Source: Pneumocystis sp. 'macacae' (taxonomy: Eukaryota > Ascomycota > Pneumocystomycetes > Pneumocystales > Pneumocystaceae). Taken from it: a stretch of DNA of 64,000 bases. A program made the position numbers and the translations under genes. Within the stretch, counting starts at the first letter, position 1; each line of letters starts with the position of its first letter. The notes under the pieces were generated by a model. That model worked only from the letters and a program-made list of their open reading frames with translations, was not told where the DNA came from and ran no database searches. Shown here in pieces: positions 1 through 64,000 of this stretch. Where the stretch lies: positions 62,001-126,000 of the forward strand of contig CM030724.1 of assembly GCA_018127085.1 (NCBI GenBank). The letters are read 5' to 3'.

Positions 1-1743
1 AAAAAGTAGTTCTTTTTATTTGATAAATATCTTTTGGAATATAGGAATTAATTATTTGAATAAACATAAATACTATCCAACCAACATATCCTAGTGTAAT
101 AATTGAATGTAAAAATAGTCTATCGTATCTAGAAAATGTAGTGAAACTATTAGTTAATTTTAGAATTAGCTTACGTTTGAAAGTAATTTAAGCCGGCTAA
201 ACATAACTCTATCATTTCTTTAGAAAGCTGTATTGCTTGGTTATACTCATGGTTATCAATAAGAGTTCTGATTTTGTTGTTATAGATATCTAAATTATGT
301 GTTTTGTTATTTAAGTGTTTAAATGGCTTAAATATGATTTTTGTTGAAGATTTTAGTTCTATAATTACATTAAAAAATAAGATAAAGGAAATATTTTAAT
401 AATACTGTGTTTCATTTTATATTGCTCGGCTATTTCTAATGCGTTTGTGAAAGCAATTTGACTTTTAATATTAGGAGGACATGATAAATAGTCTAGAGGC
501 AATTGTCCAACAGAATTTACTGGGAAATTTAGCCCAATAAGATAAGCCTAATTATTTTAATACATTTTTATTAAATTAGATAAATACCATAAGCGGTGCA
601 ATATCTGCTTGAAGAACATCTATACGTTTTACTACGTTAACAGCCCAGTTTTCTGAAAATTTATCATGACCTGTAACATTTAGTTTATCAGGTTTGTTTA
701 TGCCAGGACCCCAAACGATTAAAGGCGTACGAGTATTATCAGGATGACCATCTCCATGACTTCCTAGATCACTCATTCCATGATCAGATGTAAATATCCA
801 TGCAGTTTTATCATCATTGTAATAGTTTTCTACAAGTTCTACAATTTTTTTGATACCTGTATCTACAACTTTAATATTGTTTAGATATTCTTTTGAATAT
901 GGACGATATGAATGACCAGCTGTATCTAATCCAAGCAAATGAAGAAAAAATACTATTTTGTCTTGCGATAATGCTTTTTTTGTAGTTTTATTAAATGTAG
1001 AGTTTTTAAATAATTCTGTTATCTTGTCAAAAACCCATGTATCTAAAACTGTAGAATCTTTAATAATTTTTAAATATATATATATATATATATTTGATTA
1101 AAAAAATACCTTTAGAAAAATCTTCCATTTTTTTTTCATACATAAATGTTTCAACTCGTGAAATATTAGATGTACCATATGCAAACATAGGTAAAATATC
1201 AGGAGAGCCAAAAGACCATGTATGACGTGATTGGTTAAAAATAGAATCAAAATTAACAGGGTTAGTTTTCCAACCTATTCAAAAAATATTAGTATTTATT
1301 TAAGTGTTTTTTATATCTATGCCTTTAGTTACTGCACTAACATCTTCATAAAATCCTGCGATAATAGCAACATGTCCTGGTCTAGATTCCGTTGGAACAC
1401 GAGTATGAGATATTCCAAAACAGCCTTTGTTAAGTACTATTGAATGCAAAAATGGTGCGAACGTTTCGTATGTGTTTGTTTCGGTATTTAAATGTGATTC
1501 AAATAATTTGTCTGCTCTTAAACCATCTCCTAAATAATATGCTTTTAAAAATAGAAACTTTAAAGAAAGTAACAAACCAACTATAAGAAAAAGTCTTTTT
1601 GCTGGGACATGATTTTCTACTTTGAATTGTTGCATTCCATGGACCAATGGTGATGTAAAATAGATATCAAAAATAGATCGAAGATAAATAAGATGAAACA
1701 AGATCCCTATAATTAATATGTTTTTTTGAGAAAAATGTGACAT
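1..1743 (-). CDS. MCD4: GPI ethanolamine phosphate transferase 1 (MCD4/PIG-N), N-terminal part, cut by window edge
   Basis: Adds phosphoethanolamine to the first mannose of the GPI precursor in the ER membrane. Proposed exons: 1323-1743, 1110-1274, 588-1057, 406-547, 175-358 and below 1-128, giving about 500 of the usual 900 or so residues; the C-terminal membrane part lies outside the window. The start at 1743 leads into a hydrophobic N-terminal anchor and the conserved text HGMQQF, then [16 protein letters not shown] and [14 protein letters not shown], which are hallmarks of the alkaline-phosphatase-fold catalytic domain with its metal ligands. All phases agree across five introns. The first intron (1275-1322) begins with GC instead of GT. 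Family identity is clear; the exon edges are inferred. Confidence 0.93.
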
Positions 1744-2969
1744 GAATTATTTATATTTTTGTGTTTTATATGAATTATCTTTTTTCAGCAAAATAATTAA
1801 GATTGTAAGAATTAATAGAATGTTTAATATACTTTTTTTCGTAAATTTGAAATTGTAATAAAATTTTTCATATGAAACATAAAGTAATTTTTGTTTTTTT
1901 AAAAAGCGACATAGGACTTATCTAGAGACGAGATTTACGATAATTTAAGGTATTAATAAAATTAATAAAATATAATGTTGATTCTAAATATGAATTTTTG
2001 TTACTGTATAATAATCCTTATGTTTTTAAAATTTTCAAATATTATTAAATTAGAAGTTTGAAGAGTTATAAAAAATATGTATAAAAATATAAGAAAATTT
2101 AATATATATTTGATAATTATATTAGTATAAAATATTTGGTTTGATGTTATGTTTTTGTAAATTTTTTCTTTGTATATTTCAATTTAATAAATGAATATTT
2201 TGTATGACTAGTAATAAAAGTTTTTTTCTTTTTACTGGCTTAAAGATATTATGTTTGAAATTTAATTATTTTTGTTTATTTTTGCTTCAAGATTTTTTTG
2301 ATATTTAATAGTGAAATTACAAATTTTAGGACAAAGTAGAATGTCTCTTTTGAGAGAAAATTAAGGCTTGAATTATATTTAAAATAATTTTATGTATTAT
2401 AATCATTCAATTTTTATAATATTTCTGATAATATTCTTAATTAGTCTTGTTATAATCAACATTTTAATATGGGTTAAAAATATTTAATAAATCTATAGAA
2501 TATTTGTTTTGTTTTATTTGCTTTTTTTTCAATAGAAAAAAAAATTTTAAAGATTTAATATTTTAAAATTTAGTAAAGCTCGATTAAATAATTTTTTAGA
2601 GCTTTGAAATAAATTTTGTAAAGAATAAAACTAAATCTTTTTTGCTGTTATATGAAAGTGTAATAATTTTAGTTATATTTTATAGATTTGATTTATTATA
2701 TAGAGTATTGATCTTCTTATAATATTTTATTTTATTTATTTTTAGAATTTAAAATTTTTAGGTTTAATGTTTTTTTTATAAAATTCATTAATGTAAGATC
2801 TAATTAATGTAATTTCCTTATTAAGTTAAATAAAATGAATTCTTAATATTAGAAAATACATATAATGAAACCTGTTTTTAAGATTGTTGTTAAATATTTT
2901 TTGAAATCTATAATACATATCATTGTACTATTGAGATTGAAAATAATAAAAGAATATAATTTTTATATT
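1744..2969. other. Gene-free AT-rich spacer
   Basis: About 1.2 kb between the start of MCD4 and the stop of the bS21m gene. It is dominated by T runs on the plus strand and shows no ORF with recognisable content. The upstream part should hold the MCD4 promoter. The small ORF at 2865-3059 overlaps the bS21m coding end antisense and was not accepted. Confidence 0.6.
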
Positions 2970-3572
2970 TCACATTTGTCTACGTTTCATTTCCTTTACG
3001 ATAGAAACCAAATAACGTATATTAGCCCTAAAACGCTTTCTATGTCGTTCACTACGTAAACGGTTTCTTTTTCTTGTAGGTTTTTCATAAAATCTACCTA
3101 GCTTTTCTTCTCGTCGTACATTATTTTGTTTTAAAAGAATATCTAAAGATTTCCATGAAGAAATAACATCTTGATTTCTTACATCTCGAGATGCTGCTCG
3201 GCGATAAATATGTAATTTCTGAGATTTGTTTCCCAAAACTTCATTATTTGAAGAACTAGTTGCCTCAAAAGGAAATGATAGATGTTTGATTTTATTTTCT
3301 GATGATAAAATAGGACTAACTGTTTTTAGATAAAATTTATCATAAGATGATTCATCTGTTTTTTTCTCTGTAGTAGATATTTTTATACTTTTCAAATCCT
3401 TTTTTTCAGATTTAAATGGAATTATACTTAAATGTCTTACTGTTTTATTGATGTATTTTTCTATTAATAACGTTTTTTTTTTTGGTCTCCATAATATAAA
3501 TTTTTCATGTAAGAAATAGTTTGAAAACTTACAATTGAAAATATTCTTTGATATTTTTTTTATATTAATCAT
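2970..3572 (-). CDS. Mitochondrial small-subunit ribosomal protein bS21m
   Basis: A single-exon, 200-residue basic protein. The last ~60 residues carry the bS21 signature: a WKSLD segment, then NNVRREEKLGRFYEKP, followed by an Arg/Lys-rich helix rich in RSERHRKRF and ending in VKEMKRRQM. The first ~110 residues are less conserved and Lys-rich, as expected for a mitochondrial import sequence plus fungal extension. It would sit on the mitoribosome small-subunit platform. It is divergent from the RBM25-like gene with a 170 bp spacer. Homology to Mrp21/Rsm-type proteins is inferred from the C-terminal motif only. Confidence 0.8.
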   Translation of the reverse strand: MINIKKISKNIFNCKFSNYFLHEKFILWRPKKKTLLIEKYINKTVRHLSIIPFKSEKKDLKSIKISTTEKKTDESSYDKFYLKTVSPILSSENKIKHLSFPFEATSSSNNEVLGNKSQKLHIYRRAASRDVRNQDVISSWKSLDILLKQNNVRREEKLGRFYEKPTRKRNRLRSERHRKRFRANIRYLVSIVKEMKRRQM

Positions 3573-3742
3573 TTTTAATTGTTTCTTTAAAAAAAGAATT
3601 TATTTTTTTTTAAAATTATATTTTTATTTTTAGATGAGTTGTTTCGAAATTTGTGATTTAATTAATAAAAATTTTAAGTTATATTTTTGAGCAATAATTA
3701 AGGGATCCTTGAGGGATACTTAAGTCTGATACTTGTAAAGTT
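3573..3742. promoter_or_regulatory. Shared divergent promoter, bS21m / RBM25-like gene
   Basis: The two start codons are 170 bp apart and point away from each other, so both promoters must lie here or overlap the first exons. The spacer contains poly-T/poly-A tracts. No specific factor site was recognised. Confidence 0.4.
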
Positions 3743-6095
3743 ATGTATCATTCACAACAGTTACCTTATGGTGCAAGTAAGTTTTGTTAAATATGTAAAT
3801 TATAAATTTTATTATAATTTTTAGATACAGTTTATGGATATCAAGGGTATCAGGCTTATCAACAGAATTTGCAAGCATCATCTGGTTATGTTTCTGGGGT
3901 GGCACAGGCTCAGCCTTCAGGATATGGGCTTCATCAGAATATATCAAAAATCGATTTTAATGCACCTATTATTCATTTTGGAACAAATGTCGACCAAGTA
4001 AAATCTCAAGCTGCTATTATTACATCTGCCCCTGTGCTTGTATCTAAAGCTACAGTTCCTCGTGATCCACCAAACCTTTTGCAACCACTTACTCTAGAAC
4101 AACAAATTAGAACATTATTCATTGGTGCTATTCCTGATTATCTGGATGATTTTTGGATTGATAAAATCTTAAAGGTATTTTTTTTATTTTGAAATGTTCA
4201 TATTTATATGTTTAAGTCTGTTGCAAAGTTAAAAGAGTGGAAAAGAGCTAGTAATGCTACAGGTTCCCTTCGGAATTTTGGATTTGCTGAATATGAAGAT
4301 TTTGAACACGTACAAAGGGCAATTATAGTCTTAGAGGATTTGGTTGTTCCTTCTTTGAAAAAAGATGAAGAAGCTTCTAAAATAATGGTAAAACTTTTTT
4401 TTTATTTTATAGTTAATAATTAGTTAAGGTTGTAGTTGATCAAAAAACTAGAGATTATTTAGATGAATGGAATGAAAAAAGAGAGAATAAGAATCCGGTA
4501 AATGTCTTTTTTAATAAGTTATTAATATTTACATATTAAAGCAACGTGAACGGAGTCTTATTATGCAAGCGAAAAGTAATCTTATTAAAGTCCTTGAAGA
4601 CTTTAAGGATCCTAATAAACGTGATTCGAAGAAAGCATCTCTTGATGATAGGTCTAAAGAGATACAAGTTTTTGAAAACAAGGAAGGGTCTAAAGTATTT
4701 ACTGTAGCAGTTAATGCTGATGATGAACTGGAAGATATACCTGCAGAACAACGTGAAGCTGTTGCTCGTGAAATTTCTTCTTTTAGAGAAAGATCTGCAA
4801 GAAGAGAATATGAGAAATTAAAGAGAGAAGAAGAAGTTGAGAGAAGAAAATTAGAATTTGAAAGAATGGCTAAGTTATCTGTTCCCATAAGACCTGCTTC
4901 TCAGATAAAGAATCCTGTTAATCAAAAAACAAAAAGTGAGAATTCTCTGTTCTTTACAGATTCTGTTAACGATCGTCGAGTTGGTCAGATAGCTAAAGAT
5001 TATCAGAAACCAGTAACATTTGTATTAAAAGAAGTTAATGGTTATAGTCGAAATAATGATGACGAATTGGATGATACAAGATCTTGTGAAGAAATAGAAA
5101 GAGAAAGAAAAAACAAAAAGCAAAAAGAACTTGAAATTGCGTTTCATGAAGTAATTTTATTTTACTTTTTATGTTTATTCTTACAATGTTTTAGAGGGAA
5201 AAAAGATGGTTAAATAGAGAAAAGTCGCGAACATCTGCGTTGGAGAGAGAAATGAATAGAGATAAAGAAGAAGCATTCCGTGAAGCTAAAGATAGGGAAA
5301 TTATGTCTCGTCGACTTGCTGAATGGGATGATGATTTAGAGGCCGAAAGAGCTATGGAAGAATATTATAAAGATAGATCATCGTGGTTACGGCATAGAAT
5401 AGTGTTTCGTAGTAGAGAAATGGAAATGGATGCACGTGATCGTGCCTTAGAAGAGCGTCAGGATTCAGAGAAATCTAAAGTTAATACTAATGCTAATTTT
5501 TTCCCTAAAAAGCATCTTATAGAACATACGCTTGTTGAGTCTGGAATCAATAAGGATAGTGGGCCTATTAAGCTTACTTTTAGCTCTGTAAAAAAGCAAA
5601 TAGATCTTCCTAAAAGAGTTGTTTCTGAAGTAGAAAAACTTTTGGAAGATGACGATGATCTTTATACTAGAAATAAAAAACCAATATTATTGCCTCTTGA
5701 TTATGATGATGTAGAAACAGTTGAAGATAATGAAACTAGGATTAAAAGAATTAAAGATATTGTTGCATCTGTTCCATCTGAAAAAGAAGGGTTATGGAGT
5801 TGGCCAATTAAGTGGAATCTATTAACTAATGTAAGATTTTTTTAATTAAAGCATTTTAACAAAGTATTAGTCTATTATTGAAGATAAAATTCAGCCGTTT
5901 ATTGCAAAAAAGATTGTTGAATATGTTGGCGTTCAAGAAGATGAATTGATTAAGTTTATTTTAGATCATTTACAGAAAAGAGGTAGTGCTGAAGAACTTG
6001 CAAAGGAATTGGAAATGGCTATGGATGAAGAAGCAGAATTGTTTGTTAATAAGATATATAGATATGTCATTGTTATATTAGAGACTATTATATAG
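3743..6095 (+). CDS. RBM25/Snu71-like U1 snRNP-associated splicing factor
   Basis: Predicted 697 residues from exons 3743-3776, 3825-4174, 4217-4387, 4429-4497, 4542-5150, 5195-5830 and 5871-6095. The order of parts matches RBM25: a Gln/Tyr-rich start, an RRM-like domain (QIRTLFIGAIPDYLDDFW, then NFGFAEYEDFEHVQRA), a long charged Arg/Glu coiled region with EREMNRDKEEA-type repeats, and a C-terminal PWI-like helix bundle (IKFILDHLQKRGSAEEL). The family bridges U1 snRNP to 5' splice sites, which fits an organism with so many small introns. It converges with QTRT1. Fission yeast Usp107 and budding yeast Snu71 are likely counterparts. Confidence 0.85.
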
Positions 6096-6199
6096 TTAAA
6101 AAAATAGTTTTTTATTAATATTGTAATTGTGTCAGATAGTTGATAGTTTCAAATTATTTACATTTCTTTTAATTTTAGGATTTTAGGGTGATTTATAAT

Positions 6200-7655
6200 T
6201 TATTCTAGCAAGTTTATATTTACTGTATTTAAAGAATCAATTGCCCATTTAGGATAATTTTCTTTTTTTCCTGAATATAAACGATTGAATGATTTTTTGA
6301 CAAAAGTAGGGAATTGGTCATGAATAATTGCATTTCTCATTTCTCTCATTAAGTTCAATTGATAGTGAATATTGTGGATTGTTAATAAATGTGCAAAAAC
6401 TTATATTTATTAGAATAAAATGTTAAATATGATATTTTACCTGTTTCTTTGCATACAATATGGTGAATATACGCCCTTGTTACTTCCCATTCTCCGGACT
6501 TACAACAAGGACATTTACAATCTTTATCAATAGGATTATAATCGTTTGCGAAACATTTATTACGAAGATTTAAAACACCATGTGGTGTAAGTGCATTACC
6601 AAAACGCTAAAAGATTAAAAAGGAAAAAGCATATATTAATACTTACTGCTGTTCGTGTAGGATATACACAATCAAATTGATCAATCCCTAGTGCGACACT
6701 AACAATGAGATCTTCCGTATAACCCTAAATAAATTAAGTGATAAATTTTTTTATAGTGTTTTTACAACTCCCATTAGATATCTTGGTTTGTTATAAGGCA
6801 ATAAATTTGTACAGATTGAAACAATTTTGTATGTCTGAGATTTTTCTTCACCACCGCTTAGTCCACCTATAGCTATTCCGGGAGTTTCTCTTTTTATAAT
6901 TTCTAAGCAACATGTTGTCCTTAATTCCTCATTAAGTCCTCCTTGAACAATTGCATAAAGACTTTGTCTTTCTGGATGTTTATTTGCTGCAATACAACGA
7001 TCAAGCCAGCGTATGGTTCTCCACATTGCTTCCTCTACTCTTTCTAAAGAGCTAAGAGAATGAACAACATCGTCCAATTGCATTATAATATCTGAACCAA
7101 TACTGTTTTGTAAAGAGATAGAATATTCTGGTGTAAGAAGCATAAGAGATCCATCATGAGGGCTGTGGAATTCAACACCTTCTTCTGTAATTCGAGATAG
7201 TTTTAAGAGAGAAACCATTTGAAACCTTATATATATTAGTAAGATGTATTTAGGTTTATGTAATAAATAGTACCCTCCGCTATCTGTCAACAGATTATAA
7301 GACCATCCTTCAAATAAATGAGCTCCACCTGTTATATCAAGAACTGATTGTCCTGGACGATGACCGAGATGGTATGTATTGTTAAGCATAAGTCGACAAC
7401 CAAGATGTTCTAGTTGGTGAGGTGTGATACCTTTTAATGTTCCCTGAAAATTTTAATTAAATTTATTGGTATTAGAAAAATTAACTTGTGTGCCTATAAA
7501 GTTTTTAAGACTGTTTTTTGAAGAGAATGAAATTTACCAACTGGCATAAATACAGGAGTTTCAACAGTTCCATGTGATAGTGTAAGAAGGCCTGCTCTTG
7601 CTTTTGATACTGAGCATTTGCTTATAATATCAAAACTTAGCCCTTTAGAATGCAT
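6200..7655 (-). CDS. QTRT1: Queuine tRNA-ribosyltransferase catalytic subunit
   Basis: Exchanges the wobble guanine of GUN-anticodon tRNAs for queuine. Predicted 399 residues from exons 7538-7655, 7486-7493, 7274-7443, 6766-7225, 6647-6724, 6441-6606 and 6200-6399. Visible hallmarks are [38 protein letters not shown] (catalytic Asp), GGLSGGE, RYLMGVG and the zinc site CKCPCC with a following His. The second exon is only 8 nt and the intron at 7226-7273 is 48 nt with no stop in frame. The eukaryotic enzyme works with a QTRT2 partner, not in this window. Eukaryotes obtain queuine from outside, so this gene implies salvage from the host. Confidence 0.95.
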
Positions 7656-7763
7656 AGCAATAATTATATTAAAGAATATCTGTTATTTGTAGGAATTTTG
7701 TTCATTATATTTGATTTTTGATGTATTTTAATGTATTGTAAAAGAAAAGTTCTAGTTTTGGGT
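7656..7763. promoter_or_regulatory. Divergent spacer, QTRT1 / tRNA-Arg
   Basis: Only 108 bp separate the QTRT1 start codon from the first tRNA base on the other strand. The QTRT1 promoter must lie here. The tRNA itself uses internal A and B boxes. Confidence 0.4.
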
Positions 7764-7845
7764 GTCCATTTGGCGCAATGGTAGCGCATTCCTCTCCTAT
7801 GTACGCCCGAAGGAAAGGTTGCGGGTTCGAGTCCCGTAATGGATG
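7764..7845 (+). tRNA. tRNA-Arg (anticodon CCT) with a 10-nt intron
   Basis: It folds as a cloverleaf: acceptor 7764-7770 with 7838-7844 (first pair G-U), D stem GCGC/GCGC, anticodon stem TTCCT/AGGAA, T stem GCGGG/CCCGT with loop TTCGAGT. The anticodon CCT is at 7796-7798. Ten bases (7800-7809) sit after position 37, the normal place for a nuclear tRNA intron, and their removal leaves a 7-base loop CTCCTAA. The discriminator is G at 7845. A TTTTT run at 7848-7852 fits an RNA polymerase III terminator. The body strongly resembles yeast tRNA-Arg(CCT), which reads AGG. Confidence 0.93.
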
Positions 7846-7847
7846 GG

Positions 7848-7852
7848 TTTTT
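7848..7852 (+). terminator. RNA polymerase III T-run terminator
   Basis: Five T residues begin two bases after the tRNA 3' end, the standard Pol III stop signal. Confidence 0.75.
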
Positions 7853-8220
7853 CTTTATTAAGAGTTAATTTTAGTATCACTTATTAGTATATTTTAAGAG
7901 TTGTAAGAGTTAATACAATGGATAATACTAGGGTTTGAGTGTAAGGTTGTCGCAATTACATTATTATTTAATGTGATGACTTAGTGTTATATATTAGTAT
8001 ATATATAATTAAATAATGTCCTTATATTAAGATTTAAGGAGTGCAGTATTTTTAAAATATATCAATATATTATCGATATATGTACTGATTATATTTGTAT
8101 AACGAGATATATATATTTTAAGAATATTATTACAATTAATAAAGTATCTTTAAAACTAAATGAGTCAAAATAAAGACGAAATTGTACTGATAATAAAAGA
8201 TATAAATGATTTGAATGTTT
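7853..8220. other. Gene-free spacer
   Basis: About 370 bp between the tRNA and the thymidylate synthase stop codon. AT-rich, with TATA-like dinucleotide stretches near 7990-8010 and 8060-8120. No gene seen. Confidence 0.5.
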
Positions 8221-9580
<1,360 letters not shown>

Positions 9581-10801
9581 ATGGGTAGAAAACAAGTGGT
9601 TACATCTAGAAAAGAAAAATCTTCAGATACTAACTATGATTCTGTTATTCATGAACGAAAAGATAGTATGGATGAGTTAACATTATCTGTAAAATCAAAA
9701 AAAAATATTAAAGAAATGCCTTTATCAAAAACATTAAGTATAAAAAAATTACATTCATTTGAAAAGGAGAATCTGCCTTTAGGAAGTTCTAGAATGATGG
9801 AAAGTGTTAGTTTGAAAAAGTGTTCTCAGAAAAAGATTTTTATGGAAAAAGATTCCAAAGATTGTCAAAAGGAAAATGTTTTGCAAGTATTACAAATTCA
9901 ATTAAATGACCCAAAACGTAAATTCATAGACGTATACGATGATAGTATTGCTATGGATAAAAGGCTAGAGGAGGTAAAGGGTTTTCTATAGTTCTGAAGT
10001 AAATTGAAATTTTCAGGCAATTCGAAAGATGGAGGAATTTGAGAAAAAATATATATCTCTTAAAGATCTTCGTCAAACAGAAGTTGAATCTAATTTTTGT
10101 ACTTATCGTGAGGCAGCTGAATCTCAATTTAAGGGTAAATTGTTTTATAGAATTTTTCTTGTGCCTGATATAATTAGCTTCTGAAGTACTTATTGATAGT
10201 CTTACAAAAAATATAGATGCTAAAGAAAAGAAGTTGAATGATTTGTTATCTCATATTGATAGTTTGGAAGCAGAAAAGCGAGAATTTGAAAAGCTATCTG
10301 AAAAATGTATGTTGTTTTTAATATGGCTATTTATATTGATTTTTTAGTGAAATTTGCTGAACAGGCTCTTGTTCGTGCGAATTCTCAGATTTCATATTTA
10401 AATGCTAAGCTTTCTTCTCATTCTAGTGCATCTATTGTTCAATTAAAAGAAGATCTTTATAGTGATTTAACAGGACTCCTTATTCGTGATGTTAAATCAG
10501 ATTCTAAGAAAACTGTTTTTGATTGTTTACAAACAGGTCGTAATGGGAGTCAGTTTCGTTTTTATTTTTATTGTTATACTTATATATATATATAGCTCTT
10601 CATTTCAAGCTTTCGCTTTTTATTGATCCTTCTTGTCAATCACAAGAGCGATTTTCATATACTCCTCTTTTCGATGAAGAACGAGATGCACCACTTTTAA
10701 ATTATTTACCTGATTATCTTACAGGTGAAATAATATTTGAAAAAGATCAGGCAGCTATGTTTAATTGGAGATTATCAAGTGCTTTACAAAAGAAAGATTA
10801 G
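9581..10801 (+). CDS. Monopolin subunit Csm1/Pcs1-like coiled-coil kinetochore protein
   Basis: Predicted 348 residues from exons 9581-9973, 10017-10134, 10178-10306, 10348-10548 and 10596-10801. A charged, low-complexity N-terminus (about 130 residues) is followed by a long coiled coil (about residues 130-250) and a C-terminal globular domain with DCLQTGRNGTLHFKLSL, then YTPLFDEERDAPLL and NYLPDYLTGEI. That C-terminal domain is the Csm1/Pcs1 fold, which binds kinetochore proteins and in fission yeast prevents merotelic attachment. The last intron uses a GTCAGT donor, chosen because it restores GRNGTLHF. Confidence 0.85.
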
Positions 10802-10928
10802 TTTTTAAATTTGTAATCATTTAGTTTTTAATAATTTCTTCTACATGTATATAAATAATGGATTTATATCGAATTAACGTTTGTTTTGATTTTTATAATA
10901 AATAATATTAAAACGAATCGTGTAAATA

Positions 10929-11415
10929 ATGAAAATTTGCAAAAAGATTTTTCAAATTTTCAATAGTTCGAAACTTGTTTCATATGTTAGCAACGTTCAT
11001 CCAGTATCTAATCTTAGATATATAGAATATCCTTATGATGTAACATCACCATTGTCTGTCAAATTACATGTATTTAATATATTTTGTTAAGAGCTTTTAT
11101 GATTTCTATTAGAAAAGAAGAAAAGATATTTTAAAAAAAGGCCAAATTTTTTGGGAAAATAATAATACTTTTTACTTTAAAAAATTAGAAGTATTTTGTA
11201 ATGATGTTATTAAAAAAAAGGGTTTGGTTACTGATGAAGATATGTTTGTGTTTTATAGAGAGTATTTACAAAGTTCCAAATTTAAAATGAGAAAATATCA
11301 ATGGTGTTGGTATCGACAAATTTTTGATATTCTTGTGGATAGTTTTAAAGTTTGGATAAATAATACAGCAGATCATTCGTCTTTTTTTTCTCATATAGAT
11401 AGAAAGAGACGATAA
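10929..11415 (+). CDS. COA8/APOPT1-like mitochondrial cytochrome oxidase assembly protein
   Basis: Predicted 147 residues from exons 10929-11069 and 11113-11415. A basic N-terminus fits a mitochondrial targeting peptide. The conserved core reads IEYPYDVTSPLSVKLH, then GQIFWENNNTFYFKK, VTDEDMFVFYREYL and MRKYQWCWYRQIF, which parallels COA8 (a proline-rich entry, QxFWxxN, MAxFYKxFL, and xxxWYxxNF). The family protects complex IV during oxidative stress. It follows the Csm1-like gene in tandem. The assignment rests on motif order, not on an alignment. Confidence 0.72.
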
Positions 11416-12401
11416 ATATGTTTAAAATATAACTTAGATGTTATTTTTGTTTTTTAAAAAGATAGATTAGTTTTTAGGATTTTAGTAACGTAAAAATATT
11501 TTTGGTATTTAAGTAAATGTATATTTAAGATTATATAGTATTTTATATATTATAGATATAAAAGGTTTTGTAATTTTTTTAGGGAATTTTGCTAGTTAAT
11601 ATATTTTTAATGTTTCTTAAAAAGAGTTTACATTTTTAAATTATATAATATTTTCATTTAAATTTAGATTCTGAATTTATATTATTATTTATTATATTAA
11701 ATGTTGAAATTTTATGGAGTTATATATTTTAAAAAAACTATGAATAATGATTTATAGATATGATTTATTGAAATATATAGCAGAATTTTTGTTTTATACA
11801 TATGAATGTTTTGAATTTTATGAAAAAAAACTTATATGTAAATTATGATTAAAAATCAAATTTATATAATATTATTTTTGTATATTTTCAATAATTTTGT
11901 CTATGTAGTTGTATGTTTATGAAAAATAAAATATTGGTTGAGTTTAAAAAAATTAGATATAGTAAAAATTTTTTCATAATAATTCTTTTAAGAATTCATT
12001 TTATTATTAGGTATAATTCCCTTATTTGTTATATTTTAATTTAAATTATAATTATAAAATGAAAAATTTATGAACAATAGCTTATATTGAAATATCTTAT
12101 TACTAATTTCATAGGAATTTCAGTACATATAAAGAATACTATATATATTAATTACTATAATAATCGAAATTTAAAAAGACTCATGTATTATATTAAAAAT
12201 TGAATCCTATAGACTTTAGAAGTATATTTTTGAGTATTAAATTATAAAATGGTGTATAATGAATCTTATGAAAGTAATTTCCAACTATGCAAAAAGATTG
12301 AACTTTGTTATATAAAAAGAACGTCGAATTTTTTCAAATTGAGAATTTTATAATCAATTAATTTTTTATGTAAATTAATGATAGTAATCGATTTTATATG
12401 T
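11416..12401. other. Gene-free AT-rich convergent spacer
   Basis: About 1 kb between the 3' ends of the COA8-like and Glo3-like genes. T- and G-biased on the plus strand. No coding signal seen; both 3' UTRs must lie here. Confidence 0.6.
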
Positions 12402-14066
12402 TTAGAAATGGTATTTTGAACCAAATTCGTATAATATATTGGATAGCTTTTGTGCACCATGACTTAATATTTCTCTTAAAAAAATATTAGTTTTATTTAA
12501 ATATGATTTTGATAATAACTTGATATTTTCAATATCATTATTTGTTCCAGTAAATTTTTGAATAAACTCTTTAGCTGATTCTTCAAAATTCCTATAATCC
12601 CGTGTATTTATATCATCTTCAGTTTCTCGTCCAAAATACTGAGTTGATGAAATAGATTGAGCACCACTAAATTCCTGTAAACGTGATTTAGCTTCTTCTT
12701 GAAGAAAAGAATCATATGAATTTCTTTCAAAATATCTATTTTTATTAATCAGTCTGTTTAATACAGAAATTATATAATTAACTGATCAGAAGAAATAGAT
12801 TTTTGTCCAAAAAATTTATCACGAGCATAAGTGATGTTATCTGAAATTATTAGTATTACTATTAGTAGCAAATATAAGAACATCCCATCACAAAAATTGC
12901 TAGTAGTCAATGTTTCTTTGGGAGATATATGACTACTTGTTTCAAATGATTTAGACTGACTTTCGGTTTGTCCAAAGCATAATTTTTGGAGTTTTCTGGG
13001 TTCATTTTTAATAGAATAATTAGCTTTCGAGGGTGGTTTCAAGTCGTGTAGATTTGATTTATTAGAATTATTTGGATCTTTTTTTTTTTCTGTCTTTATT
13101 TTATGTTCTTTAATAGTATTATTTAAATCGATAAAATTTTCTTGTTTCATGTTTTTTTCTACCTCATCAAAATCAATTGTTTCTGTTAGTTTTTTGGCTC
13201 CAAGTTTTTGAGTAAGTTTTGTTCCTAATCCTGATTTTTTATTTGTAGAAATATTTGATTTTAATTTAGATGTATTTAAAATATTAGTTGTTTTTGATGA
13301 ATTAGATTCTAATGGCTCTTCATAACCAGCAATTTTCTCATTTTCATGATTAATAGGAATTTTAGTTGGTAATGAAATTTTTGTATCAGATGCTGATACA
13401 GATTTTTGAGAGGTCTGATCATTCCATTGAGCAAAAAAGTCATCATTTGTGTTATCATCTTCTAAAGAATGTTCTTCATCTTTTATTAGAATATTCGGAT
13501 TACTATTAAGCATATTAGATGCTGAATTTTAAATGAAAAATTAATACGATTTAGAATCTAGAAGAGCTCTTTGCTTTAATTCATCTTTGTATAATGTGGC
13601 TATTTTACTAGTGTATTTTTCTTTCATATCTTTTGAAGTTAAAAATGAGGGCCCTCCATGTTTAGTAAAGTATTCTAATGCAGATAAATTTCCTCCTACT
13701 TTCATTATACGAAGTTGATCCCATGTCCATGAATCCAAAATAGTTGATCTTTTTGCTATAAATACATGTTTAAATCAATGAGGACAATAATTTACCTAAC
13801 GAATGATATATGGACACCTAAATTTCTATGAATCGAGCTACAATCTAAACAAATGTAAATTCCAAACGTTGTTGCTGCCCATGTTGCGCCATTTGCTCCA
13901 CAATCAAAACAGTTCTAAAAAATGTAAGTAACTGAAATTAATATGTATATCTTTGTTTTTTTTAATAATATATAAATTTTTATTTTTGACTTTTTACCTG
14001 GTTATGTTGTTGAGTTTTTAAAGTTGAAAAAAAAAATTGACTCTCTTGTCTAGAAGCATACTGCAT
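12402..14066 (-). CDS. ARFGAP2/3 family Arf GTPase-activating protein (Glo3-like)
   Basis: Stimulates Arf1 GTP hydrolysis on COPI vesicles. Predicted 463 residues from exons 13998-14066, 13796-13914, 13548-13748, 12892-13502, 12783-12840 and 12402-12735. The zinc finger is complete (CFDC, 16 residues, CLDC) and is followed by [12 protein letters not shown] with the catalytic Arg. The middle is Lys/Asn/Ser-rich. The end holds Glo3-type repeats: [26 protein letters not shown] and [12 protein letters not shown]. The 51-nt intron at 12841-12891 has a GTGATG donor and no in-frame stop, so it could also be retained. Some acceptor choices were decided by phase alone. Confidence 0.87.
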
Positions 14067-15806
14067 GTTCAATTGGACTTTTTTTAAAATGAAGATTAAT
14101 AAAGATAAAAAGAAAAGAGAATATATTTATTGTCTGTTTTTTTATTGTTTTGTTCGGATATTTTCAGATAAATTTCTACGTTAAAATCACTGATTTTTAA
14201 AATTAATGTATTTTAAAAGTTTTTAATTTTTGTATTAAAAAATATTGAAGTTCTAATGATGTTATGATTTTGATATTAAGTTATTTTAATTCTATAAGAT
14301 TATATGATTTTTATTGGTTTTTAAATTTAATATTTAGAAAAAAAAAAGGAAAAAAATATTATTGCTTAGGTGATATAAAATAAAGTTATAGAAATAATTT
14401 TTTTTGCTAGTTGAAATTTTTTAGTGGTTTTAATTAGCTTAAAACTGTTTGTATTGTGAGTATATTTATTTTATTAAGTAAAAATATGATTTTTTAAAAT
14501 ATATAAATTTTTAAAATTTTAATAAGTTGTGTTCAAAATGTTAATCTTTTGTTTTTAATTTTTTTTATAAATGTTTTACTTGAAAATATAAAAAATTAGT
14601 GGTTATTGTAAATGATTATTTGGTGATAATATTAGAATTTTTACTGAATTTTTATGGAATTTCTTAATTTGTAGTTTATATATATTTTAAACTGTTTTAT
14701 TAAATATTTTTAGTGTACAAATATTCTAAAATTGTTAAGGTTACTTTTTTTATTTTTATATTTTTTTAGTTTGTATTTAAAGAATAATTGAAGATTTTTA
14801 ATACTAATATTTACATTTTAATATTGTAATTACATATTATTTTTTATTTTTATAGAAATTTAACTAGGAAAAGTATTAGTAATTTATTTTATAGAACATG
14901 ATCAATAAATTTAAATTAGATTAAAAATGAGTTAAAAATTTGCTTTTTTTGGATTTTTGGGAGTTTAATATAATAAATACTATTTTTGAAAAGTTTAATT
15001 TATATTTAATTTTCTCATATTTTGTATGGTATTTTTAAATAGTTTTTCTAATACTGAATTTATAAATTTGAGCTTTCATTAATATACTTTTGTAATAATT
15101 CTCTGTATAAATTTAATTAATAAAAATATGTTTATAGAAATAAAAATATTTATTTATAATTTTTAATTAATTTTAACAGTTTTAATATTTTTAAAATATC
15201 TTTTTTAAGATTGAAAGTTGGTATTAAACAAATAAATGTTTACTTTTGTATGTAATTTTGATAATATGTTATTGTTAATTTTTAATTTTTATGAGTTATG
15301 AAATTAATGTTTATAGATTAAATACTATAATTTTAAAATTTTGCTATTATTTTAAGGGTTTTATTTGTTTTTTTAGTTTATTCTTTAGTTTTAATGAATT
15401 AAAATGTTTATTTTATTAGATGTTAAAACTTCTTGGTATTCTTTAGAATTGTATTTATTTTTTGATTTTAATGATTTAAAGGTTTTTTAAATTACAATTT
15501 TATGATTATTGTTATATATAAATTAGAAATAATAAAATTTACTATTTTTAAAAAATATGAATAGTACGTGTCAATGTTTAATTTTATAAATAAATTTAGA
15601 ATATTTGGATTATGATAATTGTTGAATTCTATAGAAAAATGTATCTTAAAAACAAAATTATAATTTAGAATAAAAAATGATAAGTTTACTATTGTTTGAG
15701 TTAAAAAAAAAAACGATTTTTTGAAATATTTTAATGACATTAAGATTAACATGTTATCAAAAATATGCCATGTAAATTATAATACACTGAAATTTATTAT
15801 TTTAAA
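14067..15806. other. Long gene-free AT-rich block
   Basis: About 1.7 kb between the Glo3-like start and the Sed5 stop. Almost entirely A/T, with clear T and G excess on the plus strand: in 14221-14280 I count 8 G and 1 C, and in 14401-14460 12 G and 3 C. The only sizeable ORF (15492-15752, minus) is a low-complexity Phe/Ile/Asn string and was rejected. No RNA gene recognised. Confidence 0.6.
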
Positions 15807-16934
15807 TTAACTTATTATAACAAAAAGTAAAAAGAAAACAGTTAATATTCCGAATACCTATCTTAATCAGTTTAAAAGAGACTATTAAGTAAAGCTAACT
15901 TTTAACATAAGCCACTTATTATTACTAATTTTTTGATAATATTTTAAGAGTTCTTGTTGTGCTGAGCTTACACTGCTAATTACATCATCTGTATTAGCAC
16001 TAATTCTTTGAACGGTCTCTCGTTGTTCTGCTACCATTTGAGCGAGTTGGGAAAAAATAGATCCTAGTTCATGAATTGTTGATTCTATATTTTGAATTGC
16101 TGATGAACGAGAATCTATATACGATTTTTGTTCTTCTAACAATTCCATTTGCTGAAATGAATCATGTGGAAATGTTTTATTATTAAAGTTTTCATCATTC
16201 ATGTTTAAAACAAGATAATCTGTTTTAGATTCAATAAATTGTGTATTACTGTCTTTACAATCGTATCCTACGTAAAAAGGGAATTTGTATTTTTTTTCTA
16301 CAACTTCTGAATGTGTTGTAGTTGCCATAAATTGTTCGCTTCTTTTTTTATTTGCTTTCATATTCTTTAAAGTAGATAGTTAGAATTTTATAAATTTGGA
16401 GAAATAAAATATTACCCTTGTTCGTATCTCTAATACGTTTTTGAATGTTATACTTGTATTCGCTAATTTGTTTTGCAAAAGAGAGATTACGTTTTCTGAA
16501 TGTTGGTATTCTTTGCTTTTGTTTTTATTATTCTTTGATTTTTGTTTATTAAGGTATTCACGAAGATTTGAAATCTCTGAGTTCAGATTTTCAATATCAT
16601 GTTTTATAATATATATTAATTCTGAAATTTCACTAGGCTTATCATCAAATAACGTTTTTCTTTTAGCCACTAAAATTCGTAAATTTTTCAAGTAATAACA
16701 ATAAAGAACAAAATATTTACACTGTGCTAGTCTTTGTAATTTTTCTCCAGTTTTATTGATATCCTTAGCTATTTTGCTTGCTATGTTTCCAAAGTCATTT
16801 TTGACATGCTTCTTTGATTCGTTTATGTTTATGGTTTCCTTATGTTGAGAATAAATTCTTTTCGCTTCTTTTAAATTTCTTTTTAGTGTTAATGCACAAG
16901 CATGAAATTCCTTTGTACGATCTTGAATAGACAT
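15807..16934 (-). CDS. SED5: Syntaxin-5 family Qa-SNARE (Sed5)
   Basis: The cis-Golgi t-SNARE. Predicted 327 residues from exons 16721-16934, 16416-16669, 15900-16364 and 15807-15857. It starts with SIQDRTKEFHACALTLKR, the Sed5 N-terminal peptide region, then a helical Habc domain, the linker EIRTRNMKANKKRSEQF, and a SNARE motif with IESTIHELGSIFSQLAQMV and central Gln. The last small exon supplies a 16-residue membrane anchor (VFGILTVFFLLFVIIS) that is missed if the preceding 42-nt intron is ignored. It shares a very short divergent promoter with FAS. Confidence 0.93.
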
Positions 16935-16971
16935 TTAAAATTTATATTTTTTCTACAATATTTCGTCGATT
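16935..16971. promoter_or_regulatory. Extremely short divergent spacer, SED5 / FAS
   Basis: Only 37 bp separate the two start codons. Core promoter elements must overlap the opposite gene's 5' region or first exon, unless FAS starts at the next in-frame Met (16987). Confidence 0.45.
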
Positions 16972-19348
16972 ATGTTAATTTTAAAAATGAGGCTTAAATT
17001 AATAAATTTGAGAATAATTCCTTTTTATCAAATTTATGGTTTTAAACCAGTAGCAAAGATAATATTTAGAAAAAATATTTATTCATTAAAATTCAATAAA
17101 GATCAAGATTTAATTCATATTCATTCGTTAGCTTTAAAATCTATTGTAGGAAAGAATTTATGGGCTCAAAAGTTACTTCAGCCTGTATTTCTTACTCTTA
17201 GTTTTAGAAAAAATACCAATTTTATAGGGAATTTAGATGATTTGTCTTCTTCTATAGATTATACAATAGTTTATAAAGAAGTGTATAAATTAGTTGAAAA
17301 TTCTAAGTTTGAAGATTTAGTGGATTTATCTAATAAGATTTCAGAACTTGTTTTTAGTCAAAAGTGTAAAGCTAATTGGGTTAAAGTAAAGATTGAAGTT
17401 CCTAAAGGAAACTTATTTGCAGAAACAGGATTGCAAGTTATAAGAAGAAAAGATGGTATTGTAGAAGCAGATGACCAATTTTTTGTAAAAAAATTAAGTC
17501 TTTTTACAATCATAGGTATGAACTCAGAAGAAATGGTCAATAAACAAAATATTGTTATTAATTTAATATTATACAAATCACCTATAAATTTAGATCGAAA
17601 TTATTCTATTATACATATGTATAATATTGAAAAAGTTTTAAAAGAAATTATCAAAGTTTGATAAATCTTTATGTCAACAAATTCACTGATGAATTAAGTA
17701 TGTAGAAAGTTCGTCTTTCAAAACTATAGAGGCTCTTGCATTATCAATAGCAAGAATTTCATGTATCTTACATAATATTGAAAAGATAAAAGTAAATGTA
17801 GAGAAACCTAGTGCTTTGGCCTTTGCTAGATCTGCGGGTGTTGAAATTGTTAGATCACGATCTTGTTTTTTTTCTGATGAATATATTAACTCCAAAGGAT
17901 CTATTGATAATGATGCTATTTATATAGCGTTAGGTAGTAATCTTGGGAATAAAGTGAAATTTATTTCAGATGCCATTGAAAAAATGTCTATTAAAGGAAT
18001 AAAGATTTTAAAAACATCTATGTTGTATGAATCAAAACCTATGTATTTTGAAAATCAACCGGTATTTTATAATGCCGTATGTAAGGTTCATAATATTCTT
18101 CTTCTCGATTACTATTATTCTAATGATTTAAGGTAGAAACTTCTTTGAGTCCTGAACAGCTTTTGGTCGAGTTAAAAACAATTGAAAAAGAGCTTGGACG
18201 TTTTAGGACTGTTGATAAAGGCCCTCGATGTATTGATTTAGATATTATTTTTTTTCGCAGGGAAATAATTAACTCTGAATCATTGACTATTCCTCATCCT
18301 CAAGTACTCGAACGTCCATTTGTTTTAAAACCCCTTTGTGAGTAAGTAATATATAAATAGAATAATTATTTTTTAATTAAAAGCTAGCGTGTCTAATAAT
18401 CTTGTTCATCCTGTTACTGGTTTTCCTATAGTTTTTTATCTTAAGAAAGCGGTTGATCTTGGTATTAAACCAGTTTTACCATTTTTACATAAAAATAAAA
18501 GTATAAATTTTAGCTTTGAATCTTATAAAGCTCCTACCTATCTTATGGGTATTCTAAATCTTACACCTGATTCTTTTTTTGATGGAGGTGTTCATTCATA
18601 TGATTCAATAATAATGGATGTAAAAAATTTTATAAACGCTGGAGCAACAATAATTGATATTGGTGGGCAGTCCACACGCCCTGGTTCTCATATTATTTCT
18701 TTAGAAGAAGAGATTTCTCGGGTTATTCCTGCTATAAAATATCTCTTAAAAGTGTATCCTGATATTTTAGTAAGTATAGATACTTTTCGTTCTGAGGTTG
18801 CAGAACAAGCAATTAGAGTTGGTGCTAGTTTTGTTAATGATATAAGTGGAGGAAGACGTGATTCAAAAATGTTCAATGTAATTGCAAAGTTGAGAGTTCC
18901 AATATGTATAATGCACATGAGAGGCGATTTTTCAACTATGGATAACTTAACTGATTATGGTACTGATATTATAAAACAAATTACTAAAGAACTAGAAGAA
19001 CTACTTACTTTTGCTGAAAGTTCGGGTATTCCTCGATGGAATATTATTTTAGATCCTGGGTTAGGATTCGCTAAAACTCCCTATCAAAATATGGAATTGT
19101 TAAGAAGATTCAATGAATTAAAATCTCAGAATTGTTTTAGTGGTTTACCTTGGTTACTTGGCCCAAGTCGTAAAAGATTTACAGGATATGTTACAGGTGA
19201 TGCTGTACCAAAAGATAGGATTTGGGGTACTGCTGCTGCGGTTGCTGCATCTGTTTTAGGAGGTTGTGATATTATACGGGTTCATGATGTTTATGAAATG
19301 TATAAAGTTTCAAGAACTTTGGATGCTATTTGGAAAGGGGTTTATTGA
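16972..19348 (+). CDS. FAS: Folic acid synthesis multifunctional protein: dihydroneopterin aldolase, HPPK and dihydropteroate synthase
   Basis: Carries three consecutive steps of folate synthesis; DHPS is the sulfonamide/dapsone target. Predicted 746 residues from exons 16972-17655, 17699-18085, 18133-18341 and 18388-19348. Two DHNA-like halves come first (about residues 1-290; the second ends in SSSFKTIEALALSIA), then HPPK (AIYIALGSNLGNK, RCIDLDIIFF, IPHPQVLERPFVLKP), then DHPS (MGILNLTPDSFFDGG, IIDIGGQSTRPGS, LDPGLGFAKT, GPSRKRF). As I recall, published Pneumocystis FAS is about 740 residues; the alternative start at 16987 would give 741. The last intron needs the acceptor CTAG at 18387, since the nearer AG would create a stop. 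Confidence 0.97.
18674..18682 (+). other. DHPS sulfa-resistance codons, wild-type Thr-Arg-Pro
   Basis: ACA CGC CCT encodes Thr-Arg-Pro at residues 523-525 of this model, within GGQSTRPGS. These correspond to the Thr55 and Pro57 positions (Thr517/Pro519 in full-length numbering) whose Ala and Ser changes are associated with sulfa exposure in P. jirovecii. Both are wild type here. Confidence 0.9.
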
Positions 19349-19711
19349 ATTCTTTATTATTATTTATTTGTGGATTATTATATATATAATATTTTGGTTG
19401 ATTATAAATGTCATTTATATTTAAATATTATTTGTGAAAATTAATAATTTATAATAAAGAATATTTTTTGATTTTTGAAATGTAGTCGTTTGATAAATTA
19501 TATATTTATAAGTAGGCTTTTTGGTTTTAAAATTAAATTGAAAATATTATAATATTAAAGTATTATTATGAATTTAAAAAAGAGTAGCAATATTTTAATT
19601 ATTATATAGGTTTTTTTTCAAATATAAAATTTGCGTTTTTTATGATTATATATTCATCATGTCAAATGGAATGTTAAGTATTTACTCTTATAGATACTTA
19701 AACGTGATTAT
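19349..19711. other. Spacer with probable promoter of Thp3-like gene
   Basis: About 360 bp of AT-rich sequence. An ATG at 19658 opens a short frame but could not be joined to the downstream gene by a plausible intron. Confidence 0.45.
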
Positions 19712-21302
19712 ATGCTGAAATTTACAGAGTATGGTTCCGTTAGTATAAAAAAGCCTTTAAGTAAATTAAAACCGGGAAATGTTTTTGGGTCTACTGAGGA
19801 AATATCAAATTCTCAAACTTTTGTAAGAAAAAAGATTCAATGGCCTGATTCATTGAAAGAATTTGTTGGGAGGTGTTTTGAAAATTGTTCTGATAAGGAT
19901 AGACCTTTTATAGAAAAAGAACTTAAAGAGATCATTACTAAGGCTTTTGAAGATGATACCGTTTTTTCTATTGATTGGGACAAAATTGAGCTGAATGCTC
20001 TTAAAAAGGAGAGAAAGCAGTTTAATGAATATTTCCAGAAAAGTAAAACGAATAAGTTCGTACTTTGTTATATATATGCTTTAAATTAAAAAAATCTAGA
20101 ATGAAAACTGAACGATCTAATCTTAATACTTTTAAAGTATTAGAAGATGAACATCAAAAAGAAAAAAGGATTAAACGATTTGAAGAAAAGGATATAGTTA
20201 AAGCTTCAAATGATGTAGCAAACGTCGATGCATGTTCTCATCGCTCTGTATTGTATTTTAATGTTTTTAATCATCCTTATTTTATTAGGATGTAATTGAT
20301 TGGGATGAACATACTATAGTTGGAAGATGTCAACAGCTGGAGAAGAAATATTTGCGTCTTACTTCAGCACCTGATCCTGAAACAGTTAGACCTTTATCTG
20401 TATTAAAAAAGACTTTGGAATTTTTAAAGACTAAATGGAAAGAAGAAAATAATTACCTTTATATATGTGATCAATTCAAGTCATTAAGGCAAGATCTCAT
20501 TGTGCAAAGAATTAAAAATGATTTTACTGTGATGGTATATGAAATTCATGCTCGAATAGCTCTTGAAAAGGTATGTTGTATGTATAGATATAAATATATA
20601 TGCATAATATTTTAGGGTGATTTAGGAGAATATAATCAATGTCAGACACAGGTATATTTAGAAAAAAAATATTTTAGTTTGTTAAATTATAGTTAGCTTT
20701 TTTCATTATATAGTTATAATCTTCCTGGTCATCCTGATGAATTTTTAGCTTATCGTATTCTTTACCTTTTACATACGCGAAATAAATCAGGTTTTTTTAG
20801 TTTTTTATATTTTCTATTAATTTATTTTATAGATATTCATGAAATACTTTTGAAACTTAGTGAAAAAGAGAGAAAAAATAAAGCAATAAAACACGCTTTG
20901 GATGTAAGAACTGCACTTGGAACATCTAATTATCATTTATTGTTTAAGCTATATTTGGATGCACCAAATATGGGAGGTTATTTAATGGATCGTTTTGTAG
21001 AAAGAGAAAGGGTTATTGCTTTGTGTAAGATGTTCAAAGCGTGAGTCTTATTGTTATAGTTTATTATATTGCTTAATAATAAAAGATATCGACCAAGTTT
21101 AAGTTTGAAATTTTTATGTCAGGAGTTATCATTTGAAAATGAATCTAGATGTTTTGAATTTTTAATGGAACGGTGTAATAAGGATGTTTTCATGCGTGAT
21201 GAGAAAAGCAAATTTTTACATATTAATACCAAAAATGCTCTTGAATATTTTGAACAAGCTAGATTGAAAAACAAAGTTATTGATATTAAAGGACAATTAT
21301 AG
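19712..21302 (+). CDS. SAC3/GANP-domain protein, Thp3/LENG8-like
   Basis: Predicted 442 residues from exons 19712-20055, 20100-20247, 20289-20570, 20616-20651, 20697-20790, 20833-21040 and 21086-21302. After a variable N-terminus come [16 protein letters not shown], then [38 protein letters not shown], the SAC3 core [17 protein letters not shown] and [20 protein letters not shown], and a helical C-terminal part. Thp3 forms a Csn12-containing complex linked to transcription elongation and splicing. Exon 4 is only 36 nt. The start is the least certain point; an upstream coding exon cannot be excluded. Confidence 0.85.
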
Positions 21303-21530
21303 TAATTTAAATTAGTGTTTTTATATAAATTATAAGAGTTATGAGTACTTTTAAATTAGCTTTTACTTATGATAATCTTAAATATTTAAGTTTTTTTATA
21401 ATTTATTTTTTATATGTTTTACGAAATTTTTTTTTTAATTTCAAGTGGTTTATTATAAAATTATAAAAAAATAAAAAAAAAATATTTGTAATTGTTTTAG
21501 GCGAATCGGTGCCATTTCAGAGATTGTGTT

Positions 21531-23345
21531 ATGGTTAAAGTATTTTTATAAATATTGATTATTATTATATTTATCTAACATGTTAAGTCTCGTAAATTAA
21601 AAAATACTGACCGTCAAGATTCATTAGGTATTCGAATAAAATCAGCTATTTCTATTGAGCCTCCAAAGAAAGTTATTAGGGCACTTTATGATTATGTTTC
21701 TCAGTCTTCAGTTGAACTTGCATTTTCTAAAGGTGATTTTTTTCATGTGATAGGTAATGAAAATGATGAGAATTGGTATGAAGCATGTAATCCTGCAACT
21801 AATGTACGTGGTCTTGTTCCAGTATCTTATTTTCAGGTCTTAGGACGCACTGAGAAAGATAGTTTGCATATTAGAAATTCTGAGAAATTAAATGAAAAAA
21901 ATCATGTTATTGAGACTCCAGTAAGGAATCAGTCTTTATATGGAGTTGTTCAATATGATTTTCATGCAGAGAGACCTGATGAGCTTGAGGCTCAAGCTGG
22001 GGAAGCTATTATAGTGATTGCACAGTCAAACCATGAATGGTTTGTAGCTAAACCAATAGGTAGATTAGGTGGTCCAGGTCTTATTCCTATTTCTTTTATA
22101 GAGATTAGAGATTTTTCTACGGGGAAAGCTGTTACTAATGTTCAGGAACTTGTAGATAGTATGGCAATCCCAAGAGTTGAAGAATGGAAGAAAATGACTG
22201 CTGAGTATAAGAATAATAGTATTTCTCTTGGTAAATTTGATTTTAATGAGAAATCTTCTAATAAAGACAATTCTGTCCCTCAAAATACTCAAAGTGTTAA
22301 TTGTTTAAAGAAATGTATGCATAATACTAAATTGGTTTCTGGGTCTTTTTGTAATAATGAGTATATTTGTGTGATTTCTTCACGTGTTATTAAACATGTT
22401 TATATTAATGAGGGATACCAGTATCTTGTTCATGCTGAGATGGAAAATTCATGTTATCGTAGTTTATTTAGACATTATGAGGATTTTTATAATTTGCAAG
22501 TGATGTTGCTTGAAGAATTTCCGGTAGAGGCTGGTAGAACAGGTGGGCGACGTATATTACCATATATGCCAGTGCCTTTATCCTATGTTGATGACCAAAT
22601 TTCTCAAAGAAGATGTATTGATTTAGATACTTATTTGAGAGATCTTTGTAGATTGCCATCTTATATTAAACGAAGTTCTTTAGTAACAGGTTTTTTTCTT
22701 TTAAGGGAAGCTGATACAGAGTCTAATACGCCTATAACAATTCAGTTGTCTAGTTCTGAGTTTTCTGGTAAAGTATCTGAAAATTCCGAGTCATATGGTT
22801 CTTTTTTAAATGATAATGATGTATCTTTGTTTCCAACCAGTTCTAAAAAATCTATTTCAGAAAGTCTGTTATCATCTAATGCATTTTCTTTGCCTGTATC
22901 TTCAGGGGATTTTGGGTTTAGTTCTAATACGAAGCCTTCTGAGTCAGGATATGACTCCGAGTTATCTAAATTGAGTGAAGTATTTCGGAAGTCATCTATT
23001 TCAAAAAATGAATATATTTATCCTTGTGTTTCTCAAACAGTTTTAAAGGAATGTCAGACTCAGGATCTCAAAATGCCACAAGATAATATTTTTCATGGTG
23101 GAATTCATTCAGATTCTCTTTATATTAAAATAAAAATATTTTTTGCAGATGATCTTATTGCAATTCGTGTACCACGGCAAATTACATTTATTCAACTTAT
23201 GGAAAAACTTCAAGATCGTTTAGGTATAGTGATAAAATCTTTGCGATATAAAGAAATAAATAATCATTCATGTTTTATAAAATGCGATGATGATTTACGG
23301 GACGCAATAAATCAAAATTCAAAATTGGTTTTGTATGTTGAATAA
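21531..23345 (+). CDS. Bem1/Scd2-type polarity scaffold
   Basis: Binds Cdc42, its exchange factor and PAK kinase during polarised growth. Predicted 588 residues from exons 21531-21539 and 21588-23345; the first exon codes only Met-Val-Lys. Domains in order: SH3 (about 30-90; VIRALYDYVSQSS, ENWYEACNP, GLVPVSYF), SH3 (about 120-180; VVQYDFHAERPDELEAQ, LIPISFIEI), PX (about 260-355; LFRHYEDFYNLQ, RILPYMPVPL), a Ser-rich linker, and PB1 at the end (IKIKIFFADDLIAIRVP, LRYKEIN, DDDLRDAI). Domain order and the text EPPKKVIRALYDY match fission yeast Scd2 closely. Confidence 0.95.
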
Positions 23346-23998
23346 TATATTTAATGAGTTTAGGATATGATATTTTATAATGATAACAGGTTTTCTACTA
23401 ATGTTCTATATGTCTTAAGATTAAAAATCTTGTAATTAACATAATATTTTCTCAATATAGTTATGCATTTTTGATTAATTTTAGATAATATGTATTAATA
23501 TGTATATAAACATATAGAAATCAAATAGAGAAAATGAGTCTGATCTTTTTATCTTTTGTTGTTCGTATGGTGTATGTAGTTTGTAGAGTTAAATATTCTT
23601 GTTTTAATGAAAATATTGATATTTTAATTTTTCATAATTTGATTTCTTGATTTTTGAAAAATACTTAATTTCGCGATAATTTTACTAGAAAAATATCTAG
23701 CAATCTGTAGGCAATTATAGATTATGCAAAAATATATTTATTGAGTTTGTTTTTGGTGGTTTTAAATAATATATATATTGTTTATAATGAAAATAAAATT
23801 TTAGTTTCCAGATTGGAAATTAATGTTTTTAAATATATATGATTTAAATATATTGATACGATTATATTAAATTTTGGTATTATTTTAAGAGTTAACATCT
23901 TGTTAATGAATCATTTAATGATATTATATAAATAAAATGTACACATAACTTATTTCTGATAGATTTAAATATATGTTATAATTTGTATAATTAAAAAG
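23346..23998. other. Gene-free convergent spacer
   Basis: About 650 bp between the 3' ends of the Bem1-like and ChAP genes. AT-rich; nothing recognised. Confidence 0.55.
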
Positions 23999-26542
23999 TT
24001 ATTCCGAATATCCAAGAAGTTTAAATTTTTCAATAAATATAAAATAGCGGTCCATAAGTTCAATATATGTCTTAGGAACATCTATAGAGGAAAGCATGTT
24101 ACGAATTTTTGTAATACCGTCACACGCAATCATATTTTGCAAATGTCTTAGTAAATCAGGAGAAAACTAGAAAAAAGGTTATTTAAATAAATTTGATATA
24201 TATATGTATATATTACTTCGGAATACCATCTGCAATTCCATGCATTCAATTTTACAATTGCTAATAATACTTCTGCATAATTTTCTTGTTCTTTGTAGAA
24301 TAATAAACTTTTATTCCATGCTTTTACTGAAAATTTTAATTTAAGGCAATTTTTAAATGCTTCTAATGATTCTTCCTAATGGTAATATAAGAAAAATTAG
24401 AATAAAAAATGATAAATACTTTATATTGTAATCTCCAGGCAAGATTACCTAAAATTTCCCATTCTGCTGCTGTTTTCTTGCATTGTAATTTCTGAGCACT
24501 AAAATGAGAAATTTCTGCTCTCCATATAGTATATATTCGTAAATCCTATCAGTTTTAAAATATAAATAAGTATATATAACTGTTAATTACTTCATAAAGA
24601 ACCATAAAAAGATTATCTAGCCAACGTTCACATAGTCTTTTTCCGCAAAAAAAAAGGCTATTATTCTTCTTATTCCTATGACATTTTTCGTTTGGAACGT
24701 GATTATCTATGGAGTTTTTTTTTTGCATTAAAATTTTAGTTTCTGTATTCAATTGTTTTTTATAATTTTTGGATACATTATTAAACTCTGAATCATCCGC
24801 TTTCTGAGTTTTTTCAAGACTATTGTTTTTGTAATTGCTGAAAGTAGTTACAGACGCAGAATGATCTGATGTATTGTCATAATTTTCTTTGTGTAATTTA
24901 TATTCTTCTTTCATAATAAATACTAATGATCGAAATTTTAGGAGTCGATCCCATCCTATTTTTGTTACTATTTTTATAAGAAGATCATATGCACGTGAAA
25001 AAGTTCCTCTAAGAGATAGTGATGGTAATCTTAATAAGACAGGGTCGATCTATGATATTTAAATGAAAAATAATTATGTTTAAAATGTTTACTGTATTGT
25101 TATTTTTATATGTTTCACTTAGAGTTAATTCGTGATCATTTATATTTATAGGAATTGGAAAATTAGCTTTAATTGGTTCTGGCATTCTATATGTATCTTT
25201 TTCATAATAAGTATATATTGGACACGAATTTAAAGTTAATAAGGCCTTCATAGTTTGAGTAATTTTTTATTAAGAGCTTATAGCTAACCATTTTGTAATC
25301 TCCAAGAGATATAAATACTTGAGTAAGAATTTCCCATGTAGTAAATTCAGAAGGTGCATAGTTAACAGCCTTTTTCGCACATTGAAGAGCTAAATCGTAA
25401 CATTTTTTTTTCATAAGATATTCTGCTTGAACAACAAGAGATGAATAACTAATAGGATTTAAGTTTAAACTTTCATTTAGAAGATTAACAGCAATAAATT
25501 CTTCGTCTAATAAATAAATTAGTATGTATTAGTTTTTCCGTTAAATTACCCATTAAAAAGTATAACTTCGCTAAAAAGGGTATAATTTCTGCATTTTTGT
25601 GACGAAGTTTTTCAAAAAGATTAATCCCAACTGCATAACGCCCAGTCATGTTAAGATATTTTAATATACCATTTGTGAGATTATTATTAATGAAATCTGG
25701 AGTTTGTATTTCAGGACTACAACCCAATTTCCAGCCTTTTAAAAGAGTTAAAAATTAAATTAATTAAAGAATAGTTATACCTTTTAAAAATAATTGAGAA
25801 CATGCATTTAAAAATTTTTCTTCAAATTCTATAGATATTATTGGATTCAATTTACGGAATCCAGGAGATTGGCATGTATAATCGTCCGAGAATTGAAGCC
25901 ACCGTAATATTTCACAAAGGAATGTTTCAGTCCACATTTCAGGTGTTACTTCTTTTCTAATAATATTTAAATAGGGTATGTGTAGTTGAAATAATAATGA
26001 TACTTATTCCCATGTTCATCAATAGCAATACTTTGTATTCCTCCCGGAATTTTCATTTCAACATGAATATCAACTCGTGAAAAAGCATTATATATGCTAT
26101 TTTTAAGTAATTACAGAAAAAAATGCATTATTACCAAAAAAGACCTGTATGTATTTCCCATGATTGATTTTTTCGAAACCATACTTGTTCTTTGTCGATA
26201 GAATATGTTAAATTGTTAAGATATGCTGCTAATGATGCTGATGACGATGCGTCGACTCCTAAAACATAATGATAAGTGCTGATCTATATGACTCATTTAA
26301 TAGTCTTTTGAAAAAATATTTTATTAATTACATTTTTATTTCCTAATTGTGGTTGATGTTTTATAAGATGTACGAGATTTGGAGGACCAAGTTCTCTAAA
26401 GTTTGCTAAAGACTCTGTTCTAGAAGCTATAGATTCTCCTAGCTCCGATTCCATAAATCTATGTTAAATTTTAATGGTTTCATATGTAAAAGATAATAAT
26501 AATGAAAATATACTCTGGAACATCTTTCAAAAATTCTGTCAT
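23999..26542 (-). CDS. Chs5-Arf1-binding protein (ChAP family, Bch1/Bud7-like exomer cargo adaptor)
   Basis: Exomer subunits carry selected cargo, classically chitin synthase, from trans-Golgi to plasma membrane. Predicted 681 residues from twelve exons: 26514-26542, 26332-26458, 26135-26283, 26001-26096, 25781-25956, 25550-25735, 25289-25506, 25093-25245, 24591-25049, 24420-24545, 24217-24375 and 23999-24166. Family text: RELGPPNLVHLIKHQPQLG, GVDASSSASLAAYLN, PGGIQSIAIDEHG, TPDFINNN, ALLTLNSCPIYTYYEK, SLRGTFSRAYDLL and IGWDRLL. TPR-like helices fill the middle. An Asn/Lys-rich insert of about 90 residues lies in exon 9. Confidence 0.92.
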
Positions 26543-26690
26543 TGTAATTTTAAAAACCTAGGTTCGGTATCGTGAGTTCAATTTATATCGTTAGATAAAA
26601 AAAGTTTTAGTTTTGTTTAATATGAGGTTTTTATTTTATATTATATGATGATATGGATTTTGTGGAAAGGGTAATTTAAACAAATATTCT
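26543..26690. promoter_or_regulatory. Divergent promoter, ChAP gene / HIR3
   Basis: A 148 bp spacer between outward-facing start codons. No specific element recognised. Confidence 0.4.
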
Positions 26691-29600
26691 ATGGTAAAAT
26701 TTTATATATTGTGTTTCTTTTTTAAATTTTATAGGTTAATTTTGTGGCACTTAATACTCCCCCTGAAACAGCTATTGATATTGAGAATCACACTAAGGAG
26801 GTTCAGGTAAATTGAAATGTTTAATCTTGTTTTTTTAAAAAAATAGATTGAAACTGGATTGAAATTGTATCAACGGGCTCTTTCACTTCAGCATGCAAAA
26901 GATTGGTCTGCTGCTGCTAAAGTTTATGAAGAACTTTTAAGTTTAGATATACTAAAGTCTAGTTCTATTGAGGTTTGATTTATATATGTTTATATGTACA
27001 AATAGTGAATTGCAACAAGGAGTTATGTAATGTTACAAGTGAAAGAATGATACGTTTAATTTATCTTGTATATAAGAATTATGGATCTTTTGTTTTTGAT
27101 ACTTTGATTTCTTCTGATTCTAATGATGACCATGGATTATCAATGTTATATACTTGTTTGAAGAACTATTCAATTGTAAAATAATGTTTTGTCTTTAGTA
27201 TTTTTTAAAATAATATTAGGCTTTAAAATATGATCATGATGATTTGGCATTATGGATGAAAGTTTCTGAAGTATCTGAGAATTTAGGTTTAAATAGGATT
27301 TTTCGTTTTTCGCTAGAAAGTATTATATCTAGTGAAATGGAATTATTAATAGACCGTGAATATTCTGTTGATCGTACTTCATATGGGAATATTTTGTCTC
27401 CTGAAATTTATAAATCACTTATAAAATTAAATTCTGTAATTTTTATTTCTATTTTTTTAATACTCATAAATAATAGTTGTTGCATTCTATTAGAGATTCT
27501 AGTAGTCTATTAAATGCCAAAACTATGATTTTATGCTATGATGAAAATAATCATCTACAGACTTCTTACTTTGATATGAAAATAGTTTTTCAAGAAAAGA
27601 AGTTTGTTAATTTACAAAAAAAGTATAATATATGTGTTTATAACATGTTACTAAGATTTTATAAGGGATTCTCATTTTCAAAATAGTTTTCCTCTTATAT
27701 TAAAAGTTCCAGAAAGGAATATTGATTCCATTAGCATAACATTAGCCTCTTCTTTTTTAAATAGGTTTGTTTTTAATTTCAAAGAATTATATTTTTAATT
27801 GTTTTCAAGATATGAAAGAAATGATTTTGAGTTTTATTCTCATATAGAATTCATAGAAAATCAAAAACATATTGACAAGTGTTTGTCTGAAGTAAATGAT
27901 ACTGAAATTCATGAATCACAAATTATTGTTACTTTACAAAATGATTTTGGGTTTTCTGAAATGTTTCAGGAATTGTCCACCGATATTGACAATTCAAGAA
28001 TATTTTTAGAATCTCATTCAGATATTAATAATCTTAATGATTTAGAGTCAGAGTCTTTTCAAAATAAAATAGATAATGACAATATTGATTCATTGAAAAA
28101 TTTTAAAAAAAGGCATTTGAATGATGAAAATTATGAAAAGGTAAATATAGATTTAGTTTTAATTATATATAAAATATTTTTAGTCTCTTAGAGTTAGTAA
28201 GCGGATACGTGATAAAGATGGTATAAATTTGAATCATGAAGAAAAGGATATTTGTTTTGTTAATTCTTTGAATGAAATTTTTAGTAAAGTTGACATGTAT
28301 TTTGGGGAATATTCTACGTTTATTTGTCCACCTGCTGATATTTTCTTTGAAAACAATGTAATTGATAAACTCAGGCAAAGTTTGTATTGTGGTTTCTTAA
28401 CTGAAGATGCTATAAACGATGTTATTCAGGAAAAGTAGTTTTTTATTATTATTTGCCTTTTTTAAAAACTTTAGAAGTTTTTCGATGTTTCCTAGGGTTT
28501 TTTACTTAGATCTTTCTAAACATTTAGATATTTCAGTTAATATCAATGGAAATGAAAATTTAACGGTTATTGATGAATTTGAATCTTTTATTAATAGTGA
28601 TAAATATTCATTAGACGAAATTTCTTTGGAATGGTTTAAAAGAATTACTTTTTATTCTTATTCTGATTTAGGTACTCTGTATTTTCAAAAAAAATGGTCA
28701 TCAAGACTTAGTAATGCTGTTATTCAGATTGCAATTAATGTGGAAATAGAATGTTTGTGTTTTTTTAAAAATGTTCTTAAGAAAAAAATCTTTTGTGATA
28801 ATTATACAAATGATGCCATTTCAATGGAAATAGAAACAGGTATTATCCAGGTTTTAGGAGTAAATAATAGTACTGTTTTTCTTTTTTGATCATTTTTATA
28901 GTGGGCACAAACTATTTTAGAATTATTTTTAAATTATTATGTTAAGAATGAGCGTAATGACTATTTTGAGTATTTTTGCTTTTATTTATATTTTTTTATA
29001 ATATTTATAGAAAAACTGAAACAGATGAATTGATATTTCAAAAACAAAGAATATGTCGATGGAGACTACTCGTTAATGATTTGATGCTTGCATATGGAGT
29101 TTCATTTGACAGTTTGCAAACAAATAATGATATGATAAATCTTTTGCTTCGGTTCGTTTGAAATATTTTATTTTATTTTGGAAGTAACTTTTTAGTCATA
29201 AATTTTGTAATGCAATTATTCTCGAGTATTTTGGTGCATTACATGAATCAGTTATAAAAGAATATCAATATATTAAAGATTACATGTTGCAACTTGGCAA
29301 CGTTTCTGTGATTTATTTTCCAAATTGGTAAGAGTTTTTATTTTGAAAATAAGTTTTTTATAAGTAAGTGAGGTTATTTCAGAAATTTCTCTTTTTCGAA
29401 TTGATTTGGAGATATCAAAATTAAAGACTGTTGATTTTTTTACTTCTGTTTTTGTATCATCTAGATTGATGGAATATAATTTAGTTATTGAAAAATTGAG
29501 ACCTGTTTTACAAGGATCTTCTGAATTGAATGAAATATTTAAGTTTAGTTTAGTCGAGGAATTTTTATTAAAAGCTCCTATTGATTTTAAGTTACAGCTC

Positions 29601-32600
29601 TGGAATTTATTGCAAAATGTAACTTTCTTAATACATAAAAATTTTGAAATAGACTGATTCGAAAAAGGCATATCATAATTTATCTCAAGTTGAAGATGCT
29701 TTATGGTGTTGTTTGAAAGCTCTTTCTTCTGTGATCTCGTATTTTGATTCTTCGTTCTATAAAAATGTTATGACGGAACAACAAATGACTATATTTATAT
29801 TAAAACGGTTATTTTCCGTTAGTTTTTACATATTTTTTGTTTATGATTGATGAATAATATATAGGCATCTCAATTGATTTCGTATGCTTTGCAATCTTTA
29901 GTCGAACATGATAAGATACTTAGTATAATTTTTAAATACATATATATAATGCTTATTTTTAATAGGTTTTTTGAGTAACGATGTTATTTCAGAATCGCTT
30001 TCATCTTTTTTGGTTATTTTGCGTCTTCTTCTTATTTTTTGCTTTTTTGAGGATTCTATAGTAGATAATAATTCGTGTACTCCTAAGTTTTCAAACAATG
30101 AAATTTTTGACAATAAGCTTCATAATATGCAAGTTCAATCATGGTGTTTTGCATATTGTTTATATAAAGAAATTCTTTTGGTAGGTTATTTTATTTTATT
30201 TTTATTTAATTGTATTAGAGAAAAAAAACGGATACTAGTTCTTTTTATACTGATATAACGAAATTTCTTTGTCTTATACATGAGGAATTAGGAATACGTG
30301 GATATTGCTCATTATCAGATGGTATGTAGTTTTGATTATATAATCTGGTTTACAAAAATAGGGGTACTTTTACGAATTCTTCAAACAGAGCTTTTGAATT
30401 CTGGATCTTTTTCTCTTACTTCTGAAATTATTCAGTGTTTACATTGTCGGTTTGGTTTGTCATTCGGGGTATATTGTTTGATTTAATTGATGATTTTATT
30501 AATAAAGTTGAGACTGAGAATTTTTATCCATTTGATCATTATACTGAGCCTTCTGATATTGATTGTTTTTCTGCTGAACAAATTTTACCTTTTATTTTAT
30601 CTCTTATAAATAAAAGACGTTCAGGACTTACTCTTCCTAGAGCTGATATAAAAACAGTTTTAGATAGAATATATAATGTATTAGAAAATGCACCTAATTC
30701 TAAAGGTATTTGTTGTTTTGTGTTTAGTTTTGTTTATTAAAAAAATAGTTTCTAATGCATTTAATTTTGCACTTATTAGTGCTTATTTGTCTGAAAATAT
30801 TCGTTTAAATGATATTATTGGATGTCAATATGGTTTATTGAAAATCAACACTATCGAAATTAAAAATTTTGATGACAGTTGCGGTAAATATATTTTTTTT
30901 AGTTATAATACTTTTATTTTTTAGACTCTTTTGCTTTGGCTTTATCTGATGTTAATTTTGTACAAGCAGAGATTCATATTAGTATGTTTCGTTCAAGAGG
31001 AAAGACAACTTCAACAAGGGGTACTGATGATCTTCAATTAGCATTGAAATATTTAATGGTAATGATTTTGTTAATAATTTATAAATATTAATATAAAAGG
31101 CTGATCTATCTTTAAATCCATGGAGGATGTCGTCATGGCATGCTCTTGGCTTGACTTTTGGTTGGTTATCTGATGATGAATTGACATGGAGTGCTGAATA
31201 TATATATAACGAACAAAAATCTATTTCTGACTTGAGAAAAGTAAGTTTTATTTATGTAAATTATACTGTTATAATTAAATTTCTATTGAGAAATCTCTTA
31301 AGGCATATATGATGGCTTTTAGCTTCTTTATTTCTTCTTTTGATAATGATATGAATGATAATCTTGTTTATTCTTTTTCAAATCTACAATACGACTTTGG
31401 ATTGCAATTATATACATCAGTTCATCCTCCTCTTGACATGGAGCCTTTTATTTCGAGATATTCGCAATTTTATAATGGTCCTGATGGACTTTTGAAACGT
31501 GAACTTACAAATGATGTTTCTTATCATAGAATTATTGAATTGTCAATGAAATGTTTTTTATTTGCTTCGAAAAATAATGGTGATTGGAGGTATTATTAAT
31601 ATTATTAGTATTATATATTTTAATGATTAAAAATCTTAGATGTTTTTATATGTTAGGTAAAACACTAGGGAAATTAAAACGTGATCCTAAGGTATATTAT
31701 ATATTATTTAATTATGTAGAATTTACTTACCTTTTTAGCAAGTTCTTGATCAATATCTTTGTGCTATTAAGTTAGTACCTCGAAAAAATACTGTTTCTGG
31801 ACAGGCTATTATTATTGAACCTGATTATAAATTAGTTTCGTCTATTATAAAATATATTGAAGGAGATTTTATTAATGTTTTTATTTCATTCTTTTATTTA
31901 TTCTAAAAAATGTTAGTTAGAAACCGCTATGATGTATCTTCGAGAAATTGCATATGATAATGATATTTCCGAGTTAGAAACGCCTGTGAAAAAAGATGAC
32001 ATTATTGAAATATGTTTGATCGTTTTGAAACGAATACGGCTTGCTGATAAGAAACATTGGCATCATAGACCAGTTTTTAGGGTTTTTAATTATTAGACAT
32101 TTGTGATTTTATTTTTATTGATAATTTAGTGTGCAAAAATTCTTGAAAGTCAATTTAAAATTCAATCTGCTAAAGATGAATTGGAGACTCTTTTTTCTAT
32201 AAGAACTTTTGGAAAGGCTGTTATTAATATTTGGCGTCCTGATTTTGAACGGTTTGTGGTTTTTGATTTAAAATATTTAAACTTATTTTAAGTCCTGGGC
32301 GACATTTTTATTATGCTAAAAAATATACACTTTATTTTATAAAACTTTTGGAAAAAACAAATGATAAAGATGGTCTTAAGCTTTTACTTAAAAGGCTTCG
32401 TAAAGTTTCTTCTTCTATTTATCATCATCGGTATGTATGGGAAAATCTCTGTACTGTTTATTTAAATGTATTCTATACTTTATATTATTTGAAAATTGAT
32501 GCTTATTTTAGTTATTGCGTCGGAATGCATCTATTCCTGAATGTCCTAGTATGGTTTGGGATATTCCATTGTCGAAATTTAATTTTATTGCTACTAAATT

Positions 32601-33000
32601 TGAAGAACAATTTTTGAATAATACTATTTCTGATGAGTATGGAATTGATAATATTCGAGATGTATTAGAGTTGAAAAAAATAAACGGAGGATTATTTAAT
32701 GTTGAAATAATCGATCAATTTTTAATAGATATATATTTTAATATCTATTTATCTTTTTCTAAAGAAATTGACATTATGAATAATTCTTTGGTTAATATAG
32801 ATAATATATTGAAAAGAAAAAATATTTCAAATGATTTGGATGATAGTAATAGTTATGCTAATACAAATAATATATACATGGCATTTGATGGTGCAATTAA
32901 TAACAATTTAGATAATTTGGTTTTGATTAATGATAATTTTGTTTTAGTTTCTCGAAAAGATGTTCTTTCACGCCTTTCTTTTTTTTCTAGAACTAAATAG
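26691..33000 (+). CDS. HIR3: HIR histone-chaperone complex subunit Hir3/CABIN1
   Basis: Helps the HIR complex deposit H3-H4 and repress histone genes. Predicted 1670 residues in 30 exons: 26691-26693, 26735-26806, 26847-26972, 27020-27175, 27220-27435, 27477-27622, 27666-27764, 27810-28140, 28184-28434, 28475-28859, 28902-28969, 29011-29151, 29196-29327, 29369-29618, 29653-29817, 29865-29922, 29966-30180, 30219-30321, 30362-30454, 30508-30705, 30749-30883, 30925-31058, 31100-31240, 31303-31589, 31640-31691, 31739-31876, 31917-32081, 32130-32251, 32293-32434, 32512-33000. Recognition text: NFVALNTPPE at the start, TPR-like ALKYDHDDLALWMKVSEV, KSLRVSKRIRDKDG, DWRCFYMLGKTLGKLKRDP and ELETLFSIRTFGKAVINIW. 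The exon 19/20 junction is the least sure. Confidence 0.9.
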
Positions 33001-34614
33001 TAGATAACATTATTATTAGTATTTACAAATAAAAGTAATATAATCTTTTTGTTATATATTTTTTTACTATAAAATTTATTATAATGTAGAATTTTCTAAT
33101 TAGTATATTAAATAATAAATATAAAATAGTTAATTTGTTTTTAATATTTGTTTTTAATAAATTATAAAATTAAATATATTATTTATATCATATTATGTAA
33201 TTATGTTATTATGTTATTACATTTCAAATATGTATTGATTTAATAATTATAATTATATTTGTATATAATTAATAGAAAACAATGTTGAATATTATTTAGT
33301 TGATAATCTTTTTATAATTATATATTATACATTTTAAAATACATATAATTTATTTCTAAAAATATCACATCGTATACTTATGTAGTTTCTATTTAGTTTT
33401 AACATTATGTATAATTATAATACTGATAGTCTATGATGTTAATATTATGCATATTTTGTAGTATTTTAAAAATAAAAAAATGATATATCAGTATTATTAT
33501 AAATTATAGTAATATAATACGTAATATTAAAATCACTAGTAATTATATACGTTTATAAATAACCTATATAAAAATATGTATTTTAATGATATTGGAGTAT
33601 CTGTTTTTAAGATAAATTTTGATTAATTTAATTAAATTGCATACAATTCTAAAGTTAATATAAATAAATATAAATAAATATAATATTATGTGATAATTAG
33701 TTCGATAAATAAGTCTAGTTTTCATTAAATAAAATTAAAATTATAACCATTGATTTCATAGCATTTGTAACATTAAATATAAAATTATAATAATTAGATA
33801 TTATTTATGTATAAAATTTATGTATAAATGTAAATATATTAGATATCTAAAAAAATAATATTTAAAAATATATAAAAGCATATCAGAATTAACTATTTTG
33901 TTAATTTAATGTAATATTGAATATAATACTATAATCGTAAATTTTAAATCATTTTAATTAATGTAATATTAACAGAATATTAATGAAATATTTTAAATAT
34001 ATCTTATGTAATTATATGATTTATATAAACTAAAGATCAAAATGTTATGAAAAATGTATCTAAAAATATATATAAAAATAATATAAAACAACAGAAAATA
34101 TTTATATTTTTTAATATTTCAAATAAAATTATTTATGTTAATATAGTTTTAATTATATAAATGTTATTTATATAAAAATTGAGATTTTAGTAGAAGATAA
34201 TATTATCAGATGTTTATGAATAAAGGATGTAATAATTAATTATATAATAGCAAAATTTAAAAACATTTACAATTTTCCATTAAAAAGTACGAATTTTTAT
34301 ATCTATAACGTATTCTATAATCATTGTTATATAAAACGTATATTCAACGAGTATATAAATATATATATAGATTAATTTTGTCGTATTAAAAATATATTGA
34401 AAATTATAACATAAAAATGGTATATCGTTAATAAAATCCTTAACTACATATTCTACTAGTTTTAAAACTTTTAAAAGTATATTATTTTATATATTTTATA
34501 TATTTTATAAAATTTTATAAAAAATAACTGTCAAAATATATCAAATCATACGATTTTCAAATTATCGATTCATTAAACAAAAAAACTATACAAATAAAAT
34601 ATTACATAATTACA
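33001..34614. other. Gene-free, extremely AT-rich block at a strand-composition switch
   Basis: About 1.6 kb, nearly all A/T with many short ATATA/TTATA strings and no ORF or RNA gene that I could recognise. It lies between the tandem genes HIR3 and MUS81. Plus-strand sequence to the left is T/G-biased and to the right A/C-biased, so the block coincides with the switch point. It holds the HIR3 3' end and MUS81 promoter at least; a replication origin or centromere core is possible but unproven. Confidence 0.6.
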
Positions 34615-36498
34615 ATGCAATCATGTGGAAACCCTTTATATCTTCAATGGGTAAGCGAATGGATGCAAGAAGCGAAAGAAAAAAATCATAAATCTTATAG
34701 CATATTTAGAACAGTAATTATAATAACATTTAGAAAAAAATTATGACAAAATTTAGGCATATAACTCATTATTATCATGTCCCATAACATTTTCAGAACC
34801 AAGTGAAGCAAAAAAATTAAAAGGAATAGGAAACACTATATGTGCACGTATAGAAAAACGATTAAAAGAATACCAACAAACTCATTTAGATAAAAATACA
34901 GAAAATCAAAGTACAAATATTCATTTTTGTTATTACTAAAAATATAAGGTAATGCAGAAGTCAACATTAATTCTAAATTATACTTAAATCCAAAAACCAC
35001 ACAAAAAATTCAAAAAGTAAATAAAACAAAAACACAAAAAACATATATACCTGGATACAGATCCAAATCTTTTGCAATACTCATTGCTCTTTTAAAACTC
35101 GATGAAGATACATCAGTCTCAAAAGAAGAAATACTAAATATTGCAAAACATTATTATGATACAAGTGATGTTAAAAATATATATTCATTATGGTATGGAA
35201 TGAAAATTCTACTAGAAAAAGAATATGTATATAAAACTGTCAACCCAACTAGATACTATCTTACAGATTATGGAAGAAAAATTGCTACTGCTATTTCTAC
35301 AATAGCATTTTCTAAAGAAAAAATAACTGAAAATAGTAGTTGTTCATTCAAAAAAAATCTAGAACAAGATTTCATTAACAAAGAAAAAATGACTAAGCAA
35401 TCTTATATATCAAAAGAAATTGCAAAACAAAAAAATGAATATCATAAAACATATCCAACTAAAGGTTCGAATCAAATTACAGAAGTAGCAAAACAATCAA
35501 AAAATACTCCAAATGAATTCATGCAAAATATAACGAATATAACCATAGACTGCAAAATAATTCAGCAAAATTCATATTCTATTATATTGTTATTAGATTT
35601 ACGAGAAATGAAAACTGAAAAAGATAAAGAATTTATTCAAAATCGTCTAAAGGAAGAATCTATTAATTTCGAGTTCAGAACATTAGAATTAGGAGACATT
35701 TTATGGATTGCGAGATGCAATATAACTAATAAAGATTACATTTTAGATTTTATTATAGAAAGAAAAAAATTAAGTGATCTCGCAAATAGCATTAAAGATG
35801 GAAGATTTCATGAACAAAAGGTACAATATTTACATAATGCATTTTTTCAAACATAACTTTTTAGTTTCGTCTTTCTAAATCTGGATTAAAACATGTCATA
35901 TATATTATCGAAAATTACAATTATAATTCAACAGATCTACAATTAGAAACTATACAATCAGCAATTTCAAGTACCCAAGTTGTTAATGGATTTTTTGTAA
36001 AAAGAGTTGCAGGACTGACAGAGACAATTAAATATATAGCAAGGCTTACAAGATACATATTATGTGCTTATCAAGTATTTAAAATGTATCATATATTCGT
36101 TTATTCATAATCATTAGACTCAAGATCTGTATATTATCCCTAGCTATAGTATCAATTCACAAACATATACAATTCAAAAAAACAAAATAAATTCAACTTA
36201 TCCAGAACGTTCTTACGTTATCGAATATAGTACATTCTCAGATTTTTTATCAAAAACAACATCATTAACATTAGGTGATTTATTTCTTAAAATGTTATTA
36301 ACAATCAAAGGAGTAAGTCCAGAAAAAGCAATTGAAATACAAAAACATTTTCCAACTTTGAATGATTTATTAACATCATATTCTAAAGAGACATCGGAAT
36401 ATCAACGAGAAATCATGATCGCAAAAAAATGCGTAAATTATGGCAGAAAAAATATATCATGCTCATTATCCTCAAAAATATACAAAGTATTCCAATAA
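34615..36498 (+). CDS. MUS81: Structure-specific endonuclease subunit Mus81
   Basis: Cuts 3' flaps, stalled forks and recombination intermediates together with Eme1. Predicted 571 residues from exons 34615-34713, 34757-34910, 34949-35820, 35865-36074 and 36118-36498. Parts in order: N-terminal helix-hairpin-helix (GNPLYLQWVSEWMQEA, then PSEAKKLKGIGNTICARIE), the winged-helix region (PGYRSKSFAILIALL, YVYKTVNPTRYYLTDYG), and the nuclease domain (LLLDLREM, then IIERKKLSDLANSIKDGRFH, the ERKxxxD active site near residue 355). A C-terminal HhH element (LLTIKGVSPEKAIEIQKHFP) closes the protein. The Lys/Gln-rich linker in the middle is lineage-specific. Confidence 0.95.
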
Positions 36499-36964
36499 TC
36501 ATCAAAATATTACAAGTTATAGTCAACAAGAAAACATATATATATATCATAATATGCAACAATAATAAATATATCAATACATTGATTATATACTGTTATA
36601 CCATATTTATCATTATATTACAAGTCATTCAAAATTATATTATAAAAACATATTACACTGTATCCAACTAAACTATATGCATTTTTTTCCATTTTTAATA
36701 AACTAAGTTCATATCTGCTCAAATAATCATACTATTATTAAAATAACATTAAACCACATTATTATATAAATAAAGATTATTCACATCAAAAATTAAAGCT
36801 AAATTTATTAAAGTCATTTATCCGTAATTATAAATAATCAAGTTTCAAAAAAAAAAAACATTTAGATAAACAATTTTAAATAATTATGAGTAAAAAAACA
36901 TTAAAGCTAAACGCATAAAAATAATTTTACACACTAAATCACAACTTACAGTATATTAAAATGT
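36499..36964. other. Gene-free convergent spacer
   Basis: About 470 bp between MUS81 and BRF1 3' ends. The overlapping ORF at 36429-36671 is low-complexity Ile/Tyr text and was rejected. Confidence 0.55.
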
Positions 36965-38731
36965 TTATTCTTCAAATAGATAATTCAAAGCTTCATAATT
37001 AATCTTCTTAGAAAATGTCCGTTGTTGCAACATTTTTTTTGCAGATTCTACAGGATTAGATGGTAAATTTAAAGTACTAGAATCTCTTGATTTATGTTTC
37101 TTACGCTAAATATAAAGGTTATTCATTGTTAAATTATATTGTAAACTATACCTTTTTTATTTGGCGATTAATTCCAGCCTTAAGATCAGATTCCAATTTT
37201 AAACGCTTTGCTATATTATTTTAAAACAACAATTTAATAAATATATAAATATTACCTTCTTGTGCAGCAAGGTATTCTCTATTAAGTTCCATCCAAACCT
37301 GAGTCTTCGCTAAAACTTCTGATTCACTTAAAATAATTTGATTAATTTCATCATCATCTATATCAGAAAGAGTTTCACAATATTTTCCCGTTTTTTTAGT
37401 TTCTAATAAAATAACTACCTCATTATATATACATATATATATTTACCTTGAACAGCCATAGACATTCTTTGAACATCTCTATCTTCCAAAACGGATTCCA
37501 CTTCACCTTTCAAGAAATTATCATTCAATTCAGTAACAAAATCATCAGTTTCTACTAATCCCAACGATAATATTTTTTTTTTATTATGATATTTTACAGT
37601 GGATTCATCCAAAATATCAGTATCTTGCTCTTTATTATTCAAAAAATCCATAGCTCCAATATCCCTTTGTCTTCGTTCTTTTTTTCTTCCCTGAATATAT
37701 GAAGGTGGATCATGAGTTTGTTCAAGCCATATAGTTCTAAAATCCTGAACCGTTAAATCACCCGATGCAGTCGTTTTGAACTCCTCTAATCTCCTTTTAA
37801 TAGTAAGATCGCCAACTTTAACTACATGAACCACTTCTTCTACACTTCGTCGAAAATTATTCATACGTGCTGCTATTAAAAGACCTAGAACAAATAAACC
37901 AAACTATCTAAATCAAATGTTATACTAACATGCACCACATATACCAGCTGGTCTTCTACCAGTTTGCATCCAATCTCTGTTCATTCGTTGAACTAATCTA
38001 ATAGCGTCCGTAGCAACTTTATGAGTTTCTGCTCCAAATTCCAGAAGAGCAGCAAATCTCGTTATATAAAGAGATGGATCAGCAAATGGAAGAGTAATAT
38101 GAAGAACTTGAACTAATTTAAGAAATGTAGAACCAAGTGTAAAAACATTAATCTTATACAATTAAACATATATTTTTGAAAATATTTTTTACCTGAAGAA
38201 TATCAGAAAAATCAATAAGCATATGAGACGTCCTTTCTAGTCTACATACTATATATAGGCATGATGCAATAACGTATTGTGATCGACGGCCTTGAATAAA
38301 ATTATGTGTCACCGCGAGAGTAAAATAACGAACAGCAGTTTCAGAATGTCTTTCTGATAAATGCAATGCAGCAGCTAAAGCATTAATTCTACGGCGGCCT
38401 AAAAATTAACTTATTCAAAAAATAATAAAAAGAGTACCATTAGCTATAGTTTGTTCTCTAGACTCTAAAGAATTCTGTCTACGATAAGGACCATTAGTAC
38501 GTGCATGACCTTACCATTTTAGAAATATAGAAAAAAAAATTAAAAAATACTTTGATCAGCACCAATAAAAGACCCTTGAACAATAGCAGCACCAGAGGAT
38601 GCTTCACCAAATGTAATTTCAGAAACAATTACATTCTCTTCGATTACATTCCCACAGGAAATACAATACGTAATACCTGAAGATGAGTCCGCTTCAAGAT
38701 TAGAACTTCCACAACTTAAACAAGTTGACAT
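36965..38731 (-). CDS. BRF1: TFIIIB subunit Brf1
   Basis: Recruits RNA polymerase III to tRNA and 5S genes with TBP and Bdp1. Predicted 488 residues from exons 38551-38731, 38438-38509, 38193-38398, 37930-38152, 37447-37884, 37256-37402, 37152-37210 and 36965-37105. The zinc ribbon uses Cys4, Cys7, Cys23 and Cys26. The two cyclin folds follow (INALAAALHLSERHSETA, SQYVIASCLYIVCRLE; DPSLYITRFAALLEFG, GRRPAGICGACLLIAARM), then the Brf homology block II with LSDIDDDEINQIILSESE. A Lys-rich tail ends in LNYLFEE. The tRNA-Arg in this window would be one of its targets. Confidence 0.95.
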
Positions 38732-39254
38732 TAAAAGACAATTATCGATATACTTATTTTAAAAATAAAAATTGAATCAAGAAATTCCGAAAGATCGTTC
38801 CCACGTTTATTCAAATCAAAAAAAGTTGTCTTACAATAAATTATGTTTTTTTTTTTTTTTTCCAAACAAAAGATAATTAGAACATTTCCTGAATATTTTA
38901 TACTATTTTCCATTCTAAAATACACAATTAATAAATATCGAAAATTTAAACTATATTATGTTTATCACATTATAATACAAAGAAACCATAATGTTATAAT
39001 TCAATTTGTTATATTAATAACAAAAAAACAAAATTTAATTAATATCTTAATTTAGAAAAGCAATTATTTCAATTTTTACTATAATCGTTATCTTAAGTTT
39101 TAGTTTTGATCTGGATTATAAGCTTTTTGTAAGTTTTTTTTTAAAAATTGTAAAAATCCATATTATTGTTAAAATATAGTATTATATCCTATTAAAGTTA
39201 ATTTCAAAGGAATTCGATAGTCATAGTGAATTTAAAAATATTAAAATTTTTATT
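38732..39254. promoter_or_regulatory. Divergent promoter region, BRF1 / phosphoacetylglucosamine mutase
   Basis: A 523 bp spacer between outward-facing starts, with a pure T run around 38845-38860. ORFs here (38731-38925 minus, 38843-39055 plus) depend on that homopolymer and were rejected. Confidence 0.4.
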
Positions 39255-41173
39255 ATGCAATTAAAAAAAAGTACACTTAATCTTATTAAAGAATTTTCAG
39301 AGAAACATCCTAAACCAAAGGACATTTTATATTCATATGGAACTGCTGGCTTTCGTATGCAGTAAAAATAGTACTATCAGTTATTTTATGTTCATTAAAA
39401 ATAGTTATAAATTTTTAGATTCAGTTATGTTTAGATCTGGAATATTTTCAGCCTTAAGATCCAAAAAAATGAAAGGAAAGACAGTTGGGATCATGATAAC
39501 AGCATCTCATAACCCTCCAGAAGATAATGGAATAAAACTTATAGATCCTAATGGAGAAATGTTAGAGATTTCATGGGAACAGCATTTTAACAATATTTCA
39601 AATGCAGAGAACACAGACTATTTAATTCTATCAATTAAGCAAATAATTCTTTCTGAAAAAATAAATCTTGAAATAAAGTCAAACGTTGTTTATGCAGCAG
39701 ATACAAGGTAAAGAAATATATTATAAATACAGACTAACTATTATAGACAATCAAGACTATCTTTGATAAATTCATTAATAGATGGATTTTCATGTTTTGA
39801 AACATCATGGATAAATTATGATTTATTAACTACACCACAATTACATTATCTTGTACGTAGTATTAATACAAAAAATACATTTGAAGCATATGGAGAGCCA
39901 ACAGAACTTGGATATTATAATAAGCTTTCAAAAGCATATCAATATCTAATGGAAAATAAAACTTGTCAAATGCCTCTTTTTGTTGACTGTGCAAACGGAG
40001 TTGGTGCTTTGAAACTAAAAAATCTTTGCCGTTTAATAAATAAAAAGATTTTAAATGTTAAAATAGTAAATAAAAATACAGATAACCCCGGTGAACTTAA
40101 TAGAGAAGTTTAAATAATTAAATAGTTTTCTTTTTTTTTTAAATGAAACTAGTGCGGAGCGGATTTTGTTAAGCTACAAAATAAATTACCATTAGGAATT
40201 GAAACTAATACAAAGGGACGACTCTTAAGCTTTGACGGAGATGCTGATCGCATTATATATTATTTTATAGACTTAGGTATTTTATTTTTTTTAATTTCAA
40301 CTATAAAAATTATTCTAGATGGAAAATTCAAGTTACTGGATGGGGACAAAATAGCATCATTGATAGCTATATTTATTATAGATCTTATTAAAGAAGCATC
40401 TATTAATATAAACATTGGCGTAATACAAACCGCATACTCCAATAAAAACTCTACAATCTTCATTTCAGAAACATTGGTATATATACTCAAATTTTTATAT
40501 TTAATTCTAAAAATATTATTATTAGAAAATACCAGTAAAATGCGTATCAACTGGAATTAAGTATCTTCACAATGCAGCAATCCAATATGATTGTGGAATA
40601 TATTTTGAATCCAATGGTCACGGAACTGTTTTGTTTTCTTCAAAAATACAATCGATTTTATCGTCCTATAAGCCAAGATCATCTAAACAATTAACTGCTA
40701 TAAACTACTTTAAAGGAATAATTGGCTTAATAAATCAAACCGTAGGAGATGCATTATCGAATATGTTATTAGTAGAAGTTATTCTCTCACATAAAAACTG
40801 GAATATAAAAAAATGGGATAGCATTTATACAAGTTTACCGAGCAAATTGATAAATGTTATTAGTAAAAATAAAGAAATTTACAAAACTATAGTAAATATT
40901 CTTAGATTTTTAAATTATTTAATAAAAAATACAGGGCCCTAATTGTAGAGTTATCAAACCAGAAGGAATGCAAGAACAAATTGATATCTTAACTGCAAAA
41001 TACAAAAAAGGGAGGGCATTTATTAGAGCGTCTGGGACAGAACATACAGATAAGTATAACAGATATATATACTTAGTTAAACTAATATAAATCTACTTAG
41101 AATATATGCAGAAGCATCCACAGAAAAAGATGTAGATGAACTTGCATTTAAAGTCTCACAACTAATTTATTAG
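39255..41173 (+). CDS. Phosphoacetylglucosamine mutase (Pcm1/AGM1)
   Basis: Interconverts GlcNAc-6-P and GlcNAc-1-P on the way to UDP-GlcNAc. Predicted 536 residues from exons 39255-39361, 39405-39707, 39747-40107, 40153-40276, 40319-40476, 40526-40891, 40935-41053 and 41101-41173. Family landmarks: YSYGTAGFRM, the phospho-Ser loop MITASHNPPEDNGIK (Ser near residue 69), TPQLHYLVR, VDCANGVGA, the metal site SFDGDADRIIYY, FESNGHGTVLFS and the sugar/phosphate loop IRASGTEH. UDP-GlcNAc would serve N-glycan and GPI synthesis. Confidence 0.95.
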
Positions 41174-41290
41174 TGTTATTTATATATATTAAAATTCCAT
41201 CGTTTATAATAATTCTGTAAAATCATGACATAAAATATTTTAAAGCAATTGAAAAATACAGCAATTATTATGCAATTACACATACATCAG

Positions 41291-42305
41291 TCATTCGAAT
41301 ATAACTTTAAAGTTTTTTGACTCAAAATTACTATCTAAAATCAAAAATTTATACCAGTAATATATAATAGGAACAGTTGCCTAATCTAATAAGCTATTCA
41401 ACCAAAAATAGAAAACATACCATATGCCATAAACTATGTGCATCAAATAAATATAAAATAGGAGGAAAATCAAAAAACTCAAAACACATAGCTATTGTAA
41501 TAGCACATACAATATACAAAGGCCACAAAGCAAAAGATCGAGAGCCATAGTTCGATAAAGAATAATATATCCACAGAATATTCTGAAAAGATCCAATAAA
41601 TATATTAGCGGCCATATTATATGAATAGTTAAATTCCACAAAAGACAAATACATAGTATGAGCTAAAAAAAAAAATATACAAACAGATGCCCATAAGTAA
41701 ATAAAAAAATTATAATTTCTGTAACAATCTAATCGAAAAATCCTAATTGGGGTAAAAAAAAAACTCCATAAAGTTAATGCACCAGCAGAAAAATAATCAG
41801 CCCTTTCAGTAAATTTGAAATCTCTCATATGAAAAACAGTGCTCCAGAACCATGCATTTAGTCCTAGAATTGCATATATAATATAAAATTTTTTAAACAT
41901 ATAATCAGAAGGAATTAATAGTTTTATCCAATGAAAACCAAGATAATGAACATAACCATTTAATATAGAAAAAAACACGCTTGCAGGCTCCTGGATGCCG
42001 AATATCCTAATAAAATACCATTTTCCCCAAAACTGTTCTTCTCGTAAGCCATTCTTTTTTCTATACAATGTTACAATTCTTTGACACGAGTAATCACATT
42101 CACTTTGACAATTCCACATCCCTATCCTTAAAATAAGTGGAAGGCTACCATGAATCAGTTGTGTAGGAGCATCTTTTCTACAATTTAATGTAATACAAGA
42201 AGCTACACAATTCTTAAATTCTAGAAGCTGATTCCCTCTACTACATGAAACAGAAATAATAGAAGACACGAGTAGTAAGGAAACAAAAGCACACGAGCTA
42301 ACCAT
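41291..42305 (-). CDS. PER1: Per1/PGAP3-like GPI-remodelling membrane protein
   Basis: Acts in the ER to remove the sn-2 acyl chain of GPI anchors during lipid remodelling. Predicted 324 residues from exons 41421-42305 and 41291-41380. It begins with a hydrophobic signal peptide (about 1-21), followed by a Cys-rich lumenal segment (FKNCVASC, LNCRKD, WNCQSECDYSCQ) and KWYFIRIFGIQEPASVFFS, then several membrane segments. The conserved end FPPILYLFDAHSLWHMATVP is recovered only if the 40-nt intron at 41381-41420 is spliced. Together with MCD4 it places two GPI-anchor genes in the window. Confidence 0.93.
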
Positions 42306-42780
42306 ATATATCTTTTAATATAAGTCATTTAATATTTCTTTTATTATAAACTTCATTAAGTACATACCCGAAAAATTTAAAACTTATAAATTCTTAAAAA
42401 ATAATTATATATAATGGTGTTATTTTAAAAATATACTAAATTTTAAATGCTATCAATATTTACATTCACTATTTTAACATTAATATTAATATATTTTATA
42501 TCTATTTCTAAATCAAGAATAACGGATAAAAACATCCTTCGATGTCATTTCTCTGATTAATCAACATATAAATGTTAATACATGCATATTTATAACTATT
42601 TCTATTTATCTAGTTAAACACGGTTTCTAAGCCAAGTAAATATAACAAAGGAATAAGTAAATATTAACATTTTTTATATTTAAATAATTTTATAGACTTT
42701 ACATATTTTTAGTAGAAAAAAAAAATAAACATATGTTGTTAGACAAATAACTATTAGTTCTATATTAGCATGTAAAAAAC
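42306..42780. promoter_or_regulatory. Divergent promoter region, PER1 / AGC kinase
   Basis: A 475 bp AT-rich spacer between outward-facing starts. It contains one short ORF at 42447-42560, described separately. Confidence 0.4.
42447..42560 (+). CDS. Possible 37-residue single-span membrane peptide
   Basis: ATG at 42447 to TAA at 42558-42560. Residues about 4-20 are hydrophobic (TILTLILIYFIS) and are followed by a short basic tail, the size and layout of tiny membrane subunits such as Ost4, but I see no convincing sequence match. In such AT-rich DNA a hydrophobic 37-codon ORF can occur by chance. Confidence 0.15.
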   Translation: MLSIFTFTILTLILIYFISISKSRITDKNILRCHFSD

Positions 42781-45145
42781 ATGCATCAATTCACTAAGTC
42801 ATTTTTCTCCTCAAAATTAAACAATAAAATTCCTTATATAAATCAATTTAAATCAAGTCATTTAATACACGAATCATCTACTTCTCAACTATCCTCTCAA
42901 ACACCTAACAGTCTTACATGTAAAAAATCTAGGGAGTCATTTGACAATAATACTGAAATATTTGAATTAAATTCTTATAATAATCATCATATAAAAAACA
43001 CACCCCAAGTAAACTAACAAACTTTTAGAGTTCAAGACTAATATAAAAGAATACAACGCCTTCATCGCAATTTTTGAACTCGTTTAGTACACAAAGATCT
43101 TCATTAACCTTATCAGTAGGTCCCCCTAAAGGCCGGCTAATTATAAAAATAATCCAAGCAAAAAATTTAAAAATAAAAAACATAAATGTATAGAAAATTA
43201 TTTAATATAATAACTAACTATACTAGGCTGAACCATACGTTGTCTGCACATTTGAAAGAAACGAATATATATCTCAAGGACCTATCATGGAACATAATGA
43301 ATCAATACGCGGAATAGCTATTCCAAAATCTCAAAATTCATCATCAGCATCCCTCTATAATATGTATAAAAACGATATGGAAAGCAGAAAGGGCAATTTC
43401 TTAAATGTTCCATGTACTGCTAATAATCCTTTTTGGATGCATCAAGTTGTATTGTAAGTATTGAACATATTCATTATTTTCCTATAAATATTAGTGATGT
43501 TATTGATTTAAAAAGTAACGTTGACATAAATATTTATGATAGGAAAAATCAAGAATGTTTTTTAGGGCATGTTCAGATCAAGCCTATTTTCATACATAAA
43601 AAAGTAATAGAACATTGGTATAAGTAAAAAAATTAATAATAATAAAAAAAGGATTCTCTAATGGAAAAAGGCTTGAAGTTCCTCAAAAGGAAAATGAAAA
43701 TGCAGCAGAAATCTATCTAGAGATGATGTATGAACAAGTTGATAAACGACATTATGGTCCTGATGATTTTGAAATACTGAAACTCATCGGAAAAGGTATA
43801 AAGTTGTAGCCATAATCTAATAAATGTCTTAAAACAACTAAGGCACTTTTGGTCAGGTCTATCAAGTAAGAAAAATAGACAATAATAGAATCTATGCCAT
43901 GAAAGTTATATCTAAAAAAGTAATAGTTCAGAAAAAAGAAATTATGCATACCATTGGTGAACGAGATATATTAGTGCGTACTACTATTTCAGACTCTCCT
44001 TTTATAATTGGACTCAAATTTTCCTTCCAAACACCTACAGATTTATATCTGGTTACTAATTATATGAGTGGAGGGGAACTATTTTGGCATCTTCAAAAAG
44101 AAGGGAGATTTTCAGAACCTAGGGCTAAATTTTATATAGCAGAATTAATTCTCGCATTGGAACATTTACACAACCATGACATAATATATAGGTCAAAATA
44201 ATTTCATGATTTATATTTTACCTAAAAATTATACAGAGATCTTAAACCTGAAAATATATTACTTGATGCTAATGGTCATATCTCTTTATGTGATTTTGGA
44301 TTATCGAAAGCAAACTTATCCTCTAATTCTACAACAAACACTTTTTGCGGGACTACTGAATATTTAGCCCCAGAAGTTCTTTTAGATGATTCGGGATATA
44401 CTAAGTCGGTAGATTTTTGGTCTCTTGGCGTTCTAGTCTTTGAAATGTGTTGTGGTTGGAGTCCATTTTATGCAGAAGACACGCAACAAATGTATAAAAA
44501 TATTGCATTTGGAAAAGTACGTTTTCCTAAGGATGCATTAAGTCTCGAAGGAAGAAACTTCGTAAAAGAAGTAGAATTATATACTATTAATATATAACTT
44601 ATTAATTAAAAAAGCTTTTAATTAGGAATCCGAAACTCAGACTTGGTGCTACTAGAGATGCACTAGAGCTTCGAGAACATAACTTTTTCCGTGATACAGA
44701 CTGGGATGCACTACTAAAAAAAAAAATTCCACCACCATTTAAACCTATAATTTCAGGAGAGTATGATGTTAGTAATTTTGATTTAGAGTTCACATCTGTT
44801 CCAATACAAAAACCTGAAAGTAGTATGCATGCATCTACGCCTTTAAGTTCAACTGTACAGGCTAATTTTAAAGGATTTACATTGTATAATTTTAGTTAAC
44901 AATTTTATCTTCTAATTTTTTTTAGTGTAGATGAAAGTTCATTTAACGATCATTTCGAAGACAAATTTTATGAACAATCAATCATAATTGATGATAGAAA
45001 TCAAAATTCAGATCATTCTAGTATGGATGATAGTGAAGATTGCTATAAACATTATGATCATATAAACAATAATCAAGAAAATAACAATAAAACAATGAAT
45101 ATTATGCAAATAGAAGATGAAATCTTTCAGGGTAATTTTGATTAA
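42781..45145 (+). CDS. AGC-family protein kinase with C2-like N-terminus (Sch9/Sck1/Sck2 type)
   Basis: A nutrient/TOR- and cAMP-linked kinase type. Predicted 672 residues from exons 42781-43008, 43050-43187, 43227-43453, 43495-43623, 43671-43795, 43843-44191, 44237-44570, 44615-44883 and 44926-45145. A Ser/Asn-rich head precedes a C2-like domain (GRLIIKIIQAKNLK, AEPYVVCTFERNEYIS, NIYDRKNQECFLGHVQI, EHWYKLE). The kinase domain has IGKGTFGQVYQV, the Lys in YAMKVISKK, YRDLKPEN, CDFGLSK, FCGTTEYLAPE and KLRLGATRD. The tail keeps the turn-type STPLSST and the hydrophobic motif FKGFTFVDE. Sch9 in budding yeast and Sck1/Sck2 in fission yeast share the C2-kinase layout. Confidence 0.92.
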
Positions 45146-45287
45146 AGAATATTATTCAATAGAAAAATATAATATTAAATGTCCTAATTTCTAATTGTAC
45201 ATTAATTCATTAAGATATTTTTATATTTCGATCATTTTTAATAAACAATTCTTTTTCTCATCTAATAAAAACCAACTCAAATATAAA

Positions 45288-45982
45288 ATGTTTACGGGTA
45301 TTATTGAAACAGTAGGACTTCTCTCTGAAATCAGAAACCTTAATGGTATATCTTGGACTATTTCTGATGTATACGATATAATATCAGATATGCAGCTTGG
45401 AGATAGCATTTCTGTAAATGGAGCATGTCTTACAGTTGCTGAAATTAATAATAATTTATTCAGAGTTGATATAAGTCCTGAAACTTTAAAGAGAACAAAT
45501 TTTAGTAATATGATAGAAGGGGAAAAAGTTAACCTAGAAAGAGCCATAATAGCACATAAACGGTTTGGAGGCCATTTTGTTCAGGTAATTTAGTTTATAA
45601 TCTAGAACCATATTAAAAGTTATAGGGACATATAGATACTACTGCAACTATAATTCAAAAAAAAATTAATAATGAAACAATTATATTTACATTTGAACCA
45701 GATAATAAAAATATTTTAAAATATATTATAGAAAAAGGTTATATAGCTGTAGATGGTGTTAGGTTATATTAAAATTCCCATATAGAATATCACTGATTTT
45801 CTAGTTTAACTGTTACACAGACTAATAACAATACTTTTAGTATAATGCTAATCCCTTATACTCAAAAAAAAATTGCTACATCTTCTAAAATAATAGGTGA
45901 TACAGTAAACATAGAAGTAGATCAAATGGGAAAATACATAGAAAAACTACTTAATGAACATATAAAAAAACTTAATCTATAG
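45288..45982 (+). CDS. RIB5: Riboflavin synthase (alpha chain type)
   Basis: Joins two lumazine molecules to make riboflavin. Predicted 203 residues from exons 45288-45584, 45626-45762 and 45805-45982. The two repeat halves are visible: MFTGIIETVG with LGDSISVNGACLTV and ETLKRTNFS, then GHIDTTATI with GYIAVDGVSLTVTQ and the YTQKKIA segment. The start was placed at MFTGI, the conserved family N-terminus, although the frame is open further up to 45195. The protein is a little shorter than typical fungal Rib5. Confidence 0.95.
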
Positions 45983-46046
45983 ATCAAAATTTATAAATTA
46001 AATATAAATAATTCTGTATATTAATATAATGATTTTTAAGACAATA

Positions 46047-47617
46047 TTAATAATTTTCACCAAGGTCCATAGTATCGCGTTTTCTTTTTTCCAACATATT
46101 CATAGATTTTGAAGATTGCTTTTCATATTTATAACCTTTTTTTTTCATTCGTATATTATATATGTCTTTCATTTCTATAATTGCTTCTCTAACCCAATAT
46201 TAATTTCAAAACCTTCACGCTATAAACAATTACCTTTGAGCTTCTGCAACTCTCTCATTTAACAACATCACTGTCTCTTTATCCGTATAAAACTCATTCA
46301 TTTTATTTCCAAGTGCTTTTTCAATTCGCAAAAACAATTCCAAATCATATTGAGTAACCAAAGAAAGGCTTTTTCCAGGTCTACCAGCTCTAGCAGTCCG
46401 ACCAACTCGATGAATATATGTTTTTGAATCAGTAGGTATATCATAATTGATAACACAATCAACAAGAGGACTTTATTAATTAGTATTTAATAGAAAAAAA
46501 CATACTTTCCTTACATATCCAGTCCTCTAGATGCAACATCAGTAGCTAAAAGAATATTAAATGAGCCAGATTTAAATTTATTTAATGCACCAAGTCTTGA
46601 AGATTGACTCATTTGACCATGTAAACATATTGCAGAAAAACCTAAACGACGCAATAATATCGTTAACCTTTGTGTATCATTACATGTACGAGTAAACGTT
46701 ATAATTGATTGACCAATAAGCTCATTTATAAGAAATACAAAATATGTATCTTTATATTTAAAGGGAAAAAAAAGATATGATTGAAGCAATGTTGACACAG
46801 TTGAATACTTAGTAGATACTGCTATGCGTACAGGGTTCGTAAGAGATGCCCTTTGAAGCTTTTCTACTTTAGAAGTCATAGTTGCAGAAAACAAATAAGT
46901 ATTTCTTTCTCTAGGAATAACTTTCAATATCTTTTCAATGATAGGACCAAAATTCATATCAAGAAGTTTATCAGCTTCATCAAGAACCTGAACTAATTAA
47001 AGTAAAAGTCAAATAAATATAGTCTTATACCAAATATTTTATTGTTCTAAGAGAAAAACCTTTAGTATTTTCTAAATGATCTTGCAAACGACCAGGTGTG
47101 CAAACTATAATATGCGGTTTTTTATTTAAAGCTATTGCTTGAGAAACCATATCCATACCACCAACAATTACTACACTTTTTAAACCAAGATCACCTCCAA
47201 AAGCAGAAAATTGTTCAGAAATCTATTAAAATTTTAAACAATACGCAAATAGTAAAAAAAAAACCTGATAAGCCAACTCCCTAGTAGGAGCTATTATGCA
47301 AGCAAACAAAGGATTCGGTTTTTTCCACAAAGCTTGAATAATAGGCAATGCAAAGGCAGCAGTTTTCCCAGAACCTGTTTGAGCTAAACCAATAATATCT
47401 CGGCCTTGTATAGCCCATGGAATTGCCTCTTTCTGAATAGGAGTAGGTTCTTCAAACTTAAGAGTTTTACATACATTACAAAGTTCATCAATTAGTCCCT
47501 ATAAAATTTTAAAACAATAATTTAAATAACAAATATTTATACAAGATCTTTAAAACTCTTATCAATAGGAGAACTTCTATCAGCCAAATTTTCATAATGT
47601 CCAATTATTTCTGGCAT
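46047..47617 (-). CDS. RRP3: DEAD-box RNA helicase Rrp3/DDX47
   Basis: Needed for early 18S rRNA processing in the nucleolus. Predicted 450 residues from exons 47543-47617, 47265-47498, 47031-47222, 46515-46987, 46234-46470 and 46047-46188. Motifs in order: Q motif with [84 protein letters not shown] and [10 protein letters not shown]. The short tail is Lys-rich. Close relation to Rrp3 rather than other DEAD proteins rests on [13 protein letters not shown] near the start and the [13 protein letters not shown] segment. Confidence 0.93.
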
Positions 47618-47687
47618 AGTTATTCAATATACATAATTTCTAATTTATTTAAATAATTTTAAAAATCGTAATTCTAATTTTAAAACA
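47618..47687. promoter_or_regulatory. 70-bp divergent promoter, RRP3 / SSF1
   Basis: The two ribosome-assembly genes start 70 bp apart on opposite strands. This layout would let one regulatory region control both. No consensus site recognised. Confidence 0.5.
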
Positions 47688-48832
47688 ATGACAAAAGTAA
47701 GAAATGAGATATAAATCAATAAAAATAATGATTACTAAAAAATACAGGAAAAAAAAAAAGAACATCCAAAAAAAAATGAGAGTTTATTGGATACTCATAT
47801 ACCAAAATCAGTATTATTTAAATTTTTAAAATATATTTCTTAAAATTTTAGATGGTTATACGTATTGAAGCATCAAATGTTGGATCCAGTATATCTCAAC
47901 TTACGAAGGATATCAGACGTATAATGGAGCCACACACTGCTATTCGATTAAAGGTATTAATATTATAAAAATATAATATAATAAATTAATATATTAAAGG
48001 AACGAAAAACTAACAGGCTTAAAGATTATATTGCAATGAGTGGTCCTTTAGGTGTTACCCATCTTTTATTACTTTCAAAAACAGAATCAGGACCTAATAT
48101 GAGAATTGTTCGGACTCCACATGGTCCAACTTTATATTTTAAAATAAAAACATATTCGCTTTGTAAAGACATCATAAAAGCACAAAAACGTCCTAAATCT
48201 CCAGGTTCAGAATTTTTAACACCACCTTTGGTAATACATTTCTAATATAAAAATAATATTTATTTTTTAAGCTTATTTTGAATAATTTTATTTCAGAAAA
48301 AAAAGAACCTCATGAAATACTTTTAACCTCGACATTTCGTAACATGTTCCCTAAATTGTCATTCCAAAACACTCGAATGTCTCATGTAAAAAGAGTTTTA
48401 CTTTTACATCGAAATACATCTAAAGATTGTATTGATTTACGTCATTATGCTATTATAACAAAAGATGTAGGGGTTTCTCATTCTATTAGAAAGATTTCAA
48501 CCAATTTAAATCCAAAAAAAAAATCTTTACCAAATTTAGGTCATGTTAAAGATATATCAGAATATATACTTAATAGTAGTGAATTTACATCCTATGGAAC
48601 TGATTCAGAAATAGAAGATAATATAACTATTGAAATAAAAAAAAAAAATGATACACAAAATGACGATGAAAGAAAAACACAAAAAAAAGCTATAAAGTTA
48701 GTTGAACTTGGTCCTAGATTACAGTTAGAACTATACAAAATAACAGAAGGAATTTCAACAGGAAAAGTATTATTTCACAAAAATATTATTAAAATATTAA
48801 ATGAAGAGCTAAATTCCCAAGAAAAACATTAG
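47688..48832 (+). CDS. Brix-domain 60S assembly factor Ssf1/PPAN
   Basis: Acts in the nucleolus on pre-60S particles, in the Ssf1-Rrp15-Rrp14 module. Predicted 321 residues from exons 47688-47696, 47748-47810, 47852-47953, 48000-48230 and 48272-48832. A Lys-rich head leads into HIPKSMVIRIEASNVGSS, then the Brix core (MEPHTAIRLKERKTNRLKDY, SGPLGVTHLLLLSKT, LRIVRTPHGPTL-like text, FRNMFPKLSFQN, IDLRHYAI) and the end motif ELGPRLQLELYKI. The first two exons are 9 and 63 nt; they were added because IPKS joins perfectly and no upstream ATG is otherwise in frame. The tail is shorter than in yeast Ssf1. Confidence 0.9.
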
Positions 48833-49066
48833 AAAATAAAAAAACAGGAAATAAAAGATGTAAAATAATAAATAACCAAAACTCAAAAACTAATACATGA
48901 AATAATAATATTATACAATTAATCGAAAAACAATAGTTTTAAAAATTAAAAAGTTATTAATATTTCTCTACTAATAAAAAATTTCTAAAATTATTCATAA
49001 TTTATTTTGTAACTTCGTAACAACCACTTTTTACGAATCAAATTTTAAATTATTGTAATTAATATA

Positions 49067-50678
49067 ATGAATACTTTAGGTATTTAGGATATATCATAAT
49101 GTACAGTATTAATGTAAAATTTTAGAGGATCTTGAGAATACTGAAAAGAATGATAAAATCTCTAATCCTACTAAAGAAGAATTTATAACAGATAATAACG
49201 ACATAATAGACATAGAAATTTTAAACACATCTATAGAGGAATTACTTAATAGAACAAAATTGGTTGAAAATGATATAAAAGAAAGTTCAAAAAATCTATT
49301 TATTATTAATAATATTCTTTTAGGTTATGCGTTCAGAGTATCAACGACTTATTCATGAACAAAAAACAATGGAAGAAAAAATTAAAGACAATGAAGAAAA
49401 AATTAAAAACAACAAACAATTGCCATATCTTGTAGGGAATGTAGTAGAGATTTTAGATGTAGGACCCGCAACCGAAACAGAAGAAGGTGCAAATATCGAT
49501 TTGGATGCAACAAGAAAAGGAAAATCAGCTGTTATTAAAACATCAACACGGCAAACAATATTCTTGCCTCTTATAGGTCTTATAGAGTCTGAAAAACTTA
49601 AACCAGGAGATCTTATTGGGGTTAACAAGGATTCATATTTAATTCTTGACACATTGCCTACTGAATATGATAGCAGAGTTAAAGCAATGGAAGTTGATGA
49701 AAAACCTATGGAGACTTATTCAGATATTGGTGGGTTAGACAAACAAATAGAGGAACTTGTTGAAGCCATTGTTTTACCCATGAAACAAACAGATAAATTC
49801 AAATCTTTAGGCATTCAACCACCAAAAGGTAGATTGTTTTTGCAAATTAATTAAAATATTCATATTGACAAAGGGGCATTAATGTATGGTCCTCCTGGAA
49901 CAGGGAAAACTTTATTAGCTAGAGCATGTGCTGCCCAAACAAATGCAACATTTTTAAAACTTGCTGCACCTCAACTTGTCCAAGTAATATTCAAGATATT
50001 TGATATAGTAACCATAAATACTAACATACTAACTCTAGATGTTCATTGGTGATGGTGCAAAATTAGTAAGAGACGCGTTTTCTTTGGCAAAAGAAAAGGC
50101 ACCTGCTATTATTTTTATAGATGAATTAGATGCTATTGGAACAAAACGTTTTGATTCAGATAAGTCTGGGGATAGAGAAGTCCAAAGAACTATGCTTGAA
50201 CTATTAAATCAATTAGATGGATTTAGTAGTGACGAAAGAGTTAAAGTTTTGGCAGCAACTAACCGAGTAGATACTCTTGATCCAGCATTATTGCGAAGTG
50301 GGAGATTGGACAGAAAAATAGAATTTCCTTTACCAAATGAAGAAGCAAGGTACTAATGTTTTTAAATACATGTACAATTTTTGTCTAATTTAGTACAGGG
50401 CAGGGATTTTACAAATTCACTCAAGAAAAATGACGATTGATAGTCAAATTAACTGGAATGAACTTGCACGAAGTACAGATGAATATAATGGAGCTATGTT
50501 GAAAAGTGTATGCGTTGAGGCTGGTATAATATATATTATTTATATTTAAATTATTTATAATATTCAAGGAATGATAGCTTTACGGCAAGGAGAAACTAAA
50601 ATAACCCATGAGAATTTTGCAGAAGCAGTTAATGAAGTTATGATGAGGAAAAAGACTATAAGTAATTTCTATGCGTAA
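49067..50678 (+). CDS. RPT5: 26S proteasome regulatory ATPase Rpt5
   Basis: One of six ATPases in the proteasome base. Predicted 442 residues from exons 49067-49079, 49126-49280, 49324-49828, 49874-49983, 50039-50349, 50399-50523 and 50569-50678. The N-terminal coiled coil ([12 protein letters not shown], then [13 protein letters not shown]) precedes the OB domain, [14 protein letters not shown], Walker A GPPGTGKT, Walker [31 protein letters not shown] and the C-terminal HbYX-like end NFYA, typical of Rpt5. The intron at 49281-49323 has no GT donor in the needed phase: coding homology ends at AAA and the intron would begin GAAAGT. Confidence 0.95.
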
Positions 50679-50938
50679 TTATTATGTAATATCCTTTTAA
50701 TATAAATATATTTTTTAAAAAACAATATAACAATAATTTTTTTCGACATTAATACTTTAAGGTACTCAGAAGTCAAAAGAAACAAACAAATAATCTTAAA
50801 ATAATATAAAAATTGAAAATATATTTATATTAATATTAAATTTATAAATTTCATCTTAAAAACTAAAAATACGAAATGAATAGTAAAAATAATATAATCC
50901 AAATACTAGAATGTATAGTTCCAATAATAATTCAAATT

Positions 50939-52187
50939 TTAAACACATTCACCAATTTTCCGGTGTTCATAGATTTCTTCCTCTTCTTGTCTTTCTTTAA
51001 TTGCCCGTAATATTTCGGAAGAACAGACCTTATATACATCTTTTGGAATATCACTTAAGTGTACACACGAACCAGAAATAGGTTTTATTTCCATAAGAGT
51101 TTCAAGGACTACCTTCGAATCAGAACTAGTTTCATTTCCTATTTCACTTTGCCATTTTACGGAAGTAGGTTGGGAAGTAGCAAATCGAAGATGAGTATTT
51201 GTATGAGGCTCATAAACACCAAATGCCCATTTTTCTCTTCTTTGAATCGTTAAAAAACTGTTATACCGACTAAAGCATAATTAAAAACCATTAAGAAAAA
51301 GAAATTTTAAACAACCTAGCAGATCGAGCATGCTCTAACATCCAGTTTTCATCAGTGATAATAACCTTTTTTTTCTTCCTATATATCTCAGATTCGAAAT
51401 CTGGATGATATTGATAAATTGAGCTTGCACCAAGCCAAGCTACATGTTGATTTTTATCGTACTCCACACCTTCAAACAGCACCCTATCATCGGGATTCGC
51501 AATATCAGAATATTTGTAACCTTTAGAAATACTAGAAGCTTCCCAGTAATCATCCACAATCCATTTTCCTTTAATTATAATACGAGCACCAAATTCACGG
51601 AAAATAGACCTTGCAGTAACTACACCGACTGCACGCCCTTTGTACGATTCAGGAATAATGTTCCTTTCTATTAGATCTAACTTCTCTTCCTCATTAATTA
51701 TAACATTATATAGAGATGTATGTCTTAAGAAAAAAAGATATGGATCGCGATACCCCATAGCGTGAGCTGGCTCTGTAGAAAGCATATACAAACGACTGCC
51801 ACGCCCCAAGAGAGTAAATGTCCTGCATCTATATTCCCTTCCATCTGCTAAAATACCAAATTGATCAACTTTCTTTTCTCCAGAAGGATCAATTTCATCT
51901 AATACAACCTCATCATTAACAATTTCTTTCTCATTCCACAATATATCTTTCTGCGTCTCCGAAATATGCAATGAAAGGCCTTTCGGTTTTGGAGGTCTAC
52001 CTCTACGATTAACATTTTTACTTTTTATTGAAGTAGCATAATCATCATCTGAAAGACCTGAACTCATATGTTTAATAATCCTTTTTCTACCTCTGCGACC
52101 AGATACAGCAGATGTCTCATCACAATGATCGCCATCACCATATTCCGAACCACCTGGAGAACATAAATCATTATGTGTAACACTCAT
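50939..52187 (-). CDS. Rsc7/Swp82-family chromatin-remodelling complex subunit
   Basis: A subunit of RSC/SWI-SNF remodellers. Predicted 400 residues from exons 51316-52187 and 50939-51269. The N-terminus has two basic AT-hook-like patches (GRRGRKR and NRRGRPPKPKG). The conserved core includes EYRCRTFTLLGRGSRLYMLS, RDPYLFFLRHTSLYNVI, DLIERNIIPESYKGRAVGVV and ARSIFREFGARIIIKGKW, which are typical of Rsc7 (Npl6) and Swp82. After the intron, the C-terminal part (YNSFLTIQRREKWAFGVYEPHTN) continues the family pattern. Which complex it joins cannot be told from sequence alone. Confidence 0.92.
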
Positions 52188-54589
52188 AAATCTAAAGACA
52201 TTCTTAATAAATTATTTTAAAAAGCATATATAATACTTAATAGACTTTTATACAATAATAAGACTCTAAAATTCAAAATATTAAGTGAATTCTTATGTTT
52301 TTTTTTTTAAATCATAAATTTCTATATAAAATATTTATTTTTATTAAAATCTCAATTCGTTTTCAAGAATTTTCAAAATTTATAAAATTCAAACTATTTA
52401 ATCTTAAATTAGCACAATAATTATTTGTATTTTAAATTATAAATACATTAAAAAATCAAATTTTTGTAATTCCAAAAAAAAGTAAATATTTTTTTCCCCA
52501 ATATTATTTTTAAAAAATTTAAAATATTCTGTTAATTTTTAACTTTGAAATAAAATATAAATACAAAAAGTCTATATCCAAGATCCGAATTTTTATTAAA
52601 AAAAAACTAAAAATTGTGTGTAAATAATTTTAAAATACAAAATACATCACAAAAATTATATTATATTTTAAATATGTATAAATATTTAAAAATATCTTAA
52701 TATTTAATCATTATCAAGCTAAATTAATTTAAGATCAAAAACAAGATTTATAAAAATACTAAATATTTTCATTATTTATTTCAAAAATATATAAAATATT
52801 ATTTAAAAGCAGACACAAATTCTAACATAAAATAATTTTAATTTTTGACTACAAAATCATGGTTTTAAAATCATAGCAGAATAAAATTCATACTTAAAAT
52901 TAAAAATTATTAAAAAATGATAAATCTTTAAAGGGTTAATATATAAAATTTTAATTTTTATAAAGCATCAACGTTCAAAAAAATAAAATAACTTTAAAAT
53001 AAAAAATTTTAAAATTCTAATAAAAAATATTTTACTCAAAATTAATAACAATAAAAAATATCGACAAAATACTTTATTGTCTTCTATGTTAAAAGAAGAA
53101 GTGTGAAACAATATTAAATTAGTATTAAAAAAAGCGAATCATAAAATTTATAAATTTTAAAAATTCATATTGTGAATTAAATTATAATAAAAGCAATGAT
53201 ATGACCATATGTTCAGCAATAAAAATAAATTCTTAAAGTTTATATTTCTATAACTTTATTCAACTTAAAATCAATAAAATTTATAACCTCGCAAAACAAT
53301 TTTCCTCAAAATCAACAAAAAATGTTAAAAAATAAATAGTAACTTTAAATTTTAACAATCTCATACTCATATAAATAATAAATGAAAAAAGTCATTAAAA
53401 AAAGGACATTATAACTAAAATCGTTTTTAACAAAATATACAAAACTCTAGTAAAACGGAAAATAAAAAAACTATATAAAAATAAAAAATACTTGAATATA
53501 TTTAAAAATTAGATAATTATGATAAAAAAAGACATAATTTTAAAATAAAAAAATATATAATTTTTTTTAAAAATTACAGAACGTATATTCTATTATATTT
53601 CAAAATATATAACAATGTTAGCCATTTTTAGTTACTCCTATGCATATAAAAAACACATATTCCTAAGAACAGAAAACTTCTAAAAAGACAAAATTATAGT
53701 ATCATTTTATAATAGTATCATAAATTTTTACTAAAATAAGATAATACTATATTTAATATTTAATAAACAGTGAATTTAAATATAAACTATAAAAGATCTA
53801 TATAAATTCCAAATATATAAAGTCTAATTATATTCTCTCTTCATACTCTTTATTCTACATTTATAATTATTACATAAATAAATTAGAAATATATCTAAAT
53901 ACCAAAAATATAGATTCTAGAAAACTAATCTATAAAAAAAACAAATACTCAGCTATATATATTCGCTTATTTTAATTTTATTTTAATCATATTTATCAAC
54001 TATTTTTCTCAAAATTATCTTCTAAAAGTAATTTCAATACAAATATTATCATCAATCTACTTTATCTTTCCTCATAAAAAATATAAAAACTACTTTTAAT
54101 TCTTTTCCAATATATTCATTATTCACAATTTTTATCAAAAGTTTTAATATCAAGCAAAAAAAATGATTAACAATACTTTAAAAATTAATATAACAAAATA
54201 CAAAAACATTTAAAATAATAATATAAAATAAATATATTCTTAAATATTAAAAATACAGTATTTCTTTAAAAACATTTACTAATTATTTATTTAAGATTTT
54301 TTATTTACCAATTTGTAAATATATTACAGATTTTAAAATTATCAAGTTCCAATAATATATATTCATATAAATGCAAATAATTAATCATATATGCTTAAAA
54401 ACACTTAAATGAATAAAAACTCTATAGAATCAATCATTAAAACATAAAAAAACATAAAAACCGAACTGTATTGTGATGTGTTCGAATAAAAAAAAAATAC
54501 ATTTTTATCTATATATTTAAGATTCTTTAAATTAAACGTAGTGACGTTTTGTTAAATAAATAACCCTATATAAATAGTACCTCAATAAA
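52188..54589. other. Longest gene-free block, A- and C-biased
   Basis: About 2.4 kb between the divergent starts of the Rsc7-like and PHD genes. No ORF of note. The plus strand is rich in A and has more C than G (in 53281-53340 I count 10 C and 3 G), the reverse of the left half of the window. Both promoters lie here, but the length far exceeds other divergent spacers in the window (37-523 bp). Confidence 0.6.
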
Positions 54590-56668
54590 ATGTCTAACCA
54601 ATATTATAAAGAAAATCAACAGATATCAAATGAATATATCACAGAACAATATAACAATCAAAGATCAGATATGAAAAATACAGAATATAATTCAGAAACA
54701 AAACAACCATTTCAACAAGACCCGTTACCTATGTATCAACAAGAGACAAAAATACCGAAAGAAAATATCCAAATTCAAACGTTTTGGGTATGTATTGGAT
54801 CCAAAGAAAAATTATATTTTTTAAATTTACAGATACTAATCAAATGATTTTAAATAGTCCCAAACAGATAACGAATTCATGCAGAATCAAGAAAAGACAG
54901 AAACGCATCCAGAAATAGAATTAAACACAAAAGAATTAAATATAGAGCTAAAATGTGATGAAGAAATACTGCCTACACCAATTAATACGACAGGAATGAC
55001 AAAACATAAAGGTATAACATTCTCAATAATTTAATTATAGAAAAAGCATTTAAAAGCTTACCTCATACTGTTTATAGCGCGAAGACAAAAGTATTCTAAA
55101 AACAAATTATCCCAAGGATTAAAAAGTACACCTCGAAATCGAAAGCATGATAGTGTATACTTAATTGTTATATATATGTATTATTTAATATAATAAATAG
55201 GAAGATGAGGATGAAGATTATAACATGGAAGGAACTAAAACAAAGTCTGGCAGAAAAATACACCGTCCTACTCAATTTAATCCAGCAACGAAAACTCCTA
55301 GTAATTTTATTGCTTTATTTCACTGATAAGTGCTCAAAAGTATTTAGGCAAAAGACGTGGACCTGGTAGAAGATCAGCTCAAGATTCACACTTCTGTATT
55401 ATTTGTCAACGTGGCCATAGTCCAAGTTCTAATAGAATCGTATTTTGTGATGGATGTAATTTCCCATACCACCAATTATGTCATATGCCAATCATAGACG
55501 ATCTTGTTATTAATCTATCTGACTCAGAATGGCTGTGTTACACCTGCAATAAAAAGCGCACCAAAAGAGCATTATTAACTGGTGCAACTGGGGCTAATTT
55601 AACAGAAGAAGAGGTTTCCTTTCTAAATAAATATAAATAATAGGTTTAATCTTCTGTTTAGAAAAAGACATATCTTGCATCTCTTCCTTTATCTCATCTA
55701 GTTGAACTTCTATTTTTTTGCGAAAAAATGTGCCCAAACATACCATTTTATGCACCTAATACTCGCGAAATTTTAATGGAAATTCGGCATGCTAAAGAAG
55801 AAGCAATTATGAATGAGAATTCAATTACAGACCAATTAAATGGGGAAAATTTCGATCCAGAATCAGTATTAGATGAAGATTCAGAATTAAGCGATGCAGT
55901 TGATTCAAACGCTGATGCAGATAATCTTAAAGATCTTCCAAGTTATGAAAATATGATTGTAGAAGCGTTAACAGCAATTCATGATTCTAGAGGTGTTCCT
56001 CCTAGAATTATATATGAATGGATGGAAAGGTAAATTGTTAATTATTGTAGATCAATTATTTATACTTCAGTAATTATCCAACCCTAAATCCAAGATTTAG
56101 AGCATCTGCCTCCCAAGCTTTACAAAAAGCAGTAAAAAAAGGAAAGCTTCAAAAAGATGGGTCAAATTACTTTTTAAATACCGATTCTAATGGAAAATTT
56201 GTAATAACTTAACTAATTCTTTATTCTCTCTCATTAAATAAAGGCATACAATTCAAAATTATCTCAGCAATTACACGAATCTTTAAGTAAAAATTCTCCA
56301 ATTAATACTGCATCATCTATTTCATTTTCGGAAAATCAATTGCAACTAGTATTATCCAAAACAACTAATTTATTTTAGCTAATACATATATTCAGGGTGC
56401 ACTTCCACACCACCAAGGATTAAAGCTCCCAGTTGAATTACAAAACTCTCAGAGTTTCACCGTGGACGATAATAATGAAGTTTTTAGTCATACCGTTAAT
56501 AATTTATCTGAACAATCAGATGATAATTCTCAAAAACAGGATTTATCTAATATACTAAAAGAAAGTTCTAATTTAGTGAATAAATTAGAAGATGATATAA
56601 ATATACCTCACACAAGTACAACTAATCAAACTTCTCAAACTGAAGGAAATATAGAAATTGACAACTAG
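54590..56668 (+). CDS. PHD-finger protein with a linker-histone-like (H15) domain
   Basis: Predicted about 563 residues from exons 54590-54787, 54858-55011, 55057-55154 (or from 55078), 55201-55300, 55348-55613, 55662-56029, 56071-56200, 56244-56348 and 56396-56668. After a Gln/Asn-rich head and a basic stretch KRRGPGRRSAQDS comes a PHD finger: HFCIICQRGHSPSSNRIVF, CDGC, PYHQLCH, WLCYTCNKKR. Further on, NMIVEALTAIHDSRGVPPR, IIYEWMERNYPTLNPRF and ASASQALQKAVKKGKLQKDG look like the winged helix of histone H1/H5. The tail is Ser/Asn-rich. It may correspond to fission yeast Phf1/Phf2 of the Lsd1/2 complex, but that is a guess. The intron 2 acceptor is ambiguous (both choices stay in frame). Confidence 0.82.
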
Positions 56669-56893
56669 TTTTCAGATATTCTTTTATAGTTTTTTGAAAT
56701 AACTATATAGTATCATTCTTTCTGTAAAATAATTTTAGTTATTTTAGATTTATTCATAGTTTTATCTTTAACTATTTATCCAAACCTTTTTCAATTAATG
56801 TCAATTTAATATCAAATACAAATCATTATTATATATTTAAAAAATAATTTATAATTTTTATATTCAGTCTACAACGTTTTATAATATTTCTAA

Positions 56894-58052
56894 ATGTCAG
56901 ATTTAACAAAAATATTTTTTGAATATTCAAATAAACATAATATTAACATTCTAGAAACAAAAATAAGAAATAATGTACAAAAAAAGAGAACAGAAGATCT
57001 ATTTATTAAAGAGGCCTATCAAATTGTAAAAATATAATTTAAAAAAATATAATAATAAATATATAGTTTAAACATATCAAAGAATTAGAAAAATTCTTAA
57101 CAAACATACGACATGCATATCTTAATATTGAATCTAGAGAGCCTATAGATTTTCAATCATTTAATAAACAACATACATCTGTTTTTTCATATAAAGGTTT
57201 AAAAACATTATCAGATAGACAAAGAGAAGAGGTTGATACGAAATCGAAAATAATTATCAAGCAAAGTAGAGAAAGAATACTAAAGCTCGAAAATTTCGAA
57301 AAAAGTAATGATATTTATATATTAAATTTAAAAAGTAAATTTATTTAAACAGATAAAAGAATAATACATAAAAAAACAGGAATTTTTGCTCTATTCTTTC
57401 AAGATTTTTCACAAAAAATCAAAGAAGAATTAATTTCACAACATAGAAATTCAATAACATGGTTTCTTAACAAAAAATTAAAAGATGTATCTTTTATACA
57501 AGAACAACAACAACGAATTAAACTACAATACCAAATTGAGAAAAACAAAAGGTATCATTAAGTTAGAATTAACATTTCTAATATACAAAAGAATTATAGA
57601 CTCTGCAAATATACTTTCTATTCAAACAAACAAACAAAATCAAGATATTTTAGAATGTAATTTAAACACAAGCTTATCCAAAGAACAAATTCAACTCCTC
57701 GAAACAGAAAATAACGAAATATTTGAATATTTTCAATCAACTCTTGATCAAGTAAGGTATATATGTTTTAAACTTTAAAAATACTTTTATTTTTTTAATA
57801 AATTCTAGATCAATACAAAAATCTTTATCAGAAATTTCAAAAATACAAACGGAATTAGCATCTCATATAGAAGAACAGTCATATATAACTAATAAGTTAC
57901 ACGAAGAAGTGTTATATACATCAGAATTAATAAAAAACGGGAGCACTCAATTAATACATACTAAAAAAGTAAGTAAAACATCATCACGATTCATTACATG
58001 GTTTCTTCTTATATCATCATCTATATTGTTATTACTAGATTGGTACAATTAA
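56894..58052 (+). CDS. UFE1: Syntaxin-18 family ER Qa-SNARE (Ufe1)
   Basis: The ER t-SNARE for retrograde Golgi-to-ER vesicles. Predicted 325 residues from exons 56894-57025, 57067-57304, 57353-57551, 57592-57756 and 57809-58052. The N-terminus DLTKIFFEYSNKHN and the HIKELEKFLTNIRHAYLNIE segment match the syntaxin-18 type, followed by LSDRQREEVD and a second helical block. The SNARE motif starts at LLETENNEIFEYFQ and spans to HIEEQSYITNKLHEE, and the chain ends with a membrane anchor (WFLLISSSILLLLDWYN). With Sed5 this gives both ER and Golgi Qa-SNAREs in one window. The family call rests on motif pattern and length. Confidence 0.8.
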
Positions 58053-58409
58053 ATTTATATATTCTAGTAAACTACAATAAAAAATATTTGCCTTAAAGTA
58101 CAAAATTTTAAATATTTTTTTTATAATTTAAAAAACTTTAATATTCTATTACAATTTATGTATTTAAAAATTAGGTATAAAAATAAAAATATATTTTTAT
58201 TATATCTTTTCAAACATTCAATAATATTTATTTAAAATCTTAAATATATTAAATAGTTAAAATTATATTTGAAAACCATAAAATTCATAAATAATGAATC
58301 AACAACTTTCATCTATAAAAAACAAATAAAAAAAAATAAAAAACAAATACACTATACTATTTAGGCTTCGGAATCATAATATTTAATTTCCATAATTTGA
58401 AAAAAGTAG
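58053..58409. other. Gene-free convergent spacer
   Basis: About 360 bp between the 3' ends of UFE1 and RAD4. AT-rich, nothing recognised. Confidence 0.5.
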
Positions 58410-60930
58410 TCATTTTTTTACAGATATAATTTTAAAATCAGTATCATAACCATTACCATACAAATCTTCAACGTGATCACGTATTTCTAAGCCTAATAAA
58501 AATTTCCTCCATCTACTAAGCACTTCTTTTTGACGTTTTTTTAGATCCTTTTCAATCTTTTTTTGTTGATCAAATATCCATGCTTCAAAACACGTATTAG
58601 CATTTTCAGTAGCAACCAGAATACCTGTTATAACAGGAATCGCACGTTGACTTTTAAATTCAAATCCAGTAACAGCATCAGAATAATCAAACCCTAACCT
58701 CTTTGCAATTTTTCCAATTCCAGTATAAGGTAAATGTGTAGCACCATCAGGTATCATAGAATCGGTAAATAAATCAGTATTTCCGTATTTATTTTTTGGA
58801 ACAAATCCATTGACCACAGGGGGTGGGATATATAATTCTGTTTGAAATTCTGCATACAATGGTTGAATATCAACTTCATTAGTTTCAGAAGCAATAAACG
58901 CATTTTCTCGTCTTCGTCTTAAAGTAACACTCTTTGGCTTAACAATTTTAAGAGGTAATTCACCTGATTTTATCTGTCTACCTTCTCGATAATAATATTC
59001 AACAGATTTACACAATAAAATATCAGATCTATTAAAAACTTTTTCTTCCTTTAATTTATCTCCTTTACCAATTGTAAATACGTGTACTGGAAATGCACCA
59101 GGACGAACAACTTCATCCCTTTTAAGATAGCGCTCAAGAACATAACTAAAAAGTTAATATAAACACAATAAAATAGTATTTTATACTCCGGATGTGTTCT
59201 ATATTCATTTATAGTAATACTACCTATTTTTTTAAATAATATTTTCGGCCGCAAATCATCATTTTCTTTAAAATCTATATCCTATAAAAACATTATGAGT
59301 TATTCATCAAAAAATATTTATTACTGTTAAGAATGGTCTTTTGAATATATTGAGAAGTTTTTCAAATGAAGTATATTTATCCTTCTGGGAAACAGGAAAT
59401 TTTATTCTATTAAGCTTCGAAATATCATTTACATATTTAAACGTAACATCTTTTGCATATCCATCAACTTCAAAAGCCACAATGTAACTTGCATTCATTT
59501 TAGTTTCAATAAGCATCTTTCCCCTAGGTACAAAAAGACTCCTATCCAAAAACGAAATAGCACAATTTAAAACCATACACTCAAGAGAATACCATGTATT
59601 AGCATTGATATCATAAACTTCAGTCCAAAAAACAGGATAAGGAAAACTAAACTCAGATACTATTTCAACTATTAGAAAAATATTCCTTTAATCTAAACTT
59701 TACTTAATTTAGCCTTGTTAACAAGTAAATTATCTTTAAACTTAGTTGAAATATTATCCAATTCATTCCTAAAACTTTTAAAAAATTGCAGGTATATTAA
59801 TTAAAAAGAATCATACATAACATGCACTTTTTTCAAGTTTCCTAATTCATTATTCAGACTATTAGTCATTGATTTGCAGTATTCTTCATAAACTCCATGT
59901 CCTGAATTAAAATTTAAACCTAAAGGTTGTAAAGAAAAAACAAGTCTAGCATTAAAACCCAAAGCCCTCAATAAAGATGTAAGAATTTGAGCACCAGAAT
60001 CCCTACTACCTTTTAAAAACAATGCGATTCTACGAAATTCAAAAACTGAATTAATAATTTCAAATAAATGTATCTAATTAAACCATAAGTTATAATATAA
60101 AACACATATTCATAAAGTACGCGATCTTCTAAACTAATCCCATATTCTTTAGAATAACAAAAACCTTTTCCTATGCCCAAAGTAATTATTTCAAATTTAT
60201 GTTTAAACCACTGCAAAATCAAGAGCAATATTTTCCCAAAGTTATCAAAACTTTGTTGTTGGGTAAGAAATCCTTGCCTATACTCTTGAACCCGCGCAAA
60301 AAGTGAAGGACATTCATCTTTAAATTTATTACGTAAAATATTTTGCGTTTCTTTATCATTAATCCATTTATTCCTTAAAAATCCATGAGAAATCAAGCAT
60401 GCTAAATGAAGTAAATGTAATTGAATTCTAACATTTCGTTTCAAAAAACACGCATTCGAAGTTTTTCTGTAGACTCTTAAATATATAAAATATTAAATAA
60501 GAAAAATACTTTTTAAATTTTAAATATTTTGAAGTATTTAAAACAATGTCAAGATCTCCAGTAGAATCTTTTGCAGAACCATCATCTTTCAGTGATAAAT
60601 TTAAAAAAATAAGGAATTATTATTAAACAATATAACTCACTTTGATGAATTTCAATATCTTCCCAATCTACTAAATTTTCACAAGAATCCTGAAGATCAA
60701 AATCTAAAGAATTAACCATAGTTTTATCACTTGAAGAATTATTTTCTTTAGAAAAATCTTTAAAAAAATATTTGCTAGTCTGATCATAAATATCCTTATT
60801 TTTTTTATCTAAGAAAAATATGAAACAAAAGAATAAAAAAAAGATAAATACTTTTTTCCCTTAAAGAATCTTTTCTATTGGTTAAAAAATTATTTCTGTT
60901 AATATTCTTTTTTTTATTTAATTTTGGCAT
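58410..60930 (-). CDS. RAD4: DNA damage recognition protein Rad4/XPC
   Basis: Finds helix-distorting lesions for nucleotide excision repair. Predicted 729 residues from exons 60852-60930, 60641-60808, 60510-60585, 60084-60475, 59817-60045, 59704-59774, 59325-59668, 59187-59281 and 58410-59145. The transglutaminase-like fold shows FLKGSRDSGAQILTSLLRAL, GFNARLVFSLQPLG and PVFWTEVYD. The beta-hairpin domains follow: HPEDYVLERYLKRDEV, VHVFTIGKGDKLK, REGRQIKSGELP, LYIPPPVVNGFVPKN and LPYTGIGKIAKRLGFDYSDA, ending with the helical tail. Introns of 34 and 35 nt (60476-60509, 59669-59703) are the shortest in the window. Fission yeast has two paralogues (Rhp41, Rhp42). Confidence 0.93.
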
Positions 60931-61998
60931 TTAGCTATAAGCACGTTAAACATTTAGAAATAAAAGACGTTGAATTTTAAATTAAATAACTATATAAATG
61001 TAAACATATATAATTATTTTGAATTATAAGTACACAAAAAATTGACATAGACCATTTGTTTTAATTAAACATTTTTTTAAGATAGCAATATTCGGTAACA
61101 AATGTATTGAATCAAAAATTTACAAAAATAAAATCTAAAAACATAATAATATATAAAATACAAGTTTATAATAAGATAGATCCTAATTATATCTTAAATA
61201 TTTTTTCTCCAAAAAACATAAAATTAAATATATCTTAAATTACCACTAAAATCTATTTAGCAATCTTTCAAAAGATTTCTTATTAATTACTTAACTAATC
61301 TTTTAAAAAACCTTTTCAAACAAAACCACTAATATATATTTAATTTAAATTAATGAAAACACAATACGCGATAAAACATTAGATTCAAAACTATAGCAAA
61401 TAAAAATAAATATCCTCTAAATACAAAACATATCATCAGATTATAGAAAAATTGTACAAAACATGAAGCAATTATCCTAATAACAAACATAGTAAGACTT
61501 AGATCAATATGTCCAGAATATTTCAATCTAAATCCTACTTAAACAAAAAAACTGTATAAATACATGCTCCTCGCTTCAAAATATTTATAAGCCAACATTC
61601 ATGTAATCTAAGTAATCTAAGATTAAGTAACCCTCACTAAGCTACTCTCCCAATACATCGAACAATTGAAACACATTTAACTCAGGAAAACAAGTACACT
61701 CAAGTAAAAAATAAAATCCGAAAATATAAGAATTAATCTCAGGAGATGCTAAAATAAGTAGCATCAACTCAAGAGAAAAAATAAATCAGTGGAGAATAAA
61801 TATTATGAAACAACCCATTTCACCCAAATAAAAGTCTGGTGAATGTATTGATGTTATCAAAAAAAGAATAATCTGGAGCTAGAAAAAATGATCTATATAA
61901 ATATAATGGAAAAGCAGCTGAACATGATGAATTTAGTCTCAATCGCTTCGAAAAGCGAAATTTCAAAGAATCATCATACAAAATAGACTGTAATACGA
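60931..61998. other. Spacer: RAD4 promoter side and probable long 3' UTR of the zinc-finger gene
   Basis: About 1.07 kb. The part near RAD4 is ordinary AT-rich sequence, while the part from about 61350 toward the zinc-finger gene is visibly richer in C and G (blocks such as CTCACTAAGCTACTCTCCC). No ORF recognised. A long 3' UTR would explain the composition. Confidence 0.45.
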
Positions 61999-62652
61999 TT
62001 AAAACTCATTACCTATAGCTCGAGAACATACTGATCCATTTTGCTGCTCATCTAAACAACTACGCTGCAAACAAGAATGAGACGAAACACTTTCGTTAGA
62101 AGCATGGATCTCAGACGACTTTCTTTTTTCAAGCTGCTGAAAAGCAGCAGCTGCCAAAACATGCATATCATCAAGTGGTACAGGCATTAACTGTGAATGC
62201 ATTACAGGTACCTTTTGAGGGGTACTAGATCCATAAACACATCCACCAGAGCATGCTGACATGTGCGCAGACGACATAACATTAGCAAAAGGTAATCCTG
62301 GGAAAGCACATTGCTGAAACCCTTGAACAGGAGAAACAATAGGCCTTCGAACTCCAAATGCAGCTGCATTAGTATGCAAAAATTGCATATGTTCTCGCTT
62401 AGCATGCAAATTAGCATGAATCCTTGCATGCCGAGTTAACTCATCCGATCTGCTAAATCTCTTTGCACAACCCGGAAACGTGCATGCATGAGGTTTTTCT
62501 CCAGTATGAGTCCGAATATGGCGAGTCTGATGTTCTAAACGATAAAACGCCTTTGGACAAAAAGGACATTCATAAGGACGATGTGCCTTCGAGGTATTTT
62601 CCTTCCCAGAAGACTTTGTAGCACCTTTCGTATGTAAATCCTTAACTGTCAT
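61999..62652 (-). CDS. C2H2 zinc-finger repressor of the CreA/Mig1/Scr1 family
   Basis: A DNA-binding carbon-catabolite repressor type. Single exon, 217 residues. After a Lys-rich head, two adjacent fingers read [19 protein letters not shown] and [20 protein letters not shown], joined by the IRTHTGEKP linker; LEHQTRH and RSDELTR are the CreA/Mig1 DNA-contact helices that read GC-rich sites. A short basic segment follows, and the rest is Ser/Ala/His-rich. It is half the length of Mig1 or CreA (400 or more residues), with little of their C-terminal regulatory region. It is the only clear multi-domain gene here without an intron, and its codons are GC-richer than its neighbours'. Confidence 0.92.
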
Positions 62653-64000
62653 ATTCTTAATCCAGAAAATACACGTACACCACCAAACTCAAATCTAATC
62701 CACCACAACTCCCAAATAAAAATAGCAAATTGCTAAGAACCAGCAAGAAAAATACAATACTGAATGTAACTAAAGGACTGCTACAAACAAGAAACCAATA
62801 TCCTGCGGTTTCTTCAGATAAATGGCCCGGTATTCAAATGAATCAGTATACCAAAACCACTAACAGAATACCTGATAAAACAAAATAGGCGAAAATAAGC
62901 TAATTAATATATGCAAAACTGTCTAGATACACTTTCCAACAGTTAGGTCCAAGAACTGAATCAAATCAGCACCAAAACCATACAAATACCGAAAAGTGAA
63001 GTAAAGGTTCAGAAAACAAAACGGTAATTACAAAGAAAATTAAAGGATCGATTCAATATAATGAAAAAGAGAGGAACTATATCAATTGCAACACCGCAGT
63101 TAATAAACCAAAAGTAGTTAGTGATACAAGATTTAAATTGCTGTTAAAAAATATAAAAATTGCTATTCACGTATAAAAATAACCAGTTAAATGTAAAAAC
63201 CAACCACCAAAAGGTCAAAAACACATATAATCTAAGAGGATAACCTGTTTAAATACAAACCTCTAGATATACGAGAGATATAGCAACAACAAATACTGAA
63301 TATTATATATATCAATTACCAAGTCAATACCTAAAGAAAAAATGCCCAAGATGTATCTAGTGGAGCCAAAATGCTATCCTAATCATACATGTACAATAAA
63401 ACTCAAATTTCCCGTGTATTAAACCAAATCTGATAGTAGTGTTCTATTCAAAAAACAACAGAAACACAAGACAGGGAGATCCTAATACACTTCTTAAATA
63501 CAGATAATCTGCTATACACTCGATGCCGTGTTAGATATATAGCCATCCTGGCTAAAGTTTTATACAACATCTGGTAACAACTTTAATTAGCACAAAGTGC
63601 CTATATCTTAAAATCGTTAACAACTCGACCTAATATAGTCTAGGACTAATATCTATCAGCGGGAACCGTATTTTCAATACAAACAAAACAGGACAAAACG
63701 AAGGGAAAACTAACTAGTTTTACATCTTTATACGGTATAAAAAATTTAAACAGTGAATAACAAAAATTTTATCAAGCAGAACACCAAGGGGAAAACACCC
63801 ATTCACTACAGGGAAAGAGGAAGAATAAAACAAACATTTCTATATCAATATTTACATGCCATCCCTCACTCAGTATAAACATCTAACCAAACGACGTTTA
63901 ATCAAACAAACCATTTTTTTTTTTGTAAACAAAAACCATTCAAAAACCGCTCTTTTTCCATGCCCCTAACCACTAAATATATATGATCTCTATTATTTAA
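62653..64000. promoter_or_regulatory. Long GC-richer 5' region of the CreA/Mig1-like gene
   Basis: At least 1.35 kb upstream of the start codon, running to the window edge, with no ORF and with noticeably more G and C than other spacers, including repeated CCA/ACC and AACC words. The most likely content is a long promoter and 5' leader. A gene lying beyond the edge could share it. Confidence 0.4.

Follow-up and report, generated by a model that had tools for sequence, protein, structure and literature searches.

A gene-free AT-rich block between two plus-strand genes

The stretch of DNA analysed here, hereafter the window, is 64,000 bases long (positions 1 to 64000) and corresponds to C5:62001-126000, where C5 is a contig of 556,021 bases in a Pneumocystis genome of 8,274,841 bases and 19 contigs. 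Positions marked C5 refer to the whole contig, and unmarked positions refer to the window. The published P. macacae genome is reported as 8.2 Mb in 16 scaffolds, with ~16% divergence from P. jirovecii (PMC7940399). A BEM1-like ORF at 22161-23342 is 86% identical to BEM1 of P. jirovecii RU7 and 69% identical to the P. murina protein. With 150 of 588 candidates scored, the MSG family (PF02349) has at least 152 matches in the genome, most of them close to contig ends, whereas 14 control genomes have none. MSG matches lie close to both ends of the contig (C5:5.4-8.9 kb and C5:545.9-547.3 kb), which fits C5 being a whole chromosome. One internal match, at C14:391 kb, is distant from the remaining C14 matches (4-13 and 645-655 kb).

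A hyper-AT block (33001-34614, unstranded, GC 0.128), which is a candidate replication origin and a possible centromere core, separates two genes of the window. The initial annotation described it as a 1.6-kb ORF-less block between two same-strand genes. Both neighbours are indeed on the plus strand and the block is gene-free, but one frame of 68 codons, the sole one of at least 60 codons, lies wholly inside it. The left neighbour (26972-33000, plus strand) is an intron-split gene whose start is simply that of the first frame seen. HIR3, the name it was given in the initial annotation, is kept here as a candidate, and the three exons that were scanned have no Pfam match. The right neighbour (34615-36498, plus strand) is a MUS81-like endonuclease gene according to Pfam, with matches to PF02732 (E = 7.6e-17) and PF21136 (1e-06) at 34948-35853, and with PF21292 under its cut-off at 36118-36495.

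ARAGORN and Rfam searches detected no RNA genes at the block. Between 24 and 44 kb of the window there are no direct repeats, and the inverted repeats consist of one 49-nt, 73% pair at 40-42.5 kb. Elsewhere in the window, a tRNA gene at 7764-7845 is recognized by Rfam (57 bits) and missed by ARAGORN, perhaps owing to an intron. A pterin-binding (dihydropteroate synthase) domain is found at 18545-19345 (E = 7.7e-80), and the gene initially labelled "FAS" therefore probably functions in folic acid synthesis rather than encoding fatty acid synthase.

An abrupt strand switch on C5

The plus strand was initially described as having G>C and T>A to the left of the block and C>G and A>T to its right. 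Cumulative skews, binned skews and a change-point fit all confirm this description, and the accompanying hand counts (8 G/1 C, 12 G/3 C and 3 G/10 C) were exact on recount. The cumulative curves, which had been suggested as a check, reach an extremum at the G-C peak (34250) and the T-A peak (33467). A two-mean fit on C5:40-160 kb places the change point at 33501 (bootstrap 95% interval 32501-36751), with a score of 324.8 versus a maximum of 114 among 2000 shuffles of 2-kb blocks. The change point is thus in or beside the gene-free block. When C5:20-300 kb was scanned with a jump index, flanks of 5, 10, 20 and 30 kb alike gave a maximum at C5 95.5-96.25 kb (33.5-34.25 kb of the window). The index there is 0.60 versus 0.36 for the runner-up with 5-kb flanks, and 0.49 versus 0.17 with 20-kb flanks, and the raw GC jump is 0.29-0.36. 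This is the single standout switch from G/T to A/C within C5:20-300 kb.

The left domain (1-33000, plus strand G>C and T>A) extends leftward to ~C5:15-20 kb and spans ~75 kb. The right domain (34615-64000, plus strand C>G and A>T) extends rightward until its bias reaches about zero by ~C5:245-270 kb, 150-175 kb from the switch. When C5:1-250 kb is divided into 5-kb bins, G exceeds C in 16/16 at 15-95 kb, C exceeds G in 11/11 at 95-150 kb and in 15/19 at 150-245 kb, and T exceeds A in 15/16, 0/11 and 1/19 of these bins, respectively. At a resolution of 2 kb, both skews are positive in 30 and both negative in none of the 37 bins of C5:20-95 kb. Both are negative in 21 of the 24 bins of C5:97-145 kb and in 33 of the 50 bins of C5:145-245 kb, where the bins with both positive number zero and one. 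GC skew is patchier than AT skew on the right side, as G exceeds C in 3/24 bins of C5:97-145 kb and T exceeds A in 0/24. Means for C5:245-300 kb are -0.010 (GC skew) and -0.016 (TA skew), yet TA skew is negative in 20 of 27 bins. The pattern is broken in the outermost, MSG-bearing 15 kb of C5, which have C>G with T>A.

Gene orientation or transcription might create a bias of this kind, and its contribution can be read from third codon positions. We used 317 stop-to-stop frames of 80 or more codons in C5:1-300 kb (the longest ones that do not overlap, which are uncurated proxies for exons), read all skews on the plus strand, and compared C5:20-95 kb (left) with C5:96.6-200 kb (right). From left (n = 40) to right (n = 49), plus-strand frames change from +0.471 to -0.083 in GC skew and from +0.216 to -0.031 in TA skew. 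Minus-strand frames (n = 30 and n = 64) change from +0.065 to -0.321 and from +0.014 to -0.217. Mann-Whitney p values for these left-right shifts are 4.5e-11, 7.4e-15, 3.9e-10 and 3.5e-9, and fourfold sites shift in agreement with third positions. With genes masked the sign also differs between the two sides, as the GC skew of spacers (at least 400 bp, without a 45-codon ORF) flips from +0.218 in 13 left gaps to -0.286 in 8 right gaps. For the 73 frames of the window itself, none of 1000 permutations that preserve strand attains the observed value. Although a gene-strand component does exist (0.02-0.22 for GC and 0.03-0.12 for TA per 25-kb bin), plus ORFs, minus ORFs and spacers each change sign, and the switch persists when orientation is controlled. 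We therefore reject gene orientation and transcription as the source, giving them next to no chance, and the original statement that gene orientation does not explain the switch holds.

After correction for genes, the GC component per 25 kb is +0.20, +0.27 and +0.32 to the left of the switch and -0.26, -0.34, -0.07, -0.20, -0.31, -0.15, -0.01 and -0.10 to its right, where the bins at C5:20-45 kb (four minus frames) and C5:121-146 kb (one plus frame) are thin. The fade is uneven, with -0.07 at C5:146-171 kb, a bin that includes a portion of a GC-rich island, and -0.10 again at C5:271-300 kb.

Jumps in the opposite direction occur on C5 at 149, 213 and 243 kb, the strongest reaching -0.46 when flanks are 5 kb and -0.28 when they are 20 kb. 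These jumps, and the dependence on a single assembly, would be in keeping with a misjoined or rearranged assembly in which two unrelated, oppositely biased arms were brought together. A simple inversion, however, would leave a second opposite jump of similar size, and -0.28 is well short of the +0.49 found at the switch with the same 20-kb flanks. MSG genes near both ends of C5 are as expected for a whole chromosome, and C1 has a like switch with the same type of block. We consider an assembly error very unlikely.

Composition of the block and a second switch on C1

Nine 1.6-kb blocks of C5:1-300 kb are AT-rich, with GC at most 0.185, and this block is the GC-poorest among them; at 900-1000 bases, two other places on C5 (178 and 260 kb) are GC-poorer. 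None of the remaining eight has a jump comparable to the switch, and AT-richness was rejected as its cause on that account. Two comparison blocks in the window are AT-rich and rich in A/T runs, one at 14201-15800 without a strand switch and one at 52301-53900 without a comparable one.

Run and dinucleotide ratios, calculated in 900-bp windows with expectations from shuffled letters, set the block apart from 12 comparison blocks (11 on C5 and one on C7). Runs of five or more A or T occur at 0.60 of the expected frequency in its lowest-GC window and at 0.76, 0.79 and 0.89 in three set windows, versus 1.29-1.87 in the comparison blocks. The observed/expected ratio is 1.06-1.14 versus 0.80-0.97 for TpA and 0.86-0.93 versus 1.01-1.17 for AA/TT. 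A TpA ratio of at least 1.05 is found in 0 of 377 overlapping 900-bp windows outside the block (GC at most 0.24, C5:20-300 kb). The scarcity of runs would make the block less like a nucleosome-free promoter or a poly-A origin, and more like chromatin with its own rules.

Other contigs were surveyed with words that are strongly strand-biased on C5, by reading the strand of each match elsewhere. The pooled map comprises 225 markers on C1-C11, with some rows left out. Adjacent markers outside C5 are on the same strand in 116 of 184 cases, whereas 5000 permutations gave 92.0 such cases on average and 113 at most. Peak tests on individual contigs gave p values of 0.058 (C1), 0.22 (C2), 0.074 (C3), 1.0 (C4), 0.90 (C6), 0.86 (C7), 0.25 (C8), 0.85 (C9) and 0.08 (C10). 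Only C5 falls below 0.05, and that result is circular, C5 being the contig from which the words were taken. Switches on C2, C3 and C10 are suggested, and the word map has no comparable switch on C4.

C1 was not used in choosing a denser word, of which 100 of 908 matches were listed. Among the matches listed, those on C1 are on the plus strand in 14/14 cases at 134-214 kb and on the minus strand in 17/17 cases at 249-328 kb, where two of the 17 overlap. Another word places the switch between 222,820 and 234,177, and its minus side has been traced with words only. Two further stretches of C1 are biased among the matches listed (minus in 6/6 at 46-85 kb and plus in 6/6 at 612-631 kb), suggesting additional origins nearer the chromosome ends. 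On C2, 19 of 21 listed matches are plus at 31-150 kb, several of them overlapping, and the last two in the list, at 179 and 181 kb, are minus.

Three 1-kb samples were taken from the C1 gap at 223-234 kb. Two have GC of 0.248 and 0.236 with both skews positive. The third, C1:231001-232000, has a GC of 0.117, skews near zero and frames of at most 53 codons, the last of which continues past the end of the sample and could be the start of a gene. Of the 299001 one-kb windows of C5:1-300 kb, 469 have GC as low as this. They are located at 178 and 260 kb, away from the C5 switch, so a switch cannot be recognized from low GC by itself. In its first 900 bases, the C1 block has a run ratio of 0.85, a TpA ratio of 1.11 and an AA/TT ratio of 0.88. 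The C5 and C1 switch blocks are therefore both TpA-rich and run-poor, whereas 12/12 other AT-rich blocks examined are the opposite. Since the C1 block was found by strand bias alone, its match in composition is the strongest sign that switch blocks, of which there are two here, form a distinct class.

A common sequence family of switch blocks is unsupported. The C5 block has one match in the genome besides itself, ~145 bp at 71% on C7, and this short stretch is run-rich and lies within a G/T-rich domain. The other matches of the C1 block are on C3: the one at 220.8 kb falls within the switch interval of that contig (192.2-231.9 kb), and the one at 254 kb does not. Pairwise blastn gave weak matches among all pairs of AT-rich blocks listed, and is therefore uninformative on their kinship. 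In a preset test, an AT word enriched in both switch blocks was expected to form clusters within the switch intervals of C2, C3 and C7-C10. The outcome was negative on C2 and C3, where 0/5 clusters are inside the intervals among the matches listed (100 of 271, extending as far as part of C6), and a reversed control word is equally common (283 places versus 271). The AT word has six matches at C1:231.3-233.7 kb, two of which (233.2 and 233.7 kb) are outside the DNA used for word choice.

A candidate replication origin and possible centromere

The initial annotation suggested that bidirectional replication starts at the switch. Such replication best explains the abrupt, gene-independent switch, the long fading domains and the sign of the bias. 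Replication as the cause, the identity of the leading strand and the block itself as the start site are what we infer. On this evidence, a dominant and evolutionarily stable bidirectional replication origin probably lies at the block (33001-34614) or no more than 1-2 kb away. The sharp sign change to A/C in the rightward direction, independent of gene orientation and present in spacers, is as found at skew-marked origins of the yeast type.

If this is correct, forks would leave the block both ways in most cell cycles, and unequal mutation of the leading and lagging strands would over long times make the leading strand A/C-rich and the lagging strand T/G-rich, yielding an abrupt change of sign at the origin. 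Further out, ~150-175 kb rightward, the bias would fade as forks that started elsewhere take over more and more of the replication. The bias on the left persists, somewhat weakened, to ~20 kb from the left end of C5, where there may be few opposing forks. An abrupt switch with long flanks, the right one fading, is what an origin with a broad fork-meeting zone beyond it should produce. Counting against an origin are the uneven fade and the opposite jumps of up to -0.46. The far half of C5 also counts against it, as nine 2-kb samples of C5:320-522 kb have mixed signs (GC skew positive in 8/9, TA skew negative in 6/9) that an origin at the block does not explain.

The expectation that yeast leading strands have an excess of A and C, on which the initial annotation drew, agrees with reports for S. 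cerevisiae, K. lactis and C. albicans (PMC3459929), and we assume by analogy that the leading strand of Pneumocystis is A/C-rich as well. Because the reports are for these three species only, the sign in Pneumocystis could be reversed, in which case a G/T-rich leading strand would make the block a fixed fork-meeting point or a strong two-way barrier. Fork-meeting zones in eukaryotes are described as normally broad (PMC3459929), whereas the C5 switch takes place within a few kb and the right domain fades gradually. A reversed sign would also need a near-complete barrier as well as an origin near the left end. A reversed sign is therefore improbable.

Origins of S. cerevisiae and K. lactis resemble the C5 switch in the abrupt change at the origin and in the A/C-rich leading strand, which is an assumption for Pneumocystis (PMC3459929). 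However, the skew jump at S. cerevisiae origins is reported as ~9% and is gone in ~20 kb (PMC3459929), whereas the gene-corrected third-position GC jump on C5 is ~0.58 (+0.32 to -0.26) and the domains are 75-150 kb. An asymmetry of this size points to a small number of highly stable main origins, in contrast to model yeasts with their many stochastic origins. The 11-bp ACS, the S. cerevisiae ARS consensus, is no commoner in the C5 block than in other AT-rich DNA (3.1 matches per kb, versus 0 to 5.0 in six comparison blocks and 0 in the C1 block).

Schizosaccharomyces pombe and Pneumocystis belong to the same subphylum, and S. pombe origins are AT-rich and intergenic, like the C5 block. Poly-A tracts are reported as the best predictor of S. 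pombe origins (PMC3446301), whereas the C5 block has no enrichment of poly-A/T tracts, which are below expectation (0.60-0.89, versus 1.29-1.87 in comparison blocks). This argues against a fission-yeast-type origin. The part of Orc4 that was read, upstream of the ATPase region and short of the N-terminus, has no AT-hook by eye. Among the titles and abstract starts covered, with most subscription journals outside the scope, we found no map of Pneumocystis replication origins.

Early origins with skew switches are reported at C. albicans centromeres and predicted in several relatives and in Yarrowia (Koren et al. 2010, cited in PMC7263194). For this reason, a centromere that is also the main origin stays the most interesting reading of the block. 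The core of a Pneumocystis centromere might then be a gene-free, TpA-rich and A-run-poor block that doubles as the dominant replication origin of its chromosome, which we propose tentatively, as less likely than not. Centromere-linked origins of C. albicans and its relatives and of Yarrowia lipolytica share with C5 a gene-free spot, a strand switch and the lack of a sequence common between chromosomes. They differ in that the Pneumocystis case is built from sequence alone, with a switch that is clear on C5 and, with the denser word, on C1, and that is absent from the word map of C4.

The block has lower GC than the genome and a unique sequence, as do the regional centromeres of Pneumocystis, but these are weak criteria because they are true of spacers without a switch too. 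Published Pneumocystis centromeres are 4.8-8 kb long, span several expressed genes and have a GC content 3.9% lower on average (PMC10327204). Like the block, they are unique and repeat-free with lower GC; unlike these genic centromeres, the block is gene-free and 1.6 kb long. The word "skew" has no occurrences in the main text of PMC10327204.

The link between centromere skew and replication in C. albicans is disputed, because the 74% skew jump at its centromeres has been judged unrelated to replication (PMC3459929). By extension, the block could be a centromere whose skew comes from centromere chromatin instead of replication. The C. albicans jump is larger than that on C5, but it is reported to reach only ~3 kb to each side, skew being back to average ~3 kb from the centre (PMC3459929), whereas the bias on C5 extends ~75 kb to the left and 150 kb to the right and is present in third positions of both gene orientations. 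A chromatin-derived skew thus seems highly improbable.

If the block is both centromere and origin, a fixed block has written opposite biases along whole chromosome arms, and centromeres and main origins would be readable from sequence. PMC10327204 names deposited ChIP-seq data for Mis12 and H3K9me2 in P. macacae and for CENP-A in P. murina and P. carinii (GSE226536 and GSE230598), against which this reading could already be checked. More generally, a sequence signal that predicts replication starts, and perhaps kinetochore sites, would make both testable with existing data. Such prediction is valuable because the genus has no dependable continuous culture (PMC10327204).

C5 also contains islands of 45-63% GC at 145-155, 210-215 and 320-322 kb, compared with a mean of ~29% in C5:1-250 kb. 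No Rfam match was found in the island pieces L011, L012 and L018 (C5:210-215 kb) and L029 (C5:320-322 kb). The islands are possibly hotspots of GC-biased gene conversion. By eye, they carry long open frames resembling ordinary housekeeping genes, such as the deoxyhypusine hydroxylase-like and eIF4A-like helicase frames at C5 211-214 kb.
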